This document shows, piece after piece, positions 1 to 64,000 of a DNA stretch of 64,000 nucleotides. The position numbers and the translations under genes are program-made. Origin of the DNA: Lysobacteraceae bacterium CU05-9 (GTDB lineage: Bacteria > Pseudomonadota > Gammaproteobacteria > Xanthomonadales > Xanthomonadaceae); NCBI GenBank assembly GCA_007556525.1, contig SWJS01000002.1:62001-126000 (forward strand), in the 5' to 3' direction. The notes under the pieces are model-generated. The model ran no database searches. It saw only the letters and a list, made by a program, of their open reading frames with translations, and was not told where the DNA came from. The stretch's first letter is position 1; every line of letters starts with the position of its first letter.

Positions 1-21
1 TCAATGCATCCATGTGTTCAA

Positions 22-540
22 TTATTCTGTCGCCGCGAATGCATCATGATAAGTCACGATACCGCTTGGCACGTCGCCATCAAACGAAATCGCCTGAAAA
101 TATTCTGCCGGCACACCTGGATATTCCAAACCTCGATGCACACGAAAACCGAACCGCGAGTAATAAGCTGGATCGCCCAAAACCACGCATCCCGATGCAC
201 CCAACTCACGCAACGCATTCAACGCCGCATCCATCAACGACGAACCGATACCTGCACCTTGCCGCGACGGATCCACCGAAATGGGACCCAATCCAAACCA
301 ACCAACATCAGCGCCATCAACAGTCACCGGAGAAATCGCGGCGTGACCAACAACAGCATCATCAACTGCGGCGACAAGTGACACTGTCAATGCACCGGCC
401 TCCCGCAATCGGAGAACAATGAATTGCTCCGTGTGATCCGTGTGCTCGGCATTGAGGAAGGCGGCGATGGTGAGAGCGTGGATTTTGGGAATGTCGTCCA
501 AGCGCTCGGGACGAATGATAACTTCTGATGTCACTTCCAT
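22..540 (-). CDS. GNAT-family N-acetyltransferase
   Basis: This 172-residue protein has the layout of a GNAT acetyltransferase of the YhbS type. A beta-strand start (VIIRPERLDDIPKI) is followed by the acetyl-CoA pyrophosphate-binding loop around residues 90-105 (SVDPSRQGAGIGSSLM, the R/Q-x-x-G-x-G/A motif). A Y-S-R-F-G-F motif near residue 130 is characteristic of YhbS-like members. It should transfer an acetyl group from acetyl-CoA to an unknown substrate in the cytoplasm. I chose the ATG that overlaps the stop of the upstream MAPEG gene by ten bases; a longer reading upstream encodes low-complexity sequence inside that gene and is not family-like. The overlap suggests one transcript. The substrate cannot be inferred. 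Confidence 0.85.
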   Translation of the reverse strand: MEVTSEVIIRPERLDDIPKIHALTIAAFLNAEHTDHTEQFIVLRLREAGALTVSLVAAVDDAVVGHAAISPVTVDGADVGWFGLGPISVDPSRQGAGIGSSLMDAALNALRELGASGCVVLGDPAYYSRFGFRVHRGLEYPGVPAEYFQAISFDGDVPSGIVTYHDAFAATE

Positions 541-923
541 GCCACCAGCACCCACAAACCCAACACCGCCAAAAAATTGATGGTGAAAATGATGCCGCGG
601 AGACGGATGTTTTTGGTCAAAATCTGCACACCCGAATGCAACACCCTGCCTACGACGAACACCCAAGCCAAGGCAAGAGCCGCGCCGCTTACACGATCAA
701 ACAACATCAACAAGATGCACGCCGCAAAAAAGAACATCGGCCATTCGAATTGATTCGACAAGTTCGCGCTGATCCGTGGCTCAACATCCACAAATGGATT
801 GCTCCCATCACTGCGCTTGCCCACGCCCCAAATTTTCGGCGCCCGTGCAACCGTCAACGCGACATAAAGCATCGCAGTCCAAGCAACTTGGAATGCCATC
901 GCAGCAAGCAGATCATGTTGCAT
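531..923 (-). CDS. MAPEG family membrane protein
   Basis: This 130-residue protein has about four hydrophobic segments and matches the MAPEG family (membrane-associated proteins in eicosanoid and glutathione metabolism). An N-terminal helix is followed by a polar loop with N-P-F and E-P-R-I, then the conserved N-x-F-E-W-P-M-F-F stretch near residue 60. Bacterial members are inner-membrane proteins, some with glutathione transferase activity; the substrate here is unknown. A GAGG ribosome-binding site lies about seven bases before the ATG. It sits between a DUF819 protein upstream (12-nt gap) and an overlapping acetyltransferase downstream, so the three probably form one leftward operon. Confidence 0.85.
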   Translation of the reverse strand: MQHDLLAAMAFQVAWTAMLYVALTVARAPKIWGVGKRSDGSNPFVDVEPRISANLSNQFEWPMFFFAACILLMLFDRVSGAALALAWVFVVGRVLHSGVQILTKNIRLRGIIFTINFLAVLGLWVLVAWK

Positions 924-935
924 TGAAGGTCCTCG

Positions 936-2177
936 TTACGCCCCTGCCATCATCCGCAAGATCTGACCAAGACCATATGCGATCAACGTGCCTGTCGCGT
1001 AACCAACCGTGCCAAGCAACACGCCGACCGGTGCCAACGAAGGATGGAATGCCGCAGCGACGACGGGTGCCGAAGCCGCAGCACCGATGTTGCCTTGCGA
1101 GCCCATTGCGAAGTAGAACAACGGCGCCTTGACCATGCGCGCGACGATCCACAACACGAGGATATGCACCAACATCCAGATCACGCCGATCAACAACAAC
1201 TCCGGGCGGTCCGCGAGATGCAGGAAGTCCATTTGCATGCCGATGCACGCGATGAGGAAATACAAAAACACCGTCCCCAACTTCGCCGCACCCGCATTTT
1301 CCAGCTTACGTGCACGCGTGAAACTCAACAACAATCCTGCGAGCGTCGACAACACGATGATCCAAACGAACGGCGCATCGAGGCTGAATTGGGATGACCA
1401 GGAATAGTTTTGACCGAACCAACCTGCGATCGGATTCGAAACGGCGTGAGCTAAACCGACGATACCGAACGACACACCGATGATAGCCATCAAATCCGCG
1501 AGTGTGGGAATGCGGGCGTTGGCCTTCTCGTAGTCGGCGATGCGCTGCTTCATCTCATCCATCGCGCTGGTGTCAGCCTTGCTGCGTGCATCGATTTGTT
1601 GCGCACGGTTCGCGAGGAACAACAACGTCGCCATCCAGATGCTCGCGACCGCAACGTCAACGACTGCAAATTGACCGAACAACGTTGCATCGACTTCATA
1701 GATCTCGCGAATCGCAACCATGTTCGCGCCACCGCCAATCCAACTGCCGGACAACGCCGCCATGCCCTTCCAAGTATCACCGGCGACAGCAGCTGGCCAA
1801 AACCACTCCATCAACTGAAACGACACGATCGCACCAAGCACCACGCCCAACGTGCCGGCACAAAACACGAGCAACAACTTCGGCCCGAGCTTGATGATGC
1901 CCTTCAAGTCGACGGACAACGTCAACAACACTAACGCGGCGGGCAAGAGGATGCGGCTGGCGATGGGGTTGTAGAGAGCACTTTTTTCACCGTCGATTAA
2001 ACCAACAGTGTTGAAAATGGCGGGAATGAAATAGCACAGCAGAAGTGCGGGAACCCAGGCGAAGAACTTTTTCCAAAATGGAGTCGGTCCCGATGCGAGC
2101 CAGAATATCAGCCCGAGCGTCGCGGCAATCAAGCCAAAAACAACGATATCGTTGGTAATCAACGGAGATTCAGTCAT
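936..2177 (-). CDS. DUF819 family multi-spanning membrane protein (YjcL-like)
   Basis: The 413-residue product is almost entirely hydrophobic, with roughly ten to twelve predicted membrane segments and a charged central loop near residues 195-220. The A-L-S-G-S-W-I-G-G-G-A-N stretch near residue 145 and the G-S-Q-G-N-I-G-A-A-A-S-A-P stretch near residue 355 form a repeated glycine-rich pair. This is the hallmark of the DUF819 family (YjcL-like), which resembles sodium-coupled carriers in topology. The transported substrate is not known for the family. It is the first gene of a compact leftward group with the MAPEG and acetyltransferase genes. No frameshift is seen. Confidence 0.85.
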   Translation of the reverse strand: MTESPLITNDIVVFGLIAATLGLIFWLASGPTPFWKKFFAWVPALLLCYFIPAIFNTVGLIDGEKSALYNPIASRILLPAALVLLTLSVDLKGIIKLGPKLLLVFCAGTLGVVLGAIVSFQLMEWFWPAAVAGDTWKGMAALSGSWIGGGANMVAIREIYEVDATLFGQFAVVDVAVASIWMATLLFLANRAQQIDARSKADTSAMDEMKQRIADYEKANARIPTLADLMAIIGVSFGIVGLAHAVSNPIAGWFGQNYSWSSQFSLDAPFVWIIVLSTLAGLLLSFTRARKLENAGAAKLGTVFLYFLIACIGMQMDFLHLADRPELLLIGVIWMLVHILVLWIVARMVKAPLFYFAMGSQGNIGAAASAPVVAAAFHPSLAPVGVLLGTVGYATGTLIAYGLGQILRMMAGA

Positions 2178-2235
2178 GCGGTAGGTCCGTGTGATGCCAC
2201 GCGTCGCGGCGTTGTCGCCCAGCCTAACACACGAA

Positions 2236-2685
2236 TCAGTAGCGAGAATTCAGGACGGCGGTGAGGCGATCGAGATTTTGTTCGTTAGCCGGCTCGCACA
2301 TCGCCTTCAAGGCCTGCGCAACATTGGCATCATCAAACGCCTGCTCTCATTAAACGAGCGTGCCACCATCAACTTCGCACAGTCGAATCGTCAACGTAAA
2401 AAACGGCTCGCAATCATGCCGAATCGCCACACGTTGATCGCGCTCAATCTCCGCAAAAACATTCGTGTTCCTGTAATCCGCCCCATCCGGCCCATGCATC
2501 GTGAATTCCCACTCACCACCAGGCACGAAGTTGAAACGATGGACGGTGTTTTTGAAACCATCCGGCCCCCACCACTGCGCGAGTTGCGCAGGATCCTCAA
2601 TCGCACCAAATACTTCCGCGCTAGAGAACGGCAGAACACGTTGTGTACTTAGGACGCGACCATCGGCATTGGATTCTTCATTCAT
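2236..2685 (-). pseudogene. SRPBCC/AHSA1-like protein gene interrupted by two adjacent stop codons
   Basis: Reading leftward from the ATG gives 111 residues of an AHSA1/SRPBCC ligand-binding domain, with the typical D-P-A-Q-L-A-Q-W-W-G-P-D-G-F start and the V-P-G-G-E-W-E-F-T-M-H-G-P-D-G strand pair. The frame then hits TAA and TGA in consecutive codons (2347-2352). The same frame continues for 36 more residues (EQAFDDANVAQALKAMCEPA and on) that form the normal C-terminal helix of the family, ending in a true TGA. Single-base changes at each stop (for example TCA to TAA and TGG to TGA) would restore a 149-residue protein. The start is set by AGGGA nine bases upstream. It lies 16 nt after the lipoprotein hydrolase gene, probably in one operon. 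Confidence 0.75.
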
Positions 2686-2701
2686 TTGCAGCATTCCCTG
2701 G

Positions 2702-3547
2702 TCACTTCTTGCGCTGAGCAAACATCCAATCCCGCCACCAAAACCCCGGATACGCATCCGCAGGCGGCGAATGCACGAGACCTTCATATTCCCGCAATGT
2801 AGCATGACGGCCACCGGCGGCACGAATCGCAGCAACGAAACGGCGGTCGGCGGTGATTGGGTTTTCGGTATCCGCATTGCCATGAATCGCAAGCACAGGA
2901 ACGCCCACGAATCGCGCAGCCTGATCATCAGGAGGCGCCACACCGCCGAACGGAACAATCGCTGCAAAAATCTCAGGCGCATGTTGAGCCAAAAGCCACG
3001 CCGTCGACCCACCCATCGAAAACCCCGTCGCATAAATCCGCGAAGTATCGACCGCATTCGCCGCGGCAAACTCGCGCACCAACTCCAACGCATCATCCAA
3101 TGCAGGCGACGCGACCGCATGTTGGTCCGGTGTGCGCGGACCGTAATTCGCACTGCGAACCGGGAACTGCGGAATCAACACAAAAGCCGGATACCTCTCG
3201 CGAACATCGTCCATCGCCCAACTTCGCGCGAGCAGTTCCATCTGCTTCACATTGTCCGTCCCAATGCCACCCGACCCATGCAGCTGCACCACGAGCGGAT
3301 ACGCCCTGCCCGCCACCTCACCGCGCGGCCGCAGCAACCGATACTGTAACGCCGTCCCGCGTGACGACACGAAGCTGCGACTTTCTAATTCCTCGATTTT
3401 CACCGCCCCAAAAACACCCGCCTCCAACCGCGCATCACTGCTCACGATCTGATCCGCCGGCACCGTCGCGCAACTGCTCAACGCTGCGACACAAACTAAC
3501 GCAACGGAAATTTTCTTGACTACTGAATCAGTTCTTAAGAGCTTCAT
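2702..3547 (-). CDS. Lipoprotein alpha/beta hydrolase (PHB depolymerase/esterase-like)
   Basis: The 281-residue product begins with a basic, hydrophobic signal peptide ending in a lipobox (L-S-S-C, Cys at about residue 27), so it should be a lipoprotein. The mature part is an alpha/beta hydrolase. An oxyanion-hole strand V-V-Q-L-H-G-S-G-G lies near residue 88, the nucleophile elbow G-F-S-M-G-G near 174, an Asp candidate in H-G-N-A-D near 222 and the catalytic His in G-L-V-H-S near 258. This arrangement resembles the esterase/PHB depolymerase-like group with predicted peptidase annotations. The substrate is unknown. The start overlaps the stop of the upstream gene by four bases (ATGA), indicating translational coupling. 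Confidence 0.85.
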   Translation of the reverse strand: MKLLRTDSVVKKISVALVCVAALSSCATVPADQIVSSDARLEAGVFGAVKIEELESRSFVSSRGTALQYRLLRPRGEVAGRAYPLVVQLHGSGGIGTDNVKQMELLARSWAMDDVRERYPAFVLIPQFPVRSANYGPRTPDQHAVASPALDDALELVREFAAANAVDTSRIYATGFSMGGSTAWLLAQHAPEIFAAIVPFGGVAPPDDQAARFVGVPVLAIHGNADTENPITADRRFVAAIRAAGGRHATLREYEGLVHSPPADAYPGFWWRDWMFAQRKK

Positions 3548-4026
3548 ACGACTTTGTTGTAGCCATTCATCGCAAGTTGAATTGTTCGGAGCAGCGGATA
3601 AATTTCAGAAATTGCAGCGCGCCGTGCAGGTCCGCACTTAATGATTTCGCCGCGCACTTCCGCAATGAATTCATCGATGGATTGCAGTTTTGCCTCACCC
3701 AAGTAATCACGATTCTTCGGGTGTGAAGGCAGAATGGCGATGTGCCTGACTGGCGTCTTGGGTGGCAACCAGCCGAAGACGTCGGAGAATACGTATTTCT
3801 GTGCTGCGGAGAATTTTTTCGCGAAACGCAACTCTCTAATTTCCCAGGTGTTTGCATCAAGCGACGGTTCGTAATGAACTAAGTCCTTGGTGTGGGGATT
3901 GTACGCAAGCACATCCAATTCCATCTCCCAGCCACCATGTTTTAATCTGCCAACCTTTACATTTCGTCGCACCAAATAACCCCGCCAATCCAAGTATTCC
4001 ACGATGAGTTGTTCAAGATGCGACAT
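3544..4026 (-). CDS. Unknown protein, possible restriction-endonuclease-like fold
   Basis: I do not recognise this 160-residue protein by name. The first half reads like the core of a PD-(D/E)xK nuclease-like fold: a short helix with Y-L-D-W-R-G-Y, then M-E-L-D-V-L-A-Y-N-P and a following strand D-L-V-H-Y-E. A clear catalytic lysine is not obvious, so nuclease activity is only a possibility. The rest is mixed alpha/beta without hydrophobic segments, so it is probably cytoplasmic. It is translationally coupled to the lipoprotein hydrolase (4-nt overlap) and diverges from imuB, with about 190 nt between them. Confidence 0.65.
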   Translation of the reverse strand: MSHLEQLIVEYLDWRGYLVRRNVKVGRLKHGGWEMELDVLAYNPHTKDLVHYEPSLDANTWEIRELRFAKKFSAAQKYVFSDVFGWLPPKTPVRHIAILPSHPKNRDYLGEAKLQSIDEFIAEVRGEIIKCGPARRAAISEIYPLLRTIQLAMNGYNKVV

Positions 4027-4093
4027 GTCTCAATAAGTTGACGTTTGAATTCTTGAGTATATGCCACTGGTTCATCCGAGCCCAAGCGCACGG

Positions 4094-4218
4094 GGCGTTA
4101 GTCGAAGTTCGAGTGGCACTTTAAGTCGCGAAGGCAACCGATTGTCTCAATAGCGGAGACCGCGCAGCACCAAACTGAACGCGTTGACTTGCGGCAAAAT
4201 AGGTGACCAAATGGACAC
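4094..4218 (+). repeat. 125-nt promoter-region repeat, copy upstream of imuB
   Basis: This block aligns without gaps to 15903-16027 upstream of dnaE2, with about 90 of 125 bases identical by hand count. The best-kept parts are the first 30 bases, which include a small palindrome AGTGGCACT at 4112-4120, and the last 35 bases, which include the -35 box and an inverted repeat. Both copies keep the same distances between these parts. A shared regulatory region for two separated SOS genes is the simplest explanation. Confidence 0.8.
4184..4218 (+). promoter_or_regulatory. imuB promoter with candidate LexA-type operator
   Basis: A -35 hexamer TTGACT (4184-4189) is followed after exactly 17 bases by CCAAAT (4207-4212) at the -10 position. 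The -10 lies inside the inverted repeat GTGACC-AAAT-GGACAC (4203-4218), which differs by one base from the perfect GTGTCC-AAAT-GGACAC in front of dnaE2. A repressor bound here would cover the -10. imuB and dnaE2 are classic LexA targets in other bacteria, so a LexA-type repressor is the likely ligand; this is inference. Transcription would start near 4219, almost at the ATG at 4220. Confidence 0.65.
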
Positions 4219-4219
4219 G

Positions 4220-5671
4220 ATGAGATGGGCGTGCATTTACCTTCCGCACCTGGCGCTGGATGCGGTTTTGCGGAACCTACCCGAGGCGGATCGGGAGAGG
4301 CCGTTGGTGCTGGTCAGCGGGCCGGTGCAGAAGCGCGTGATCGTCGCGGCGAATGCGGCGGCGCAGGCGGCGGGGTTGCATGAGGGGCTTGGGCTAGCGG
4401 CGGCGCAGGCGCTTGTCCATCAATTTGCGACGGTGGAATATGATGCGGCGCAGGTGGAGCATTGGAGACGGTTTTTGGCGGCGTGGGCATACCGTTTCAG
4501 TTCGCAGGTGTGCATGGAGTTTGCGGATGCGATCGTGCTCGAGGTGGGGCACAGCCTGAAGCTATTTGGGCCGTGGCCGCGGTTTGAGCTCCGATTGCGT
4601 GATGAGCTGGCGCAGCTGGGATTTCAGTATCATTTAACCGTGGCGCCGAATCCGACGGCGGCGCGGGCGTTGGCGAATGCGCATGAGGGGCTGGCGATTG
4701 GTGAGGGGCATTTGCGCAGTGCGTTGGGGCAGTTGTCGCTCGAGCATGCGGGGCTGGACATTAAAGTTGTGGATTCCCTGGCGCGAATGGGTGTTCGTTC
4801 GTTGCGTCAACTCGCTGCGTTACCCAGGGCGGCGGTTGGGAAGCGGTTTGGGCGGGAGGTGTTGTCGCATCTCGATCACCTGCATGGGGACGTGATGACG
4901 CCGCTGGAATATTATCGGCCGCCGGATCGTTTTGACCTGCGCATCGAGTTTGAATATGAGGTGGAGTCGTCGCAGGCGTTGCTGTTTCCGCTGCGGCGGT
5001 TGACGGCGGATCTCGCGGCTTACTTGGCGGGGCGCGATGGTGGGGTGCAGAGGTTCCAGGTTTTGTTGGAGCACGAAAACATTCCGTCCACGCCGGTGAC
5101 GATCGGGTTGCTGGCGGCGCAACGCGAAGGGCCGATGTTGTTTGATTTGTCGCGCGGTCGGCTGGAGCAGGTGCAGGTGCCCGCGGCGGTGCGTGGGATG
5201 CGGTTGATCGCGAATGAGTTGCCGTCTTTCGTGCCCGCGTCGCAGGATTTGTTCGAGTCGCGGACGCAGCAGGCGATGCCGTGGACGCAGCTAAGGGAAC
5301 GTTTGCGTTCGCGGTTGGGCGATGAGGCGGTGTATCGGTTGCTGGTTTTTCCGGATCATCGGCCGGAGTGTGCGTGGCGTGCGAGCGTTCGTGAAAGTGA
5401 CGCTGTCTATGATGTCGCGTTGGACCGGATCAGTGAGAGGCCGGGGTGGTTTTTGAAGGAGCCCGTTCTGTTACGTGACACGCGAGTGGATTATCTCGCG
5501 GGGCCGGAGCGCATCGAAAGTGGTTGGTGGGATGAGTCGGCGGCGGAAGTGCGGCGCGATTACTATCAGGTGCGGACGTCGCTGGGGCAGCGTGCGTGGG
5601 TGTGGTGTTATGCGGGTGTGCGGCCTGGCGCGGATGGTTCGGGGTTGATGCTGCAGGGGTGGTTTGGTTAA
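4220..5671 (+). CDS. imuB: ImuB, inactive Y-family polymerase-like mutasome protein
   Basis: The 483-residue product is ImuB, the Y-family-like scaffold that connects DnaE2 to the beta clamp during damage-induced mutagenesis. The N-terminus (MRWACIYLPHLALDAV) has the ImuB signature but lacks the catalytic aspartates of true Y-family polymerases. The fingers/palm region follows (E-F-A-D-A-I-V-L-E-V-G-H-S-L-K-L-F-G), then helix-hairpin-helix and little-finger regions. A short S-Q-D-L-F motif near residue 343 is a candidate clamp-binding peptide. An ATG at 4211 lies inside the operator and would add three residues; I prefer 4220, which implies a leaderless or nearly leaderless mRNA. Normally the gene sits in an imuA-imuB-dnaE2 operon; here dnaE2 is 10.4 kb away and imuA is not in the window. 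Confidence 0.9.
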   Translation: MRWACIYLPHLALDAVLRNLPEADRERPLVLVSGPVQKRVIVAANAAAQAAGLHEGLGLAAAQALVHQFATVEYDAAQVEHWRRFLAAWAYRFSSQVCMEFADAIVLEVGHSLKLFGPWPRFELRLRDELAQLGFQYHLTVAPNPTAARALANAHEGLAIGEGHLRSALGQLSLEHAGLDIKVVDSLARMGVRSLRQLAALPRAAVGKRFGREVLSHLDHLHGDVMTPLEYYRPPDRFDLRIEFEYEVESSQALLFPLRRLTADLAAYLAGRDGGVQRFQVLLEHENIPSTPVTIGLLAAQREGPMLFDLSRGRLEQVQVPAAVRGMRLIANELPSFVPASQDLFESRTQQAMPWTQLRERLRSRLGDEAVYRLLVFPDHRPECAWRASVRESDAVYDVALDRISERPGWFLKEPVLLRDTRVDYLAGPERIESGWWDESAAEVRRDYYQVRTSLGQRAWVWCYAGVRPGADGSGLMLQGWFG

Positions 5672-5685
5672 TAATGGATGCGGAG

Positions 5686-5946
5686 TTAAACCGTCGCGAG
5701 CAGCTTGTCGTAATCAGCATGACTGCCGATCCAGAACCAAATAACATCACCATCTGATGCAACGCCAAGCGCACGATAGTGAATTCCAACGCGAACAGAC
5801 CAATAATCGCCGATTCGTTTGAAGTGCAGCGACGGGTGACGTGAGTTCTGTTTCAAAATGGCGAAGTTCGAGTCAGCTAGTCTCTGAACACCATCAGGTA
5901 AGTCCCGATAAGCCTTCCAAAAGCTCGAAGACGCGAAATGATTCAC
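5686..5946 (-). CDS. RelE/ParE-type toxin
   Basis: This 86-residue protein has the compact RelE/ParE toxin fold. An N-terminal helix (F-W-K-A-Y-R-D-L-P) and second helix are followed by strands reading L-H-F-K-R-I-G-D-Y-W-S-V-R-V-G-I-H-Y-R-A-L-G-V and a last W-F-W-I-G-S-H-A-D-Y-D. Family members cleave ribosome-bound mRNA or poison gyrase; which applies here is unclear. The preceding gene overlaps it by four bases (ATGA), the usual antitoxin-toxin arrangement. It is convergent with imuB, 14 nt from its stop. Confidence 0.8.
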   Translation of the reverse strand: MNHFASSSFWKAYRDLPDGVQRLADSNFAILKQNSRHPSLHFKRIGDYWSVRVGIHYRALGVASDGDVIWFWIGSHADYDKLLATV

Positions 5947-6146
5947 AACGGTTTCGTTGAATCGTTCCTCTGCTCACGAAGCGCAGCTTCAGCAAGTCCT
6001 GCTAATTTGCCTTTCGACGCATCACGTTCAATCTGCTGATCCCATGCCTTCGAATCAAACTCCGAAAACCAAGCACGGAACTTTGCAAGCTCCTGCGGAT
6101 TGAGCTTGGAAATTTCCGCTTCAAGTTGTTCTACTGGAATAGCCAT
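5943..6146 (-). CDS. Small antitoxin partner of the RelE-like toxin
   Basis: This 67-residue acidic, helical protein is encoded immediately upstream of, and overlapping, the RelE-like toxin gene. It starts MAIPVEQLEAEISKLNPQEL, a helix that resembles small antitoxins of the type paired with RelE-like proteins, and ends in a charged tail. No DNA-binding motif is clear. Its role as antitoxin is inferred from size, charge, order and the 4-nt overlap. Confidence 0.7.
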   Translation of the reverse strand: MAIPVEQLEAEISKLNPQELAKFRAWFSEFDSKAWDQQIERDASKGKLAGLAEAALREQRNDSTKPL

Positions 6147-6251
6147 AGTTTAAAGATTATCACAGCCCCCAATAAGAAAGCCGTAAAGGATCGTCAGACT
6201 ACGTCTCTTCATTCTGTAAGAATTCACGGACATTTGCGCGTCAACTGGCCT

Positions 6252-6686
6252 CTACCGCTTCAAAGCCAAAACAAGAACACCCGCACCCACCAAGGCGATG
6301 CCCAACCACGATTGCCCATCGGGACGCTCACCGAGAAACACGTAAGCGAAGATGGCGACGAGAACGACACTCAATTTGTCGATGGGTGCGACCTGCGATG
6401 CATTGCCGATTTGCAGCGCGCGGAAATAGCAGACCCACGATGCACCTGTCGCCACCGCGGACAGCCCGAGGAAAATCAATGTCTTCGGTGACAAGGCCAA
6501 CGGATTGCTCCACTTGCCGGTCAACCAGACGAATGGCGCAAGCAGGAAAAGAATGATCGTCGTCCGGATCAGCGTGGCGAAGTCGGAGTCGACGTTTTGT
6601 ATGCCGATTTTGGCAAAGATTGCCGTCAACGCCGCGAAGCATGCCGATAACAACGCCCAAAAAACCCATCCATAAGCACCAATCAT
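6252..6686 (-). CDS. EamA-family (DMT) small membrane transporter
   Basis: This 144-residue protein has about five hydrophobic segments and matches the short, single-domain EamA proteins of the drug/metabolite transporter superfamily. Typical features are the N-terminal W-A-L-L-S-A-C-F-A-A-L-T-A-I-F-A-K-I-G, a central A-T-G-A-S-W-V-C-Y-F-R-A-L, and the end V-F-L-G-E-R-P with G-I-A-L-V-G-A-G-V. Single-EamA proteins probably dimerise to form a carrier in the inner membrane; the substrate is unknown. A GAGG ribosome-binding site lies nine bases before the ATG. No operon partner is evident. Confidence 0.85.
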   Translation of the reverse strand: MIGAYGWVFWALLSACFAALTAIFAKIGIQNVDSDFATLIRTTIILFLLAPFVWLTGKWSNPLALSPKTLIFLGLSAVATGASWVCYFRALQIGNASQVAPIDKLSVVLVAIFAYVFLGERPDGQSWLGIALVGAGVLVLALKR

Positions 6687-6758
6687 CGGAATCGCCTCAC
6701 ATTTGTTTTGCGTTGAAATACTTACGGTACCCCCATCGCCGCCGAACAGCGCTGATTT

Positions 6759-7130
6759 TTAACGACGTCGCGTCACCACGAATGTCGCAATCAACAACGG
6801 CACCGCCACGAGCAATTGATACAGCGGCAACACGACAAACATCAATCCGCTCTGCGGGTCCGGTCTCACAAAAAACCCAAACACAAACGCCGCCAACGCC
6901 AACCCCGTAATCACCACCGTCGCCAACGCAACGAAGTTCGCCCACCTGCCCTCTTTCGCCCGTCTTGCCGCCAGGTACAACGCCGCATACGGCAACAACG
7001 CCCATGCCAGGAAGCCGAGCATCGCGATCTTCGCATCGGTCGGTGAAGTAACGGCCATGTACCCCATCAACGCAAACGTCGCGATGACGCCGATGAGCAG
7101 CGTGGTGTTTGAGATCTTGCGGGCGTTCAT
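6759..7130 (-). CDS. Small four-helix membrane protein
   Basis: I do not recognise this protein of about 123 residues. It has four evenly spaced hydrophobic segments, with positive residues between segments two and three (A-A-R-R-A-K-E-G-R) and an R-R-R C-terminus. It is therefore probably an integral inner-membrane protein with both ends inside. Three ATG codons lie close together at the start; I chose the third because GGA precedes it by seven bases, but 7142 is possible. It stands alone, leftward, with an empty stretch of about 295 nt behind it. Confidence 0.6.
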   Translation of the reverse strand: MNARKISNTTLLIGVIATFALMGYMAVTSPTDAKIAMLGFLAWALLPYAALYLAARRAKEGRWANFVALATVVITGLALAAFVFGFFVRPDPQSGLMFVVLPLYQLLVAVPLLIATFVVTRRR

Positions 7131-7379
7131 TGTCATTTCCAATTTGAGTTGCCGAATTCCTCAAGAGCATACCGAACTCGTTCTTCAAGCCAGGTCAACG
7201 CGATAAAGCCTCGTACTCACTTGGGCTTACAGAAGAGCCTCCATTCATACACTGAAAAACAGACTTTGTCTGACCACAAAATCAGAATGTGCCGATACCG
7301 AAGGAACGATGACATCAAACACAATTCATCAATGCGCACTTCAATTCAGTCTCATTCTTTCGTATTTACATTAAGCTAC
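7131..7379. other. Non-coding gap between divergent genes
   Basis: This stretch is visibly AT-richer than its surroundings and holds no reading frame with family resemblance. It separates a leftward membrane-protein gene from a rightward toxin-antitoxin pair and presumably carries their divergent promoters. Apart from the promoter at 7380-7408 I see no clear structure. Confidence 0.5.
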
Positions 7380-7408
7380 TTGTCAATACATGAAATATCG
7401 ACTAGCAT
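7380..7408 (+). promoter_or_regulatory. Candidate promoter of the toxin-antitoxin pair
   Basis: TTGTCA (7380-7385), a 17-base spacer and TAGCAT (7403-7408) fit a sigma-70 promoter just upstream of the SD sequence AAGAGG (7415-7420) and the ATG at 7426. No operator palindrome is obvious. Confidence 0.45.
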
Positions 7409-7425
7409 GACCTCAAGAGGCATTG

Positions 7426-7740
7426 ATGGCGACGTTGATGCTTAGGAATCTTTTCATTTCGACATCGGTCGCCGCCAAAATTGCAGCCGCGGACCACGGG
7501 CATGTGACTCGCGAGGAAGTGTCCGAATGTTTCGAGAACTGGGATGGTCGCCTTTGCTATGAACAACGCCGTGAACACATGGACAGCCAAGGAAACCCAA
7601 CCCCTTGGTTTGTGGCGAAATCCAATGAAGGCCGGGAGCTGAAAATCATGTATTTCATTCGGAGCGGCAAGATCCATCTGAAGTCTGCCTATCCCGCCAC
7701 TTCTGTAGTGAAAGGAATTTTTGATCGCTACGGCGAATGA
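7426..7740 (+). CDS. Candidate small toxin (RelE-like / BrnT-like group)
   Basis: This 104-residue protein resembles small proteins often misannotated as ADP-ribosyl-dinitrogen-reductase hydrolases. An N-terminal helix reads V-T-R-E-E-V-S-E-C-F-E-N and a core G-R-L-C-Y-E-Q-R-R-E-H. The strands W-F-V-A-K-S-N-E-G-R-E-L-K-I-M-Y and I-H-L-K-S-A-Y-P-A-T are a RelE-like sheet. Its neighbour 33 nt downstream is a ribbon-helix-helix antitoxin-like protein, so I read the pair as a type II toxin-antitoxin module. The start is set by AAGAGG five bases before the ATG. The biochemical target is unknown. Confidence 0.7.
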   Translation: MATLMLRNLFISTSVAAKIAAADHGHVTREEVSECFENWDGRLCYEQRREHMDSQGNPTPWFVAKSNEGRELKIMYFIRSGKIHLKSAYPATSVVKGIFDRYGE

Positions 7741-7773
7741 TGTTGCAAACCATTCAACTGAGTTGAGCAAAAT

Positions 7774-8127
7774 ATGAAAACCAAACAACCTTGGGAAAAT
7801 TTCGATGACGATTTGGAGTCACGCGCAAGCCCTGCACCGGACAGTGCGAAAGCCGAACTCGAAGACGCACTTGAACTGCAGATGGTCTCCATCCGACTTC
7901 AGAAATCACTCATCGCGAATCTGAAGCAAATCGCCGAATACCACGGTGTCGGATATCAGCCGCTCATCCGCGATCTGTTGACGCGTTTTACCAAATCCGA
8001 ACTCGGCAGCATCGTTGCCGACATCGAAAGCACACGCGAGAAATATGTTGCGCTTGAACGCATTGCGGAGGAGTCGCCACCTTACGAACTAGTCGACCGC
8101 TTCCTCGAGAAATCGAAACAAGAATAA
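7774..8127 (+). CDS. Ribbon-helix-helix (BrnA/CopG-like) antitoxin
   Basis: The 117-residue product has an acidic N-terminal tail of about 40 residues. A ribbon-helix-helix core follows: the strand Q-M-V-S-I-R-L near residue 46, the helix K-S-L-I-A-N-L-K-Q-I-A-E-Y-H-G-V, then G-Y-Q-P-L-I-R-D-L-L-T-R-F. This arrangement is seen in BrnA-like and CopG-like antitoxins. It would neutralise the upstream toxin and repress the operon. Gene order is toxin first, as in brnTA. Confidence 0.75.
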   Translation: MKTKQPWENFDDDLESRASPAPDSAKAELEDALELQMVSIRLQKSLIANLKQIAEYHGVGYQPLIRDLLTRFTKSELGSIVADIESTREKYVALERIAEESPPYELVDRFLEKSKQE

Positions 8128-8225
8128 CGGAGCCAGAAATGAGATATCAGAATGAGTTCTGGGTTTCAATGCCGCCTAACTAGCACTTCGTAAAATCCAA
8201 ACCGGATGCCATTTAGAACGCATCG

Positions 8226-8606
8226 TTACTGATCGATCTTCTCAAAAGGACTCTCCGCCATCGCCTCCCTGCGCGCCTGGCATCTGTCTTCCAGCAAGTC
8301 CAACTTAATGGATTTGCCATTCGACGACCATTTGTATTTCGCGGGATTTTCCTTGCAACCGAACTTGCCGCCGACATCCGTCATCGTGATGGTGCTGCCA
8401 TCCACCGCATAACGCCCCTCGACGAAGACCTGTTTCGCATCAAAAATCCTGTAACTCATATCCGGTTGGTAATCGACTTGGGCTGCACGGATTTTGTAAG
8501 AGCCAATTGGAAACGGACCATCGGAAGTCCCGTCGTAAGCGACCGGCGCCCGCGAACAACCCGCCAACGCACACGCGGCAATCAACGCAATCATCATTTT
8601 TCGCAT
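8226..8606 (-). CDS. Small lipoprotein of unknown function
   Basis: The 126-residue product starts with a short signal peptide (M-R-K-M-M-I-A-L-I-A-A-C-A-L-A-G-C); the L-A-G-C lipobox predicts lipidation at Cys17. The mature part is mostly beta-strand, with an S-Y-K-I-R-A and a V-F-V-E-G-R-Y stretch and a pair of cysteines (K-F-G-C-K-E and D-R-C-Q-A) that could form a disulfide. I do not recognise the family. It stands alone between the toxin-antitoxin pair and a frameshifted gene. Confidence 0.7.
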   Translation of the reverse strand: MRKMMIALIAACALAGCSRAPVAYDGTSDGPFPIGSYKIRAAQVDYQPDMSYRIFDAKQVFVEGRYAVDGSTITMTDVGGKFGCKENPAKYKWSSNGKSIKLDLLEDRCQARREAMAESPFEKIDQ

Positions 8607-8661
8607 TTCGAATCCTCAATTAGTCGGCGCATGTTTCGATGGCTCACAAGACAGGATATTT

Positions 8662-8995
8662 TCAGACCGAAATTCCTGCAACGAATTCATCTTGCGCGGT
8701 CTCCCACTGCTCACCTTGCAAAGTTCCAGACTGGCGCAAATGTGCGAACAATTCATCGACATGCAAAAATCCAATCAAATCCGCAATCCGTCCGATGTGA
8801 TCCATTTCATCAATGGCGCTGCAGACTTCCAGCATCACTGACGCGAGATACTGCTGCCAGCCATGGTATGTCATTCGAACTTCGGACGGTGTTTCAAGAC
8901 TTTTTTCAATGAGATCGCCTGTCGCGGGATCCAGGAAAATAATTGCATCCGAACTTACGCATGAGCTTTGGGTCACGCGAGGGATCAAAAATCAT
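8662..8995 (-). pseudogene. Unknown small protein gene with a probable 1-nt frameshift
   Basis: A strong AAGGA ribosome-binding site precedes the ATG at 8995, which opens a frame reading MIFDPSRDPKLMRKF. The frame then runs off into a short dead end. Dropping one G of the GG at 8949-8950 joins it directly to the long downstream frame (D-A-I-I-F-L-D-P-A-T-G-D-L-I-E-K and on to 8662), giving a coherent protein of about 110 residues. The downstream part alone lacks an ATG or ribosome-binding site at its open-frame start (TTG at 8988). The family is not recognised; the helical body contains Y-H-G-W-Q-Q-Y and C-S-A-I-D-E-M-D-H-I-G-R. Confidence 0.55.
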
Positions 8996-9048
8996 TTTCC
9001 CATCCTTCGCCATCGACTACGGATTCGTGAGTTGTCGCTCTATGGGCA

Positions 9049-9447
9049 TCAGAGAGTCTTCGCGAGACGTCGATGAACCATCGTAGCAGTCGCGAGACCT
9101 ACGATCAAAGCAGTTGTACGCGCGCCATATGAATCGGAGACGACGCCCATGTAAATTGCGATTGAAGCGCCAACTGCAAATGCGACCCAAGCTACAGCGA
9201 TTTTATGTGTCGGCGCAATGACGGCACAAATTAGCACTACGAGTAATGCAGACAGACCAGTCCCGAAGCAAACCACGACTTCCCCTGCGATGAGGTACCA
9301 ATCTGTAATGCACACGCCGGACACCATGTCTTGAGCCGCACAAAACCTGGCCAACAGCATATGTATTGTCACTGCGATAATCATCGCTGCATACCACGCA
9401 AGTACTGCACCGGGAATAATTGCGAGCCAGCGAATCACATTCTTCAA
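9049..9447 (-). CDS. Small four-helix membrane protein
   Basis: I do not recognise this 132-residue protein. It has an N-terminal hydrophobic segment (L-A-I-I-P-G-A-V-L-A-W-Y-A-A), a polar loop with three cysteines near residues 36-47 and three further membrane segments, ending in a basic tail. It is likely an inner-membrane protein. It lies just beyond the left end of the integron; no attC site follows it, so it is not demonstrably a cassette gene. Confidence 0.6.
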   Translation of the reverse strand: MKNVIRWLAIIPGAVLAWYAAMIIAVTIHMLLARFCAAQDMVSGVCITDWYLIAGEVVVCFGTGLSALLVVLICAVIAPTHKIAVAWVAFAVGASIAIYMGVVSDSYGARTTALIVGLATATMVHRRLAKTL

Positions 9448-9470
9448 TTCGTATCGCCTGAGTGACTTGC

Positions 9471-9794
9471 TTATGTGGTTGCGCTGTTGTATCGAAAGCG
9501 AACAGTTAACGTGCCATTCCTAACGAATTCTGAGACTTTGCCAGTTAGTATCTTGGTCGACTCCAGTTTCATATTATTACCTGCAAAAAACGCCAAGGGT
9601 TTACCGTCAACAATCGCTTCCCAGCTGTGATTTTTTCCTGCTACATATGCCAGATAACCTTTTCTTGCCAAGTGTTCAAAAACATCATCAAAGGTGGCAT
9701 CAGGTAAAACTCTAACGCTATAGGCGTGCGGCGCATCGACATCATCGCCCATGCAAACGCTGTCTCTTTCTACGCTAACTAAATAATCATTCAT
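9471..9794 (-). CDS. Unknown protein at the distal end of the integron
   Basis: This 107-residue soluble protein is unrecognised. It has mixed alpha/beta character, with a helix D-V-F-E-H-L-A-R-K-G-Y-L, the strand Y-V-A-G-K-N-H-S-W-E-A-I-V and the C-terminal strand T-L-T-V-R-F-R-Y. I use the ATG at 9794; the open frame begins at a TTG two codons earlier. It lies directly after the last recognisable attC site in cassette orientation but has no attC of its own. It is either a cassette that lost its attC or the first flanking gene. Confidence 0.6.
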   Translation of the reverse strand: MNDYLVSVERDSVCMGDDVDAPHAYSVRVLPDATFDDVFEHLARKGYLAYVAGKNHSWEAIVDGKPLAFFAGNNMKLESTKILTGKVSEFVRNGTLTVRFRYNSATT

Positions 9795-9806
9795 ACCCAA
9801 GAAACC

Positions 9807-9918
9807 ACGTAACGCTTAAGTTAAGCCGAATTGCAGCGCTACGCCAACAACATGGCAAGCTCCTCCTGCCATGTTGTTGGCGTAGCGATGCAATTTCGGC
9901 TTGAACGCAATGTTAGGT
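9807..9918 (-). other. attC site following the cation-efflux cassette gene
   Basis: On the reverse strand it runs from ACCTAAC to GTTACGT, 112 nt. The long central stem is a perfect 17-bp inverted repeat (ACGCCAACAACATGGCA and its complement), flanked by the usual AAGCCGA / TCGGCTT inner boxes. Its distal end (GTTACGT) deviates slightly from the consensus GTTRRRY. The central stem resembles that of the attC at 11030-11141. Confidence 0.85.
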
Positions 9919-9927
9919 GTTTCTGCA

Positions 9928-10539
9928 TCAGTCACTGGGAGCGCCTGATTTTTGCGATGACGCATCCCTAAGAATCTGGATCCCGCCACGAAGCACAACA
10001 AATGCGATTACGAAACCAACTATAAGATCAGGATAACGACTGCCAAACGCCCACACGAGCGCGCCAGAAAGAATGACGCCCAGGTTGGCAATGACGTCAT
10101 TCTTGGAGAATATAAATGACGCCCGCATGTGCACGCCACCGCTTCGGTGCTTGGCAATGAGAGAAAGGCAAATAACATTAGCGATCAATGCAACGGTGCC
10201 TACTGTGACCATCACCGTGCTTTCGGGGTCGCTGCCGAGAACGAATCGCCTGATTACATCGGTAAGCACAATTAAGGCTAGGGCCACTTGGGCAAAACCA
10301 CTGAATTTTGCAGCTGTTATCTTGAGAATGTCGCTTTTGCCAACAGCATAGAGACTGATGGCGTACACACCTGCATCCGCCAGCATATCTAAAGAGTCGG
10401 CGATGAGGCCCGTGGATTGCGCAAAGAGCCCAAGCGCCATTTCGACGGCGAACATGAAAGCATTGATCCCAAGAATGAGCCTGAGAGTCTTTCGTTCCTG
10501 CTCGTTGTTTGCCTCCATCTCGCACCCGCAATCGGACAT
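9928..10539 (-). CDS. Cation-efflux (CDF-like) membrane protein, integron cassette gene
   Basis: The 203-residue product resembles cation transporters of the CDF superfamily, without the usual C-terminal cytoplasmic domain. It has a cysteine-bearing N-terminus (M-S-D-C-G-C-E-M-E) and about six membrane segments. In the second segment the metal-site motif reads A-D-S-L-D-M-L-A-D, where classical CDF pumps have H-x-x-x-D. In the fifth it reads K-N-D-V-I-A-N rather than H-x-x-x-D. Metal specificity may therefore differ or be lost. The start at 10539 has a GAGG five bases upstream; longer readings would run through the adjacent attC site. It is the outermost cassette gene with a recognisable attC. 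Confidence 0.8.
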   Translation of the reverse strand: MSDCGCEMEANNEQERKTLRLILGINAFMFAVEMALGLFAQSTGLIADSLDMLADAGVYAISLYAVGKSDILKITAAKFSGFAQVALALIVLTDVIRRFVLGSDPESTVMVTVGTVALIANVICLSLIAKHRSGGVHMRASFIFSKNDVIANLGVILSGALVWAFGSRYPDLIVGFVIAFVVLRGGIQILRDASSQKSGAPSD

Positions 10540-10561
10540 GTCAACCTCGAAGTCTGTAAAA

Positions 10562-10670
10562 CACCTAACGCCTGAGTTAAGCTGTGGCGCGCAGTGGCGC
10601 CGCGTTGTGGTAGACGTTACCACAAAAGTCGGCGCCACGAAGCGACATCAGCTTGAACGACTGGTTAGGC
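10562..10670 (-). other. attC site following the ABM-domain cassette gene
   Basis: On the reverse strand it runs from GCCTAAC to GTTAGGT, 109 nt. Inner boxes AAGCTG / CAGCTT, a 9-bp stem GTGGCGCCG / CGGCGCCAC and an apical GTGGTA / TACCAC hairpin are visible. The cassette gene stop lies three bases from its edge. Confidence 0.88.
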
Positions 10671-10673
10671 TTG

Positions 10674-10976
10674 CTAGCCAGGTAGCTTTGCTGCAAGTAC
10701 ATCAACGTTTTCGATTGACGGGGGCTCGGAGAACAACTCACCTGCCTTTTCCATCAACGCGGCTGCGACCTTGCCGGAGAGATGGGCCTGCCGACCCGCT
10801 TCATCCGGGAAAGCATCAAAGATTCCGAAAGTGCTTGGTCCAAGGCGAATGCCAAACCACGCAGTGGTGGCAGGCTCCTCATTGACGATGGGAAGGCCAC
10901 TCACAAGGAAGCTCTCAACCTCTTTCTCTTTTCCGGGTTTCGCTTCAAGGCGAACGAACAAGGCTACTTTGACCAT
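10674..10976 (-). CDS. Antibiotic-biosynthesis-monooxygenase (ABM) domain protein, cassette gene
   Basis: The 100-residue product is a single ABM domain of the YgiN type. The first strand V-A-L-F-V-R-L-E-A-K-P-G-K is followed by a helix E-K-E-V-E-S-F-L and a central T-T-A-W-F-G-I-R-L strand. The dimer-interface F-G-I-F-D-A-F-P-D-E-A-G-R-Q-A-H-L follows, then a long C-terminal helix. Such proteins form dimers; some oxidise quinol-like or aromatic substrates without cofactor, many have no known activity. AGGAG precedes the ATG. The gene fills its cassette almost exactly. Confidence 0.88.
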   Translation of the reverse strand: MVKVALFVRLEAKPGKEKEVESFLVSGLPIVNEEPATTAWFGIRLGPSTFGIFDAFPDEAGRQAHLSGKVAAALMEKAGELFSEPPSIENVDVLAAKLPG

Positions 10977-11029
10977 GGCATGTCTCCTGTTGTTGAAACG
11001 ACATCACGATACGCGATGTTCTCTTGCAA

Positions 11030-11141
11030 GCCTAACACCTAAGTTAAGCCGACTTGCGTAGTGGAGCCGGCAACATGGCAAGCTTAATCTGCCATGTTGC
11101 CGGCGTAACGAAGCAAGTTCGGCTTGAACGAATTGTTAGGC
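11030..11141 (-). other. attC site following the LapA-like cassette gene
   Basis: On the reverse strand it runs from GCCTAAC to GTTAGGC, 112 nt. The central stem is a perfect inverted repeat of about 15 bp (GCCGGCAACATGGCA and complement) that shares its CAACATGGCA part with the attC at 9807-9918. The inner boxes are AAGCCGA / TCGGCTT. Confidence 0.9.
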
Positions 11142-11152
11142 TATGCCTGCAT

Positions 11153-11383
11153 CTACTGATTTGGTTGCGGCTTGGTTGCGCCGCGAACCAATGATCGAAT
11201 GAAAGCAATGAGCATGCCACCTGTCAGCATGCCTAAGAAGTAGGTGCCGAAGGTCAACAGCGATAAAGGCAACGTCGCTGAAGAAGAAAGGAGGGAAACC
11301 GTCGCACTGCCGCTATTTTGGACCATGAATGTGACGACGACGAGTGTCATGAGGATGACGATTGCAAGATACAGATAGCGCAT
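11153..11383 (-). CDS. LapA-like (DUF1049) two-helix membrane protein, cassette gene
   Basis: The 76-residue product has two hydrophobic segments, about residues 5-22 and 42-62. They are separated by the N-S-G-S-A-T-V-S-L-L loop and followed by a basic tail, the layout of LapA/DUF1049 domain proteins (the LapA of the LapA-LapB heat-shock/lipopolysaccharide control pair). Whether it has that role or is only a short paralogue cannot be told. An AAGGAG ribosome-binding site precedes the ATG. The cassette holds no other gene. Confidence 0.8.
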   Translation of the reverse strand: MRYLYLAIVILMTLVVVTFMVQNSGSATVSLLSSSATLPLSLLTFGTYFLGMLTGGMLIAFIRSLVRGATKPQPNQ

Positions 11384-11421
11384 TTAGCTCTCCTTGAAGA
11401 TTACGTACTGTTGGATGCAAA

Positions 11422-11529
11422 GCCTAACGCCGGAGTTAAGCCGGAGCGCTTTGCGGCTGCTGCGTTGTGACAATTTTCCGAACAACTCCGCGGCCGCGAA
11501 GCGATCTCGGCTTGAACGAATTGTTAGAT
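11422..11529 (-). other. attC site following the HEPN-pair cassette
   Basis: On the reverse strand it runs from ATCTAAC to GTTAGGC, 108 nt. The inner boxes are AAGCCGA / CGGCTT, and the arms CGCTTCGCGGCCGC / GCGGC-CGCAAAGCG form the central stem with mismatches. Its sequence inside the boxes is unlike the other attC sites of this array. Confidence 0.85.
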
Positions 11530-11536
11530 GACACTC

Positions 11537-12265
11537 TCAGAATTTGGAATACACGTTCTGTATCAGGGTCTCAATGTGGGCAGAAGCTTTGTGCTCGCCA
11601 ACGATCAAGGAGTTGGGGTGACCGCAGCCATTTCTGAGCTTCAGGCAAACCTCAAGCTCATCCTTTACATTCTTCCCGATGACAGAGATTGCAGCCATGA
11701 CTTGAAGAAACTCATGCTCCTTCATTCTGGCGAGGTCGTCAGCAGTTTTTGCTATGCGCCATTTTTGATCCCGCTGGGTCGCTTCTGTGTTGAAAACAGA
11801 GAGAAAATTAGAGATCACGAAGTCGTACAAGACGGCAATAGCGCCGACCCAAGAAAGAACTATCGCCGAGCGATACAACTTTGCTTCGAAGGCTTTGATT
11901 GACTCTTCAACAAAGCTACGACAATTAACGTTTGAGATCGTTGGCACTTGATTGCGAAGTGACGAAATCACTAGTGACGTAACCTCTGGGAGCAACGGGC
12001 CTGCGAGCTCTCGCACATGCTTCTTCCCCGTGGCCGTGAGTTCCCAACCATCTTTGCCTCTAACCACGTGCGGTTTGCACTTGCTTAGGTAGTCGGAGAC
12101 GTTCCAGTTTTTGATCTCCCTGAGGCCCAAAGCAGCCGCAGACTCTCGAACTTGTCCGACAGATAGCGGTTGTATTGGCTCCTGAGCGAGACAGAGCATT
12201 AGCTTCTGTTTCGCACCTAGGTCTTTTCTTGCGAGAAGATCCTTAAGGGTCTCGATATCAAACAA
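11537..12265 (-). CDS. Winged-helix / HEPN-like protein, second gene of a two-gene cassette
   Basis: The 242-residue product appears to have two parts. Residues 1-85 look like a winged-helix domain (L-S-V-G-Q-V-R-E-S-A-A-A-L-G-L, then a wing strand G-W-E-L-T-A-T-G-K-K-H-V). Residues 110-242 are helical and contain L-R-N-G-C-G-H-P-N-S near the end, an R-x4-H motif (R211, H216) of the kind that forms the RNase site of HEPN domains. A hydrophobic helix lies near residues 135-155. HEPN proteins are common in toxin-antitoxin and anti-phage systems; RNase activity here is inference. It starts at TTG with GAGG eight bases upstream and overlaps the preceding gene by eight bases. Confidence 0.65.
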   Translation of the reverse strand: MFDIETLKDLLARKDLGAKQKLMLCLAQEPIQPLSVGQVRESAAALGLREIKNWNVSDYLSKCKPHVVRGKDGWELTATGKKHVRELAGPLLPEVTSLVISSLRNQVPTISNVNCRSFVEESIKAFEAKLYRSAIVLSWVGAIAVLYDFVISNFLSVFNTEATQRDQKWRIAKTADDLARMKEHEFLQVMAAISVIGKNVKDELEVCLKLRNGCGHPNSLIVGEHKASAHIETLIQNVYSKF

Positions 12266-12746
12266 GGCGAGACCTCAAATCCTGCTCGGACGCATGTGTA
12301 AGCGCGTAGACCTCATTCGATGGTTCGTTAAGCTTGTTCTCTTTCATTAGCGTCTTAATGGTTTTCGAAAGATTTGAAACATAGCTCTCCTTAAAGAATG
12401 AGGAGGCAGATCTCATTTGCTCGGTGAGTTGTTTGCGAGGAAATTTGTCTAGCCCCTTCACAAAGCGAAGATGAGCTGCGGCAGCGAGGACTAGCTGCGG
12501 CCCAGAGTTGACGCCAAGCTTTGATGCAATTGAAGCAGTGGTCATCTCAAGGACTGTAGAACCTTGGGAAGAGTCTGATTGCGGTTGCGGAGTCTCCGGA
12601 ATACCTGGTGGTGAAACACTTCCAGACTTCACATATAGATCTGATACAGCTGCTAGGAATTTAGGAAGCTCTTCCTTTAGAAAGGCCTCCGATCCTTCGT
12701 ACTCGACTTCGATAGCGCCCATTTTGATGCGGATTTTGCTGTTCAT
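12258..12746 (-). CDS. Partner protein of the HEPN-like cassette gene
   Basis: The 162-residue product is not a named family to me. It begins with a short beta hairpin (K-I-R-I-K-M-G-A-I-E-V-E-Y-E-G-S-E-A-F-L), followed by a helix and a proline/serine-rich linker around residues 42-65. It ends with a helical domain (residues 70-162) that looks like a winged helix (K-F-P-R-K-Q-L-T-E-Q-M-R, then V-S-N-L-S-K-T-I-K-T-L). The ribosome-binding site GGGGGAG is strong. It shares a cassette and an 8-nt overlap with the HEPN-like gene, so the two should act together, plausibly as regulator or antitoxin and effector. Confidence 0.65.
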   Translation of the reverse strand: MNSKIRIKMGAIEVEYEGSEAFLKEELPKFLAAVSDLYVKSGSVSPPGIPETPQPQSDSSQGSTVLEMTTASIASKLGVNSGPQLVLAAAAHLRFVKGLDKFPRKQLTEQMRSASSFFKESYVSNLSKTIKTLMKENKLNEPSNEVYALTHASEQDLRSRLV

Positions 12747-12773
12747 ACGCTCCCCCTGAAGAGTGATAGTGTC

Positions 12774-12833
12774 ATCTAACGCCTGAATTAAGCCGCGCCG
12801 CGAAGCGGCGTCGGCTTGAATGAATTGTTAGGC
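12774..12833 (-). other. Short attC site (60 nt)
   Basis: On the reverse strand it runs from GCCTAAC to GTTAGAT with inner boxes AAGCCGA / GCGGCTT and a GC-rich stem GCCGC-TTC-GCGGC. At 60 nt it has the minimal classical attC length. It follows the gene at 12836-13174. Confidence 0.9.
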
Positions 12834-12835
12834 AT

Positions 12836-13174
12836 TTAACGTTGTTCAAGTGTTCCATCAGGATGAAGCCACATGCCGTCACTTAAATATGTGGCCTCTC
12901 CTTCTTCGTGTGTGATGCCCTGATAGATGGATTGCATTTCTTGCCTAGCCATCTCGTTAGAAAAATCTTTATAACTATGATATTTATTCAGGTCATAGCC
13001 AAGATCTTCCAGATCAGAATACTGACTGATGCCAAGATGCCGCATGAGCGCTTCAATGTCATGAATCCACTTCTTTCCATCTTTAATGAAGTATCGGCCT
13101 TTGAATGCTTGCGGGTCTTGAACCTCTTCGTAGCCAAGGTGCAAGGCAAGTTCAACACTCGTCTGGTAATCCAT
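12836..13174 (-). CDS. Unknown 112-residue cassette protein
   Basis: I do not recognise this soluble, acidic protein. It is rich in aromatic and charged residues: a helical first half (V-E-L-A-L-H-L-G-Y-E-E-V), a G-R-Y-F-I-K-D-G-K-K-W-I-H strand pair, and a C-terminal part with E-A-T-Y-L-S-D-G-M-W-L-H-P-D-G-T. AGGA lies nine bases before the ATG. The stop codon lies only two bases from the attC, typical of a cassette gene. It is less GC-rich than the core genes, consistent with transfer. Confidence 0.7.
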   Translation of the reverse strand: MDYQTSVELALHLGYEEVQDPQAFKGRYFIKDGKKWIHDIEALMRHLGISQYSDLEDLGYDLNKYHSYKDFSNEMARQEMQSIYQGITHEEGEATYLSDGMWLHPDGTLEQR

Positions 13175-13189
13175 ATCTCGATTCCTGAT

Positions 13190-13245
13190 GCATAATTTTT
13201 GAGCTAAGCGGCTGCAAAGCAGTCCGCTTGCGCAATGGGTTAGGT
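13190..13245 (-). other. Degenerate short attC site of the first cassette
   Basis: On the reverse strand it begins with ACCTAAC and ends near ATTATGC, a poor match to GTTRRRY. An inner stem GCGGACTGC-TTT-GCAGCCGC with one bulged base is clear. The missing GTT at the distal end may reduce recombination. The stop codon of the 51-residue peptide gene lies inside its first box. Confidence 0.65.
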
Positions 13246-13395
13246 GTCACGTTTAACACCGAGTTGCAGGTAGATGAGGAGTGCCAGGGGGATGAGCCCG
13301 ACGCCGAATACGAAAACAAGTGCGCAAGACACAAGGTAAACAAAAACCTTTTGTCCTTTGGTCATTCCGAGATACCAATCAGTTATATGCTTCAT
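13240..13395 (-). CDS. 51-residue membrane peptide, first cassette gene
   Basis: Between attI and the first attC, the reverse strand holds a 51-codon frame starting ATG at 13395 and ending TAA inside the attC. It reads M-K-H-I-T-D-W-Y-L-G-M-T-K-G-Q-K, then one hydrophobic helix of about 25 residues (V-F-V-Y-L-V-S-C-A-L-V-F-V-F and on to L-I-Y-L), then a basic tail V-K-R-D-T. It is a single-spanning membrane peptide. No strong ribosome-binding site is seen; the upstream bases are AT-rich (AATTAAAAAAC). The family is unknown. Position in the first cassette means it would be the best expressed of the array. Confidence 0.6.
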   Translation of the reverse strand: MKHITDWYLGMTKGQKVFVYLVSCALVFVFGVGLIPLALLIYLQLGVKRDT

Positions 13396-13459
13396 GTTTT
13401 TTAATTCGTAGAGAGATTTTGATGTCGATGTTATAGCGCCGCGAGCGAGCTTTGGTGAT

Positions 13460-13466
13460 GCCTAAC
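13460..13466 (-). other. attI recombination point (GTTAGGC)
   Basis: On the reverse strand GTTAGGC marks the junction between the integron platform and the first cassette, 229 nt from the integrase start. The sequence inward (TTTTTAACAATATTTAGC) does not form an attC-type stem, as expected for attI. The interval 13467-13694 would carry the rest of attI, the cassette promoter and the integrase promoter; I cannot place these with confidence. Confidence 0.65.
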
Positions 13467-13694
13467 GCTAAATATTGTTAAAAAGTGGGTTTATAACCAG
13501 AGCATATCGCATAGCCGTGCGAGTTTCAGCCCCCTCTCCCATTCAAACCACTTATTCCCCCAAACCCACGTAATTAGCCGTCGCTCATCCCCGCACACAC
13601 TGCCATTCTCCGACAACAAAATCAGTCACTTACCGATACCAGGACACCTCGGTGAAACCGCACGATGTTTATTCAACGCGCGGGAGGTGGTGGA

Positions 13695-14459
13695 ATGGCA
13701 ACGCTTTTGGAAGTGACGAAACAACGGCTGAGGACTCTGCATTACAGCCGACAGACCGAACAGATCTACACCCAGTGGATCCGGCGGTACATTGGGTTTC
13801 ACCGAGGAACCCATCCCAGGCAGCTTGGCGCTGAAGGTGTTCGCGAGTTCTTAAGTGACTTGGCAGTGCGCGGACAAGTGTCGGCAAGCACGCAGAATCA
13901 GGCGTTGGCGGCCATTTTGTTTCTGTACAAGCATGTGCTGGAAATCAAGCTACCGTGGATTGATGAGGTGGTGCGGGCGAAGCGCCCGGTGCGCGTGCCG
14001 ACAGTGCTTTCGCGGGCCGAAGTCCAGGATTTGCTGGCGGCGATGGAGGGTCGTAGTGCCGTGATTGCGAAGCTTCTCTATGGGACCGGCATGCGGCTGA
14101 TGGAGTGCCTGAGGTTGAGGGTGCAGGATGTGGATTTTGGGAGGAATGAAATTACCGTGCGCGGCGGCACAGGTGGCAAGGACCGGCGGACGATGCTGCC
14201 GGCGAGCATGGTGGTTGCGCTGAAGGAGGAAATTGCGCGGGCAACGCAGTTGCATGACCTTGATGTGCGCGAGGGATTTGGTGAAACGCGGTTGCCGTTT
14301 GCATTGGCCCGAAAATATCCCAAAGCCGGTCGCGAACTCGGCTGGCAATTTGTATTTCCGTCATTGACGCGAAGTACCGATCCGGAGGGTGGCATGCTGC
14401 GGAGAAGTTTGAACTCGCCCGACAAGCGCCGACTCAACAACTGTGAATTATTTGTATAA
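13695..14459 (+). pseudogene. intI: Integron integrase IntI, C-terminally truncated
   Basis: The 254-codon frame is an integron tyrosine recombinase. It has the N-terminal SAM-like domain (residues 1-95) and the box I arginine in G-T-G-M-R-L-M-E (R134). The K162 loop (G-G-T-G-G-K-D-R) and the IntI-specific insertion around residues 185-222 (L-H-D-L-D-V-R-E-G-F-G and A-R-K-Y-P-K-A-G-R-E-L-G-W-Q-F-V-F-P-S) are also present. After D-P-E-G-G-M-L-R-R (about 237) the sequence leaves the family and stops 17 residues later. The H-x-x-R motif, second histidine and catalytic tyrosine are missing, so it should be inactive. The start is set by GGGAGG seven bases before the ATG. A toxin-antitoxin locus begins 26 nt on. 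Confidence 0.88.
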
Positions 14460-14485
14460 CCTTTTAGGTAAATTACTTTATACTG

Positions 14486-14830
14486 ATGGACATCTCCTTT
14501 GCGCACCGCGACTTGGCGAAGTGTTGTAACGATTTTCGGTTGTTGAAGAGGCGATTCGGTGACCGGCAGGCGAAGAAGATCATGCAGCGGCTTGAGGTCT
14601 TGAGAGCAGCATCGTGTTTGGCGGATATCGGCATTCGTGGAATGCCTCCGTATCGCTGTCACGAGTTATTCGGTGACCGCGCGGGAGAACTGTCGATTGA
14701 TGTGGTGCATCCGTATCGGCTGATTTTTGGACCAGACCATGATCCAGTTCCACGCACTGGAAATGGTGAGTTGGATTGGAAGCGAATCACCGCGATCAAG
14801 ATTTTTGAGGTTGTTGACACACATGACTAA
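14486..14830 (+). CDS. HigB/RelE-type toxin
   Basis: The 114-residue product resembles HigB-type killer proteins. A helix L-A-K-C-C-N-D-F-R-L-L-K-R-R-F-G-D-R-Q-A and a second helix are followed by sheet strands P-Y-R-C-H-E-L-F-G and G-E-L-S-I-D-V-V-H-P-Y-R-L-I-F. The final strand is I-T-A-I-K-I-F-E-V-V-D-T-H. The family cleaves ribosome-associated mRNA. The downstream gene overlaps by eight bases, the usual toxin-first higBA order. It sits directly behind the truncated integrase, so its arrival may have removed the end of intI. Confidence 0.85.
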   Translation: MDISFAHRDLAKCCNDFRLLKRRFGDRQAKKIMQRLEVLRAASCLADIGIRGMPPYRCHELFGDRAGELSIDVVHPYRLIFGPDHDPVPRTGNGELDWKRITAIKIFEVVDTHD

Positions 14831-15725
14831 ACTGCAAAAATTCAAACCGAATTACGCGACCGTGCCCGGTGAAATCATCGACGAGCATCGGGAAGTCCAT
14901 GGCATGACGCAAGCTCAGCTCGCGACGAGGCTTGGGTTTTCGTTGAAGCACGTCAATCGTTTGTTGGCGGGACTGGAGCCAGTGACTCCGGAGACTGCGA
15001 TGAAGTTGGAATCGATTTTTGGCGTGGCGGCAGTCGTCTGGATCAACCTGGAGGCAGCGTACAGGGAGTTCCATGCGCGCTCAAACGAGAAGCAGGATCT
15101 TTTGAACGAGCTTCCGATGCTTGATGAGATCCCCTATCGTGCAATTGCGAAGCTGGGATGGATCCGCTCGACGGGCAAGGGACCGGACACGATCAAGGAA
15201 TTGCGCTCCCATTACGGCGTCGGATCATTGAGTTATGTTCCCGATGTCTGGGAAAAGGTTCATTCCCAATACACAGGCCATCCTGACTTCGCAGGAAATG
15301 TGTGGGCGATCATGGCGTGGATCGCACAAGGTGATCGTCATGACCGTCCGTCCGAGATCGGTATTTTCGATGCGCAAGCGCTACAGGCAATGCTTCCGGA
15401 CTTTGAATCGTTCGGTGTGAGCGATTCTTCAACGCTGGTCGAGAACTTCGCTGAGTTCGGCATCGTCCTGGCGTTCATACCAACTCCGAAGGGATTGCCC
15501 GTCACTTATGCGACACGATGGCTCTCAAAAGACACCGCGCTCATTCAGCTCAACCCACAAGCCAAAAACATCAACGTCGCCCTATTCCGCGCCGTCGCAC
15601 ACCTGTTACTTCACGGGAAGCGACAACAGTTCATTGGCTTTGTTCGCCCGCCACTTGATGACACGTTTGCGCAGGAAGCAGCTGAGTTTGCTTCCAGATT
15701 GCTACAACCGCATTCTAATCTTTGA
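14823..15725 (+). CDS. HigA-type antitoxin with degenerate ImmA/IrrE-like C-terminal domain
   Basis: The 300-residue product starts with a Cro/C1-type helix-turn-helix (residues 15-75: I-I-D-E-H-R-E-V-H-G-M-T-Q-A-Q-L-A-T-R-L-G-F-S). A long C-terminal region follows that resembles the ImmA/IrrE metallopeptidase-like part of long HigA proteins. The usual H-E-x-x-H is not present; the corresponding place reads R-A-V-A-H-L-L-L-H-G, so peptidase activity is unlikely. I use the ATG that overlaps the toxin stop (ATGACTAA). It should neutralise the toxin and repress the pair. Confidence 0.82.
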   Translation: MTKLQKFKPNYATVPGEIIDEHREVHGMTQAQLATRLGFSLKHVNRLLAGLEPVTPETAMKLESIFGVAAVVWINLEAAYREFHARSNEKQDLLNELPMLDEIPYRAIAKLGWIRSTGKGPDTIKELRSHYGVGSLSYVPDVWEKVHSQYTGHPDFAGNVWAIMAWIAQGDRHDRPSEIGIFDAQALQAMLPDFESFGVSDSSTLVENFAEFGIVLAFIPTPKGLPVTYATRWLSKDTALIQLNPQAKNINVALFRAVAHLLLHGKRQQFIGFVRPPLDDTFAQEAAEFASRLLQPHSNL

Positions 15726-15846
15726 ACAATCTTTGCCACCAGGAACGCTTTGGTGCTTGATCTACCTCATCGGGCTCTGCATCCAAATCGCCATCTTCAT
15801 AATCGGACTGGTATTTTTTGCGGGTGATATGCAGGTCGTAGCCCAT
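15715..15846 (-). CDS. Small acidic protein or gene remnant (MGYDLHITR type)
   Basis: A 43-codon reverse-strand frame begins M-G-Y-D-L-H-I-T-R-K-K-Y, an N-terminus I associate with a family of longer proteins. It continues into an acidic stretch and ends R-S-W-W-Q-R-L-F-K-D. It overlaps the 3' end of the HigA-type gene by 11 bases, convergently. No ribosome-binding site is evident. It may be a short real gene or the fused ends of a deleted longer one. Confidence 0.35.
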   Translation of the reverse strand: MGYDLHITRKKYQSDYEDGDLDAEPDEVDQAPKRSWWQRLFKD

Positions 15847-15902
15847 GCTTTTTTGCACCCTAAAAATTCCTGCAATGACTGCAGTATATCCCCATCGCAG
15901 GC

Positions 15903-16027
15903 GGCGTTAGTCAAACTTCGAGTGTCACTTTAAGTAGAACTGTCAAAAACCTGTCTCATAACCGGAGACGCCCGCACACGAAACTGAATGCGTTGACATA
16001 CGCGGACGAAAGTGTCCAAATGGACAC
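15903..16027 (+). promoter_or_regulatory. dnaE2 promoter region: second copy of the 125-nt repeat, perfect operator
   Basis: This block matches 4094-4218 without gaps. It holds AGTGTCACT (15921-15929), the -35 box TTGACA (15993-15998), a 17-base spacer and CCAAAT (16016-16021). The -10 lies inside the perfect inverted repeat GTGTCC-AAAT-GGACAC (16012-16027). The same layout stands before imuB. A repressor bound to the repeat would block the -10; a LexA-type protein is likely, because dnaE2 is an SOS gene in other bacteria. The ATG of dnaE2 follows 16 nt after the palindrome. Confidence 0.7.
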
Positions 16028-16043
16028 CCTCGCCTGATCGCCC

Positions 16044-19000
16044 ATGAAATACGCCGAACTCCACTGTTTATCTGCTTTTAGCTTCCAGCGCGGCGCGTCC
16101 GTGGCGAAGGAGCTTTTTGAGCGTGCGAAACAGGTTGGCTATGAGGCGCTGGCGATCACCGACGAATGTTCGCTGGCGGGCATCGTGCGGGCATGGGAAG
16201 CGGCGCAGGAGCATGGCGTCAAGCTCATCGTCGGCAGCGAGATCCGCATCACCGACGGGCCGAAGGTGGTCTTGCTGGCATCCGATCAAGAAGCATACGC
16301 CGCACTCTCGCAACTGATCACCGTCGCGAGAAGGCGCGCTGAGAAGGGCTCATACATTTCGTTGAAGGAAGATTACGCGCAGCTCCCCTCCTCGCTTTTT
16401 GCGATTTGGATTCCGGACGACGCGCAAGACGATACGCACATCAAGTGGCTGCAAGAAATTTTCCGCCAAAAACTCTGGCTCGCCATCGAACTCCACCGCA
16501 CCGGTGATGATTCCGCGCGTTGCGAACAACTCGAAGCGATGGCGCGACAACACAACATCACGCCGGTTGCATGCGGCGACGTCCACATGCACATCCGCAA
16601 ACGTCGCGCGTTGCAGGACACACTCACCGCAATACGACATCACTGCACCGTTGCGGAAGCCGGCACGAAATTATTTCCGAATGGCGAACGGCACCTACGC
16701 ACCAAGCAAGCACTGAGCAACATCTATCCGAAGCACTTGCTCGAAGAAACGATCAACATCGCAAACCGCTGCACGTTCGATCTCAAATCGATTAAGTATC
16801 AATACCCGAAAGAACTCGTGCCCGACACGCACACACCGACAAGTTGGTTGCGCGAATTGGTGGATGACAACATTCCGTTGCGTTGGCCGGAAGGACCCAG
16901 CGAAGCGACCGTGACGCAAATCAACCACGAACTTCAGTTGATTGAGGAGATGGGGTATGAGTCGTATTTTTTGACGGTGCATGACATCGTGAAGTTTGCG
17001 CGCATGCAGGGCATCCTGTGCCAGGGACGTGGATCGGCTGCGAATTCCGTCGTGTGCTATGTGCTCGGTGTGACTGCGATTGATCCGGTGCGGATGGGCA
17101 TGTTGTTTGAGCGTTTCATTTCGAAGGAGCGCAATGAGCCGCCGGACATTGACATTGATTTTGAGCATGAGCGGCGTGAGGAAGTTTTGCAGTATGTGTT
17201 CAACCGCTATGGACGTGAGCGTGCGGCGCTGACGGCGGTGGTCGCGCATTACCGTGGGCGCAGTGCGATCCGTGACGTTGCCAAAACACTCGGCTTAGCC
17301 CCCGACCAAATCAACGAACTCGCCTCCACCATGAACCGTTGGAGTGGGCATGCACCAATCCCTGAATATTTACGCGAAAAAGGCTTCGATCCCGATTCAC
17401 CCCTGATGCGCAAGGTGATCGCGTTGACGGTGGAGTTGATTGATTTTCCACGGCATCTTTCGCAGCATCCCGGTGGTTTTGTGATCTCGCAGGCGCCGTT
17501 GAGCACGTTGGTCCCGACCGAAAATGCCGCGATGGACGATCGCACGATCATTCAATGGGATAAGGATGATCTCGACACGATGGGTTTGTTGAAGGTGGAT
17601 TGTTTGGCGCTTGGCATGTTGACGGCCATTCGCAAAACCTTCGAGTCCTTGCGTCGTGATGGTGTTGCGCAGTTGTCGTTGGCGACCGTGCCGTCGGAAT
17701 GTCCTTCGACATACGACATGATTTGTCGCGCGGATACGGTGGGTGTTTTTCAAATTGAATCACGTGCGCAGATGGCGATGTTGCCACGCTTGAAGCCGCG
17801 GTGTTATTACGACTTGGTGGTTGAGGTTGCGATCGTGCGTCCGGGTCCGATTCAAGGGCAGATGGTGCATCCGTATTTGCGGCGACGTGCAGGACTTGAA
17901 GCGGTCGATTACCCGCCAAAATTAGAACACGTCTTCAAGCGCACGTTAGGTGTGCCGTTGTTTCAGGAACAGGTGATGCAACTCGCGATTGCCGGCGCGG
18001 ATTACACACCCGGTGAAGCGGATGCATTGCGGCGTTCGATGGCGGCGTGGAAACGGCGTGGTGGATTGGAGCCGCATCGTGAGAGGTTGACGGCCGGATT
18101 TTTGCGGAATGGATTTACGGCGGAGTATGCCGAGCAGATTTTTACGCAAATCAAAGGCTTCGGTGAATACGGATTTCCGGAATCGCATGCGGCGTCGTTT
18201 GCGTTGCTGACGTATGTGAGTTGTTGGCTCAAAAATCATCACCCGGCTTACTTTGCCTGTGAGTTGATTAACTCTTGGCCGATGGGGTTTTATACGCCGG
18301 ATCAGGTGTTGCAGGATGTGCGACGTGCGCGGATTGAAGTGTTGCCGGTCGATGTGCGTTACAGCGATTGGGATTGCACGATCGAAGCTTCGCGTGGGCG
18401 TCCGGCGTTGCGGTTGGGTTTGCGGATGGTGTCCGGGTTCCGTGAGGATGTTGCGGTGGCGTTGGTTTCTGCGCGTTCTTCGCGTGCGTTCGAATCCGTT
18501 GAAGATTTGTGTGCGCGTGTCGAGTTGGATGAGCGTGCGCGTTCGTTGCTTGCGGATGCGGGTGCGTTGAAGCCGTTGGTCGGTCATCGTCACCGTGCGC
18601 AGTGGGCCGTCGCTGGCATCGAGGTGCAGCGTCCGTTGTTTGGCGAAGTCGATGCGGTGTCGTCTTCGTCGGAGCTGCGGCAGGTGTCGTTGCCGATGCC
18701 TTCCGTGATCGAAGATTTGGTGCGCGATTATGCGTCGGTGGGTACGACGTTGGGTCCGCATCCATTGGCGTTGTTGCGCCCTACTCTGCGGCGTCGACGT
18801 TTCCACAATGCGGCGTCGTTATCGTCGGTTGCGCATGGAGCGTCGGTGCGTGTCGGCGGTCTGGTGACGTTGAAGCAGCGGCCGGAGACTGCAAGTGGCG
18901 TGACGTTCCTGACGCTGGAAGATGAGACGGGGAATATGAGTGTGGTTTTGTGGACAAAAGTTGCGCAGGAGTATCGTCGCGTGCTGGCCGAGTCGCGATT

Positions 19001-19124
19001 GCTGATCGTACATGGGCGCCTGGAGCGTGTCGATGGGGTGACGCATTTGATCGCGGCGAAGTTGGAGAATGGCACTGCGTTGTTGGGTTCTCTGCAGACG
19101 CCGCGTGGGCGGGAGTATCGGTGA
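16044..19124 (+). CDS. dnaE2: Error-prone DNA polymerase DnaE2
   Basis: The 1026-residue protein is a C-family polymerase of the DnaE2 (ImuC) type. An N-terminal PHP domain (residues 3-200, starting [12 protein letters not shown]) is followed by the palm with catalytic aspartates in P-D-I-D-I-D-F (near residue 367). Fingers, a helix-hairpin-helix region and a C-terminal OB fold ([17 protein letters not shown], near residue 950) complete the chain. Length fits the subfamily and is shorter than DnaE1. It performs translesion synthesis together with ImuB and ImuA. It has its own copy of the imuB promoter rather than being in an operon with imuB. No clear Shine-Dalgarno is seen. Confidence 0.95.
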
Positions 19125-19249
19125 TTTCCTTACGGGAATGCGCTTATCACTGACCGAAAGTCAGGTCATTTGCTGATATCGCGCCGTTGAGTGGACGATT
19201 AATTTCGAAGGTATCGGCACTTGACGTGGTGCGCCAATGGCGTAGTATC

Positions 19250-19576
19250 ATGGTATTCATTGAAGCAGACATATTTACATCCCAATTGGAGGACAACCTC
19301 ACGGATGACGACTACGCGCTACTCCAAAATGCATTAATCGCTAATCCGGAGTCTGGCGTAGTAATTCAACACAGTGGCGGACTTCGAAAGTTTCGGTGGC
19401 AGAGCTCGTTCAATGACAAAGGCAAGCGCGGCGGTGTACGGGTGATTTATTACTACGTGGATCATAGAGACCAGATTTTCATGGTGTTTATCTATCCCAA
19501 AGGCGTCAAGGACGATCTCAGTACAAGCGAGTTAAACGTTCTTCGTAAAATCAGAGAGGACTGGAAGCATGGATAA
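19250..19576 (+). CDS. RelE-type toxin (HigB-like)
   Basis: The 108-residue product starts M-V-F-I-E-A-D-I-F-T, the usual beginning of a RelE subfamily whose members are paired with small HTH antitoxins. The body has G-V-V-I-Q-H-S-G-G-L-R-K-F-R-W, then K-R-G-G-V-R-V-I-Y-Y-Y and F-M-V-F-I-Y-P-K-G, the sheet of the toxin fold. I chose this ATG over an upstream one because the family starts here. The antitoxin gene overlaps by eight bases. It follows dnaE2 after 125 nt. Confidence 0.85.
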   Translation: MVFIEADIFTSQLEDNLTDDDYALLQNALIANPESGVVIQHSGGLRKFRWQSSFNDKGKRGGVRVIYYYVDHRDQIFMVFIYPKGVKDDLSTSELNVLRKIREDWKHG

Positions 19577-19859
19577 AAAACTTTTTGCACAACTAGTTGA
19601 GAGCATGAATCAGATCGGTGAGATCACTCGCGGGGAGCGTCAACCGTCGCGTGTCTTCAAGATTGATCCTGTTCGCGTCAAGGAGATCCGTGCGACGACT
19701 GGGCTCTCCCAAGAGAACTTTGCGCGCGTCATCAACGTCCAGCTGTCGACGCTGAGGAACTGGGAGCAAGGACGCCGTAATCCAACCGGTCCTGCTCGTG
19801 CGTTGCTAACTGCAATCCGGAATGATCCGAAGCACGTGTTGAAGGCGCTCGCTCAGTAA
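19569..19859 (+). CDS. HTH (XRE/HigA-like) antitoxin
   Basis: The 96-residue product has a helix-turn-helix in its second half (V-K-E-I-R-A-T-T-G-L-S-Q-E-N-F-A-R-V-I-N-V then T-L-R-N-W-E-Q-G-R-R-N-P-T-G-P-A-R), matching antitoxins of the HigA/MqsA C-terminal type. The N-terminal 40 residues (Q-L-V-E-S-M-N-Q-I-G-E-I) should bind the toxin. It overlaps the toxin gene by eight bases. Confidence 0.85.
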   Translation: MDKKLFAQLVESMNQIGEITRGERQPSRVFKIDPVRVKEIRATTGLSQENFARVINVQLSTLRNWEQGRRNPTGPARALLTAIRNDPKHVLKALAQ

Positions 19860-19883
19860 CATCTCGCCTGTTGATTCGGGTAC

Positions 19884-20093
19884 TTACTTCCACTGTAGAT
19901 TCGGCTTCCGCTTCTTCTGAGCGCACTCACGCAGATAAAGATTGATCAGACTCTGATAAGGAATACCGACTTCTTCGGAAACTGACTTGAAGTAGTCGAT
20001 GGTCATCTGATCCAGGCGAATGGTGATCTGTTTTTTTAACAGGTCTGCATATTGATTTTTCTGAGCATTCGAAAAGTCGTAATTCTTACGCAT
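19884..20093 (-). CDS. Orphan BrnA-like ribbon-helix-helix protein
   Basis: The protein of about 69 residues (start at M-R-K-N-Y-D-F-S) resembles BrnA/CopG-type antitoxins: I-T-I-R-L-D-Q-M-T-I-D-Y-F-K-S, then G-I-P-Y-Q-S-L-I-N-L-Y-L-R-E-C-A. Two in-frame ATG codons lie just upstream, so the N-terminus could be up to 11 residues longer. No toxin gene lies on either side in the same direction; it is convergent with the HigA-like antitoxin. It may be a solitary repressor or the leftover of a toxin-antitoxin pair. Confidence 0.65.
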   Translation of the reverse strand: MRKNYDFSNAQKNQYADLLKKQITIRLDQMTIDYFKSVSEEVGIPYQSLINLYLRECAQKKRKPNLQWK

Positions 20094-20182
20094 CATGATT
20101 ACCATAGCTAATTGGCGTAAATACAATATAACTACATCGACTTAAGCGAATCAAGCATCGGAACTTGGCGTAGACTGAGACG

Positions 20183-20377
20183 ATGAAATCCGCTCAAGAC
20201 CAACCTCAAATCAAGGACGGCGATCGCTGCAAGGTCGTCGGTGGCACGCACAAGGGAAAGCAAGGAATCGCACGCGACTTGAACGTCAGCAAGACCGGTC
20301 ACCTCACCATAACGGTCGTGCAAGACAGCGGCGAACGATTTAAGACGCTCGCCAAGAACGTCGAAGTCAACCAGTGA
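20183..20377 (+). CDS. Small KOW-motif protein
   Basis: The 64-residue product is essentially one KOW motif: D-G-D-R-C-K-V-V-G-G-T-H-K-G-K-Q-G-I-A-R-D-L, then H-L-T-I-T-V-V-Q-D-S-G-E-R-F-K-T-L. KOW motifs occur in ribosomal protein L24 and NusG and bind nucleic acid or protein. Its function is not established. It lies 30 nt before a PAP2-type membrane protein gene. Confidence 0.7.
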   Translation: MKSAQDQPQIKDGDRCKVVGGTHKGKQGIARDLNVSKTGHLTITVVQDSGERFKTLAKNVEVNQ

Positions 20378-20407
20378 GCAAACCAATTACATGAAGCGCA
20401 CGCGTCG

Positions 20408-20992
20408 ATGGATTTGAGAGAGCGGCCGAATACGTTGGCGAGGCTTTTGTCGATCGTCGGACATCCTGCTGTCGTGATGCCCGTCGCCGCGTTGATCGCA
20501 TCGAGTGCGCACGCGAATACCCAACTCATCCTTCAAGCATTCGGACTGTTCGCATTGTGTGCATTGCTCGTGATGAGTTACAGCGTTTTCAAAACCAAAC
20601 GCGGTGACTGGGAACACGTCGACGCCTCCAACAAAAACGAACGCGCCGAACTCAATCGCATCGTCACCATTGCATTACTGTTGCTTGCTATCGGCTTGTA
20701 TTTCGACGGTGCGAATAAAGCCGTGATCATTGCACTCGGCCTGTCAGCAGGAATTGTGATGGCGGGACATCTCCTGCGCGGGATTGCGAAGCCGTCGTTG
20801 CATGTTGCGTTTGATGTTTTTGCGGCGTTGATTACATGGCCCAACATGATCGCCGCGATCGTCATGCTCGCGCTTGCTTCAGCAGTGGCTTGGTCGCGAT
20901 TGAAGCTTGAGCGTCATACGAAACTCGATGTTTACATCGGCGCGTTGCTCGGAATCGCGGCAGGAATCATCTATCACGTGAGCCTGCGTTAA
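20408..20992 (+). CDS. PAP2-superfamily membrane phosphatase-like protein
   Basis: The 194-residue protein has about five to six membrane segments and reduced PAP2 motifs. K-P-S-L-H-V-A-F-D (near residue 129) stands where P-S-G-H is usual, and S-R-L-K-L-E-R-H-T-K-L-D-V-Y-I-G (near 165) contains the S-R and H-x-x-x-D catalytic elements. Such enzymes dephosphorylate lipid phosphates such as undecaprenyl pyrophosphate on the outer side of the inner membrane. The G to L change in the second motif makes activity uncertain. Confidence 0.75.
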   Translation: MDLRERPNTLARLLSIVGHPAVVMPVAALIASSAHANTQLILQAFGLFALCALLVMSYSVFKTKRGDWEHVDASNKNERAELNRIVTIALLLLAIGLYFDGANKAVIIALGLSAGIVMAGHLLRGIAKPSLHVAFDVFAALITWPNMIAAIVMLALASAVAWSRLKLERHTKLDVYIGALLGIAAGIIYHVSLR

Positions 20993-21067
20993 ACATGTGA
21001 GACGTGTGCACTTGCGACACCGCGCGTATGAGCGGATGCTGGAAAGATAGCAAGGAGTACATGCATC

Positions 21068-21445
21068 ATGACCATCAAAGCAGCCACTGAACTTGTCGGC
21101 GAAGCCAAGCAAAGCATCGAAACCATCAACATCGAGCAGCTGATTCAAGAACTCAACGCGGGCAAGATCACATTGATCGATGTGCGTGACAAAGATGAAG
21201 TCACTGCCGGCAAAATTCCTGGATCCACCAACGTCCCACGCGGCATGCTGGAATTTCAGGCAGATCCGTCGAGTCCGATGTACAACAAAGTTTTTGACGC
21301 CAATGACCGCATCGTTCTGCATTGCGCATCCGGCGGACGCTCAGCACTCGCCGCAAAGACATTGAAGGACATGGGTTACACGAACGTTGCCAGCGTCGAC
21401 GGTGGCTATAAAGCCTGGTGCGATGCCGGTGGCAAAGTCGACTGA
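21068..21445 (+). CDS. Rhodanese-like sulfurtransferase
   Basis: The 125-residue protein is a single rhodanese domain. D-V-R-D-K-D-E-V appears near residue 39, G-K-I-P-G-S-T-N-V-P-R-G follows, and the active-site loop C-A-S-G-G-R-S (Cys near residue 87) is intact. It can carry sulfur as a persulfide in the cytoplasm; the acceptor is unknown. AAGGAG lies ten bases before the ATG. The 3' end overlaps the convergent cobalamin-binding-protein gene by 40 nt. Confidence 0.88.
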   Translation: MTIKAATELVGEAKQSIETINIEQLIQELNAGKITLIDVRDKDEVTAGKIPGSTNVPRGMLEFQADPSSPMYNKVFDANDRIVLHCASGGRSALAAKTLKDMGYTNVASVDGGYKAWCDAGGKVD

Positions 21446-22233
21446 CGCTCCGACCACGCCGCAAAAATTGCATGCAACTCGCGCACTCCATCGGTCAACG
21501 CGGCAGGACCAGGCTGCAAGATATTGACAGACTTGATCTCGTGCAATTCCCCATGAACCACTGCGGGGATCGTTGACCAACCTTCGCGGGAGGAGACGTG
21601 GTCGGGACGGAATTTTTTGCCGCACCACGAACCGATGATGATGTCCGGCTTCGCTGCAATGACGCGCGAACCATCCGCCATGATGCGATCCTTCGCAAGC
21701 GAACACGCCGCAAGATCCGGCAAAATATCATCACCCCCCGCAACGCGCACCAACTCGGCAACCCATTGAATGCCGCTGATCAGCGGATCATCCCATTCTT
21801 CGAAATAGACTTTCGGGCGGATTGGAAACTTCGCCGCAGATGCTTCGATTTCTTCGAGACCTTGACGCAACTCTGCCGCATACGCGAGCGCGCGATCATG
21901 TGCATCAACTAACGAGCCGAGGCGAACGATGTATTCGAGAATGCCTTCGACTGATCGATGATTGGAGATCCACACTTCGACGCCACGACGGATCAACTCG
22001 GCAGCGATATCCGCTTGAATGTCCGAAAAACCCACGGCGAAGTCGGGTTGCAGCGCCATGATTTTTTCGATTTTGGCTGAGGTAAAAGCCGACACCTTCG
22101 GCTTCTCGCGACGTGCAATCGAAGGACGCACTGTAAAACCACTGATGCCCACAATGCGGTCTTGCTCGCCCAACGCGTAGAGCGTTTCGGTCGGTTCCTC
22201 AGTGAGGCATACGATGCGCTGCGGACCCGCCAT
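21406..22233 (-). CDS. Cobalamin-binding (BtuF-like) solute-binding protein
   Basis: The 275-residue protein resembles the BtuF/vitamin B12-binding group. The first lobe reads R-I-V-C-L-T-E-E-P-T-E-T-L-Y-A-L-G-E, then I-M-A-L-Q-P-D-F-A-V-G-F; a long linking helix follows. The second lobe has K-P-D-I-I-I-G-S-W-C-G-K-K and Q-P-G-P-A-A-L-T-D-G. I see no signal peptide from the preferred start (TAATG overlap with pdxH), as in cytoplasm-annotated members of this family. Transport genes are not nearby. It is translationally coupled to pdxH. Confidence 0.8.
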   Translation of the reverse strand: MAGPQRIVCLTEEPTETLYALGEQDRIVGISGFTVRPSIARREKPKVSAFTSAKIEKIMALQPDFAVGFSDIQADIAAELIRRGVEVWISNHRSVEGILEYIVRLGSLVDAHDRALAYAAELRQGLEEIEASAAKFPIRPKVYFEEWDDPLISGIQWVAELVRVAGGDDILPDLAACSLAKDRIMADGSRVIAAKPDIIIGSWCGKKFRPDHVSSREGWSTIPAVVHGELHEIKSVNILQPGPAALTDGVRELHAIFAAWSERQSTLPPASHQAL

Positions 22234-22835
22234 TACGGATACAGCATCCGCTTCGACCAATCGGTACCATCGCGTTCGTAGAGATAACGCTCGTGCAAGC
22301 GGAACTCACCGGCGTACCAAACTTCGATCACCGAAGGCACTACCCGAAAACCGGTCCAATCGTCCGGACGCGGAACATCGATGCCTTCGAATTTCTTTTC
22401 GAACATTGCGAGTGCTTCATCGAACGCTTCGCGGGATGCCAATGTTTGCGACTGCAACGAAGCCCATGCACCGATCTGACTGCCACGAGGACGCGACGCG
22501 AAATAGGCATCGGCTTCATCCGAGGACACGACTTCCACTGCACCTTCAATGCGCACCTGCACACCGAGCTTCACACGGGGCCAGTGGAATAACAATGCGG
22601 CGAAGGGATTTTGGCTCAGTTCAATACCCTTGCGGCCATCGGTATGCGTATAAAAAACAAACCCATCCGCCCCATGCGACTTCAACAGGACAGTCCGCAA
22701 TGACGGTCGCGCTTCCGTGGAAGCCGTCGCCAGATACATCGCAGTCGGATCAGGTTCACCGGCGGCCGCCGCCTGTGCCTGCAGTTCATCAAAAGTCGCC
22801 AACGCTTCGGCGTAAAGAGGATGGATGCTCGTCAT
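22233..22835 (-). CDS. pdxH: Pyridoxamine/pyridoxine 5'-phosphate oxidase
   Basis: The 200-residue protein is PdxH, the FMN-dependent oxidase that makes pyridoxal 5'-phosphate. FMN- and substrate-binding elements are visible: [17 protein letters not shown], the S-x-K-G-I-E-L-type loop (D-G-R-K-G-I-E-L), [12 protein letters not shown] and the end W-S-K-R-M-L-Y-P. The length is normal. It lies between the dodecin gene and the cobalamin-binding protein gene on the reverse strand. Confidence 0.95.
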
Positions 22836-22850
22836 TCCCCTATTCTACCT

Positions 22851-22886
22851 CGCAAAGAAAAGGCGAACCCCTCAGGATCCGCCTTT
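22851..22886 (-). terminator. Rho-independent terminator behind dodecin
   Basis: On the reverse strand AAAGGCG and CGCCTTT form a 7-bp stem followed by TCTTT. It ends the dodecin transcript before pdxH. Confidence 0.65.
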
Positions 22887-22926
22887 AACACCTAGTAGCT
22901 AATAGCTAGCAGCTCAACGCGCAGCG

Positions 22927-23130
22927 TCAGTCCACAACAAAAGTAATCCGCAAATTCACATGCCACTGAATCACTTCGCCATCATCCGACGTCACGACCT
23001 TCTGTTCGGAGAGCCAGGCGCCCTTGATGTTTTTGACCGTTTCAGCGACTTTCTTCAAACCCTTGCGCACGGCATCTTCCACGCTGACTTCTGATGACGA
23101 GCTGATTTCCAGTACCTTTGCAACTGACAT
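22927..23130 (-). CDS. Dodecin flavin-binding protein
   Basis: The 67-residue protein is a dodecin: a small beta-alpha-beta-beta unit that forms hollow dodecamers storing flavin. The sequence shows V-L-E-I-S-S-S-S-E-V-S-V-E-D-A-V-R-K-G-L, the W of the flavin-stacking site in K-G-A-W-L-S-E-Q, and the closing strand H-V-N-L-R-I-T-F-V. AAAGGAG precedes the ATG. It is a single-gene unit with a terminator. Confidence 0.92.
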   Translation of the reverse strand: MSVAKVLEISSSSEVSVEDAVRKGLKKVAETVKNIKGAWLSEQKVVTSDDGEVIQWHVNLRITFVVD

Positions 23131-23222
23131 GCGACTCTCCTTTGATGGAATGTGATTGATTTACTGCAATCTAAGTTACGCTTTCAACTGTTAACTCCGA
23201 ATCGTCGCTAGATTAAGAATTC

Positions 23223-23759
23223 ATGATGAACACCGCCTCCAACATCGTTCTGGTCGGATCGACCGGCGCCGGGAAATCGAGCATTGCCAAAATGCTTGCG
23301 ACCCCTTTGGAGTTGACCGCTGTCGATCTAGATCGCGAGATTGAGCAGCGCGTGGGAGCGTCGGTAAAGCAGATTTTTGAAGAGAAAGACGAGGCGTATT
23401 TCCGCGCACGAGAAGCCGATACATTAAACGATCTTCTCCAACGTGACGGGATCATTCTCGCAACGGGTGCCGGTAGCATTCTGGATCCAGCCAATCGCGA
23501 GATCATGAGAGCGCGCGCGTTCGTCATCCACATTGAGGTGAGCGTCGACGAACAAATCCGCAGGCTCTGCAAAGATCAAACACGCCCGTTATTGCAACGA
23601 CCGGATCGCGAAGAGGTTCTACAACGGATGGCGGAAGCTCGCACACCGTTCTATCGCGAAGTCGCGCACATGAATTTCAACAACAACATTGAACGCTCAT
23701 CGAAAGGTGCGTGTGCGCAGTTGCTCACGCAGATTTTGCGACATTGGAAACGCCCATGA
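23223..23759 (+). CDS. aroK: Shikimate kinase
   Basis: The 178-residue protein phosphorylates shikimate in the aromatic amino-acid pathway. The Walker A loop G-S-T-G-A-G-K-S-S lies near residue 12, the shikimate-binding D-R-E-I near residue 39 and the G-A-G-S motif near residue 82. The lid arginine sits in D-Q-T-R-P-L-L near residue 120. Two ATG codons stand in tandem at the start. It overlaps aroB by four bases (ATGA), the conserved aroK-aroB operon. Confidence 0.95.
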   Translation: MMNTASNIVLVGSTGAGKSSIAKMLATPLELTAVDLDREIEQRVGASVKQIFEEKDEAYFRAREADTLNDLLQRDGIILATGAGSILDPANREIMRARAFVIHIEVSVDEQIRRLCKDQTRPLLQRPDREEVLQRMAEARTPFYREVAHMNFNNNIERSSKGACAQLLTQILRHWKRP

Positions 23760-24760
23760 CCATGATCCGCATCAACGGTCCGAAGCCGTATGAGATTTTG
23801 ATTGAGCCAGGCGCGCTCGAGACTGTCACGCTCCAAACAAATCAAACGCTGGTTGTGAGCGACGCGAATGTGCATCGTTGGTACGACGTCAACGCCGACG
23901 CACCACATCACATCATCGAGCCTGGCGAGCCGTCAAAGAATTTCGACAACTACAAGGAAATTCTCGAGAAACTCGCTGCCATCGGCGCGAAACGCGACGC
24001 GACGATCATCGCACTCGGTGGTGGCGTTGTTGGTGACCTCGCAGGATTTGCGGCGGCGACATGGATGCGCGGCATCGACTACATCCAAGTCCCAACGACG
24101 TTGCTCGCGATGGTCGACTCATCCGTCGGCGGCAAGACGGCGATTGATTTGAACGAAGCCAAAAACCTCGTCGGCGCATTCCACCCTCCCCGCTTCGTGT
24201 TGATTGATCCGCAGGTTTTGGATTCACTGCCATCGCGCGAGTTCAACGCCGGAATGGCGGAGGTGATTAAGTACGGGATGATTTTTGACGAATCGTTTCT
24301 GACTTGGATCGAAGAGAACACGGACTTCATTGGTGCACGCGATGCCGAGACAATGGTGGAGCTCATCGCGAAATGTGTGCAGTTCAAAGCCGATGTGGTC
24401 GAACGCGACTTGTACGAAACAGGCGACCGCGCACTCCTCAATTTCGGACACACGTTCGCGCACGCGATCGAAGCCGAGCAGGAATATGGTGAACTCAATC
24501 ACGGCGAAGCAGTCGCGATCGGAATGGTGCTCGCAACGAAGCTCTCCAACATCGACACAACGAGGCTCGAAGCATTGCTGAAGAAATTCAACTTACCGAC
24601 CAGCACCGACATCGACGCGGACAAACTTATTGCGAGAATGCAACTCGATAAGAAGGCAACGCAAAAGGGGCTGCGTTTCATCACGCTGAAGCGCTATGGT
24701 GAAGCGCAATTCGACGCCAACGTCGACGAAAACCGCCTGAAAACCGTCCTCGCGCCGTAA
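23756..24760 (+). CDS. aroB: 3-dehydroquinate synthase
   Basis: The 334-residue protein catalyses the second step of the shikimate pathway using NAD and zinc. It shows the NAD loop G-G-G-V-V-G-D-L-A-G-F-A-A (near residue 83), T-T-L-L-A-M-V-D-S-S-V-G-G-K-T and the metal-binding N-F-G-H-T-F-A-H-A-I-E with N-H-G-E-A-V-A-I-G-M (residues 230-262). The start overlaps aroK. hemE follows after 42 nt and may be cotranscribed. Confidence 0.95.
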   Translation: MTMIRINGPKPYEILIEPGALETVTLQTNQTLVVSDANVHRWYDVNADAPHHIIEPGEPSKNFDNYKEILEKLAAIGAKRDATIIALGGGVVGDLAGFAAATWMRGIDYIQVPTTLLAMVDSSVGGKTAIDLNEAKNLVGAFHPPRFVLIDPQVLDSLPSREFNAGMAEVIKYGMIFDESFLTWIEENTDFIGARDAETMVELIAKCVQFKADVVERDLYETGDRALLNFGHTFAHAIEAEQEYGELNHGEAVAIGMVLATKLSNIDTTRLEALLKKFNLPTSTDIDADKLIARMQLDKKATQKGLRFITLKRYGEAQFDANVDENRLKTVLAP

Positions 24761-24802
24761 CGGCTACAATATCGTGGCACTGGAATAAGGATTTGCCCCG
24801 AA

Positions 24803-25861
24803 ATGACAACCCCCAAAAACGACCGTTTCCTCAAAGCTCTCCGCCGTGAACCAACCGACTGCACGCCGATCTGGCTGATGCGTCAGGCCGGCCGCTATTT
24901 GCCGGAGTACCGCGCGGTGCGGAAGGAAGCGGGGAGTTTTTTGGCAATGGCGAAGAATCCGGACATCGCCTGCGAAGTCACGTTGCAACCACTGCGTCGA
25001 TTCCCGTTGGATGCTGCGATTTTGTTTAGCGATATTTTGACTGTGCCGGATGCGATGGGTCTCGGCCTTTACTTCGTCGATGGCGAAGGTCCGAAGTTTG
25101 AACGCCCTGTCCGCACTGCCGAAGATGTCGCGAAGCTCTACGTGCCTGACATGGAAAGCGAACTCGGCTACGTCATGGATGCCGTGCGTACGATCAAGCG
25201 CGAGCTCAACAATGAAGTGCCGTTGATTGGCTTCAGCGGTAGTCCATGGACGCTCGCGTGCTACATGGTTGAAGGCGGCGGCAGCAAGGACTTCTCGAAA
25301 GTGAAGTCGATGGCGTTGAACGAACCGGCGATGATGCATCAACTGCTCGACACCGTGACCGAATCCGTCATCCAATATTTGAAGGCGCAACACGCCGCCG
25401 GCGCGCAAGCGTTGCAAGTGTTTGATACGTGGGGTGGCGCATTGAGCCCACGCATGTATCGCGAATTCAGCCTGCAATACATGGCCAAAATCGCAGCCGC
25501 CCTCGAAGACACCGGCGTTCCTGTGATTTTGTTCGGCAAGGGTAACGGTTTGCATCTCGAAGCACTCGCAGAAACGAAGGCAACCGCAATCGGTGTCGAC
25601 TGGACGGTTGAACTCGGTGATGCCGCACGTCGCATCGGTGGCAAGGTCGGCATTCAAGGCAACCTCGATCCGGTGACGTTGTACGCCACGCCGGAAGCGA
25701 TCGCCAAGGAAGCCGCCTTCGCACTGGATTCATACCGTGACGGAAATAATGGTTCGCGTGACGGTCATGTGTTTAACTTGGGACATGGCATGTCACCTGA
25801 CATGAATCCGGATCACGTTGCAGCGCTTGTCGAGGCGGTTCACTCGTACAGCGCGCGATAA
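24803..25861 (+). CDS. hemE: Uroporphyrinogen decarboxylase
   Basis: The 352-residue protein converts uroporphyrinogen III to coproporphyrinogen III in heme synthesis. Both signatures are present: [14 protein letters not shown] near residue 22 and [10 protein letters not shown] near residue 142. The catalytic Asp lies in I-L-F-S-D-I-L near residue 76. Length is standard. Confidence 0.95.
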
Positions 25862-25883
25862 TCCCGAACAAGGAACGCACTGC

Positions 25884-26423
25884 ATGAATACAACGCAATA
25901 CTCTGAAAGCTGGAATGGCGTCACGAAGTTCATTCACTGGACGTTCGTGCTGATTATTTTGACGATGGCGATTGTCGGTTTGACGATGGAAGACATCGAA
26001 AGCCCAGGCACGAAGATCGCGGTCATCGCGTTCCATAAGTCCCTCGGAATCACGGCGTTGGCGCTCGCTGCGTTCCGTTTGGTGTGGCGTTTGATCAGCA
26101 AAGACCCACCGAAAATTCCATCGATTCCAACGTGGCAGCATCTCATCGCCAAGATCACACATGCGTTGATCTATGTGTTCCTCTTCATCATGCCGATCAG
26201 TGGCTGGGTGATGAATTCCGCGAAGGGTTATCCGCTGCAGTGGTTCAAGCTTTTCAACATTCCTGCAATCACAGCGAAGAATCCGCATCTCGCCGATGTT
26301 GCGCACGAAATCCATGAAAGTGCGTTCTGGGTTTTGACGGCATTGATTGTGATGCACGTGGGCGCCGCTTTCTATCACCACATCTTCCAGCGCGATGCGA
26401 CGTTGAAGCGTATGCTTCCATGA
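25884..26423 (+). CDS. Cytochrome b561 family protein
   Basis: The 179-residue membrane protein has four hydrophobic segments with the histidines expected for two b-type hemes: F-I-H-W-T near residue 17, A-F-H-K-S-L-G near 50, a central H-A-L-I-Y near 94 and M-H-V-G-A-A-F-Y-H-H near 160. The B561/CybB fold passes electrons across or along the inner membrane. AAGGAA precedes the ATG. It is coupled to the YceI gene by a 4-nt overlap, a conserved pairing. Confidence 0.9.
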   Translation: MNTTQYSESWNGVTKFIHWTFVLIILTMAIVGLTMEDIESPGTKIAVIAFHKSLGITALALAAFRLVWRLISKDPPKIPSIPTWQHLIAKITHALIYVFLFIMPISGWVMNSAKGYPLQWFKLFNIPAITAKNPHLADVAHEIHESAFWVLTALIVMHVGAAFYHHIFQRDATLKRMLP

Positions 26424-26971
26424 TCAAGTATTTCGCCATCGCTCTCCTCGCTTTCGCGGGCACCGCCAACGCCGCTGACTATTTGCAAACAACGGGCAGC
26501 ACGCTCGCATTCGCAACGAAGTATCAAGGCGAAACGTTTACCGGAAAGTTCAACACGTTTAATACGAAGCTAAGTCTTGATCCGAAGAATCTCGTGACGG
26601 CGAAACTCAACGTCAGCATCAACATGCTTTCGGCGACGACGAACGATAAAGAGCGCGATGGATATTTGAGTGGAGTGGATTTTTTTGATCCGAAGAAATT
26701 CGCGACAGCAACGTTTGCGAGTAACAACATCAAGCAGACCGCACCGAATCAGTACGTTGCGAACGGCACGTTGACCATCAAAGGGATCAGCAAGCCAAGC
26801 ACGTTTACGTTTACGACGACGACCAATGCGGCCGGCATGCAACTGAGTGGCAAGGCGATCGTGAAGCGTTTGGATTATGGCGTGGGTGGCAGCAGCGACT
26901 GGAAAGACACGAGCGTCATTCCAAATGAAGTCGCCGTATCAACCCGCGTGAACCTCAAGAAAGTCCCGTAA
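26420..26971 (+). CDS. YceI-family periplasmic lipid-binding-type protein
   Basis: The 183-residue protein has a cleavable signal peptide (A-L-L-A-F-A-G-T-A-N-A-A-D) and a YceI beta-barrel: F-A-T-K-Y-Q-G-E-T-F-T-G-K-F, then R-D-G-Y-L-S-G-V-D-F-F-D and G-T-L-T-I-K-G-I-S-K-P. YceI proteins bind isoprenoid quinone-like lipids in the periplasm, which fits its neighbour cytochrome b561. The 3' end overlaps the convergent glutaredoxin-like gene by 33 nt. Confidence 0.9.
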   Translation: MIKYFAIALLAFAGTANAADYLQTTGSTLAFATKYQGETFTGKFNTFNTKLSLDPKNLVTAKLNVSINMLSATTNDKERDGYLSGVDFFDPKKFATATFASNNIKQTAPNQYVANGTLTIKGISKPSTFTFTTTTNAAGMQLSGKAIVKRLDYGVGGSSDWKDTSVIPNEVAVSTRVNLKKVP

Positions 26972-27196
26972 CGCCGCCGCGGTAAACGGCCAATACAATG
27001 CGTCGCCAGATGCGACGTGTTGCAGGACGGGCACGACGGAACCCCAAGCATCTTCGAGCTCATCGGAGTCATCGATGAAGACCGACTCAAAATCCGGGAA
27101 GCGGGCGGAAGCCAACTCGGCTAACGCGAGATCGCACAAATGGCAGTCATCACGCTGATAAAGCACCCACTCTGCCCCGTTAACTGTCATTTCCAT
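26939..27196 (-). CDS. Glutaredoxin-like (DUF836) thiol protein
   Basis: The 85-residue protein starts W-V-L-Y-Q-R-D-D-C-H-L-C-D-L-A, a thioredoxin-fold strand ending in a C-x-x-C active site, and ends with V-P-V-L-Q-H (the cis-proline region). This matches the short DUF836 glutaredoxin-like group. The start at 27196 gives the normal length; a longer upstream frame would run into the divergent sdaA region. Confidence 0.85.
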   Translation of the reverse strand: MEMTVNGAEWVLYQRDDCHLCDLALAELASARFPDFESVFIDDSDELEDAWGSVVPVLQHVASGDALYWPFTAAALRDFLEVHAG

Positions 27197-27250
27197 TCGC
27201 TGAACCGTAAGATAGTAGGGAACATTATTACTTAAACGAGAAGCGTTGCC

Positions 27251-28633
27251 ATGGCGGTTAGCAGTTTTGACCTTTTTAAGATTGGTGTTGGACCGAGTTC
27301 GTCGCATACGGTGGGTCCGATGCTGGCGGCGGCGCGTTTTGTCCAACATTGGTTGATCGACGAAGGCAACCTCGATAAGACGGCGCGCGTACGTGCGGAA
27401 GTGTTTGGATCGCTTGCTTTAACGGGACGCGGACACGGCACTGATAAAGCGGTTTTGATGGGACTTGAAGGACATGTTCCGAACAAAATCGATCCCGACT
27501 TAATTCCGCCGACATTGGAACGCATTCGCGGCACGAACAAGATCCGCTTGCACGGCACCCACGAAATCGACTTCAACGAGAAGTCCGATCTCATCATGAA
27601 CAAGCGCGAGAAGTTGCCGTATCACACGAACGGTATGCGTTTCATCGCGTACGACAAGGATGGCAACGAACTCGCGAGCCGCGAATATTATTCCGTTGGC
27701 GGTGGCTTCGTGTTGAATCAGGATGAAGCTGCGGAAGACAAAATCGTCGCGGACACCACCGAACTTCCCTACCCGTTCAACAGCGGCGATGAGTTGCTTG
27801 CGAAATGCAAAGAGCACAACCTCAGCATCGCGCAGATCATGATGGCGAACGAGAAAGCGTGGCGCACCGAACAGGAAATCAACGATGGTCTTGATGAAAT
27901 CTGGAATGCGATGCACTCCTGCTTGCAGCGCGGCATTCGCGAAAGCGGCACATTGCCTGGTGGCTTGAATGTTTCAAGAAGAGCCCCTGCTCTGTTCAAG
28001 GAATTGTCCGAGCGTCCTGAAGCGGCATTGAGAGATCCTCTCACGACGTTGGACTGGGTGAACTTGTATGCACTCGCGGTCAACGAAGAAAACGCAGCGG
28101 GCGGTCGCGTCGTGACTGCACCAACGAATGGTGCGGCGGGAATTTTGCCGGCGGTGATTAACTACTACGATCGCTTCATCCCAAGCTCGAATGCAGAAGG
28201 GATTCGCACGTTCCTGCTGACGGCGGCGGCGGTGGGAATTTTGTATAAGGAAAATGCATCGATCTCCGGCGCAGAAGTCGGTTGCCAAGGCGAAGTCGGC
28301 GTTGCATGTTCGATGGCGGCGGCGGGACTCACGGCAGCGTTGGGCGGCACACCAAGCCAGATCGAAAACGCCGCGGAAATCGGCATGGAACACAACCTCG
28401 GATTGACGTGTGATCCGATCGCCGGACTCGTGCAAATTCCGTGCATTGAACGCAACGCGATGGGTTCGGTGAAGGCGATTAATGCGAGCCGCATGGCGCT
28501 GCGTGGTGACGGCAAGCACAAGGTATCGCTGGACAAGGTCATCAAGACCATGCGAGATACCGGCCGCGACATGCAGGATAAGTACAAGGAAACGAGCCGC
28601 GGTGGACTTGCGGTAAATGTGATCGAGTGCTAA
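27251..28633 (+). CDS. sdaA: L-serine ammonia-lyase (single-chain, iron-sulfur)
   Basis: The 460-residue protein deaminates L-serine to pyruvate. The beta-domain signature [11 protein letters not shown] lies near residue 14. The alpha-domain holds the cysteines for the 4Fe-4S cluster ([10 protein letters not shown] near residue 345 and [14 protein letters not shown] near residue 385). Fusion of both domains in one chain is the type 1 architecture. It is monocistronic or leads into the following lipoprotein gene (31 nt). Confidence 0.95.
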
Positions 28634-28664
28634 ATTTTGCGGACATTAGGTCGTACCGAAGTCC

Positions 28665-29813
28665 GTGAAAACCCTCAAGGCAACACCCCTCAAATTCATT
28701 GCTGGACTTGCGCTGCTTGCAGGCATCGCAACGTTGGTGAGCGGGTGCGTGACGACAAAGACGAACTTTGCGCCCCCCAGCACAAAGCGATCGCAAATGG
28801 TCAACGCTGAACCCAACAGCACGGCGCCATTTGTCATCCCCGAGAAATTTGTGAGCAAGCCACTCGATATCATCGAGATGGACACGCCGGCGGTTTGGTA
28901 TGACGCGGACAACAAACCGTGGGTCATCGTGACCGGCAAGGGTTCGCATCAGCTGGCGGTTTTTGACGGGAATAATGGCGAGCTGTACAACGTCATCGGC
29001 GAGAAAGGCAAGGAGCTTGGACAATTCAAGCGTCCTAATGCGGTAGTGGTTTTCCAGAATCTTGCGCTGGTGACAGAGCGGGACAACAAGCGCATCCAAG
29101 TACTGCGGTTGCCTGACTTCAAACCGGTGATGACGTTTGGTGAGCATCAACTGCAATCACCTTATGGGCTCTGGTTGAATCCGGTGAGTCCGAATGAAGC
29201 GGTTTTGTATGTGACCGACAGCTTCATGGAAGGCGCGAAATTCGATATCTTCCCCGATCCGAAATTGTTGAATCAACGAGTCCAGGTTTTCCGCGTGAAA
29301 ATCGAAAATGGTCATTTGGCACCGGAGTGGATTGGGAATTTTGGCTCGACGACTCCGTCCCATGCGCTGCACCGCGTGGAATCACTCTCCGGTAATCCAG
29401 CGACCAAAACGCTGTTGATCGTCGACGAAGAAGACAAGCAAGGTAAGTCAACCATTCGCGAGTACACACAGGACGGAACTCCGACGGGCAACTACATCGA
29501 GAATCGCTGGATCCAGGGACAAGCCGAAGGTATCAGCCTCCTGCAATGCAAGGACAGCGACTTCTGGATCGTCGTGGATCAACTCGCGCCGCATACGATT
29601 TTTCACGTGTTCGGTGCGAAGAGCCTGGTCTATCAAGGCAGCTTCCGCGGCAATCAAACCAGCGCCACCGACGGCATTGATCTGAGCCAGCGCGCCAGCG
29701 CGAAATTCCCCAACGGGGTACTCTACGCAATCGACCGCGATCAATCGATTACCGCATTCGACCTCACGGACATCGTAAACCAGTTAAAATTGCCTGCTAC
29801 CTGTTTGAATTAA
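28665..29813 (+). CDS. Phytase-like beta-propeller lipoprotein
   Basis: The 382-residue product begins at GTG and has a signal peptide with lipobox L-V-S-G-C (Cys28). The mature region reads like a bacterial 3-phytase/beta-propeller: [14 protein letters not shown], then [27 protein letters not shown] and D-G-I-D-L-S-Q. Such proteins hydrolyse phytate or related phosphoesters outside the cytoplasm. Activity is not certain. prfC starts 10 nt later. Confidence 0.8.
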
Positions 29814-29823
29814 GGCTTTTCCC

Positions 29824-31437
29824 GTGTCCGTTTCACCCGCTGTCTCCTCCCAAGCGAACATTCGCCGTACCTTCGCGATCATTTCGCACCCTGACGCCGG
29901 CAAGACGACACTGACCGAAAAGTTGTTGCTGTTCGGCGGAGCGATCCAGATGGCGGGCTCGGTGAAGGGCCGCAAGGCTGCACGTCATGCGACATCCGAC
30001 TGGATGGCTTTGGAAAAGGAACGCGGCATCTCCGTCACCTCCTCGGTGATGCAATTCCCTTACGAAAATCACATCGTCAATTTGCTGGACACGCCGGGTC
30101 ACGCCGACTTCGGTGAAGATACGTATCGTGTTTTGACAGCGGTTGATAGCGCGTTGATGGTCATCGACGTTGCGAAGGGCGTCGAAGAACGCACGATCAA
30201 GTTGATGGAGGTGTGCCGCATGCGTGACACGCCGATCATGACATTCATTAACAAGCTCGATCGCGAAGGTAAGGATCCGATTGATCTGATCGACGAAGTT
30301 GAGTCGGTTCTCAAAATTCAATGCGCACCGATCACGTGGCCGATTGGCATGGGGCCGCGCTTGAGGGGCGTCGTGCACTTGCTCACCGGTGAAGTGCATT
30401 TGTACGAACAAGGCCGCAACTTTACGCGGCAGGATTCGACGATTTTCCCATCGCTCGATGATCCGGAACTCGCGAAAATCATCGGTGCCGAGATGTTGCA
30501 GGAAGTGCGCGATCAACTCGAATTGGTTGAAGGTGCGACGAATCCATTTGACATCGAAGCGTACTTGCGCGGTGAACAAACACCGGTGACGTTCGGTTCT
30601 GCAGTGAATAACTTCGGCGTGCAGTTGTTGCTCGACTTCTTCGTGAAGCATGCACCGGCACCGAAGCCACGCGAAACCACGACGCGTGACGTTGCTCCAG
30701 CGGAAGAAAAGCTCAGCGGCTTCGTTTTCAAAATCCAGGCCAACATGGATCCACAACACCGTGACCGCGTCGCGTTCATGCGCATTTGCTCCGGCGAATT
30801 CAAAGCAGGCATGAAAGCATTCCAACCGCGCACCGGTAAGGAAATCAAACTCGCGAACGCACTGACCTTTATGGCAAGCGATCGCGAAATCGCGGAAAGT
30901 GCTTTCCCGGGCGATGTCATCGGCATCCATAACCACGGTACGATTTCGATCGGCGACACGTTTACGGAAGGCGAGAATCTCGCGTTCACCGGCATCCCGA
31001 ACTTCGCACCCGAATTGTTCCGTCGCGCGCGTTTGAAAGATCCGTTGAAGTTGAAGCAATTGCAAAAAGGCCTCGCGCAACTGTCAGAAGAAGGTGCCAC
31101 GCAATTCTTTAAGCCGATGATGTCGAACGATTTGATTCTCGGCGCAGTCGGCGTCCTGCAGTTCGATGTGGTCGCTTATCGATTGAAAGACGAATACGGT
31201 GTCGATGCACAATTCGAAAACGTCGCCATCAACACCGCACGTTGGATCAAGTGCAAGGATCCGAAGAAGCTCGAAGAATTCACCACGAAGAACGCGTTGA
31301 ACCTCGCGCACGATGCCGCCGGTGAATTGGTTTATCTCGCACCGACGCGCGTGAACTTGTCGCTCGCACAGGAACGTTTCCCGGATGTTGAATTCCTGGC
31401 AACGCGTGAACACGCGCACTCCGTCGATTTGAATTAA
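29824..31437 (+). CDS. prfC: Peptide chain release factor 3
   Basis: The 537-residue GTPase recycles class-1 release factors after termination. The G motifs are complete: H-P-D-A-G-K-T-T near residue 22, D-T-P-G-H-A-D-F near 90 and N-K-L-D-R-E near 142. The RF3-specific regions include [12 protein letters not shown]. The start codon is GTG. Confidence 0.96.
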
Positions 31438-31453
31438 ACCGTAGAATGGGCGT

Positions 31454-32113
31454 ATGACGGACACGATTACGCCCTACTCTCCGCGCGAAGAACTTGCGAA
31501 TGCATTGACGCACGGCATCGCCGCCGCCGCATCCTTGGGTGCGGGGTCTGTCTTGATTACGCTGGCAGCTTTGAACGGTGACGGCTGGCAACTCGGCGGC
31601 GCCATCACTTACGTCACGACGCTGTTCCTGCTGTATCTGGCGTCGACGTTTTATCACGCGATCCCGTACGAACGCGCCAAAAAACGCCTCAAAGTCCTCG
31701 ACCACTGCGCCATCTACTTGCTCATCGCGGGCACCTACACGCCTTTCACTATCGTTGGCATGCGCGGTCCGTGGGGCTGGAGTTTGTTCGGCACGATTTG
31801 GGGACTCGCCGTCGCTGGTGTTATCTTCAAACTCTTCTTCACCGGCCGCTTCAAGATCATCTCGACGCTCATCTACATCGCGATGGGCTGGCTCATCCTC
31901 ATCGCCATCAAGCCGATGATGGCCGCACTCTCACCTTTCACGCTGAAGTGGCTCCTCGCCGGCGGCGCGTTCTACACGCTCGGCACGGTGTTCTACATCT
32001 CCAAAAAACTCCCCTACTCCCACAGCATCTGGCACATGTTCGTCATCATGGGATCGTTGTGTCACTTCGTGGCAGTGATGTCCCATGTCACCAGCGCTTA
32101 CGCGCTACGGTGA
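31454..32113 (+). CDS. Hemolysin III / PAQR-family membrane protein (YqfA-like)
   Basis: The 219-residue protein has seven hydrophobic segments and the family motifs: E-E-L-A-N-A-L-T-H-G near residue 11, S-T-F-Y-H-A near 64, L-K-V-L-D-H-C-A-I-Y-L-L-I-A-G-T-Y near 80 and H-S-I-W-H-M-F-V near 191. The three conserved histidines and an aspartate form the zinc site of PAQR proteins. Function in bacteria is unclear. It is 16 nt after prfC. Confidence 0.9.
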   Translation: MTDTITPYSPREELANALTHGIAAAASLGAGSVLITLAALNGDGWQLGGAITYVTTLFLLYLASTFYHAIPYERAKKRLKVLDHCAIYLLIAGTYTPFTIVGMRGPWGWSLFGTIWGLAVAGVIFKLFFTGRFKIISTLIYIAMGWLILIAIKPMMAALSPFTLKWLLAGGAFYTLGTVFYISKKLPYSHSIWHMFVIMGSLCHFVAVMSHVTSAYALR

Positions 32114-32118
32114 ACACG

Positions 32119-32297
32119 AGTTATAGGTAGAGTTAGACGATTTAGTGTCAGCCGCTGCGCGACAAGCGGCGCCGCGAGAGCGGATATTCCTTGTTTTCAA
32201 ACGCTGAACTTGCGTCCATATAAGGCGGCAGGTCGAAGGCTCAATGCGCGTATGTTTCGCGTCGACCGTATATGGACACAGATTCAACCTTTGAAAA
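32119..32297. repeat. Convergent-gene repeat element, copy A (right end missing)
   Basis: It opens with a terminal repeat of the AGTTATAGGTAGAGTTAGAC type (32119-32147). It continues with a GCCGC/GCGGC hairpin (32151-32170), and has an inner inverted pair: TTTTCAAACGCTGAAC (32194-32209) and ATTCAACCTTTGAAAA (32282-32297), each flanked inward by GTCCATATA/TATATGGAC. The outer right terminal repeat seen in copies C and D is absent. It lies between two convergent genes. Confidence 0.7.
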
Positions 32298-32340
32298 TGC
32301 AAATTTTTCGAGGGTTGCGCAACGCGTCGCGACCACGCCG

Positions 32341-33327
32341 TCAGTTCTTAGCGTCGAGTGCCGCAGGCTGTTGCTGCTCGACGAGATAAAGAGGTCGCTG
32401 CTTCGACTCGTTGTACATTCGACCGACGTATTCGCCGATCACGCCCAACGCCAATAACTGCACGCCGCCGATAAAGAGAATGACGACCATCATCGAGGGC
32501 CAACCCGCGACGGGATCGCCGTGCAGCAACGCCCGAATGATGACGACAGCCATGCCGAGGAACGCGAACAACGAGGCGAAGATACCCGTGTACGTCGCGA
32601 TGCGCAAAGGCGCGATCGAGAACGACGTGATCCCATCGACAGCGAGATTCCACAGTCCGCCGAAGTTGAATTTCGAGGAGCCGGCGGAACGCGGCACGCG
32701 CGAATAAGGCACCGAGACACGCTGGTAACCGACCCAACCGAACAGACCCTTCATGAAGCGGTTGCGCTCGCGCAGCTGCGTCAACGCACCGACGGCGCGC
32801 TCGGACAACAGACGGAAGTCGCCGGTGTCCGCAGGAATTGGTGTGTCTGCGAGACGGCCGATGATGCGGTAGAAGGCGTTGGCGGAGGCTTTTTTGAGCC
32901 AGATTTCACCGTCGCGCTCAACCCGCGTGCCGAACACATCGTCGTAGCCTTCCAACCACTTCGCGACGAACGATGGAATCAACGACGGAGGATCCTGCCC
33001 ATCCGCGTCGAGGATGACGACACCGCCGCGCGTGATTTGGTCGAGACCGGCGGTCATCGCGATTTCCTTGCCGAAATTGCGCGACAGACGCAGCAGCGCA
33101 ACGGACGGATCGGACGCTTGGATTTCCTGTAATACATTCCAAGTTCCATCGCGACTGCCGTCATCGACATACAACACGCGACCAGCAATGCCATACAGCG
33201 CATGCACTTCGGCGAGCGCCGCGACGATCTCGGGGTGCAGCAACGGCAACGCGTCCGCCTCGTTATAAGCGGCGACCAAAACAGTCAGCAGCGAGTGCGC
33301 GTCGTCGATGGCAACAGGAGCGGTCAT
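32341..33327 (-). CDS. Family 2 glycosyltransferase (GtrB/DPM1-like)
   Basis: The 328-residue protein has a GT-A domain with V-L-V-A-A-Y-N-E-A near residue 16, V-D-D-G-S-R-D-G-T near 54 and D-A-D-G-Q-D-P-P near 106. Two C-terminal membrane segments follow (about 235-257 and 270-292). This is the layout of bactoprenol glucosyltransferases (GtrB, ArnC-like), which load a sugar on undecaprenyl phosphate. No flippase or acceptor gene lies nearby. Confidence 0.9.
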   Translation of the reverse strand: MTAPVAIDDAHSLLTVLVAAYNEADALPLLHPEIVAALAEVHALYGIAGRVLYVDDGSRDGTWNVLQEIQASDPSVALLRLSRNFGKEIAMTAGLDQITRGGVVILDADGQDPPSLIPSFVAKWLEGYDDVFGTRVERDGEIWLKKASANAFYRIIGRLADTPIPADTGDFRLLSERAVGALTQLRERNRFMKGLFGWVGYQRVSVPYSRVPRSAGSSKFNFGGLWNLAVDGITSFSIAPLRIATYTGIFASLFAFLGMAVVIIRALLHGDPVAGWPSMMVVILFIGGVQLLALGVIGEYVGRMYNESKQRPLYLVEQQQPAALDAKN

Positions 33328-33348
33328 GATGGAAGCAGTATAGCGGTA

Positions 33349-34056
33349 TCAGTCAATTTGCTGCAGATAACCACGCCCGCCGATCCGCGTCATCTGCCGC
33401 TCAATCCACGCCGCACGTCGACCCACGTAGGGACCTGGATTGCGGGAGTTGTATTTTTTCGGGTTCGGTAACACGGCTGCTAAGCGCGCCGCTTCCGACT
33501 TCGACAACTTCGATGCATCCTTCCGCCAAAACTGACGCGCCGCCGCCTGCGCACCATAAACCCCGTCACCCATTTCGGCGATGTTGGCGTAAACCTCGAT
33601 GATGCGATGCTTTGGCCACAACGTTTCGATCAACAGCGTGTACCAAGCTTCCAATGCCTTACGGAAATAACCGCCGCCGCTCCAGAGAAACAAATTTTTG
33701 GCGACCTGCTGCGAAATCGTCGAGCCACCGCGCACCCGACCACCGCGCTTGTTGTTTTTGTAAGCCTTCTCAATGGCCGTGACATCGAAGCCGTAATGCT
33801 CCGCGAATAACTGATCTTCGGCGGCAACCAATGCCACCGGAACGTGCGGCGACATCGCAGACAACGGACGCCAATCGTAATACCACTTGTAGTCCTTTTC
33901 GCCGGTGACCCATGCATCGACCTGCCGCCACAACATGAAGGAGGACATTGCCGGCGGGACGAAACGCAGCAACAGCACCTGCACGATGCTAATCAAAACC
34001 AGCGACAGAACAATTCGCCAGATCCACCAAAATAAGCCGCGCTTCTTTTTTTCCAT
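33349..34056 (-). CDS. mtgA: Monofunctional peptidoglycan glycosyltransferase
   Basis: The 235-residue protein has one N-terminal membrane anchor (residues 9-30) and a GT51 domain. The catalytic E-D-Q-L-F-A-E-H-Y-G-F-D lies near residue 76, G-G-S-T-I-S-Q-Q-V-A-K-N-L-F-L near 104 and E-V-Y-A-N-I-A-E-M-G near 148. It polymerises lipid II into glycan strands at the outer face of the inner membrane. I chose the ATG followed by E-K-K-K-R; upstream frame sequence lies in the divergent gene. Confidence 0.93.
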   Translation of the reverse strand: MEKKKRGLFWWIWRIVLSLVLISIVQVLLLRFVPPAMSSFMLWRQVDAWVTGEKDYKWYYDWRPLSAMSPHVPVALVAAEDQLFAEHYGFDVTAIEKAYKNNKRGGRVRGGSTISQQVAKNLFLWSGGGYFRKALEAWYTLLIETLWPKHRIIEVYANIAEMGDGVYGAQAAARQFWRKDASKLSKSEAARLAAVLPNPKKYNSRNPGPYVGRRAAWIERQMTRIGGRGYLQQID

Positions 34057-34091
34057 GTTCCCAAGTGTAGACGAAACGCTACACTGACAGA

Positions 34092-35318
34092 ATGAGCACA
34101 CCCTATCCCCCAAGCAGCATGGCCATGCAGCAGCAACTGCAGAATCAGGCGAACCAGCTGTGTCAAATTGCTTTCTCAAACCTATCCAAAGGCTCACACG
34201 ACGCCGCCATCGGTTTGCTCGAACGGGCCTTGCAGATTGTTCCCGACCACGCACTGGCGCACGCCTATCTCGGACGTGCGTATGCCGCGAGCGGTGACGT
34301 CGCGAAAGCACGCGCCTCTTTCGACAGAGCCATCGCCGCCATGCCGACCGCCTGGGGCCCGCGCTTCGAGAAAGCGCAATTCCTCGAGCAAATCGGCGAC
34401 ACGATCGGCGCTACGTTCTATTGGCGTACCGGTCTGATTTACTTGACGGACGCGGATCGATCGAACGCCGACCTTGCAAGTTTAATAAACATCGCGAGCG
34501 AAGCCGTTGCAGTCAACAACAGCAAATTGCGCGAGTATTTATGGGAAAACGTGGAAGAGCTCTGCGAGGGCGAGTCAGAGAAGGATCTCAAACGATTTCA
34601 CCATTGCCTCGATATCATGACGGGCAAGAGGCGATTTATCACCGCAACGCCCCTGTCCGTGCCGGTTCCGGGTCTGCCAGCCATTCAATTTTTTGATCGG
34701 TCTGATTTTGCGTGGGCTAAGGACGTTGAAGACCAAACGGACTTAGTACTCGCCGAACTCAACGAGATTACTGCAAACGATACGGCTGGTTTTATTCCGT
34801 ACGTTCAAACGGCTGAAGGCGATGACTCGGGACAGTTTGGCGCGCTAGACAATGACGACGGCTGGAGCGCGTACTTCCTCTGGAATCAGGGCAAGCGTGT
34901 CGATGAACATTGCGCACGGTGTCCGAACACCGAAGCGGCCATCAACATGGCTCCACAGATTAAGGTCAAGGACCGTGCGCCCGCGGTGTTTTTCAGTGCG
35001 CTAAAGCCGCATACCGACATCCCGCCGCACAATGGTGCGACGAATGCGCGACTCACAGTTCATTTGCCGCTCATCATTCCGGACAACTGCGCGCTGCAGG
35101 TTGGGGACGACATCCGCACCTGGAAAATGCGGGAATTACTGATTTTCGACGACACAATCCGCCATGCGGCCTGGAATCACAGCGATGAACGGCGGGTGGT
35201 TTTGATTTTTGACGTATGGAACCCGTTCCTGTCCACACTTGAACAAGCGCTAATCGCCCGCACTATTGAAGGCATGGTTGACTACTACGGAAATTCAAAT
35301 GACCTTGGCGAGCTCTGA
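34092..35318 (+). CDS. TPR protein with aspartyl/asparaginyl beta-hydroxylase domain
   Basis: The 408-residue protein has tetratricopeptide-like helices in residues 20-140 (A-A-I-G-L-L-E-R-A-L-Q-I-V-P-D-H-A-L-A-H, then A-R-A-S-F-D-R-A-I-A). The C-terminal part is an Asp/Asn hydroxylase domain (290-395). It shows K-P-H-T-D-I-P-P-H-N-G near residue 304 and I-R-H-A-A-W-N-H near 356, the two histidine sites for iron, and R-R-V-V-L-I-F-D-V-W for 2-oxoglutarate. The protein target is unknown. It overlaps hslO by 20 nt. Confidence 0.85.
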   Translation: MSTPYPPSSMAMQQQLQNQANQLCQIAFSNLSKGSHDAAIGLLERALQIVPDHALAHAYLGRAYAASGDVAKARASFDRAIAAMPTAWGPRFEKAQFLEQIGDTIGATFYWRTGLIYLTDADRSNADLASLINIASEAVAVNNSKLREYLWENVEELCEGESEKDLKRFHHCLDIMTGKRRFITATPLSVPVPGLPAIQFFDRSDFAWAKDVEDQTDLVLAELNEITANDTAGFIPYVQTAEGDDSGQFGALDNDDGWSAYFLWNQGKRVDEHCARCPNTEAAINMAPQIKVKDRAPAVFFSALKPHTDIPPHNGATNARLTVHLPLIIPDNCALQVGDDIRTWKMRELLIFDDTIRHAAWNHSDERRVVLIFDVWNPFLSTLEQALIARTIEGMVDYYGNSNDLGEL

Positions 35319-36195
35319 TCAACTGACACGCTTCATGCTGCCCGAATTGGGCATCCGTGGCGTGGCAATCCATTTGCAGGATTCTTTATCCAAAATTCAA
35401 TCGCGCCCCGAATACTCCGAAGCGGTTTCGCAACTGCTGGGTGAGGCGGTGGCGGCTGCGTCGATTTTGTCATCGCATGTGAAAGTCGACGGGCGTCTGT
35501 CGCTGCAGCTGAAGTCGAACGGCGCCCTGCGCACGTTGTTTGCGGAAAGCACGGCGAATCACACGGTCCGTGGCATCGCGCAGATCGCGGAAGACATGGC
35601 GGCACCGGAAGTGATAGATCTGACGGCGAACGGTTTGGACCAGTACTTGGCGATCACTATCGAAAACCGCGGTGTGGGCAACCGTGAGATGCAGCGCTAT
35701 CAAGGCCTGGTCGAAGTGAACGGCCCAACGCTTGCCGGCGCGCTGGAGAACTACTTCGTGCAGTCGGAACAATTGCCGACGCGATTCCTGCTGGCGGCGG
35801 GTAATGGCCAGGCGGCAGGTCTGATGCTCCAAAAGCTCCCTGAGACCGCGCAGGACCAGGACGGCTGGGACCGGGCGACCGCCCTGTTCGACACACTGGG
35901 CGAGGCAGAGTTGCTGGAAACGGCATCAGCGGACGTTTTGCACCGTTTATTCCATGAAGAGACGCTCGACATCCTCGAGACGCAGGAAATCGGCTTTGCC
36001 TGTTCATGTTCCCGTGAGCGTGCCCGCGACATGCTGGCGTCCTTGGGTCCGGAGGAAGGCGTCGAGCCGACTGAGGACGATACCAACGTGAAATGTGAGT
36101 TTTGCGGTGAGGAGTACGTTTTTACGGCGTCTGAAATGGCTGAGATTCATAGTGAAGCAGAATCTGAACAGGCAGGTTCGTCGACCTTGCATTAA
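35299..36195 (+). CDS. hslO: Redox-regulated chaperone Hsp33
   Basis: The 298-residue protein is Hsp33, a holdase switched on by disulfide formation under oxidative stress. The zinc-binding cysteines are complete: C-S-C-S-R-E-R near residue 236 and C-E-F-C-G-E-E-Y near residue 267. The start at 35299 lies within the end of the upstream gene. Length is normal. Confidence 0.94.
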   Translation: MTLASSDQLTRFMLPELGIRGVAIHLQDSLSKIQSRPEYSEAVSQLLGEAVAAASILSSHVKVDGRLSLQLKSNGALRTLFAESTANHTVRGIAQIAEDMAAPEVIDLTANGLDQYLAITIENRGVGNREMQRYQGLVEVNGPTLAGALENYFVQSEQLPTRFLLAAGNGQAAGLMLQKLPETAQDQDGWDRATALFDTLGEAELLETASADVLHRLFHEETLDILETQEIGFACSCSRERARDMLASLGPEEGVEPTEDDTNVKCEFCGEEYVFTASEMAEIHSEAESEQAGSSTLH

Positions 36196-36196
36196 G

Positions 36197-36249
36197 TACG
36201 GAATAGTTGTTAAATAAACATAAATGACCTGTAAACGGATTATTCCGTA
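36197..36249. repeat. Inverted repeat between hslO and a secreted protein gene
   Basis: TACGGAATA (36197-36205) and TATTCCGTA (36241-36249) are perfect 9-bp arms separated by 35 AT-rich bases. It has no T-run and so is not a typical terminator. It may be part of a promoter-operator region for the next gene. Confidence 0.45.
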
Positions 36250-36291
36250 ACAGGGGAACTTTCGCGCAACCGTATTGGTCTATTTCATTCC

Positions 36292-37125
36292 ATGATGAAA
36301 CGTTGGCTGACAACTGGTCTCTTGCTTCTCGCCACACCATTTGCGGTGTCCTCGGCGATGGCGCAATCTGCTGCGAAGAATGCAACCGTTTTGCCGCTGT
36401 GGAACAGCAATAATGGCAAGGTTGAGGCACTTTTGTTGATCGAACCCGCCAGCAATAGCCGTTGGCAGATGGGTGCGAGCTCCCTCGAGAAGTCGCTGGG
36501 TTTGAGTGGTCGCGATACTTTGGGCATGGTCTGCAAGAACAGCGTGTCGACTTCTGCGATTTCGAACATGTCCGGCAACTGTGTGTTGGCAGCCGTTGAT
36601 GGCGATGGCCGTCGCAATGCGAGCGCATTCAGCGGTGTCAGCTTGACGCGCAATGGCAACCGTATTGGTGTGATGGCGGGCCGTAACGCCTCCTCGCTTC
36701 CGACTTGGTTGGCATCGGGCCGCAGCGACAACAACTCGCAGATCAATCAGAACAGCCTGATGATTTTTGGCGATAAGAAGATTGGACGCGAAGCCACGAT
36801 CTCGATCGGCGGCACGATTGCACGCGCACGCTTGGTGCCGGCAGATCACGTTCCGCAACTGGCCGATCGTTGGGATATGAGTGCATTGAGTGTTGGCGCA
36901 GGCGTCGGAAACTTCAGTGCCAGTGTTGTGGGTCGCGTCGTCGACACGCCAAACACCGCAAGTTTCAAGAATGTCGGCGTCGGCATTAACTGGAAGGCAC
37001 CTTGGAAGGGCGAGTTCAGCATCGGTGCTGAGAACGTCATTACCCGTGGCAAGAACCCATTCGGCACGAACAGTGATGCGGAAGAAGGGGCAACCCCTTA
37101 TGTCCGGTATCAACAAGGCCTGTAG
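36292..37125 (+). CDS. Secreted or outer-membrane protein of unknown function
   Basis: The 277-residue product has a clear signal peptide (M-M-K-R-W-L-T-T-G-L-L-L-L-A-T-P-F-A-V-S-S-A-M-A cut before Q-S-A). The mature part is rich in Asn, Ser and Gly with alternating strands (V-G-V-G-I-N-W-K-A-P-W-K-G-E-F-S-I-G-A-E-N), which suggests a beta-barrel or beta-rich periplasmic protein. A cysteine pair (M-V-C-K-N and G-N-C-V-L) may form a disulfide. I do not recognise the family. Confidence 0.75.
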   Translation: MMKRWLTTGLLLLATPFAVSSAMAQSAAKNATVLPLWNSNNGKVEALLLIEPASNSRWQMGASSLEKSLGLSGRDTLGMVCKNSVSTSAISNMSGNCVLAAVDGDGRRNASAFSGVSLTRNGNRIGVMAGRNASSLPTWLASGRSDNNSQINQNSLMIFGDKKIGREATISIGGTIARARLVPADHVPQLADRWDMSALSVGAGVGNFSASVVGRVVDTPNTASFKNVGVGINWKAPWKGEFSIGAENVITRGKNPFGTNSDAEEGATPYVRYQQGL

Positions 37126-37281
37126 CACGCTCACACCCGTAAATCTGTCCTTCCTTTGTAGCTCAAATCACGACTGTTTTGGTTCAATGTTCTGATTTGA
37201 GACAATGATACGTTTCAGAGTTCTGGATTTTGGCTAATAATTGAATTGCGCAATAATGCGCGATCATTGATTAGGTGCTAA

Positions 37282-37524
37282 ATGTTGCTTAAGAAATTCG
37301 CTCTTGTCGTTGGTGCTGTTTTATTGACCTGTACTGCCGGTGCTCTTTCTGCCTCTGGTTCCAGGCCTAGCCTCCCTAACATGGACACTGATCCACCTAA
37401 GCAAGTGGGCCAACCACTTTGCGTGCAGGGCGGTTGCTACGTCACCTACTGCAACAGCTACGGTTGCGACCTTGTATTTGAAGCCAGCGATCCATTTGAC
37501 CGCGATTTTAGGCAACAACAGTAA
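37282..37524 (+). CDS. Small secreted cysteine-containing protein
   Basis: The 80-residue product has a signal peptide (residues 1-24, ending G-A-L-S-A-S) and a short mature chain with four cysteines in Q-P-L-C-V-Q-G-G-C-Y-V-T-Y-C-N-S-Y-G-C. This looks like a disulfide-stabilised peptide. No family is recognised. A strong terminator follows 28 nt after its stop, supporting a real transcription unit. Confidence 0.65.
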   Translation: MLLKKFALVVGAVLLTCTAGALSASGSRPSLPNMDTDPPKQVGQPLCVQGGCYVTYCNSYGCDLVFEASDPFDRDFRQQQ

Positions 37525-37551
37525 ACCTTTGTAATTTCCCTAATTTGAAAG

Positions 37552-37581
37552 CAGACCGAGAATTTCTCGGTCTGTTTTTTT
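37552..37581 (+). terminator. Rho-independent terminator
   Basis: CAGACCGAG and CTCGGTCTG form a perfect 9-bp stem with a 5-base loop, followed by seven T. It ends the transcript of the small secreted protein. The AT-rich remainder up to 37705 holds no gene. Confidence 0.92.
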
Positions 37582-37705
37582 AGCCCTTAATGGTTTCAAT
37601 CAAACAACACGAACAAGCGGATGAATTTCAAAAAATTGAATTAAAAAATTTTTATCAGAAGAAACGAGGGTTCACGAAGACTGTGATTGCAGTCTAGAAA
37701 TACCG

Positions 37706-38698
37706 TTAGGCGCTCCAATTCACGCGGATACCCCACCCGAGCAACCTCTCAGCTTGACTCAGCTCAACGGCAGTTGCTGCGACGTCACTGTCACGTATAC
37801 GCAGCTCAGCAAACAACATATCAATATCGGACTGCGACAGACAATGGTCGATTAACTCCTGACAACGCAGCCGAGAAGCATGCAAACCTTGCCGCCACTG
37901 CATGAGGATATCGTGATGCCGTAACTTGGCACCGCCGCCGACCTGCGCCACCAGTGAATGAATTCCTTCCCGCGCTTCGTTCAGCAGATCCGGCGCTGAG
38001 GATGTCCGTAGACGATCTGAGATGCCCGCCATCGCATCGTTATAGGCGTTTCTAGCGTCGCTTGCCTGCGCATTGTTACGCACCGTCTCAACATCCAGAA
38101 TCGCCCGCTCCATCCACGGCAGAAGATCCTTCGCACGTTTGAGCAGTCCCGACTCACCGAGCAAGAAGTCGACGTGCGCCACTTCCTCACGCGCAACCTT
38201 GGCGAGCACTCCGTCCGCGTGGTGGCTAACAAATCTCCAGACGCCTCCCGGCTTAGTCAGCTGCAATGCCTGCTCAATGGCATCAGATCGTGGCGTGATG
38301 TATTCCCAACCGAATTGGCTGGTCAGAACATTGAACTGCGTCGGGTCGCCACCGGCAAGCAATTTCGACTGTGCTTCGCCTAACCCACAATTGCCAATCA
38401 ATTTGACATCGACATGCGATGCGCTGTTCAGCCATGTCGGGTGAATCCCCGCCAGGTCAATGCCCCGTATTAACCACGTCGACGCGTTATTGAACCCCGC
38501 CAAAAACTTCGGCACCGGCCCATTCCCCGTCGCAATGTCCAGCACCGCGGCACCCTCAGGAATCTCCGATGCAACCTCATGCCAAAAATCGCCAATCGCG
38601 CCCGAATATCCGTCATCCAGGCTCGTTGCACAGGAATGCAGCGCGCCAGTCTGCCAGTACTCACTCCACGCATCTTCACGGGTAATTTCTGCCGTCAC
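37706..38698 (-). CDS. SAM-dependent methyltransferase (class I)
   Basis: The 330-residue protein has a Rossmann-type methyltransferase core in its N-terminal half. Motif I V-L-D-I-A-T-G-N-G-P lies near residue 52, followed by I-R-G-I-D-L-A-G and F-N-V-L-T-S-Q-F-G-W-E-Y, then L-T-K-P-G-G-V-W-R-F-V. The C-terminal half is helical and unrecognised. The substrate is unknown. It lies downstream of the TonB receptor gene but behind a terminator. Confidence 0.85.
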   Translation of the reverse strand: MTAEITREDAWSEYWQTGALHSCATSLDDGYSGAIGDFWHEVASEIPEGAAVLDIATGNGPVPKFLAGFNNASTWLIRGIDLAGIHPTWLNSASHVDVKLIGNCGLGEAQSKLLAGGDPTQFNVLTSQFGWEYITPRSDAIEQALQLTKPGGVWRFVSHHADGVLAKVAREEVAHVDFLLGESGLLKRAKDLLPWMERAILDVETVRNNAQASDARNAYNDAMAGISDRLRTSSAPDLLNEAREGIHSLVAQVGGGAKLRHHDILMQWRQGLHASRLRCQELIDHCLSQSDIDMLFAELRIRDSDVAATAVELSQAERLLGWGIRVNWSA

Positions 38699-38730
38699 AT
38701 CCTACTCCGTCTAACCAATATGACCAGTAT

Positions 38731-38761
38731 AAAAAGAAAGGGCTCACGAGGGAGCCCTTTC
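38731..38761 (-). terminator. Rho-independent terminator of the TonB receptor gene
   Basis: On the reverse strand AAAGGGCTC and GAGCCCTTT form a 9-bp stem followed by CTTTTT. It lies 32 nt after the receptor stop codon. Confidence 0.85.
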
Positions 38762-38792
38762 CTGTTCTTGCAAACTTCAAGCTACGTTTCTA

Positions 38793-41399
38793 TCAGAAGC
38801 GTTGCGTGTAGCGCATGTAGATCGTGCGACCGTATGCGTCATACAGGTAGAAGTTCCAAGGACGACCGCCGTGGCCGGCCAACTGCGGGTACTTGTTCGC
38901 CACATTGTTAACACCAACCTGAACCGTCGCATTCCAGGGCGTATTGTACGTCGTGAAGATGTTATGCAGCGTGTAGCTGGCAACATCATTGCCTTCATTC
39001 GTGACGTTCGAATCAATATAGTTGTGCGACGTACCAAAAGTCCAGTCGCCTACGTTGTACGTATTGACAAGGTTGGCACGCATCGATGGCAAACCTTCGA
39101 CTCCGACGTAATCATTCGTCTGACCGCTATTGGAGATCTCATACTTCAACACCTTCGCAATGTTCAACTGATTGCGCATCTTGCCCGGACCCAGGTCAAA
39201 ACGTGTACGGAGGATCGTATCCAAATACTGCGCGTGGAGATCGCCTTCGTTCGCGTAACCGGTGTTGATCCGTTGGATCGATCCATCCGCGAAACGAATA
39301 ACTTCAAAACCGGCAGGCAGCGTGCCCGATGCAGGGTTCGCCGTTCGGTTAATGACAGTCTGTGCGCCGATCGAGGAGATCAGGTTCGAAATCTTGACGT
39401 CGCGATAGTCAGCCGTTATGTTGAACCAGTCGGTTGGATCAAACGCGAAACCAACCGAATATTGCTTCGACTGTTCGGAACTCAGGTTCGCGTTCTTCTG
39501 GAAGTATGTGTCCACCTGGCAAGCGTTGCCAGGGCCACAAGTCGCAGCGTCCGTAACCGACTCTGCAGAGAACGAAGTATTCTGAGTGAGAATTTCAAGG
39601 TCCGGCGCCATAAAGCCTTCACCGTACGATCCGCGGAACGTCAGGTTAGCCAGTGGCTGCCAGCGCATCGCAATCTTAGGCGAGAAATCGGACCCGTAAT
39701 CGCTGTATTTGTCGAAACGACCAGCCAATGTGATGTCCAAGCTCTTTGCAATTGGGAACAGCCACTCGAAGAATGCAGAGCCGACATTGCGCGAACCCGC
39801 TGCCGAGTTACCAGATGAACCGTCGATCAGGTTGGCTTCGGAGAGCTTGTCGAAAATGTTCGCAAAATCTTCCTTACGGTATTCAGCGCCGAGGACTGCG
39901 TTCGAAGTGCCGCCCGCCATTTCGAAAACGTCGAAGTTCGAGATGACGAACATTTCGTTGACGTCATAGAACGACTGCTTGCCGATCGTCGCGGTAACAC
40001 CTGGCAGTTCCTTGCCTGCGTTTTCTGGCAGACGGTAGAACGGATCAGCTGCGCTGTACGAGCCGTCGGAGAATGCTGCCACGACAAGTGGGTTCACCGT
40101 GTAGCCCGTACCTGTCTCGGAAAAGCGGTAGCTACTACGGCGCAAGCCAAAGTCAAGGTCAACCTTATCCCAAACGCGACCCTTAAAACCAATCAAACCG
40201 TCGGTAATTGTTGCATCAGTACTCGTGTCGCGGTTACCGAATGCAGCCAAACGGTGATAAAGATAGGTAGGTTGCCCGTCGCCCTTGACGACGTCATTAT
40301 CACTGTTGTCAGGAACGATGAAGAGACCGGGCACGGGCGCATAACGGCCGAACGATTCGACCTTGTTTGCCGAAGCGGTCAGGTAGGTCGTCCAGTTATC
40401 GTTGATGTTGTATTCACCACGAGCGAACATACCTTTTGTTTTCGTGGAAGCTTCGTTTGCCGCAACGGCATTGAAGTCAAACGAACACTGCTTAACCGTA
40501 GTGGCCAATCCTGTATTCGGATCAAGCACCTTGGCGTCTCGTAACCAGAAGCCATCGGAATTACATGCGAAGCCAGGTAGTGCTGCCGACGGGCTCAAAA
40601 CTAACTTGCCAGCGTTCGGGCCAGTCGTTGGGACATATGGAGTACGGTAATTATTACCGTAACCCGACACACCCTGCTCATACCCAATTTGATCGCGCGT
40701 ATAGACCATACCGCGTTCCGTAGAGCTGACGCCGGCAATCAGGCTACCGCGCTCACCCGAAGTACCAAAAGTCGCCGAGAACTCAGCCGTGTCGCCACCT
40801 TTCACAGCGGTTTGACCGATACCGTAACGGATTTCCGCGCCGTTGAAGTCCTTACGCAGGATGACGTTCACCACGCCGCCGATGGCGTCCGAACCGTATA
40901 CAGCCGATGCGCCGTCCGTCAAGATTTCAACGCGTTCAATTGCTGCCGTAGGGATTGAGTTCAAGTCGTTCGAAGACGCTGAAAATGGCGCCTTAGGAAG
41001 ACGGCGTCCGTCGATCAGCACGAGAGTACGTTGCGAACCCAGACCGCCCAAGTCAATCGTTGCCAGGGCTTGCGCCGACGAACCGGATTGCGGGCGGAAG
41101 TTACCGGACGATGCGGCTGGAATATCACGCATGACATCAGCAACGGTCGTCTTACCGGTTTGGTCAAGGTCTTGCTTGGTCATGACTTGGACTGGCGTTG
41201 CGCCTTCAACGTCAGCGCGCTTCAGGCGCGAACCCGTAACGGTGACCTTACCAACGCTCTTCGTGGTGGTCGTGTCGTCTTTCTTCGCGTCGTCGTTGCT
41301 GTCCTGTGCGGAAGCAACGCCAGCAAATGCGATGGTCGTAAAGCCGGCGATCAAGCCGAACTTAATTGCATCAGCCAACTTAGTGTTGGTTACTTTCAT
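38793..41399 (-). CDS. TonB-dependent outer-membrane receptor
   Basis: The 868-residue protein has a signal peptide (cut after A-G-V-A-S-A), a TonB-box region with V-T-V-T-G-S-R-L near residue 50, and a plug domain. The plug shows A-T-P-V-Q-V-M-T-K-Q-D-L-D, V-L-I-D-G-R-R-L-P and I-L-T-D-G-A-S-A-V-Y-G-S-D-A-I-G-G-V-V-N-V-I. A 22-strand-type barrel follows, ending with the aromatic Y-M-R-Y-T-Q-R-F. It belongs to the Oar-like/large Xanthomonadales receptor group. The ligand is unknown; no transport genes flank it. Confidence 0.92.
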   Translation of the reverse strand: MKVTNTKLADAIKFGLIAGFTTIAFAGVASAQDSNDDAKKDDTTTTKSVGKVTVTGSRLKRADVEGATPVQVMTKQDLDQTGKTTVADVMRDIPAASSGNFRPQSGSSAQALATIDLGGLGSQRTLVLIDGRRLPKAPFSASSNDLNSIPTAAIERVEILTDGASAVYGSDAIGGVVNVILRKDFNGAEIRYGIGQTAVKGGDTAEFSATFGTSGERGSLIAGVSSTERGMVYTRDQIGYEQGVSGYGNNYRTPYVPTTGPNAGKLVLSPSAALPGFACNSDGFWLRDAKVLDPNTGLATTVKQCSFDFNAVAANEASTKTKGMFARGEYNINDNWTTYLTASANKVESFGRYAPVPGLFIVPDNSDNDVVKGDGQPTYLYHRLAAFGNRDTSTDATITDGLIGFKGRVWDKVDLDFGLRRSSYRFSETGTGYTVNPLVVAAFSDGSYSAADPFYRLPENAGKELPGVTATIGKQSFYDVNEMFVISNFDVFEMAGGTSNAVLGAEYRKEDFANIFDKLSEANLIDGSSGNSAAGSRNVGSAFFEWLFPIAKSLDITLAGRFDKYSDYGSDFSPKIAMRWQPLANLTFRGSYGEGFMAPDLEILTQNTSFSAESVTDAATCGPGNACQVDTYFQKNANLSSEQSKQYSVGFAFDPTDWFNITADYRDVKISNLISSIGAQTVINRTANPASGTLPAGFEVIRFADGSIQRINTGYANEGDLHAQYLDTILRTRFDLGPGKMRNQLNIAKVLKYEISNSGQTNDYVGVEGLPSMRANLVNTYNVGDWTFGTSHNYIDSNVTNEGNDVASYTLHNIFTTYNTPWNATVQVGVNNVANKYPQLAGHGGRPWNFYLYDAYGRTIYMRYTQRF

Positions 41400-41527
41400 T
41401 ATTACTCTCTCTCTGAGTGTGAAAATTTACTGCACAATCCGCCCAACAATTGAAACCTGAACGGGTTGCAACGTTAAATTGGGGTTATTGCGAGGATAAC
41501 GCAAAGTTCACGTCTTTGCATACCTTT

Positions 41528-41547
41528 GTTAAACAAAAGTGTTTAAC
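41528..41547. promoter_or_regulatory. 20-bp palindrome upstream of the TonB receptor gene
   Basis: GTTAAAC-AAAAGT-GTTTAAC is a perfect 7-bp inverted repeat with a 6-base spacer, 129 nt before the receptor start and 47 nt behind the pckG stop. The spacing of the half-sites fits a dimeric regulator. The surrounding 41400-41593 gap otherwise holds no gene. Confidence 0.5.
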
Positions 41548-41593
41548 TTTCATTAAGATACGTGAAATCAATGACTTAGCGCACGTTTCGAAG

Positions 41594-43387
41594 TCAATCG
41601 TTAAGCTGATCGACGATTTTTGCGTGTTCTTTGCGCAGTTTTGGGGTCAATCGATCGCCAAATTCGTCGAGAAACGAACCGATGTTCTTGAATTCCTCGG
41701 CCCAACCCGTACGGTCGAAGTCAAACAAAGTCTGCACAGCGTCTTCCGAAAGCGCCAAACCATCCAAGTTCAAGTCTTCCGCGGACGGCAAGTTGCCAAT
41801 AGGCGTTTCCACGGCCGAAGCCTCACCCTTGACGCGGTCGATGATCCATTCGAGGACGCGCATGTTTTCGCCGAAGCCTGGCCAGACGTACTTGCCATCC
41901 TTGCCCTTGCGGAACCAGTTGACGTGATAGATCTTCGGCAAGTTGTCGTTGTCATCCGCAAACGACATCCAGTGACCGAAGTAATCCGCGAAGTTATATC
42001 CGCAGAAAGGCTTCATCGCCATCGGATCGCGACGCATCACACCAACCGCACCGGTCGCGGCAGCAGTCGTCTCCGAACCCATCGATGCACCGACAAGGAC
42101 GCCATGATTCCAATCGCGTGCTTCGAACACCAACGGCACGAGCGACGGACGACGCCCACCGAAAATAATCGCACTGATCGGTACGCCCGCCGGATTCTCC
42201 GCCTCATCCGTATACGAAGGACATTGCTTCGCGCTCACGGTGAAGCGTGAGTTTGGATGCGCGGCCGGACCATTCGTTGGATCGTACAAACGTCCTTGCC
42301 AATCGACTGTCGGCAATGCGTCACCGTCGATGCCTTCCCACCACGGCTGGTTATCCGCAGTGAGTGCGACGTTGGTAAAAATCGCATCGCGGCTCAACGT
42401 TTTCACGGCATTGGGATTGGAGTCGGAACCCGTGCCCGGCGCGACGCCAAAGAAGCCGGCTTCCGGATTGATCGCATACAGACGACCGTCTGCACCTGGA
42501 CGCATCCAGCAAATGTCATCGCCGACGGTCCAGATTTTCCAACCAGCCTCGCGATACGACTCCGGCGGAATGAGCATCGCGAGATTCGTCTTACCACATG
42601 CTGATGGGAATGCCGCAGCGATGTAATGTGTTTCGCCTTCGGGATTTTCGACGCCGAGGATCAACATGTGTTCCGCCAACCAGCCTTCGGATTTCGCTTG
42701 GTGCGAGGCGATGCGGAGGGCGTGACATTTTTTGCCGAGTAATGCATTACCGCCGTAGCCCGAACCGTACGACTTGATCGACAGTTCTTCCGGGAAGTGC
42801 ATGATGAAGCGGCGGTTCGGATCGAGTTCGCCGATCGAGTGCAGGCCCTTGACGAACTTGCCTTCGCGTTCGATGCGCTTCAACGCTTGCTCGCCCATGC
42901 GCGTCATGATGCGCATGTTCGCAACGACGTAAGGGCTGTCGGTGATTTCGACGCCGCAACGCGACAGCGGTGAATCAATTGGACCCATGCAGTAAGGAAT
43001 CACGTACATCGTGCGTCCCTTCATGCAGCCCTTGAACAACTCGTCCATCTTGCGATGGCCGTCGACCGGCGACATCCAATGGTTGTTCGGACCCGCATCA
43101 TCTTCTTCGGTCGTGCAAACAAACGTCAGGTGTTCGACGCGTGCAACGTCACTTGGATCAGAACGATGGAGGAAGCTATTCGGATTCGTCTCTTCATTCA
43201 ACGTCTGCAGCGTGCCGTCGGCGAGCATGCGGTCGATGAGTTTTTTGTTTTCGGCATCCGAACCATCACACCACTCGACAGCGTCAGGCGTCGTCAACTT
43301 CGCAACCTGGTCCACCCAGTCGCGCAGGGATGCGAGTGTCGTCGGTGATGAGGCATCCATGGCTTCGTTGGTGGCTTGGGCGTTCAT
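41594..43387 (-). CDS. pckG: Phosphoenolpyruvate carboxykinase (GTP)
   Basis: The protein of about 597 residues makes PEP from oxaloacetate with GTP. The P-loop F-P-S-A-C-G-K-T-N lies near residue 275, the hypervariable C-G-x-x-x region before it. G-D-D-I-C-W-M and R-R-D-P-M-A-M-K-P-F-C-G-Y-N are also present, as expected of the GTP family. I use the ATG before N-A-Q-A-T-N-E-A; an upstream ATG six codons earlier is possible. It stands alone between the TonB receptor and the TetR gene. Confidence 0.95.
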   Translation of the reverse strand: MNAQATNEAMDASSPTTLASLRDWVDQVAKLTTPDAVEWCDGSDAENKKLIDRMLADGTLQTLNEETNPNSFLHRSDPSDVARVEHLTFVCTTEEDDAGPNNHWMSPVDGHRKMDELFKGCMKGRTMYVIPYCMGPIDSPLSRCGVEITDSPYVVANMRIMTRMGEQALKRIEREGKFVKGLHSIGELDPNRRFIMHFPEELSIKSYGSGYGGNALLGKKCHALRIASHQAKSEGWLAEHMLILGVENPEGETHYIAAAFPSACGKTNLAMLIPPESYREAGWKIWTVGDDICWMRPGADGRLYAINPEAGFFGVAPGTGSDSNPNAVKTLSRDAIFTNVALTADNQPWWEGIDGDALPTVDWQGRLYDPTNGPAAHPNSRFTVSAKQCPSYTDEAENPAGVPISAIIFGGRRPSLVPLVFEARDWNHGVLVGASMGSETTAAATGAVGVMRRDPMAMKPFCGYNFADYFGHWMSFADDNDNLPKIYHVNWFRKGKDGKYVWPGFGENMRVLEWIIDRVKGEASAVETPIGNLPSAEDLNLDGLALSEDAVQTLFDFDRTGWAEEFKNIGSFLDEFGDRLTPKLRKEHAKIVDQLND

Positions 43388-43436
43388 TTCGACTTCTTTC
43401 CTCACTTCGTAACTTGATTAGGGTTGGACGGTTGGA

Positions 43437-44057
43437 TTAGGGTGCAAACGTTTTGACAATATGTTCCACAAACGCATGGTACTGATCACGGTCCATGCGC
43501 ATATGTTTGAGATGCGTGTTGAGCTGGATAAAACCGACATACGCCGAGTACACCAACTGCGCGCGGTTCATCGCTTCCTGTTCGGTCATGCCACTTTGCT
43601 CGTACGAGCGGCGCATGTAATCGATGCGACGGGCACTGATGCGTTCGATGACCGGCGTAACCACCGGGTGGTCGAAGGCCTTCACGAGTTCGACGAAAAT
43701 CTTATGCGACTTATATTCGTGCGCAATGATGTTCACCATCTCACGCAGACGGGCCGATGGATCCTCGATACCGTCCAGATAATTCCAGATCGCTTCCATC
43801 TCCAGCTGCTCCCAACGGGACAGCGCAGCCGCAATCAGCGCATCGCGGGATGGGAAGTGCCAGTAAAAACTACCTTTCGTCACCCCCAGCGTACGGGCCA
43901 TCGACTCGACGGCGACCGATGAGATGCCGGCTTCAGCGATCTGGTCGATCGCGGCCTGGGCCCAATCGTCGGCGCTGAGACGCGATTTACGCGGCGCCGG
44001 CTCCTCTTCACGTGGGAACTGGTTGTTCAGTACAAATGACGGCGGATTGATCTTCAT
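43437..44057 (-). CDS. TetR/AcrR-family regulator
   Basis: The 206-residue protein has an N-terminal TetR helix-turn-helix (residues 24-70: W-A-Q-A-A-I-D-Q-I-A-E-A-G, then M-A-R-T-L-G-V-T-K-G-S-F-Y-W-H-F). An all-helical ligand-binding domain follows. It diverges from fadE, with 137 nt between starts and a palindrome in the gap, so it probably represses fadE and itself in response to an acyl-CoA-type ligand (inference). Confidence 0.9.
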   Translation of the reverse strand: MKINPPSFVLNNQFPREEEPAPRKSRLSADDWAQAAIDQIAEAGISSVAVESMARTLGVTKGSFYWHFPSRDALIAAALSRWEQLEMEAIWNYLDGIEDPSARLREMVNIIAHEYKSHKIFVELVKAFDHPVVTPVIERISARRIDYMRRSYEQSGMTEQEAMNRAQLVYSAYVGFIQLNTHLKHMRMDRDQYHAFVEHIVKTFAP

Positions 44058-44139
44058 AAGGTATTGAGGATAGTGGATTCGGCGGAATTTCGCAGTTGTT
44101 GTCCTGCGTGCAAATTTGGACTAATCTAAAGGTAACTCT

Positions 44140-44157
44140 CCATACAGTAACGTATGG
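44140..44157. promoter_or_regulatory. Candidate operator of the TetR regulator
   Basis: CCATAC-AGTAAC-GTATGG is a perfect 6-bp inverted repeat with a 6-base spacer in the gap between the divergent tetR-type and fadE genes, 38 nt before the fadE ATG. Its size suits a TetR dimer. Confidence 0.55.
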
Positions 44158-44194
44158 TGATTCGCGCTTCAATACTTTTACGGACGATCTCTAC

Positions 44195-46729
44195 ATGAGT
44201 ATCTTAATTCCTTTTCTCGTTGCGCTCCTGGTTAGCGCCGTTGCAGCCTACTTCCGCGCACGTTTGCCGGTGTATTTCATCGCGTTGATTGGCGCGTTGG
44301 CATTGACCATGGTGTTCGGCGGTCATGTGATCACGACTGCGGTCCTGTTGGGTCTCTCGGTGTTGGCGGGTGCGCTGCTTGTCATCCCTGCGCTGCGCAT
44401 GCCGTTGATCAGCAAGCCGCTGCTGGGTTTTTATACGAAGATCCTCCCTCCCCTGAGCGAATCCGAGCGCGTTGCGCTGGAATCGGGCACGGTGGGATTC
44501 GAAGGTGAATTGTTCTCGGGCAAGCCGAACTGGAACGAGCTGTTTGCGCAGCCGAAGCCGGAACTGACTGCTGAAGAACAAGCGTTCATCGACGGTCCGT
44601 GCGAAGAGTTGTGCCGCATGACCAACGATTGGGAAACCACGCACATCCGCGCCGACCTCGCGCCGGAAGTTTGGGATTTTATCAAGAAAAACAAATTCTT
44701 CGGCATGATCGTTCCGAAGGAATACGGTGGTCTGGGCTTCACCGCGTTGGCGAATCACAAAGTCATCCAAAAGCTCGCGTCGGTGTCGACGGTTTTGTCG
44801 TCCACGGTTGGCGTGCCGAACTCGTTGGGTCCTGCAGAGTTGTTGATGCATTACGGCACCCAGGAACAGAAGGATTACTACCTCCCACGTCTCGCCGATG
44901 GTCGCGAAGTGCCTTGCTTTGGTTTGACCGGTCCATGGGCAGGTTCGGACGCCACGTCGATTCCGGATTACGGCATCGTGTCGATGGGCGAATGGAACGG
45001 TGCGCAAGTTGTCGGTGTGAAGTTGACGTTTGATAAGCGTTACATCACGTTGGCGCCGGTTGCGACGATCATCGGTCTCGCGTTCCGCATGTACGATCCC
45101 GACGGTTTGCTGGGTGATACGAAGGATATTGGCATTACGTTGGGTCTTTTGCCGCGTGATACGGCTGGCGTCGATATCGGTCGCCGTCACTTCCCGTTGA
45201 ATTCCCCTTTCCAAAATGGTCCAATCCACGGCCGCGAAGTTTTCATCCCACTGTCGCAGTTGATTGGTGGTGAAGCGTATGCCGGTATGGGTTGGCAGAT
45301 GCTGGTTGAATGTCTGTCGATCGGTCGTTCAATCACGTTGCCATCGACCGCGTCCGGCGGTGCCAAGATGGCCGCCATCGTCACCGGCGCCTACTCGCGC
45401 ATCCGTAAGCAGTTCGGCCTGTCGATCGGTCGCTTCGAAGGTGTTGAGGAAGCATTGGCTCGCATCGGCGGTAAGGCGTACACGGTGTCGGCGTTGGCGG
45501 AAGCATCCGCTGCCGCTGTGACGCGTGGTGAGTTGCCGGCAGTCCCGTCGACGATCTCGAAGTATCACTGTACGGAAATGGGCCGTCAGATTGCGCAGGA
45601 CGCGATGGACATCCATGGCGGTAAGGGCATCATCCTCGGACCACGCAACTACTTGGGTCGCGGCTGGCAAGCATCGCCAATCGCCATCACGGTGGAAGGC
45701 GCGAACATCATGACTCGCACGCTGATGATTTTTGGTCAGGGCGCGATCCTCTGTCACCCATGGGTGCTGAAGGAAATGAAGGCGACGCAACTCGCGGATC
45801 CTGCAGAGCGTGTGCGTGCGTTTGACTCAGCACTGTTCGGTCACATCGGCATGGCGATCAGCAACTCGGTGCGCAGTTTCTTCATGGGCCTCACAGGTGC
45901 GCGCTTCGGCTCGGCTCCTGGCGATGCTTACACGAAGCGTTATTTCCGCAAGCTCAACCGTTACTCTGCCAACCTCGCAGTCGTCGCTGACTTGTCGATG
46001 TTGTTGCTGGGCGGCAAGCTGAAATTCAAGGAAAATCTGTCGGGTCGTCTCGGCGATGTTTTGTCGCATCTGTACATCGCGTCGGCCGTGTTGAAGCGTT
46101 ATCACGATGAAGGTACGCCTGCGAGCGATCAGCCTCTGTTGGCCTGGAGCTTCCATAACAGCTGCTACGAAATCGAAAAATCCATGTCCAACGCGCTGCG
46201 CAACTTCCCTGTCCGTTGGGCAGGCTGGATGTTGTGGGTTCTCGTGTTCCCATGGGGCCGCCGTGCGCAGTATCCATCGGACCGTCTGTCGCACAAGGTT
46301 GCTTCGTTGTTGATGACGCCAAATGATGTGCGTGATCGTATGGCGGTCGGCGTCTTCACGACTCCTTGTGACAACAACCCTGCCGGCCGCATTTCGTCGT
46401 ATTTGGAAGCGGTGGTTTTGGCAGAGCCGGTTGAGCGTAAGTTCGTGAAGGCATTGAAGAACTCCGACATCGAAGCGTTGGATTTCGACGCGCAGTTGAA
46501 CGAAGGTGTTGCGGAAGGATGGATCACGGACGAGGAGCGTTCGCAATTGAAGGCTCTGCGCGAGATGACTGTGGACACGATCTCGGTCGACGATTTCGAC
46601 ACGGAAGAATTGCGTTCGGCGGGCTACGCGTCGTTCAAAGCGAAGGTGTTGAATGCCGCCGCAAACGACGGTCAAGTGTTGATGACGGAACCGGTCGCGG
46701 ATACCAACATCGGACGCAACATTGCTTGA
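44195..46729 (+). CDS. fadE: Acyl-CoA dehydrogenase FadE
   Basis: The 844-residue protein is the large FadE-type acyl-CoA dehydrogenase of fatty-acid beta-oxidation. Two to three N-terminal membrane segments (residues 1-75) precede the catalytic domains. F-G-M-I-V-P-K-E-Y-G-G-L-G-F lies near residue 168, C-F-G-L-T-G-P-W-A-G-S-D near 245 and Q-D-A-M-D-I-H-G-G-K-G near 468. The C-terminal FadE extension is present (Y-P-S-D-R-L-S-H-K-V-A near 690). I use the ATG before S-I-L-I-P-F-L. Confidence 0.93.
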   Translation: MSILIPFLVALLVSAVAAYFRARLPVYFIALIGALALTMVFGGHVITTAVLLGLSVLAGALLVIPALRMPLISKPLLGFYTKILPPLSESERVALESGTVGFEGELFSGKPNWNELFAQPKPELTAEEQAFIDGPCEELCRMTNDWETTHIRADLAPEVWDFIKKNKFFGMIVPKEYGGLGFTALANHKVIQKLASVSTVLSSTVGVPNSLGPAELLMHYGTQEQKDYYLPRLADGREVPCFGLTGPWAGSDATSIPDYGIVSMGEWNGAQVVGVKLTFDKRYITLAPVATIIGLAFRMYDPDGLLGDTKDIGITLGLLPRDTAGVDIGRRHFPLNSPFQNGPIHGREVFIPLSQLIGGEAYAGMGWQMLVECLSIGRSITLPSTASGGAKMAAIVTGAYSRIRKQFGLSIGRFEGVEEALARIGGKAYTVSALAEASAAAVTRGELPAVPSTISKYHCTEMGRQIAQDAMDIHGGKGIILGPRNYLGRGWQASPIAITVEGANIMTRTLMIFGQGAILCHPWVLKEMKATQLADPAERVRAFDSALFGHIGMAISNSVRSFFMGLTGARFGSAPGDAYTKRYFRKLNRYSANLAVVADLSMLLLGGKLKFKENLSGRLGDVLSHLYIASAVLKRYHDEGTPASDQPLLAWSFHNSCYEIEKSMSNALRNFPVRWAGWMLWVLVFPWGRRAQYPSDRLSHKVASLLMTPNDVRDRMAVGVFTTPCDNNPAGRISSYLEAVVLAEPVERKFVKALKNSDIEALDFDAQLNEGVAEGWITDEERSQLKALREMTVDTISVDDFDTEELRSAGYASFKAKVLNAAANDGQVLMTEPVADTNIGRNIA

Positions 46730-46752
46730 GTCCTCGGCTGAGACTCTCATGG

Positions 46753-46786
46753 AAAAGCCTCGCTTCGGCGGGGTTTTTCTTTTTTT
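46753..46786 (+). terminator. Rho-independent terminator of fadE
   Basis: AAAAGCCTCGC-TTCG-GCGGGGTTTTT forms a stem with a TTCG loop and one G-T pair, followed by a long T-run. It lies 23 nt after the fadE stop. Confidence 0.85.
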
Positions 46787-46921
46787 GGGGTGTTACAAAA
46801 CGCTACAAAAGTAACCGTTTTGGTTGCGAAATTCCCCGTTTTGCCGCGTTTTGTCACAATTTTGACATCCGAATTGGTCGGCTCGCTCCGCGGGCTACTG
46901 CGCGTCCGCGCAACGCGGCTC

Positions 46922-46951
46922 TTACTAAATCGTCTACCTCTACCTCTACCT
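46922..46951. repeat. Convergent-gene repeat element, copy B (right end only)
   Basis: The terminal repeat (rightward TACTAAATCGTCTACCTCTA and on to 46951) matches the right ends of copies C and D. The rest of the element is not recognisable in 46787-46921. Its last bases supply the stop codon of the metallophosphoesterase gene. The flanking genes are convergent. Confidence 0.65.
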
Positions 46952-47821
46952 TTTCTTCAGCGTCAGCTTAGAGATTTCCGGCGGCACACCTAACCGCATT
47001 GGCATGATCGACGTTCCGATGCCGGGTGTGACGAACATCTGCTGTCCATTGGGCTTTGAGTACAGGCCGTTGACGTAATCGCTATGCTGTCCATGCTTGA
47101 ACCAGAATGCGGGACTGCCAACGACCGGCAAGTTGATTTGACCGCCGTGCGTATGGCCTGCAAGAGTGAGTTCAGCGCGCACGGGAATCTGAGGGAAAAT
47201 CATCGGGTTATGCGTCAGCGCAATGACCGGAGTGGCGTCGTTGGGAATCGTGGAAAAAGTCTTCGGTATGTCGTGGCGCGCTTCGTCAAGATCACCGATG
47301 CCGGCGACCCAAAGCTTGCAGGGGCCCACATTGATTTCGCGCGACTCATCTTCGAGAACGGTGATGCCGGCTTCGCGGAGGTGGGCGGTGACGTCGGGAC
47401 CATTTTTCCACCAGTCGTGATTGCCGAGGACCGCGTAAACCGGCTTGGCGCGAGTGAGAGGTTTGAGGTGCGCGACGAGTTTGTCGGAGCTGACGTAGGT
47501 GCCGCCGAGGACGCTGAGGATCACGTAATCGCCGCCGAGCAAAACGACTTTGGAGTCGCTCTTGATGAGCATGTTGACGACGCGGTCGAGATTGTCGACG
47601 CCGTTGTTGAGCGAACCGGTGTGCGTGTCGGCGACGAAATCGATGGAGGTGTTTTCGCAGGAGGATGGCAGGTTGCGCAGCGCGATGTCGTGGTTGACGA
47701 TGCTGAGTTGGCGCGGCACGACGGCGACGCCATAAAGCATGATCGCAACGAGCGTCAGGAAAATGCCGAGCACCCAGCGGCGCGCGACAGGACGATTGCG
47801 GAGAAGGATCCGATCTTTCAT
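46946..47821 (-). CDS. Metallophosphoesterase (YkuE-like), membrane-anchored
   Basis: The 291-residue protein has one N-terminal membrane segment (residues 17-36) and a calcineurin-type phosphoesterase domain. The metal motifs are F-V-A-D-T-H-T-G near residue 62, L-G-G-D-Y near 95, G-N-H-D-W-W near 132 and G-H-T-H-G-G-Q near 222. The first motif has D-T-H in place of D-x-H, still compatible. YkuE-like members act on lipid or nucleotide phosphates. The stop lies within the terminal repeat of element B. Confidence 0.9.
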   Translation of the reverse strand: MKDRILLRNRPVARRWVLGIFLTLVAIMLYGVAVVPRQLSIVNHDIALRNLPSSCENTSIDFVADTHTGSLNNGVDNLDRVVNMLIKSDSKVVLLGGDYVILSVLGGTYVSSDKLVAHLKPLTRAKPVYAVLGNHDWWKNGPDVTAHLREAGITVLEDESREINVGPCKLWVAGIGDLDEARHDIPKTFSTIPNDATPVIALTHNPMIFPQIPVRAELTLAGHTHGGQINLPVVGSPAFWFKHGQHSDYVNGLYSKPNGQQMFVTPGIGTSIMPMRLGVPPEISKLTLKKR

Positions 47822-47845
47822 CGCGTCAGTTTAATGGCGCGAGGC

Positions 47846-49270
47846 TTAACCGAATGCTTCGGCTTCCATGCCACGCAATGACTTATCCTCGACGCGCTTG
47901 CCGAGCTTGTAGCCGACGACGGCAGCGGTGGCACCGGCGAGTGCAGCGAGACCGGCGAAGCCACCGACGCTCATGCCCAACGCGCGCAGACCATTCATCG
48001 AAGTGGAGATGGCCAGATCGCCGAATCGCCAGACGGCGGTGTCGACTGCATTTTTGCCTTGGTAACGGAGATTGCGCGGAACCGCGGCGAACATTGCCTC
48101 ACGCGCAGGACCAAGCATGCCGTACGCCAATGCGCGCGTGATGATCAAAGCGAACACCACCCACGACATTTGCGACATGAAAATCTGCACATCGCCCCAC
48201 CACGATTGACCCATTTGCGATTGCAGCGACATCACGTCGGCATTGCTGATGCCGGAAATCGCAGCGTGCGGATCCGCAACGAACACAACGGCGGACATCG
48301 CGACGACCGCACCGAGCGCCCAGATCAACACCGCTGGAATGACGCCCCAACGCACGAGGATTGCCCTTGCAAAAAACGCCTGAATCGCAATGATCAATAC
48401 GTTCGTCATGAAGTCCACGTTCGCCGCGAAGATCGTGCGCAATTTCGGATCCGTGAAATGCTGCCCGGTGTAATCCGCAACAAGCGCGTAGTTCACCGTA
48501 CCAATGCCGTCACCGAGCAACAACAGGATCGCCATGCCGCCAACAAATGGATTTGCAAAAATCTGCTTCAACCCATCGAACATTCCGCCGCCGACACCCT
48601 TCTGGTGCATCAGAGTTTCGCTGGCAGTCGCAGTGCGTGCCGACCATTTCGAAAGCAACATCACGCAACCCAACGCACAGATGAGAAGCGTGGCGGAGAC
48701 GGCGAGTAAGGGGGCGACGCCGATTTTTTCGACGAGTAAACGCGTCAGCACCGGACCGACGACTGTACCCGCCGTGCCACCGATCGCGATGATCGGAAAC
48801 AAACGCTTCGCTTGATCCGCGCGCCAGATGTCCGTCATGAATGTCCAGAACACGCTGACGACGAACAAGTTGAACACGCTTACCCAAACGAAGAACACAG
48901 TGCCCAGGTGCTTCGGCGAGATCACGCCTTGATTGGTGAAGAGCGGAATGAATGCGACGAGGCACACGATAAAGAAGATGTACACCAACGGCACGACGAT
49001 GCGTCTTGCATACTTCGCGGAGAGCCACGCAAAAATCGGCGTCAGGATCAGCGTCGCGATGAACGTCGCGAGATAGAACCACGGGAGATTTGTCGAACCG
49101 ACCGCCGCGGAAAATTGCTCGCGAACAGGTCTGACGACGTAATACGCGCACAGCACGCAAAAGAAATACACGAACGAGATGATCGCCGCCGTCCACTCAC
49201 CTTGATGCACGCGTGGCTCATGCGCTGCGTCCTTCATAACTTGCGTTTTCATTCGCGCAAAGCGCCTCAT
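47846..49270 (-). CDS. MFS-type transporter (NTP/NDP exchange-like group)
   Basis: The protein of about 474 residues has twelve predicted membrane segments. The start is unclear; ATG codons at 49252 and 49237 would shorten it to a usual N-terminus. The region Y-Y-V-V-R-P-V-R-E-Q-F near residue 45 and F-W-T-F-M-T-D-I-W-R-A-D-Q-A-K-R-L-F-P near 145 are typical of a major-facilitator group related to bacterial ATP/ADP carriers and often found in Xanthomonadales. Substrate is not known. It follows the metallophosphoesterase gene direction. Confidence 0.75.
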   Translation of the reverse strand: MRRFARMKTQVMKDAAHEPRVHQGEWTAAIISFVYFFCVLCAYYVVRPVREQFSAAVGSTNLPWFYLATFIATLILTPIFAWLSAKYARRIVVPLVYIFFIVCLVAFIPLFTNQGVISPKHLGTVFFVWVSVFNLFVVSVFWTFMTDIWRADQAKRLFPIIAIGGTAGTVVGPVLTRLLVEKIGVAPLLAVSATLLICALGCVMLLSKWSARTATASETLMHQKGVGGGMFDGLKQIFANPFVGGMAILLLLGDGIGTVNYALVADYTGQHFTDPKLRTIFAANVDFMTNVLIIAIQAFFARAILVRWGVIPAVLIWALGAVVAMSAVVFVADPHAAISGISNADVMSLQSQMGQSWWGDVQIFMSQMSWVVFALIITRALAYGMLGPAREAMFAAVPRNLRYQGKNAVDTAVWRFGDLAISTSMNGLRALGMSVGGFAGLAALAGATAAVVGYKLGKRVEDKSLRGMEAEAFG

Positions 49271-49412
49271 TCAGTTTGTCTTGAGCGCAGTTTACTGCGA
49301 ATCATCACAAAAAACCCATTTCCCCCTCATCGCAAAGTCTCCGTTCAAGTGGTAGGCGATATGATGGAATCTGTTTTTTGCGAATTGACGCGTCACGCGG
49401 GAATTGAAATCT

Positions 49413-50750
49413 GTGCATGCTGTTTTGAATCGAATCCTCAAGCCAACTCTGCTGAGTCTCGCCGTCGCCTCTTCGGCACTCCTCCCCGCTTCGCCATCCG
49501 CGCAATCGCTGAATTCGTCGGCGTTGCTCGCAGCCGGACAAGCGGCGCGACCAGGTGGCACCACATTGCCGGCCAATTTCAACGTCTCCGAGTTCGAATC
49601 GCTTGCACGTCAAATCGTCACGGAAGGCAAAATCCCCGGCATGGCCATGGCGATCGTGCACGACGGCAAGATCATCAGCGAGCGCGGCTACGGCATGACG
49701 AAACCATGGGGCGGTGTCGGTGCAACGGCGCAAACGGTTTATCGTTTGGCATCGTTGTCGAAAAGTTTCGCGTCCACCACAACGGCCTTGGTCGTTGAAG
49801 ATGGCAAGTTGAACTGGAACACACCCGTCACTTCGTTGCTCCCCGACTTCCGTTTGATCGATGCGGACTCCACCGCGGCATTGGATGTCGCCGACTTGCT
49901 GAGCCATCGCACGGGTTTGCCGAAGAACGCATACGATCGCGACATTGAACGTGGCGTTGATTACCCAACATTGCGTGGTCGTTTGTCCACGGTAAAGCTG
50001 ACGTGCCGTCCCGGCACTTGCTACAACTACCAAAACGTTGCCTACAGCATCATCGGCGACATGATTCAACGCTCTACCGGCGTGGACTATCGCACGAGTG
50101 TGATGAACCGCGTTCTCAAACCACTCGGCATGTCGAACTCATCACTGGGCTTGTGGTCGTTGAAAGGTTCGGGCAATTGGGCGCAACCCACCGTTTTCCG
50201 CGGTGGCGCTTGGAACGTTGTTGAGCCGAAGCCAACCTACTACGAAGTCATGCCCGCTGCAGGAGTCAACGCATCCGTACATGACATGGCGTTGTACATG
50301 ATTGCGCAGTTGGGGCATCGACCGGATGTTTTGTCACCGTCAGTTCTTCGCACGTTGCATACGGAGCTCGTCGATACGCCGCGAGAAGCCACGCAATCGG
50401 CATGGCGTCGCGAACGTGTCAGCTCAGCTGGTTACGCATTGGGTTGGCGCACACTGAAGTACATGGGACGCGATGTGATCTTCCACGGTGGTGCGGTGCA
50501 AGGTTATCGCACAGCGATCGCAATGATGCCTGACAAGGATATCGGCGTGGTGTTGCTGTGGAACTCCGAAAGCGGCACGCCATCCGGTCTGCTGCCGATG
50601 GTCCTCGACCGCGCGATTGGTATCACTTCGAAAAGCTGGGTCCGCATCAACGGTCTGAACCTGGGCGAATACGAAGAAGGTGAAGTGCCACCGTCCTCCG
50701 CGCCGGCATCGCAGAAGGATCCGCTGGGGGAACTCATCAAGTCGCTCTGA
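49413..50750 (+). CDS. Serine hydrolase (class C beta-lactamase-like)
   Basis: The protein of about 445 residues has a signal peptide (L-S-L-A-V-A-S-S-A-L-L-P-A-S-P-S-A) and a penicillin-binding-like fold. S-L-S-K near residue 112 is the nucleophile motif, Y-Q-N near 207 the second and H-G-G near 360 the third. Such proteins act as esterases, DD-peptidases or peptidases, not necessarily on beta-lactams. The start is uncertain: GTG at 49413 has GGGA ten bases upstream; TTG at 49404 is the alternative. Confidence 0.88.
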   Translation: MHAVLNRILKPTLLSLAVASSALLPASPSAQSLNSSALLAAGQAARPGGTTLPANFNVSEFESLARQIVTEGKIPGMAMAIVHDGKIISERGYGMTKPWGGVGATAQTVYRLASLSKSFASTTTALVVEDGKLNWNTPVTSLLPDFRLIDADSTAALDVADLLSHRTGLPKNAYDRDIERGVDYPTLRGRLSTVKLTCRPGTCYNYQNVAYSIIGDMIQRSTGVDYRTSVMNRVLKPLGMSNSSLGLWSLKGSGNWAQPTVFRGGAWNVVEPKPTYYEVMPAAGVNASVHDMALYMIAQLGHRPDVLSPSVLRTLHTELVDTPREATQSAWRRERVSSAGYALGWRTLKYMGRDVIFHGGAVQGYRTAIAMMPDKDIGVVLLWNSESGTPSGLLPMVLDRAIGITSKSWVRINGLNLGEYEEGEVPPSSAPASQKDPLGELIKSL

Positions 50751-50760
50751 CGGGAGCTCC

Positions 50761-50928
50761 AGTTAGAGGTAGAGGTAGACTATTTAGTGAAAGCACCACG
50801 TCCTTTGCGGCGTGGTTCTTTTATTGAGGGTTTCAAATGTTGAACCTCTGTCAGGTGACGGAAGTTCAACCTTTGAAAAGCTACTTTTTCGATGGGGCTG
50901 TTACTAAATAGTCTGACTCTATCTAAGT
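50761..50928. repeat. Convergent-gene repeat element, copy C
   Basis: The ends are AGTTAGAGGTAGAGGTAGAC (50761-50780, continuing TATTTAGTGA) and, on the reverse strand, TTAGATAGAGTCAGACTATTTAGTAA-type sequence ending at about 50928. Inside lie a terminator-like ACCACG/CGTGGT hairpin followed by TTCTTTT, and the nested pair TTTCAAATGTTGAAC (50831-50845) and GTTCAACCTTTGAAAA (50864-50879). The hairpin probably terminates the serine-hydrolase transcript. Confidence 0.78.
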
Positions 50929-50945
50929 TTTACGCGAAGCGTAAA

Positions 50946-50981
50946 AAACCCCCATCCGCCTAGGCTGTCGAATGGGGGTTT
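50946..50981 (-). terminator. Bidirectional terminator behind the histone-like gene
   Basis: AAACCCCCAT and ATGGGGGTTT are perfect 10-bp arms with a 16-base loop. On the reverse strand they are followed by TTT, suiting the histone-like gene that ends at 51067. The bases 50982-51066 hold nothing else I can identify. Confidence 0.8.
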
Positions 50982-51066
50982 GATCGCGTAACGCGGGTAT
51001 CGAATTGTTTTTTTAATTCTTTACGATCTTGCCATCGTGATTTACGGTGTCACGACGTGAAGGGGA

Positions 51067-51390
51067 TTAAGCCTTCTTCATTGCCTTCTTGGCTGGAGCT
51101 TTCTTTGCTGCTTTCTTCGCTGGAGCCTTCTTCGCTGCCTTCTTGGCCGGAGCCTTCTTGGCAGCCTTCTTGGCTGGAGCCTTCTTCGCGGCCTTCTTAG
51201 CTGGAGCCTTCTTTACTGCTTTCTTGGCTGCGGCCTTCTTTACAACTTTCTTTGCAGCCTTCTTAGCTGGTGCCTTCTTTACTGCTTTCTTTGCAACTTT
51301 CTTTGCTGCCTTCTTCACTGCCTTCTTAGCTGCTGCTTTCTTTGCAACTTTCTTGGCAGCTTTCTTAGCTGGTGCTTTCTTTGTAGCCAT
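51067..51390 (-). CDS. Histone H1-like alanine/lysine-repeat DNA-binding protein
   Basis: The 107-residue protein consists almost entirely of A-A-K-K, A-P-A-K-K and V-A-K-K units after M-A-T-K-K, like the C-terminal tail of eukaryotic histone H1 and the HctB/AlgP-type proteins. It should bind DNA nonspecifically and help compact the nucleoid. The repeat DNA is prone to length change by slippage. A stop-free antisense frame is a by-product of the repeat. Confidence 0.92.
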   Translation of the reverse strand: MATKKAPAKKAAKKVAKKAAAKKAVKKAAKKVAKKAVKKAPAKKAAKKVVKKAAAKKAVKKAPAKKAAKKAPAKKAAKKAPAKKAAKKAPAKKAAKKAPAKKAMKKA

Positions 51391-51860
51391 TTGAGATTTC
51401 CTTCGTCAGTAAGGGATTTTGAAAAATGCCCAGGATTTCAAAAAAGGTTATCGGCGGGATTGCCAACAGCAGTTACCTGCTATCTCGAAACTTAAGCACC
51501 TGCATTTGCACTGTCAACACCTTGGACGAAAAAAATTTTCATTCGTGCATCGACTCACCGCCGCGTCGGTCAACGCAATGTTGGAAGAATGCCATGCGAA
51601 TGCAACGCATAAAGTCGTCACCACAATATCAACGACACGAAAACATCTATTTTCAAGATACTTTACGCATGTTTGCTCGAAATGCGATTGCAACTGCAGC
51701 ATGTGTTCGATGTAAGCGATGATATGAAGAAGCGCCAAACATTTCTAAATGGGCACTGAAAAAAATTTTTTCGCCGACATCGCAATGATGCGCAAATTGA
51801 AAGATTGAAGCGCGATTTGCGCAAACTTTTTGGACGCGTCCAACACGCATGATGCAACGC
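51391..51860. other. 470-nt AT-rich gap without a recognised gene
   Basis: Frames of about 98 codons exist but show no family features and low-complexity composition. The stretch is AT-richer than its surroundings. It holds an inverted repeat GCGCAAAT (51790-51797) and ATTTGCGC (51815-51822) followed by AAACTTTTT, a possible end of a small RNA. It also carries the promoter of the leftward histone-like gene. Confidence 0.5.
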
Positions 51861-51893
51861 CAAAAAAAGAAAACGGTCGCATCAAGCGACCGT
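51861..51893 (-). terminator. Rho-independent terminator of gcvH
   Basis: On the reverse strand ACGGTCGC-TTGAT-GCGACCGT forms an 8-bp stem followed by TTTCTTTTTTT, 32 nt after the gcvH stop. Confidence 0.9.
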
Positions 51894-51924
51894 CTCCGTT
51901 ATGCATTTGCATGTAGTGATGCAA

Positions 51925-52320
51925 TCAATCTTCGATCTCGGATGCATACTCATCGGCAGACAACAAGTCATTCGCTTGCTCTGCATCGCTCACTTCGATC
52001 GTAAACAACCAACCATCACCGAACGCATCATCGTTAACAGTTTCAGGCTTGTCGGCCAATGCTTCGTTGATCGCAAAGACGGTGCCGGACATCGGTGCAT
52101 AGATGTCGGAAGCTGCCTTCACCGATTCAACAACTGCACATGCTTCACCAACGGTGACTTCATCGCCGACGTTCGGCAGTTCGACATACACGATGTCGCC
52201 CAGCAACTCCTGTGCATGCTCGGAGATACCGACAGTCGCCTTGCCATCTTCGATGCGCGCCCATTCGTGTGACTTCAAGAACTTCAATTCGCTAGGGATA
52301 TCGCTCACGGTGTACTCCAA
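51925..52320 (-). CDS. gcvH: Glycine cleavage system H protein
   Basis: The 131-residue protein is the lipoyl carrier of the glycine cleavage system. The lipoylated lysine sits in [10 protein letters not shown] near residue 66, followed by I-Y-A-P-M-S-G. Other typical stretches are [11 protein letters not shown] at the start and G-W-L-F-T-I-E near the end. It lies 81 nt downstream of gcvT; gcvP is not in the window. Confidence 0.95.
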
Positions 52321-52401
52321 GTAATCCTAAGTGGTAAATGTGTAGGGTCATTTTAGCCAAAACCGACGACCGCTAGCCATCGGCATCGGCAATTCGTGAT
52401 G

Positions 52402-53511
52402 TCAGTCGATCAGCACGCCATCTTGCGCCTTGCCATCGCGCACAAATGGATAGTTCACGACGCGAACGGGCACCTTGCGGCCGCGGATGTCAACGCTCAC
52501 CTCTCCGACTTCGCCAGCTGGCACGCGCGCGAACGCAATCGCCTTCTTCAAGGTTGGTGCGAACGTACCCGAGAGTATCTCGCCCTCGCCTTGCGCCGTT
52601 TCAACGACCTGTCCATGGCGCAAAACGCCCTTGTCGTCCATCACGATGCCGATCAGCTGTCGCTTCACGCCATCGCGACCCATCGTTTCCAGGACGTCGC
52701 GTCCAACGAAGTTGCGGCCTTCATCCATCGACACGGTCCAAGCCAAACCGGCTTCGTAAGGATTGATGGTTTCGTCCATGTCGGAACCGTACAAGTTCAT
52801 TCCGGCCTCCAAACGCAATGTATCGCGCGCGCCCAAACCTGCCGGCTTCACGCCTGCGGCATGCAATGCATCCCACAACGCGACAGTGTTGGCTTCCGGC
52901 ACGAGCACTTCAAAACCATCCTCACCGGTATAGCCGGTGCGCGCGATGAAAACTTCCACGCCATCTTTCAGTTGGACCGTCTTCGCGGCAAACTTGCCTA
53001 GCTTGCGAATCGTTTCCTGATCTTCGTCGCGCAACAATGCGATGACCTTCTCGCGTGCATTCGGACCTTGCACGGCAATCAAGCCGAACTCCGTGCGCTC
53101 CGTGACAGTGACGTCGAAGTCCTTCGCTTGACCGCTGATCCATGCAAGATCCTTTTCGCGAGTCGACGCATTGACCACCAGGCGATAGAACGTATCGTCC
53201 ATGTAATAGATGATCAAGTCATCGATGATGCCGCCCTGTGGATTCAGCATGCACGTATAAAGTGCCTTGCCCTTCACCTTCAACTTGTCGACATTGTTCG
53301 CCATCAAATGACGCAGAAATTCACGCGTACGCTCGCCATGCAAGTCGACGATGGTCATGTGCGACACGTCAAACATGCCCGCATCGTTGCGAACGGCTTC
53401 GTGCTCTTCAACTTGCGAAGAGTATTGCAATGGCATGTCCCAGCCACCGAAATCCACCATGCGTGCGCCGAGCGAGCGGTGTGAGTCGTTCAAGATTGTT
53501 TTGGAAGTCAT
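52402..53511 (-). CDS. gcvT: Aminomethyltransferase (glycine cleavage T protein)
   Basis: The 369-residue protein transfers the methylene group to tetrahydrofolate. It shows [16 protein letters not shown] near residue 16, D-V-S-H-M near 50, the folate-site D-D-L-I-I-Y near 97, and the [11 protein letters not shown] motif near 195. It begins a gcvT-gcvH unit. No glycine riboswitch is visible; the upstream gap to the nfeD gene is only 22 nt. Confidence 0.95.
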
Positions 53512-53533
53512 TACGAAAAACAGCTCCGAAAAA

Positions 53534-53977
53534 TTAAATGGGTAAAGGTTCTACGCGCAGGTCCATGCCATGCACAGCAACAACGCGTACGGAACGGCCG
53601 GCTTCAAGATCGTCACCGACGACGCTCCAGATCGCGTCACCAACACGCACTTGACCACGACCTTCGTAGATCGGCGTTTCAAGACGGTAGACATTGCCAA
53701 TCAGCTGCTCAGCACGGCGATTCAACAACGGTTGATCGGACTCGCGCGTCGTACGGCGGAAATACTTGCGGTAAAGCTGGATGAAGATGAAGCTGAAAAT
53801 TGCAAACAGGATGATCTGCAGCAAAATGCCCATCGACGGAACCAGCAATGTCGTGATGAACAGCACAGCGGCGGCAAATCCAAGCCAAAGGAGGAACGCA
53901 CCCGGCGCGATGATTTCTGCGCAAATCAAGATGAGTGCCAGCACACCCCATGTCACAGCGACCCAATTCAAAATCAT
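53534..53977 (-). CDS. NfeD-family membrane protein
   Basis: The 147-residue protein has two to three membrane segments (residues 5-75) and a C-terminal OB-fold ([14 protein letters not shown], then [14 protein letters not shown]). This is the short NfeD type that partners with SPFH/stomatin proteins. The SPFH gene lies 18 nt upstream, the conserved pairing for membrane quality control. Confidence 0.92.
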
Positions 53978-53995
53978 GTCACGCCTCCTTGAACA

Positions 53996-54922
53996 TTACT
54001 GCTTGCCCTTGTCGCCAAGAGCGTCCTTCGCGAGTTCCGCGATGCCTGCGATTGAACCGATGATGCCCGACGATTCCATCGGCATCAAAACAAACTTCTG
54101 GTTCGGCGCCTCAGCCAACGACTTGAACGCTTCAACGTATTTCTGTGCAACGAAGTAGTTGATCGCCTGCACGTTACCGTCCTTGATCGCGTCCGAAACC
54201 ATCGTCGTCGCTGCCGCTTCGGCTTCAGCCAAACGCTCGCGCGCTTCTGCTTGACGGAACGCCGCTTCCTTCTGACCTTCTGCCGTCAGGATCGCGGATT
54301 GCTTCTCACCTTCTGCACGCAGAATTTCAGATTGACGCAGACCTTCCGCTTCGAGAATGTTCGCGCGCTTCTCACGTTCTGCCTTCATCTGACGGGCCAT
54401 CGATTCAACGAGGTCGCGCGGTGGTTGAATGTCCTTCAACTCGATGCGGTTGACCTTGATGCCCCATGGATGCGTTGCCGTATCGACCGCGTGCAAAACC
54501 TTCGTATTGATCTCATCACGCTTCGACAGCGATTCGTCGAGGTCCATCGAACCAATCGCGGTACGGATGTTGGTCATCACGAGATTCAGGATCGCGACTT
54601 CGAGTTGCGCAACTTCGTACGCCGCCTTCGCTGCATCCAGCACCTGGAAAAACACGACGCCATCCACCTTCACCACCGCGTTGTCGCGCGTAATGACGTC
54701 CTGGCTCGGAACTTCGAGGACCTGTTCCATCATGTTGATCTTGCGACCGACATCCTGGTAAATCGGCACGAGGAAATGCAGTCCCGGCGTCAGCGTTTGA
54801 GTGTACTTGCCGAAATTCTCGACGGTCCAGGCGTAACCTTGCGGCACCATCCGGACGGCCTTGAAAATGGCGACGATGACGAGCAAAGCCAGCGCAGCTG
54901 CGAGAATCAAACCAAATTCCAT
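53996..54922 (-). CDS. SPFH/stomatin-like protein (QmcA type)
   Basis: The 308-residue protein has an N-terminal membrane anchor (residues 3-22) and an SPFH domain with V-P-Q-G-Y-A-W-T-V-E-N-F-G-K-Y near residue 25. A coiled coil follows (E-K-R-A-N-I-L-E-A-E-G-L-R-Q-S-E-I-L-R-A-E-G). It forms membrane microdomain oligomers. I use the ATG before E-F-G-L-I-L; the upstream frame extension lies in the divergent promoter region. It forms an operon with the nfeD gene. Confidence 0.92.
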   Translation of the reverse strand: MEFGLILAAALALLVIVAIFKAVRMVPQGYAWTVENFGKYTQTLTPGLHFLVPIYQDVGRKINMMEQVLEVPSQDVITRDNAVVKVDGVVFFQVLDAAKAAYEVAQLEVAILNLVMTNIRTAIGSMDLDESLSKRDEINTKVLHAVDTATHPWGIKVNRIELKDIQPPRDLVESMARQMKAEREKRANILEAEGLRQSEILRAEGEKQSAILTAEGQKEAAFRQAEARERLAEAEAAATTMVSDAIKDGNVQAINYFVAQKYVEAFKSLAEAPNQKFVLMPMESSGIIGSIAGIAELAKDALGDKGKQ

Positions 54923-55061
54923 GCCGAGTTCCCTATCGATTGTGTGTCTTTCGATTATAGGGTGTGGGGTCCCCAAAAAACATAAAACGCTTGTCCGACA
55001 CCCCTGCTTGCGATACGCTTCAACGAATTATTTGCGTTTTTGCGACGACCAGGGCGGATCA

Positions 55062-56357
55062 GTGAACGTACTCGGCAGCATCGGCTTCGGCCTTTTTGGT
55101 TTGGCATGTCTTCTTGCTTTGACATGGCTGTTCTCCAACAACAAGCGTGCTGTCGACTGGAAGCTCGTCGCAACCGGCATTATTTTGCAGATTGCGTTCG
55201 CGGCATTCGTCTTGCTCGTCCCAGGTGGACGCGACATCTTCGACGCGCTTGGCCGTGGCTTCGTCCGCATTCTCTCGTTCGTGAATGAAGGCTCGAACTT
55301 CATCTTCGGTTCGATGATGGACATCCCGAAGAACGGATTCATCTTTGCGTTCCAGGTTTTGCCGACGATCATTTTCTTTGCGTCGTTGATGGGCGTTTTG
55401 TATCACCTTGGCGTGATGCAGTGGATCGTCCGTTGGATGGCGTGGGCAATCACCAAGGTCATGCGCGTTTCCGGCGCTGAAACGACGTCCGTTTGTGCGT
55501 CGGTGTTCATCGGTCAAACCGAAGCGCCTTTGACGGTGCGTCCTTACATTTCCAAGATGACGGACTCCGAACTCGTCACCATGATGATCGGTGGCATGGC
55601 GCATATTGCCGGTGGTGTTTTGGCAGCGTACGTCGGCATGTTGGGTGGCTCGGATCCGGTGGAGCAGGCTTTTTACGCAAAGCATTTGCTCGCCGCATCG
55701 ATCATGGCAGCGCCTGCAACGTTCGTCGTTTCGAAATTGCTCGTGCCTGAAGTCGGCGTTCCATTGACGCGCGGCACCGTGAAGATGGAAGTTGAGAAAA
55801 CCACATCCAACGTCATCGACGCTGCCGCTCAAGGGGCTGGTGATGGTTTGCGACTCGCGTTGAACATCGGCGCGATGTTGCTCGCCTTCATCGCGTTGAT
55901 TGCATTGATCAACTGGCCATTGACGTGGCTCGGTGATGTGACGGGCTTGGCGGCGATGCTCGGCAAGCCAACCAACTTGGCAACGTTGCTCGGTTACGTC
56001 CTCGCTCCAATCGCCTGGATCATCGGCGTGCCTTGGCAAGATGCGGTCACGGTCGGTGGTTTGATTGGCCAGAAGATCGTTTTGAACGAATTCATTGCGT
56101 ACTCGCAATTGGCTGAAATCATCAATGGCAAAATGGCGGGCGTCTCCTTGACCGAACATGGCAAGTTGATTTCGACCTATGCGTTGTGCGGTTTCGCGAA
56201 CTTCTCGTCGATCGCGATCCAAATTGGTGGCATCGGTGGATTGGCCCCGGACCGTCGTCAGGATCTCGCAAAGTTCGGTATGCGTGCCGTGCTCGGTGGT
56301 TCGATCGCAACGTTGATGACGGCAACGATCGCCGGCGTGCTCACGCAGTTGAGTTAA
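55062..56357 (+). CDS. Concentrative nucleoside transporter (NupC family)
   Basis: The 431-residue protein is a CNT-family sodium or proton nucleoside symporter. It contains the helical-hairpin motif V-F-I-G-Q-T-E-A-P-L-T-V-R-P-Y near residue 148, A-A-S-I-M-A-A-P-A-T near 214 and the second hairpin around K-I-V-L-N-E-F-I-A-Y near 340. The start is GTG at 55062 with AGGG before it; the open frame upstream lies in the divergent SPFH gene. It precedes a sugar kinase gene by 14 nt. Confidence 0.92.
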   Translation: MNVLGSIGFGLFGLACLLALTWLFSNNKRAVDWKLVATGIILQIAFAAFVLLVPGGRDIFDALGRGFVRILSFVNEGSNFIFGSMMDIPKNGFIFAFQVLPTIIFFASLMGVLYHLGVMQWIVRWMAWAITKVMRVSGAETTSVCASVFIGQTEAPLTVRPYISKMTDSELVTMMIGGMAHIAGGVLAAYVGMLGGSDPVEQAFYAKHLLAASIMAAPATFVVSKLLVPEVGVPLTRGTVKMEVEKTTSNVIDAAAQGAGDGLRLALNIGAMLLAFIALIALINWPLTWLGDVTGLAAMLGKPTNLATLLGYVLAPIAWIIGVPWQDAVTVGGLIGQKIVLNEFIAYSQLAEIINGKMAGVSLTEHGKLISTYALCGFANFSSIAIQIGGIGGLAPDRRQDLAKFGMRAVLGGSIATLMTATIAGVLTQLS

Positions 56358-56371
56358 GTTAGTCTGGTTGT

Positions 56372-57319
56372 ATGAGCCAGGTCATTGTTGTTGGATCTTT
56401 TAACGTAGATCACGTGTGGCGATGCGATGCATTGCCATTGCGTGGTCAAACGCTGGCCGGTGAATATTCCACGGGACCAGGTGGGAAAGGTTTTAACCAG
56501 GCGATCGCCGCTGCACGTTCCGGCGGCTTGACCACTTTCATTTGTTCGCTCGGCGATGATGACGGCGCTGCGTTGGCGCGCCGCTTGGCGGCGGATGCAT
56601 CGTTGCAGCTGGTTGCGTTTGATGCAGTATCGCCAACAGGCACTGCCGGAATTTGGGTGGATTCAACCGGTCACAACTCCATTGTCATTGGACCCGGTGC
56701 GAACGGCGAACTCTCAGAATCGTTTGTCGCGTCGCATGGCGGAAGTTTCGGCAGTGCACGCGTCGTTCTGGCGCAATTGGAAAATCCCCTGCCCGCAATC
56801 ACTCACGCGTTGCGTTTGGGTCGCGCGAATAACGTCGTGACGATTTTGAATCCTGCCCCGGCCGTGAAGTCTTTGCCTGTCGAGTGTTTGTCGCTGGTCG
56901 ACATCCTCACACCGAACGAAACGGAGTTGCAGCTCCTCGCGGATGCGCCGGATGTTTCAGCATCGATGTCCGATGAAGAACTGCATGCGATTTGCCGTCG
57001 TGTGTTGCCTCATGGAACGGTGGTTTTGACACTCGGCGAAAATGGATCGTTCGTCTCGCATGGCGATGACTTGCGTGGCGATGCGATGGCGTTTTATCGC
57101 GTCGGAATTATCCCGGCGAAGACCGTCGATACGACCGGTGCCGGTGATGCATTCAATGGTGCGTTGGCGGCGACGTTCCGCCATGACGGAGTTTTCAAGG
57201 ATCGCATTCAGTGGGCGTCTGCGTATGCCGCAATGTCGACCGAATCGCCGGGCGCCGCAATGTCGATGCCGTTGGCGAATGATGTGACTGAACGTTTCGG
57301 GGCACGTTTCGGCGCGTAA
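56372..57319 (+). CDS. PfkB-family sugar kinase (ribokinase-like)
   Basis: The 315-residue protein has the PfkB fold: G-P-G-G-K-G-F-N-Q-A-I-A-A-A near residue 34, N-P-A-P-A near 166, and the anion-hole motif D-T-T-G-A-G-D-A-F-N-G-A near residue 252 with the catalytic Asp. The sequence most resembles ribokinase. Next to a nucleoside transporter, it probably phosphorylates ribose or a nucleoside taken up by that transporter. Confidence 0.88.
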   Translation: MSQVIVVGSFNVDHVWRCDALPLRGQTLAGEYSTGPGGKGFNQAIAAARSGGLTTFICSLGDDDGAALARRLAADASLQLVAFDAVSPTGTAGIWVDSTGHNSIVIGPGANGELSESFVASHGGSFGSARVVLAQLENPLPAITHALRLGRANNVVTILNPAPAVKSLPVECLSLVDILTPNETELQLLADAPDVSASMSDEELHAICRRVLPHGTVVLTLGENGSFVSHGDDLRGDAMAFYRVGIIPAKTVDTTGAGDAFNGALAATFRHDGVFKDRIQWASAYAAMSTESPGAAMSMPLANDVTERFGARFGA

Positions 57320-57345
57320 GACATTGATTCCGCTAAAATACGCGG

Positions 57346-58314
57346 ATGTTCATCGGCCCTCACAACATCGAACCGCGAGTCATCCTTGCCCCCATGGCAG
57401 GTGTGACGGATAAGCCGTTCCGTATTTTGTGCAAGCAACAGGGCGCCGGACTGTGCGTGTCGGAGATGACGATTTCGGATCCGCGATTTTGGAAAACCAA
57501 TAAATCGCGCCACCGCATGGATCACGACGGTGAGCCGGATCCGATCAGCGTGCAGATTGCCGGCACTGATCCACAGATGCTCGCCGACGCCGCGAAATAC
57601 AACGTCGATCATGGCGCGCAGATCATCGACATCAACATGGGTTGCCCGGCCAAAAAAGTTTGCAACGTCTGGGCCGGTTCCGCATTGATGCAGAACGAGC
57701 CGCTAGTCGGGCAAATCCTCGACGCCGTTGTTCGCGCCGTCGATGTGCCGGTGACCTTGAAGATCCGAACGGGTTGGAACGCCGAAAACAAAAACGCTCC
57801 CGTCATCGCACGCATCGCGGAATCTGCCGGCATCGCGTGTCTCGCCGTGCATGGTCGCACGCGTGATCAACTCTACAAGGGTTTCGCGGAGTACGACACG
57901 GTCGCCGAGATCAAATCGATGTTGAGCATTCCGGTCGTTGCGAACGGTGACATCGACTCACCGCAACGTGCGCGCGAAGTGCTCGATTACACGGGCTGCG
58001 ATGCGGTGATGATTGGCCGTGCTGCGCAGGGACGTCCGTGGATTTTTCGCGAGATTGCACATTACCTTGCAACGGGTGAGTTGCTGGAAGCACCACCGAT
58101 CACAGAAGTACGCGACGTGCTGATGGACCACTTGCAGCGATTGCATGTGTTTTATGGCGAAGAAATGGGTGTGCGCATCGCACGCAAACACTTAGGTTGG
58201 TACGCGAAGGATCAACCGGGCGGCACGGAATTCCGTTCGGTCGTCAACCGCGCAAGCAATGCGGAAGATCAATCACGCATCACGAAAGATTATTTCGACG
58301 CACTCGCCGCTTAG
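57346..58314 (+). CDS. dusB: tRNA-dihydrouridine synthase B
   Basis: The 322-residue FMN enzyme reduces uridine in the D loop of tRNA. L-A-P-M-A-G-V-T-D-K-P-F-R lies near residue 15, the catalytic cysteine in N-M-G-C-P-A-K-K-V-C near 105, V-H-G-R-T-R-D-Q near 166 and the FMN-binding V-V-A-N-G-D-I and M-I-G-R-A-A-Q-G motifs near 197 and 222. Together they fit DusB. The 3' end overlaps the convergent acyltransferase gene by four bases. Confidence 0.94.
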   Translation: MFIGPHNIEPRVILAPMAGVTDKPFRILCKQQGAGLCVSEMTISDPRFWKTNKSRHRMDHDGEPDPISVQIAGTDPQMLADAAKYNVDHGAQIIDINMGCPAKKVCNVWAGSALMQNEPLVGQILDAVVRAVDVPVTLKIRTGWNAENKNAPVIARIAESAGIACLAVHGRTRDQLYKGFAEYDTVAEIKSMLSIPVVANGDIDSPQRAREVLDYTGCDAVMIGRAAQGRPWIFREIAHYLATGELLEAPPITEVRDVLMDHLQRLHVFYGEEMGVRIARKHLGWYAKDQPGGTEFRSVVNRASNAEDQSRITKDYFDALAA

Positions 58315-60068
58315 TGTTTCGTGCGCTGGATGTAGCGCGCGCGTTTGTGCGGCCGCATCTTCTCGATGTCGACTTCGATGAGTCCGTCGATCGCATTTTG
58401 GAAATCCTTGTCGACGCCGAACGCCAGGAACTTCACGCCGCCTGGCTCGCACAACTCCGTATATTGCTTGTAAAGCATCGGCAACGCAGCACCAAGTGAA
58501 TCCAAGTTTGAACGCAAAACCTTAAACGCCGTCGGCGCATCCAAGTCCGCAAATTGCGGCGGCGCTTCGAAATAAGCGAACGGTGATTTGGAACGACCGA
58601 GTCCATTTTCGCAACCATAATACTTCGCGTAGTACGCAACGATTTGATCGCGGGCTGCTGTTGGTAACGCTGCACTGATCGAAACCGGTCCATACAAATA
58701 ACGCACGCTCGGATACTGATTGAGATACGCGCCGATGCCCTGCCACAGGTAATCAATGCTGCGACCACCCCAATATTCCGGCGCGACGAAACTACGCCCC
58801 AGCTCCATGCCTTTGGCTATGCGCGCGATCGCACCTTCCGAATATTCGAACAGCGATGCCGTATACCAACCTTGGATGCCACGCTCTGCCAAAACTTTCG
58901 CACCACGTGCAACACGATAGGCACCGGCGATTTTGAGCTGGTTGCGATCCCACAACACGATGTGCTCATACCACGCATCGAAGACGTCCATGTCCATCGC
59001 GCGTCCGGTGCCCTCACCCACTTCGCGGAAAGTCAGCTCACGCAAACGCGCGATTTCCCGCATTAAGTTCGAATCACTTGCAAGCTTGCCGCAGACGATC
59101 AAATGACCGTCGGAGGTTTCGCCGAGTGTTTTCAACGTTGCAATTTCTGCCGCGACTAAGTCCGTGTCGACCACATCAATCAACGGCTCTGCTTGCAACT
59201 TCGGCGCATTCAACGCGCGCGCATCGAGCTGCTCCAACGTCGAGCGCACCCACACAATCGCATCGCTTGACGACATGTCGGATGGAATCAACATCGGTTC
59301 ACCAATGCGCAATTGCAAACGACGTCCGCGACGCGAAAACATCTCACGCGCCAACAACGAAGTGCCAATCGATTTGTGAATCGTCGACGCGCCATAGAAC
59401 AAGACCGAGTTGCGTGCGCGGATTTTGGCCGGCACGATCGGCGATTGCGTGCGACGCGCGAAGCGCACGAAGCCGCGACGCCATGGACCGTCGACGATGC
59501 CTTTCAACCCAAGACGCGACACCTCACCCGCCGGAAAAATCACCACGCACTCTTCCGCATTCAACGCCTTCTCAATCGCGTCGACACTTTGCGCACCTGC
59601 TTGCCCACCGATGATGCGCACCGGCAAAAACAATCCCTGCAAATTCGTCAACTGCATCAGCATGTCGTTCGCGATGATGCGGACATCTTTGCGCACTTTC
59701 GAAATCTGCTTGAGCAACGCGAGCGCATCGAGCGCACCCAGCGGATGATTCGCTACGATCAATGCGCGGCCGGTCTTCGGAATATGTTCGAGTTCCGCGT
59801 CCCACGCGTGATGATGCACGCCGAGATAGTCCAACGATGCATCGAGGAATTCCCAATCCTTCAAATCGCGATTTTCGTCGAGGAACATCTGGATCTGATC
59901 GAGGCGCGACCAGCGGCTGATGCCGCGGACGATCGGCTTCGTGAGCACCGCCCGCGGTCCCGTGAACCACTTCGGGAACCGTTCTGCGAGTTGTGTTGCG
60001 AGGGGTTGCACGGTGAGGACCTGGTTTTGTTGGAGCTTGCCGACAGTGTGTCGACCGAATGCGAACAT
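58311..60068 (-). CDS. Two-domain acyltransferase: PlsC-like plus OlsB-like GNAT
   Basis: The protein of about 585 residues has an N-terminal lysophospholipid-acyltransferase domain with N-H-P-L-G-A-L-D near residue 105 (the H-x4-D motif) and F-P-A-G-E-V near 184. The C-terminal domain is of the hemolysin/OlsB N-acyltransferase type (R-E-L-T-F-R-E-V-G-E-G-T-G near residue 370, D-V-F-D-A-W-Y-E-H). This domain combination is that of bifunctional ornithine-lipid synthases (OlsF-like), so amino-acid lipid synthesis is plausible but unproved. The start at M-F-A-F-G-R is my choice; the upstream frame is unlike the family. Confidence 0.85.
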   Translation of the reverse strand: MFAFGRHTVGKLQQNQVLTVQPLATQLAERFPKWFTGPRAVLTKPIVRGISRWSRLDQIQMFLDENRDLKDWEFLDASLDYLGVHHHAWDAELEHIPKTGRALIVANHPLGALDALALLKQISKVRKDVRIIANDMLMQLTNLQGLFLPVRIIGGQAGAQSVDAIEKALNAEECVVIFPAGEVSRLGLKGIVDGPWRRGFVRFARRTQSPIVPAKIRARNSVLFYGASTIHKSIGTSLLAREMFSRRGRRLQLRIGEPMLIPSDMSSSDAIVWVRSTLEQLDARALNAPKLQAEPLIDVVDTDLVAAEIATLKTLGETSDGHLIVCGKLASDSNLMREIARLRELTFREVGEGTGRAMDMDVFDAWYEHIVLWDRNQLKIAGAYRVARGAKVLAERGIQGWYTASLFEYSEGAIARIAKGMELGRSFVAPEYWGGRSIDYLWQGIGAYLNQYPSVRYLYGPVSISAALPTAARDQIVAYYAKYYGCENGLGRSKSPFAYFEAPPQFADLDAPTAFKVLRSNLDSLGAALPMLYKQYTELCEPGGVKFLAFGVDKDFQNAIDGLIEVDIEKMRPHKRARYIQRTKH

Positions 60069-60158
60069 CCGGTGACGGTTGTGTGGCAATTTGATGACTG
60101 GACAACTGTCTAGACGGCAACAAAACCTGAACGTTCGGTATGCTGAAATCGATCTACA

Positions 60159-60187
60159 TTGCACAGGCTCTAAAACTGTGTGAAAAT
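60159..60187 (+). promoter_or_regulatory. Candidate metK promoter
   Basis: TTGCAC (60159-60164), a 17-base spacer and GAAAAT (60182-60187) stand 47 nt before the ATG, which is preceded by AAAGGA. No SAM- or SAH-riboswitch structure was recognised in 60069-60233. Confidence 0.5.
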
Positions 60188-60233
60188 GTGCGGCTAACAA
60201 TTCATCTCTCTATCCGTATTAAAGGATATTTAA

Positions 60234-61466
60234 ATGTCGAACTACCTCTTTACCTCGGAATCGGTCTCGGAAGGCCATCCGGACAAAATTGCCGATCAGG
60301 TTTCCGATGCGGTTCTCGATGCGATCCTCGCGCAGGACAAGCGCGCCCGTGTTGCGTGCGAAACGCTGGTAAAGACGGGTGCCGCCATCGTTGCCGGTGA
60401 AGTCACCACATCGGCTTGGGTCGATATCGAAAATCTGGCGCGTAACGTCATCAACGGTATCGGTTATGACAATTCGGATGTTGGTTTTGACGGTCACACC
60501 TGCGCCATCATCAACATGCTCGGCAAGCAATCGCCTGACATCGCTGCCGGCGTTGACGGCACTTCGAAGAAAGCGAAGAAGCCGGAAGAAATGGGCGCAG
60601 GCGATCAAGGCCTGATGTTCGGTTACGCGTGTAACGAAGCTCCTGAGCATATGCCTGCTCCTTTGTACTATTCGCACCGTTTGGTCGAGCAACAAGCCAA
60701 GGTCCGCAAGGCAAAGAATTCGAAGTTGCCATGGCTGCGTCCGGACGCAAAGTCGCAAGTCACGTTGAAGTATGACAACGACCATAAGGTTGTGGGTATC
60801 GATGCGGTTGTTTTGTCGACGCAACATGATCCGGGCATTAAGCAAAAAGACCTCATCGAAGGCGTTCGCGAGCACATCCTCAAACCAGTTCTGCCTAAGA
60901 AGTGGTACGAGTCTCTGCCTAAGAGCAAGGTGCACATCAACCCAACCGGTATCTTCGTGATCGGTGGTCCAGTCGGTGACTGCGGTCTGACCGGCCGTAA
61001 GATCATCGTCGATACGTACGGCGGCATGGCACGTCACGGCGGCGGCGCGTTCTCCGGCAAGGATCCATCGAAGGTTGACCGTTCGGCAGCATACGCAGCA
61101 CGTTACGTTGCCAAGAACATCGTCGAAGCCGGCCTCGCTGACAAGTGCGAAGTCCAAGTTTCGTACGCGATCGGCGTTGCAGAGCCAACCTCGATTTCCG
61201 TCACGACGTTCGGCACTGGCCGCATTCCTGACGAGCAAATCGAAAAGCTGATCCGCGCCAACTTCGATCTGCGTCCTTACGGCATCGTCAAAATGCTCGA
61301 CCTGATCCACCCGATCTATCAGCCAACGGCAGCTTACGGTCACTTCGGCCGCAAGCCATACGAGCTGGAATACACCGGCATGGACGGCAAGACCGAAAAG
61401 GCCACCGCATTCTCGTGGGAGAAGACGGACAAGGCAGAAATGCTGCGTAAGGCGGCAAAGCTCTAA
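60234..61466 (+). CDS. metK: S-adenosylmethionine synthetase
   Basis: The 410-residue protein makes S-adenosylmethionine from methionine and ATP. It has [12 protein letters not shown] near residue 14, [11 protein letters not shown] near residue 122 and [14 protein letters not shown] near 268, all MAT signatures. Length is slightly longer than E. coli MetK, as in related groups. A strong terminator follows inside repeat element D. Confidence 0.97.
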
Positions 61467-61528
61467 TCACTGCTCTCGCCTCTGACTTCGAGATGAAGTT
61501 AGAGGTAGAGGTAGACGATCCAGTGAGG

Positions 61529-61558
61529 GCCCGCGGTTAATCCCGCGGGCTTTTTTTT
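61529..61558 (+). terminator. Rho-independent terminator of metK
   Basis: GCCCGCGG and CCGCGGGC form a perfect 8-bp stem with a 6-base loop, followed by eight T. Confidence 0.93.
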
Positions 61559-61653
61559 GAGCGCTGAAAAAAACGAACATTTGTCCATGGACACAAGTTC
61601 AACCTTTGAAACACGGTAAATTCGAGAGCGCACTCCCCGCGGCGCAAAAGAAA

Positions 61654-61671
61654 GGGCGCACCAAGGCGCCC
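61654..61671 (-). terminator. Terminator-like hairpin for the S9 peptidase gene
   Basis: On the reverse strand GGGCGC-CTTGGT-GCGCCC is followed by TTTCTTTT, 35 nt after the peptidase stop. It lies within repeat element D. Confidence 0.7.
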
Positions 61672-61706
61672 AATCACTACATCGTCTAACTCTACCTCTA
61701 CCTGCG

Positions 61707-64000
61707 TTACGGCTTCACGTAACGCATCAACCACGCATCTTCCTCAGCCAACATGTGCAGCAACGACTCACGCGCGCGATAACCGTGTGATTCGTTCGGC
61801 AGCATGACGAGACGCGCGTTGCCGCCGAGTCCCTTGATTGCGGCGAACAAACGTTCGGACTGAATCGGAAAAGTGCCTGGGTTGTTATCGTCAGCGCCGT
61901 GGATGATCAACAATGCATCCTTGATGTTTTCGGCGTAGTTGAATGGCGACATGTCGCGGTAGACGTCTTTTGCCGTCCAGTAATTGCGCTCTTCGGATTG
62001 GAAACCGAATGGCGTCAACGTGCGGTTGTATGCACCGCTGCGCGCGATGCCGGCTTTGAACAAGCGCGAGTGTGCCAGCAAGTTTGCCGTCATGAATGCG
62101 CCGTACGAGTGACCACCGATCGCCATGCGATTGCGATCGCCGACCTTCATGTCCACTAACTTGTCGATGGCTGCTGCGGCGTCATCAACCAATTGCGTGA
62201 TGTAGGTGTCGTTCGGTTCAGCGGTGCCTTCACCGACGATTGGGAATGACGGATTGTCGAGGACTGCGAAGCCACGCGCTAGGAATGGCAGCGGACCCCA
62301 GTAGCTGATGTTGTTGAACGTGTACGGCGAACCGGTGACTTGGCCCGCGGCATCGGCAGACTTAAACTCTGCGGGATAAGCCCACATCAACACCGGCAAC
62401 GGAGCGGACTTACCTGGTTCAAAACTTGGCGGCAAATACAACGTGCCCGACAACTTCACGCCATCCTTGCGCACGTAGTGAATCAATTCCTTGCGGACGT
62501 TCGACAACTCAGGGAACGGATTGACGTTGTTGGTCAACGCACGCTCGACTTTGTAGGAAGCTTCGTCGGCGCCTGTTTTGACGACCAAAACATTCGACGG
62601 CACCGTCACCGATTGGCGATTGATCAAGATCGTGCGCGCGTCGGGATCAAGCAATGCGACCGGTGCTTCGTAATACGGTGCTTGCGAACGGAACAGTCGT
62701 TGCGTTTGCTGCGACTCAATGTCGACGCGATCGAGGAATGGACGGTTGCCCTCTTTCGATGCGCCAGTGCCGACGCGGAACATCGACTTGCCATCAGACG
62801 AACGTGCCAAAACTGACTTACCCAACGGCCCCACCATCGTCATTTCAGAACCGGGGTTGTTGTAACTGTCTTCGCTGGAACGATCCGACAAAAGCTTCGG
62901 CGCAACATTCGGTGCATCCGGCGCGATACGCCATTGCTTGATCTTGCGGTTTTTCCACCAGTACTCATTGAGCAATGCGAGTTGACCGTCGGACCAAGTG
63001 ATGCCGCGGTAACGCGAACCCAAACGGGCGAGTTCGCGTGGCGCTGTGGTGAATGGTGCGGATTGCATTTTGACAACATCACGCTCGGTGACTTCCTTCG
63101 CAGGATCACCACCATCGAGTGCTTCGGCCCACACCAATGTCGCCGGTGCATCGTTGCGCCAAGACACGTTACGGATGCCGGTGCGCACTGCGTCGTTGCC
63201 GGTTGGCAAACCTTCGATCAATGGAACTTGTGCAATTTGCTTGACCGTGTTGCCCTTCAAATCAATCACGGAAACTTCTTGCGGGAATGAGTTCGCGGAC
63301 ACGACGTACGAGAATGGACGTTGCAACTTCGTCACCAAAATCTCCTTCCCACCCGGCGCCACACTCGTGTTCCAGTAGAGGGCGGGCTTGCCGATTTTTT
63401 CGACGGAACCAGTCGACGCGTTTGCAATTGCGAGTTGCGTCGTCAAGTAATGTTCGAACAACTTCGCATCATCTTCGTTCGTCAACAAATCCTGATACGT
63501 CCGCAGTTGACGCACGCCGGCTTGCGCGTCGGTTTGCTGCATCACCGGACCACTTGGCGTTTGCGGCGCAGGCATGCGCACGTCATTGTTCGCACGCAAC
63601 GTCAGCAATAATCGCGACGAATCACCAAACCACTCATACCCCGAATCCACGACGCTGTTGAGCGAGACGTTCTTGAGTTGGGTGGCGGTTTGTGTTTTGG
63701 CATCCACAATCCATAGCGTGCTTGCACCACTCACGGGATCGACGTTGTTGAACGCGAGCTTCGATTGATCCGGCGACCACGACATCGTCGCGACATTCAA
63801 ATTCGCAGGCAGTCCCTTGATCGACAGCTTCTTCGCATTCGGGATGTCATACAGCGCAAGGCTCGGATAATACGAGAAGCGACTCGCGGAAAAATACTTC
63901 GGATGAATCCGCAATCCCGCCAACTTCAACTCAGGCTGCGCAACCACCGCAATGCTCGGCAAATCCGGCACATCCGCAATCACCGCCATCGTGCGCTTCG
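61707..64000 (-). CDS. S9-family (prolyl-oligopeptidase-type) peptidase, N-terminus beyond the window
   Basis: At least 760 residues are present and the frame stays open to the window edge, so the true start and likely signal peptide lie beyond 64000. The first two thirds form a beta-propeller-like region. The C-terminal catalytic domain has the nucleophile in G-G-H-S-Y-G-A-F-M-T, Asp in H-G-A-D-D-N-N and His in E-S-H-G-Y. The sequence resembles glutamyl-endopeptidase-like S9 members common in Xanthomonadales. Confidence 0.9.
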   Translation of the reverse strand, partial: KRTMAVIADVPDLPSIAVVAQPELKLAGLRIHPKYFSASRFSYYPSLALYDIPNAKKLSIKGLPANLNVATMSWSPDQSKLAFNNVDPVSGASTLWIVDAKTQTATQLKNVSLNSVVDSGYEWFGDSSRLLLTLRANNDVRMPAPQTPSGPVMQQTDAQAGVRQLRTYQDLLTNEDDAKLFEHYLTTQLAIANASTGSVEKIGKPALYWNTSVAPGGKEILVTKLQRPFSYVVSANSFPQEVSVIDLKGNTVKQIAQVPLIEGLPTGNDAVRTGIRNVSWRNDAPATLVWAEALDGGDPAKEVTERDVVKMQSAPFTTAPRELARLGSRYRGITWSDGQLALLNEYWWKNRKIKQWRIAPDAPNVAPKLLSDRSSEDSYNNPGSEMTMVGPLGKSVLARSSDGKSMFRVGTGASKEGNRPFLDRVDIESQQTQRLFRSQAPYYEAPVALLDPDARTILINRQSVTVPSNVLVVKTGADEASYKVERALTNNVNPFPELSNVRKELIHYVRKDGVKLSGTLYLPPSFEPGKSAPLPVLMWAYPAEFKSADAAGQVTGSPYTFNNISYWGPLPFLARGFAVLDNPSFPIVGEGTAEPNDTYITQLVDDAAAAIDKLVDMKVGDRNRMAIGGHSYGAFMTANLLAHSRLFKAGIARSGAYNRTLTPFGFQSEERNYWTAKDVYRDMSPFNYAENIKDALLIIHGADDNNPGTFPIQSERLFAAIKGLGGNARLVMLPNESHGYRARESLLHMLAEEDAWLMRYVKP

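What the first reader, a model, noticed from the sequence alone, without database searches (positions are those of the whole stretch)
11537..12746. Two-gene cassette encoding a winged-helix/HEPN-like protein and a partner
One cassette carries two overlapping genes. The second product has an N-terminal winged helix and a C-terminal helical domain with L-R-N-G-C-G-H-P (R-x4-H), the signature of HEPN ribonucleases. The first has a beta hairpin, a linker and a helical DNA-binding-like domain. HEPN proteins are frequent effectors of toxin-antitoxin and anti-phage systems, and integron cassettes are a known reservoir of such systems. I do not recognise this pair as a described system.
Basis: partly seen in the sequence, partly recalled or inferred. 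Interest (0 to 1): 0.72.

Follow-up and report, generated by a model that had tools for sequence, protein, structure and literature searches.

The report
Winged-helix and HEPN RNase gene pair
A small mobile DNA cassette carries two overlapping genes, a winged-helix protein and an RNA-cutting (HEPN-type) enzyme, that recur together in very different bacteria and most likely form an undescribed anti-phage or toxin-antitoxin module.

Summary
On the minus strand, one integron cassette (11428-12779, flanked by attC sites) carries ORF1 (12746-12258, 162 aa) and ORF2 (12265-11537, 242 aa, TTG start, 8-nt overlap). ORF2 is predicted at high confidence (pLDDT 93.7) as a winged helix plus a HEPN domain. 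R211, N212, H216 and P217 are invariant in 72 homologues, with R-x4-H at the helix end where HEPN RNases have it. ORF1 is a beta-hairpin/helix domain, a linker and a winged helix. About 80 related loci, in proteobacteria and MAGs of other phyla, mostly put a winged-helix-type gene next to ORF2; held-out HMM tests found it directly upstream and nowhere else. The HEPN domain is homologous to the validated single-gene anti-phage protein PD-T7-3 and to 'Dandelion' (PDB 9wx2/9wxf), but here it lacks their C-terminal part and is fused and paired with winged helices. The closest mechanistic parallel is the winged-helix/HEPN pair of type IX retrons, without the reverse transcriptase. Most likely it is a toxin-like RNase held in check by its partner and released on infection. 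No described two-gene system matches in the libraries and papers searched. Toxicity, RNase activity and phage protection are untested; defence-island enrichment was weak.

The parts
11428..12779 (-). integron gene cassette (1352 bp) carrying the pair; crossover points at G|TT of the two attC sites
   Evidence: sequence and attC repeats
12747..12779 (-). 33-nt leader between the recombination point and the ORF1 ATG; strong SD (AGGGGGAG), too short for a promoter of its own
   Evidence: sequence
12258..12746 (-). ORF1, partner protein, 162 aa
   Evidence: ORF; AF2 pLDDT 86.6; conserved upstream of ORF2
12627..12743 (-). ORF1 N-terminal beta-hairpin plus helices (residues 2-40)
   Evidence: AF2; K4, E13, E17, G18 nearly invariant in 47 homologues
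12264..12539 (-). ORF1 winged-helix domain (residues 70-161)
   Evidence: AF2 and Foldseek winged-helix hits
11537..12265 (-). ORF2, winged helix-HEPN protein, 242 aa
   Evidence: ORF; AF2 pLDDT 93.7
12258..12276 (-). coupling region: GAGG (12273-12276), TTG start of ORF2 (12263-12265), 8-nt overlap with the end of ORF1
   Evidence: sequence; TTG is the only start codon near the overlap in 38 of 48 close-family loci
11993..12265 (-). ORF2 N-terminal winged helix (residues 1-91)
   Evidence: AF2; RuvB and SarZ winged helices among the Foldseek hits
11546..11983 (-). ORF2 HEPN domain (residues 95-240)
   Evidence: AF2 and Foldseek HEPN hits; Dandelion-HEPN E=2.4e-6; PD-T7-3; phrog_27609 E=3.6e-9
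11615..11635 (-). RNGCGHP, putative catalytic R211-N212...H216-P217
   Evidence: invariant in 72 homologues
11422..11528 (-). attC site of this cassette
   Evidence: sequence; repeat family D1
12774..12834 (-). attC site of the preceding cassette; its last bases (TTAGAT) belong to this cassette
   Evidence: sequence

Best explanation
A two-gene, toxin-like RNA-cleaving module that most likely defends against phage by abortive infection. Shown by sequence and predicted structure: ORF2 carries a HEPN domain with invariant R-N-x3-H-P, fused behind a winged helix; ORF1 is a second winged-helix protein with a beta-hairpin domain, encoded just ahead of ORF2 in an overlapping arrangement. Inferred: ORF2 works as a HEPN dimer with the R/H pairs forming one RNase site. 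ORF1, translated first and probably in excess because ORF2 has a conserved weak TTG start, binds ORF2 and keeps it inactive. An infection cue, plausibly a phage nucleic acid or DNA-binding protein that competes for the winged helices as in type IX retrons, frees or rearranges the RNase. It then cuts tRNA or other RNA and stops growth before the phage matures.
For: HEPN fold and motif. Same HEPN family as PD-T7-3, a validated anti-phage protein: 63 of 70 homologues match its PADLOC model, and whole-genome scans of seven carrier genomes with that model return one place in each, inside ORF2 where locus coordinates allow a check; and as Dandelion. Partner found directly upstream and nowhere else in held-out tests, with pairwise identities of the two proteins correlated across loci (r = 0.65 over 990 pairs). 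Patchy distribution and a 53%-identical homologue in a Thermodesulfovibrionia MAG point to horizontal transfer. Type IX retron-Kva2 shows a WH/HEPN assembly that cleaves tRNA when a phage HTH protein binds (PMC13405049). Weak AbiEi-antitoxin similarity of ORF1.
Against: No activity was tested. Neighbours of the homologues match only about twice as many PADLOC families as random genes (87 families for 148 proteins versus 36 for 133), and some of the same broad families occur in both sets. The ORF1 families of the close and distant clades are not demonstrably homologous (hhalign E = 0.006), so a conserved inhibitory interface is not shown. At least one ORF1 homologue stands alone (L125). The cassette leader is too short for an autoregulated promoter.
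Confidence: 0.58

Rival explanations
1. A plain type II toxin-antitoxin cassette whose main effect is stabilisation of the integron or island; ORF1 is the antitoxin and ORF2 the RNase toxin, with no phage sensing.
For: Antitoxin-first order, overlap, small proteins and HEPN toxin; weak AbiEi-antitoxin similarity; integron arrays are known to hold toxin-type RNase cassettes (PMC3710099).
Against: The HEPN relatives with tested function are anti-phage proteins. No room for an autoregulated promoter in the mobile unit. An orphan ORF1 homologue is kept in L125. ORF2 is larger than typical type II toxins and has its own winged helix.
Confidence: 0.22
2. The winged-helix partner is a required sensor or activator rather than an inhibitor: ORF2 is inactive alone and needs ORF1, bound to a phage-derived DNA or protein, to assemble the HEPN dimer.
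For: Both proteins carry winged helices; in retron-Kva2 the WH protein bridges sensor DNA and complex; partner families vary (ORF1, WH2, PDC-M34A-like) while the HEPN motif does not.
Against: The weak conserved TTG start of ORF2 and the ORF1-first order fit dosage control of a toxin better.
Confidence: 0.15
3. Transcription regulators: two winged-helix proteins in which the HEPN-like domain only dimerises or binds nucleotides.
For: Two winged-helix domains; some HEPN domains in the literature are inactive (PMC3710099).
Against: R, N, H and P of the motif are invariant in 72 sequences down to about 20% identity, as expected for catalysis.
Confidence: 0.05

Closest known systems
PD-T7-3 (PADLOC PDLC04108; Vassallo et al. 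2022, PMC9519451) and Dandelion (PDB 9wx2, 9wxf)
   Same: Homologous HEPN domain with YRSAxVxxW and R-x4-HP motifs; PD-T7-3 is reported not to appear in defence islands (PMC10799925), like the weak island signal here
   Different: They are single proteins of about 430-460 aa with HEPN at the N-terminus and a long C-terminal part; here HEPN is C-terminal, preceded by a winged helix, and a second winged-helix gene accompanies it
Type IX retron (retron-Kva2, PMC13405049)
   Same: Operon-encoded winged-helix protein plus HEPN RNase; a model for how a WH partner can restrain and release a HEPN dimer
   Different: No reverse transcriptase in the cassette or among the neighbouring cassette ORFs; retron HEPN has separated H64/R122 instead of R-x4-H; homology of the WH proteins is not shown
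PDC-M34 (PADLOC candidate system)
   Same: In Mycobacterium L085 a PDC-M34A protein overlaps a HEPN gene related to ORF2
   Different: Different partner sequence; the PDC-M34B model did not match that genome
HEPN/MNT (HepT-MntA) toxin-antitoxin
   Same: HEPN toxin beside a small partner; HepT structures are among the best fold matches
   Different: Partner is a winged helix, not a nucleotidyltransferase
AbiE (AbiEi/AbiEii)
   Same: Winged-helix antitoxin in a two-gene operon; weak profile similarity of ORF1 to AbiEi
   Different: The AbiE toxin is a nucleotidyltransferase-like protein, not HEPN; scores are far below the family cut-off
Integron-cassette HEPN (PDB 3jrt; PMC3710099)
   Same: HEPN protein in an integron cassette, proposed RNase
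   Different: No 3jrt hit in the sequence searches nor in the 50 Foldseek hits listed; no paired winged-helix gene is described for it in the passages read

Membership tests
HEPN superfamily | all-helical HEPN fold | tested here: met
   AF2 pLDDT 93.7; best Foldseek PDB hits are mostly HEPN proteins, though with E > 0.2; profile match to Dandelion-HEPN E=2.4e-6
[quoted passage not shown]
   R211 in helix 198-214, H216 after it; invariant in 72 sequences
HEPN superfamily | RNase activity of a dimer | not testable with these tools
   needs biochemistry or a complex model
PD-T7-3 / Dandelion | homologous HEPN domain | tested here: met
PD-T7-3 / Dandelion | single ~430-460 aa protein with N-terminal HEPN and C-terminal extension | tested here: not met
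   ORF2 is 242 aa, ends with HEPN, begins with a winged helix
Type IX retron | WH protein plus HEPN protein in one operon | tested here: met
Type IX retron | reverse transcriptase and msDNA-coding RNA in the operon | tested here: not met
   the cassette holds only the two ORFs, and Pfam finds no RT in the neighbouring cassette ORFs; an msDNA-coding RNA was not searched for
HEPN/MNT toxin-antitoxin | nucleotidyltransferase partner | tested here: not met
   partner is a beta-hairpin plus winged helix, no NTase hit
Type II toxin-antitoxin | adjacent partner gene, conserved across homologues | tested here: met
Type II toxin-antitoxin | toxin arrests growth and partner neutralises it | not testable with these tools
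   needs expression tests
Type II toxin-antitoxin | operon autoregulated by the antitoxin at its own promoter | tested here: inconclusive
   only a 33-nt leader in the cassette; other loci not examined
AbiE | AbiEi family membership of ORF1 | tested here: not met
   14.6 bits against a cut-off of 150
Integron gene cassette | ORFs flanked by attC sites in a head-to-tail array next to intI | tested here: met
   attC repeats at 9885, 10637, 11108, 11496, 12800; intI at 13665

The most novel reading that the evidence does not exclude
A new kind of RT-free WH/HEPN immune complex: two winged-helix proteins, one fused to a PD-T7-3-type HEPN RNase, form a sensor that monitors a DNA structure or a phage DNA-binding protein and releases RNA cleavage on infection. 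Interchangeable winged-helix partners (ORF1, WH2, PDC-M34A-like) would set what is sensed.
Probability: 0.3. Interest if true: 0.72.

Novelty: new variant of a known kind. Interest (0 to 1): 0.52.

Why it matters
It defines a recurrent, unannotated two-gene module (no Pfam, NCBIfam or PADLOC system entry found for the pair) whose effector belongs to a HEPN family with a proven anti-phage member. It shows how that effector is reused with winged-helix partners instead of a long C-terminal domain. It also gives a minimal, testable relative of the winged-helix/HEPN core of type IX retrons, and adds a promoterless candidate defence cassette to integrons.

Tried and rejected
Direct hits in Pfam, NCBIfam and PDB sequence searches: none significant for either protein. 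Phage records and IMG/VR: no relative of ORF2. BFVD fold search: nothing informative. Defence-island enrichment: tested against 133 genes from evenly spaced stretches of two genomes that carry the system; the apparent twofold excess rests partly on broad families (mad2, mad3, DpdF, PsyrT) found in both sets, so it is not used as support. Homology of ORF1 across the close and distant clades: the iterative search suggested it, but an HMM of the close clade finds none of the distant ones and hhalign is weak, so it is not claimed; the distant partner does resemble WH2 (E=3.7e-10). Homology between the winged helices of ORF1 and ORF2: suggestive only (hhalign probability 18%). PDC-M34B in the L085 genome: no match. 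Other loci as integron cassettes: no attC pair immediately flanking any of them at the stringency used, which also missed the window's own attC, so this is not conclusive. Papers on Dandelion: none held.

Full report
What is there. The finding lies on the minus strand of an integron cassette array next to a truncated intI (13665-14459). Five attC repeats mark the cassettes. The cassette of interest is 12779-11428 (1352 bp). Its start (TTAGAT) and its attC R'' (ATCTAAC) are exact inverted complements, so the two genes really travel as one cassette. ORF1 (12746-12258) and ORF2 (12265-11537) overlap by 8 nt. ORF2 begins at TTG with GAGG 7 nt upstream. The leader before ORF1 is 33 nt with a strong SD and no room for a promoter, so the cassette depends on outside transcription.

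Families. Neither protein matches Pfam or NCBIfam above cut-off, or any PDB sequence significantly on its own. ORF2 matches phrog_27609 over its C-terminal part (E=3.6e-9). A profile of 70 homologues hits PDB 9wx2 'Dandelion-hepn' (2.4e-6) and 9wxf 'Dandelion' (2e-5), aligning R211...H216-P217 with R...H-P and YRSAIVLSW with YRSATVMLW. 63 of 70 homologues match PADLOC PD-T7-3 (best 1.6e-8). Scanning seven whole genomes that carry the pair with the PD-T7-3 model at a permissive limit gives exactly one place in each; in G050 and G170 the coordinates lie inside ORF2. Two plasmid proteins found with ORF2 (L006, L007) are PD-T7-3/Dandelion-type single genes. PD-T7-3 is an experimentally validated anti-phage protein (PMC9519451) listed with HEPN PF18735 (PMC10952713), and is reported not to appear in defence islands (PMC10799925).

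Structure. AF2 with 70 homologues gives pLDDT 93.7 for ORF2: winged helix 1-91 and helices 95-239. The best Foldseek hits in the PDB are HEPN toxins and archaeal HEPN proteins; the E-values are weak (0.2-1.6), but the top of the list is dominated by HEPN, and RuvB winged helices match the N-terminus. R211 ends helix 198-214 and H216 begins the next loop, as described for the superfamily (PMC3710099). ORF1 gives pLDDT 86.6: beta hairpin 2-19, helices 20-40, disordered 44-60, winged helix 70-161, with winged-helix matches only at E > 0.03.

Homologues and pairing. One genome-contig scan gave 80 loci: closest Burkholderia sp. WAC0059 (64%), then a Thermodesulfovibrionia MAG, Methylophaga, Oleiagrimonas, many Alphaproteobacteria and MAGs of several other phyla. 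In 73 of 83 loci an ORF1-like gene ends close to, or overlaps, the start of ORF2. In a held-out test, an HMM from 24 close-family ORF1s found the gene directly upstream in 25 of 33 unseen loci and nowhere else among 1186 ORFs. The misses are two contig ends (L023, L045), loci whose partner is a second winged-helix family, WH2 (L013, L014, L031, L059), one locus with a diverged beta-hairpin/winged-helix ORF (L046) and one truncated ORF2 (L057). For the distant clade 11 of 14 held-out loci are hit; eight of these are printed as 'elsewhere' only because the tblastn match there starts inside ORF2, and each is the ORF immediately upstream. An HMM of the close-clade ORF1 does not find the distant-clade ORF1, so common ancestry of all partners is not claimed. 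WH2 and the distant partner are related (hhalign 3.7e-10). In some loci (L020, L052, L061, L062) WH2 precedes ORF1, giving three-gene arrangements. In L003 and L031 WH2 is divergently transcribed. In Mycobacterium L085 the partner is a PDC-M34A protein. So the constant part is the HEPN effector, and the winged-helix partner varies.

Conserved weak start. In the close family TTG is the only start codon near the overlap in 38 of 48 loci, in the same +1 frame, often inside CTTGCT. The distant clade mostly uses ATG or GTG. This fits low, coupled translation of a dangerous protein, although the overlap constrains both reading frames and could alone preserve the TTG.

Mechanism. Shown: gene order, overlap, folds (predicted), motif invariance, pairing. 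Inferred: RNase activity, inhibition by ORF1, activation by infection. The nearest worked example is retron-Kva2, where a winged-helix protein, msDNA and RT cage a HEPN dimer, and a phage HTH protein mimicking the winged helix releases tRNA cleavage (PMC13405049). Here the cassette holds no RT, and the HEPN has the canonical motif that the retron HEPN lacks. The module therefore works like, but is not, a type IX retron; it shares a HEPN family with, but is not organised as, PD-T7-3/Dandelion.

Against over-reading. Genes next to the homologues match more PADLOC families than genes from evenly spaced stretches of two carrier genomes (87 for 148 versus 36 for 133), but broad families drive part of this. 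Distribution in relatives is patchy: of 60 near genomes only the window's own has the pair, and one other has a HEPN-only match in a 469-aa frame. An orphan ORF1 (L125) and an ORF2 remnant (L005) exist. The integrase here is truncated, so the cassette may be frozen in this genome. The 2025 papers on integron-borne phage defence that I know of (own knowledge) were not found in the library; whether this pair was among their tested cassettes could not be checked.

Noticed in passing
window 13665-14459: The integron integrase gene is truncated at 264 aa: the Pfam integrase match stops at profile position 86 of 172, so the array is probably frozen unless another integrase acts in trans.
   Followed up: partly
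window 14486-15725: HigB-like toxin ORF (PF05015 E=0.0034, below the cut-off) followed by an ORF that by eye looks like a HigA/XRE antitoxin (HTH plus peptidase-like region); it directly abuts the truncated intI and may have replaced its 3' end.
   Followed up: partly
window 4184-5671 and 16044-19124: The integron and other genes lie between what look by eye like imuB and dnaE2 (both + strand), genes of the SOS mutagenesis set that are usually adjacent.
   Followed up: no
L020 2951-3520, L052 3985-4512, L061 3895-4443, L062 3891-4415, L003 845-1378 (-), L031 4344-4967 (-): A second winged-helix family (WH2) sits beside or replaces ORF1, sometimes divergently transcribed and sometimes as a third gene.
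   Followed up: partly
L126, L128 (and L127, L129-L131): The ORF1 winged-helix profile also matches the C-terminus of large proteins; in L126 and L128 it is a very acidic protein beside an adenylosuccinate synthetase-like gene, so the partner's winged helix may derive from a chromosomal core protein.
   Followed up: partly
L085 4252-4905 and 4902-5441: Mycobacterium locus with a PDC-M34A protein overlapping a HEPN gene related to ORF2; by eye the PDC-M34A protein has the winged-helix and beta/helix parts in reversed order.
   Followed up: partly
L125 1501-1998: Full-length ORF1 homologue without an ORF2 next to it.
   Followed up: no
L005 1501-1617: Remnant of ORF2 (last 39 residues, 64% identical), a decayed copy.
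   Followed up: no
window 9928-10638: Another cassette of the same array encodes a cation-efflux family protein (PF01545 E=1.8e-15).
   Followed up: no
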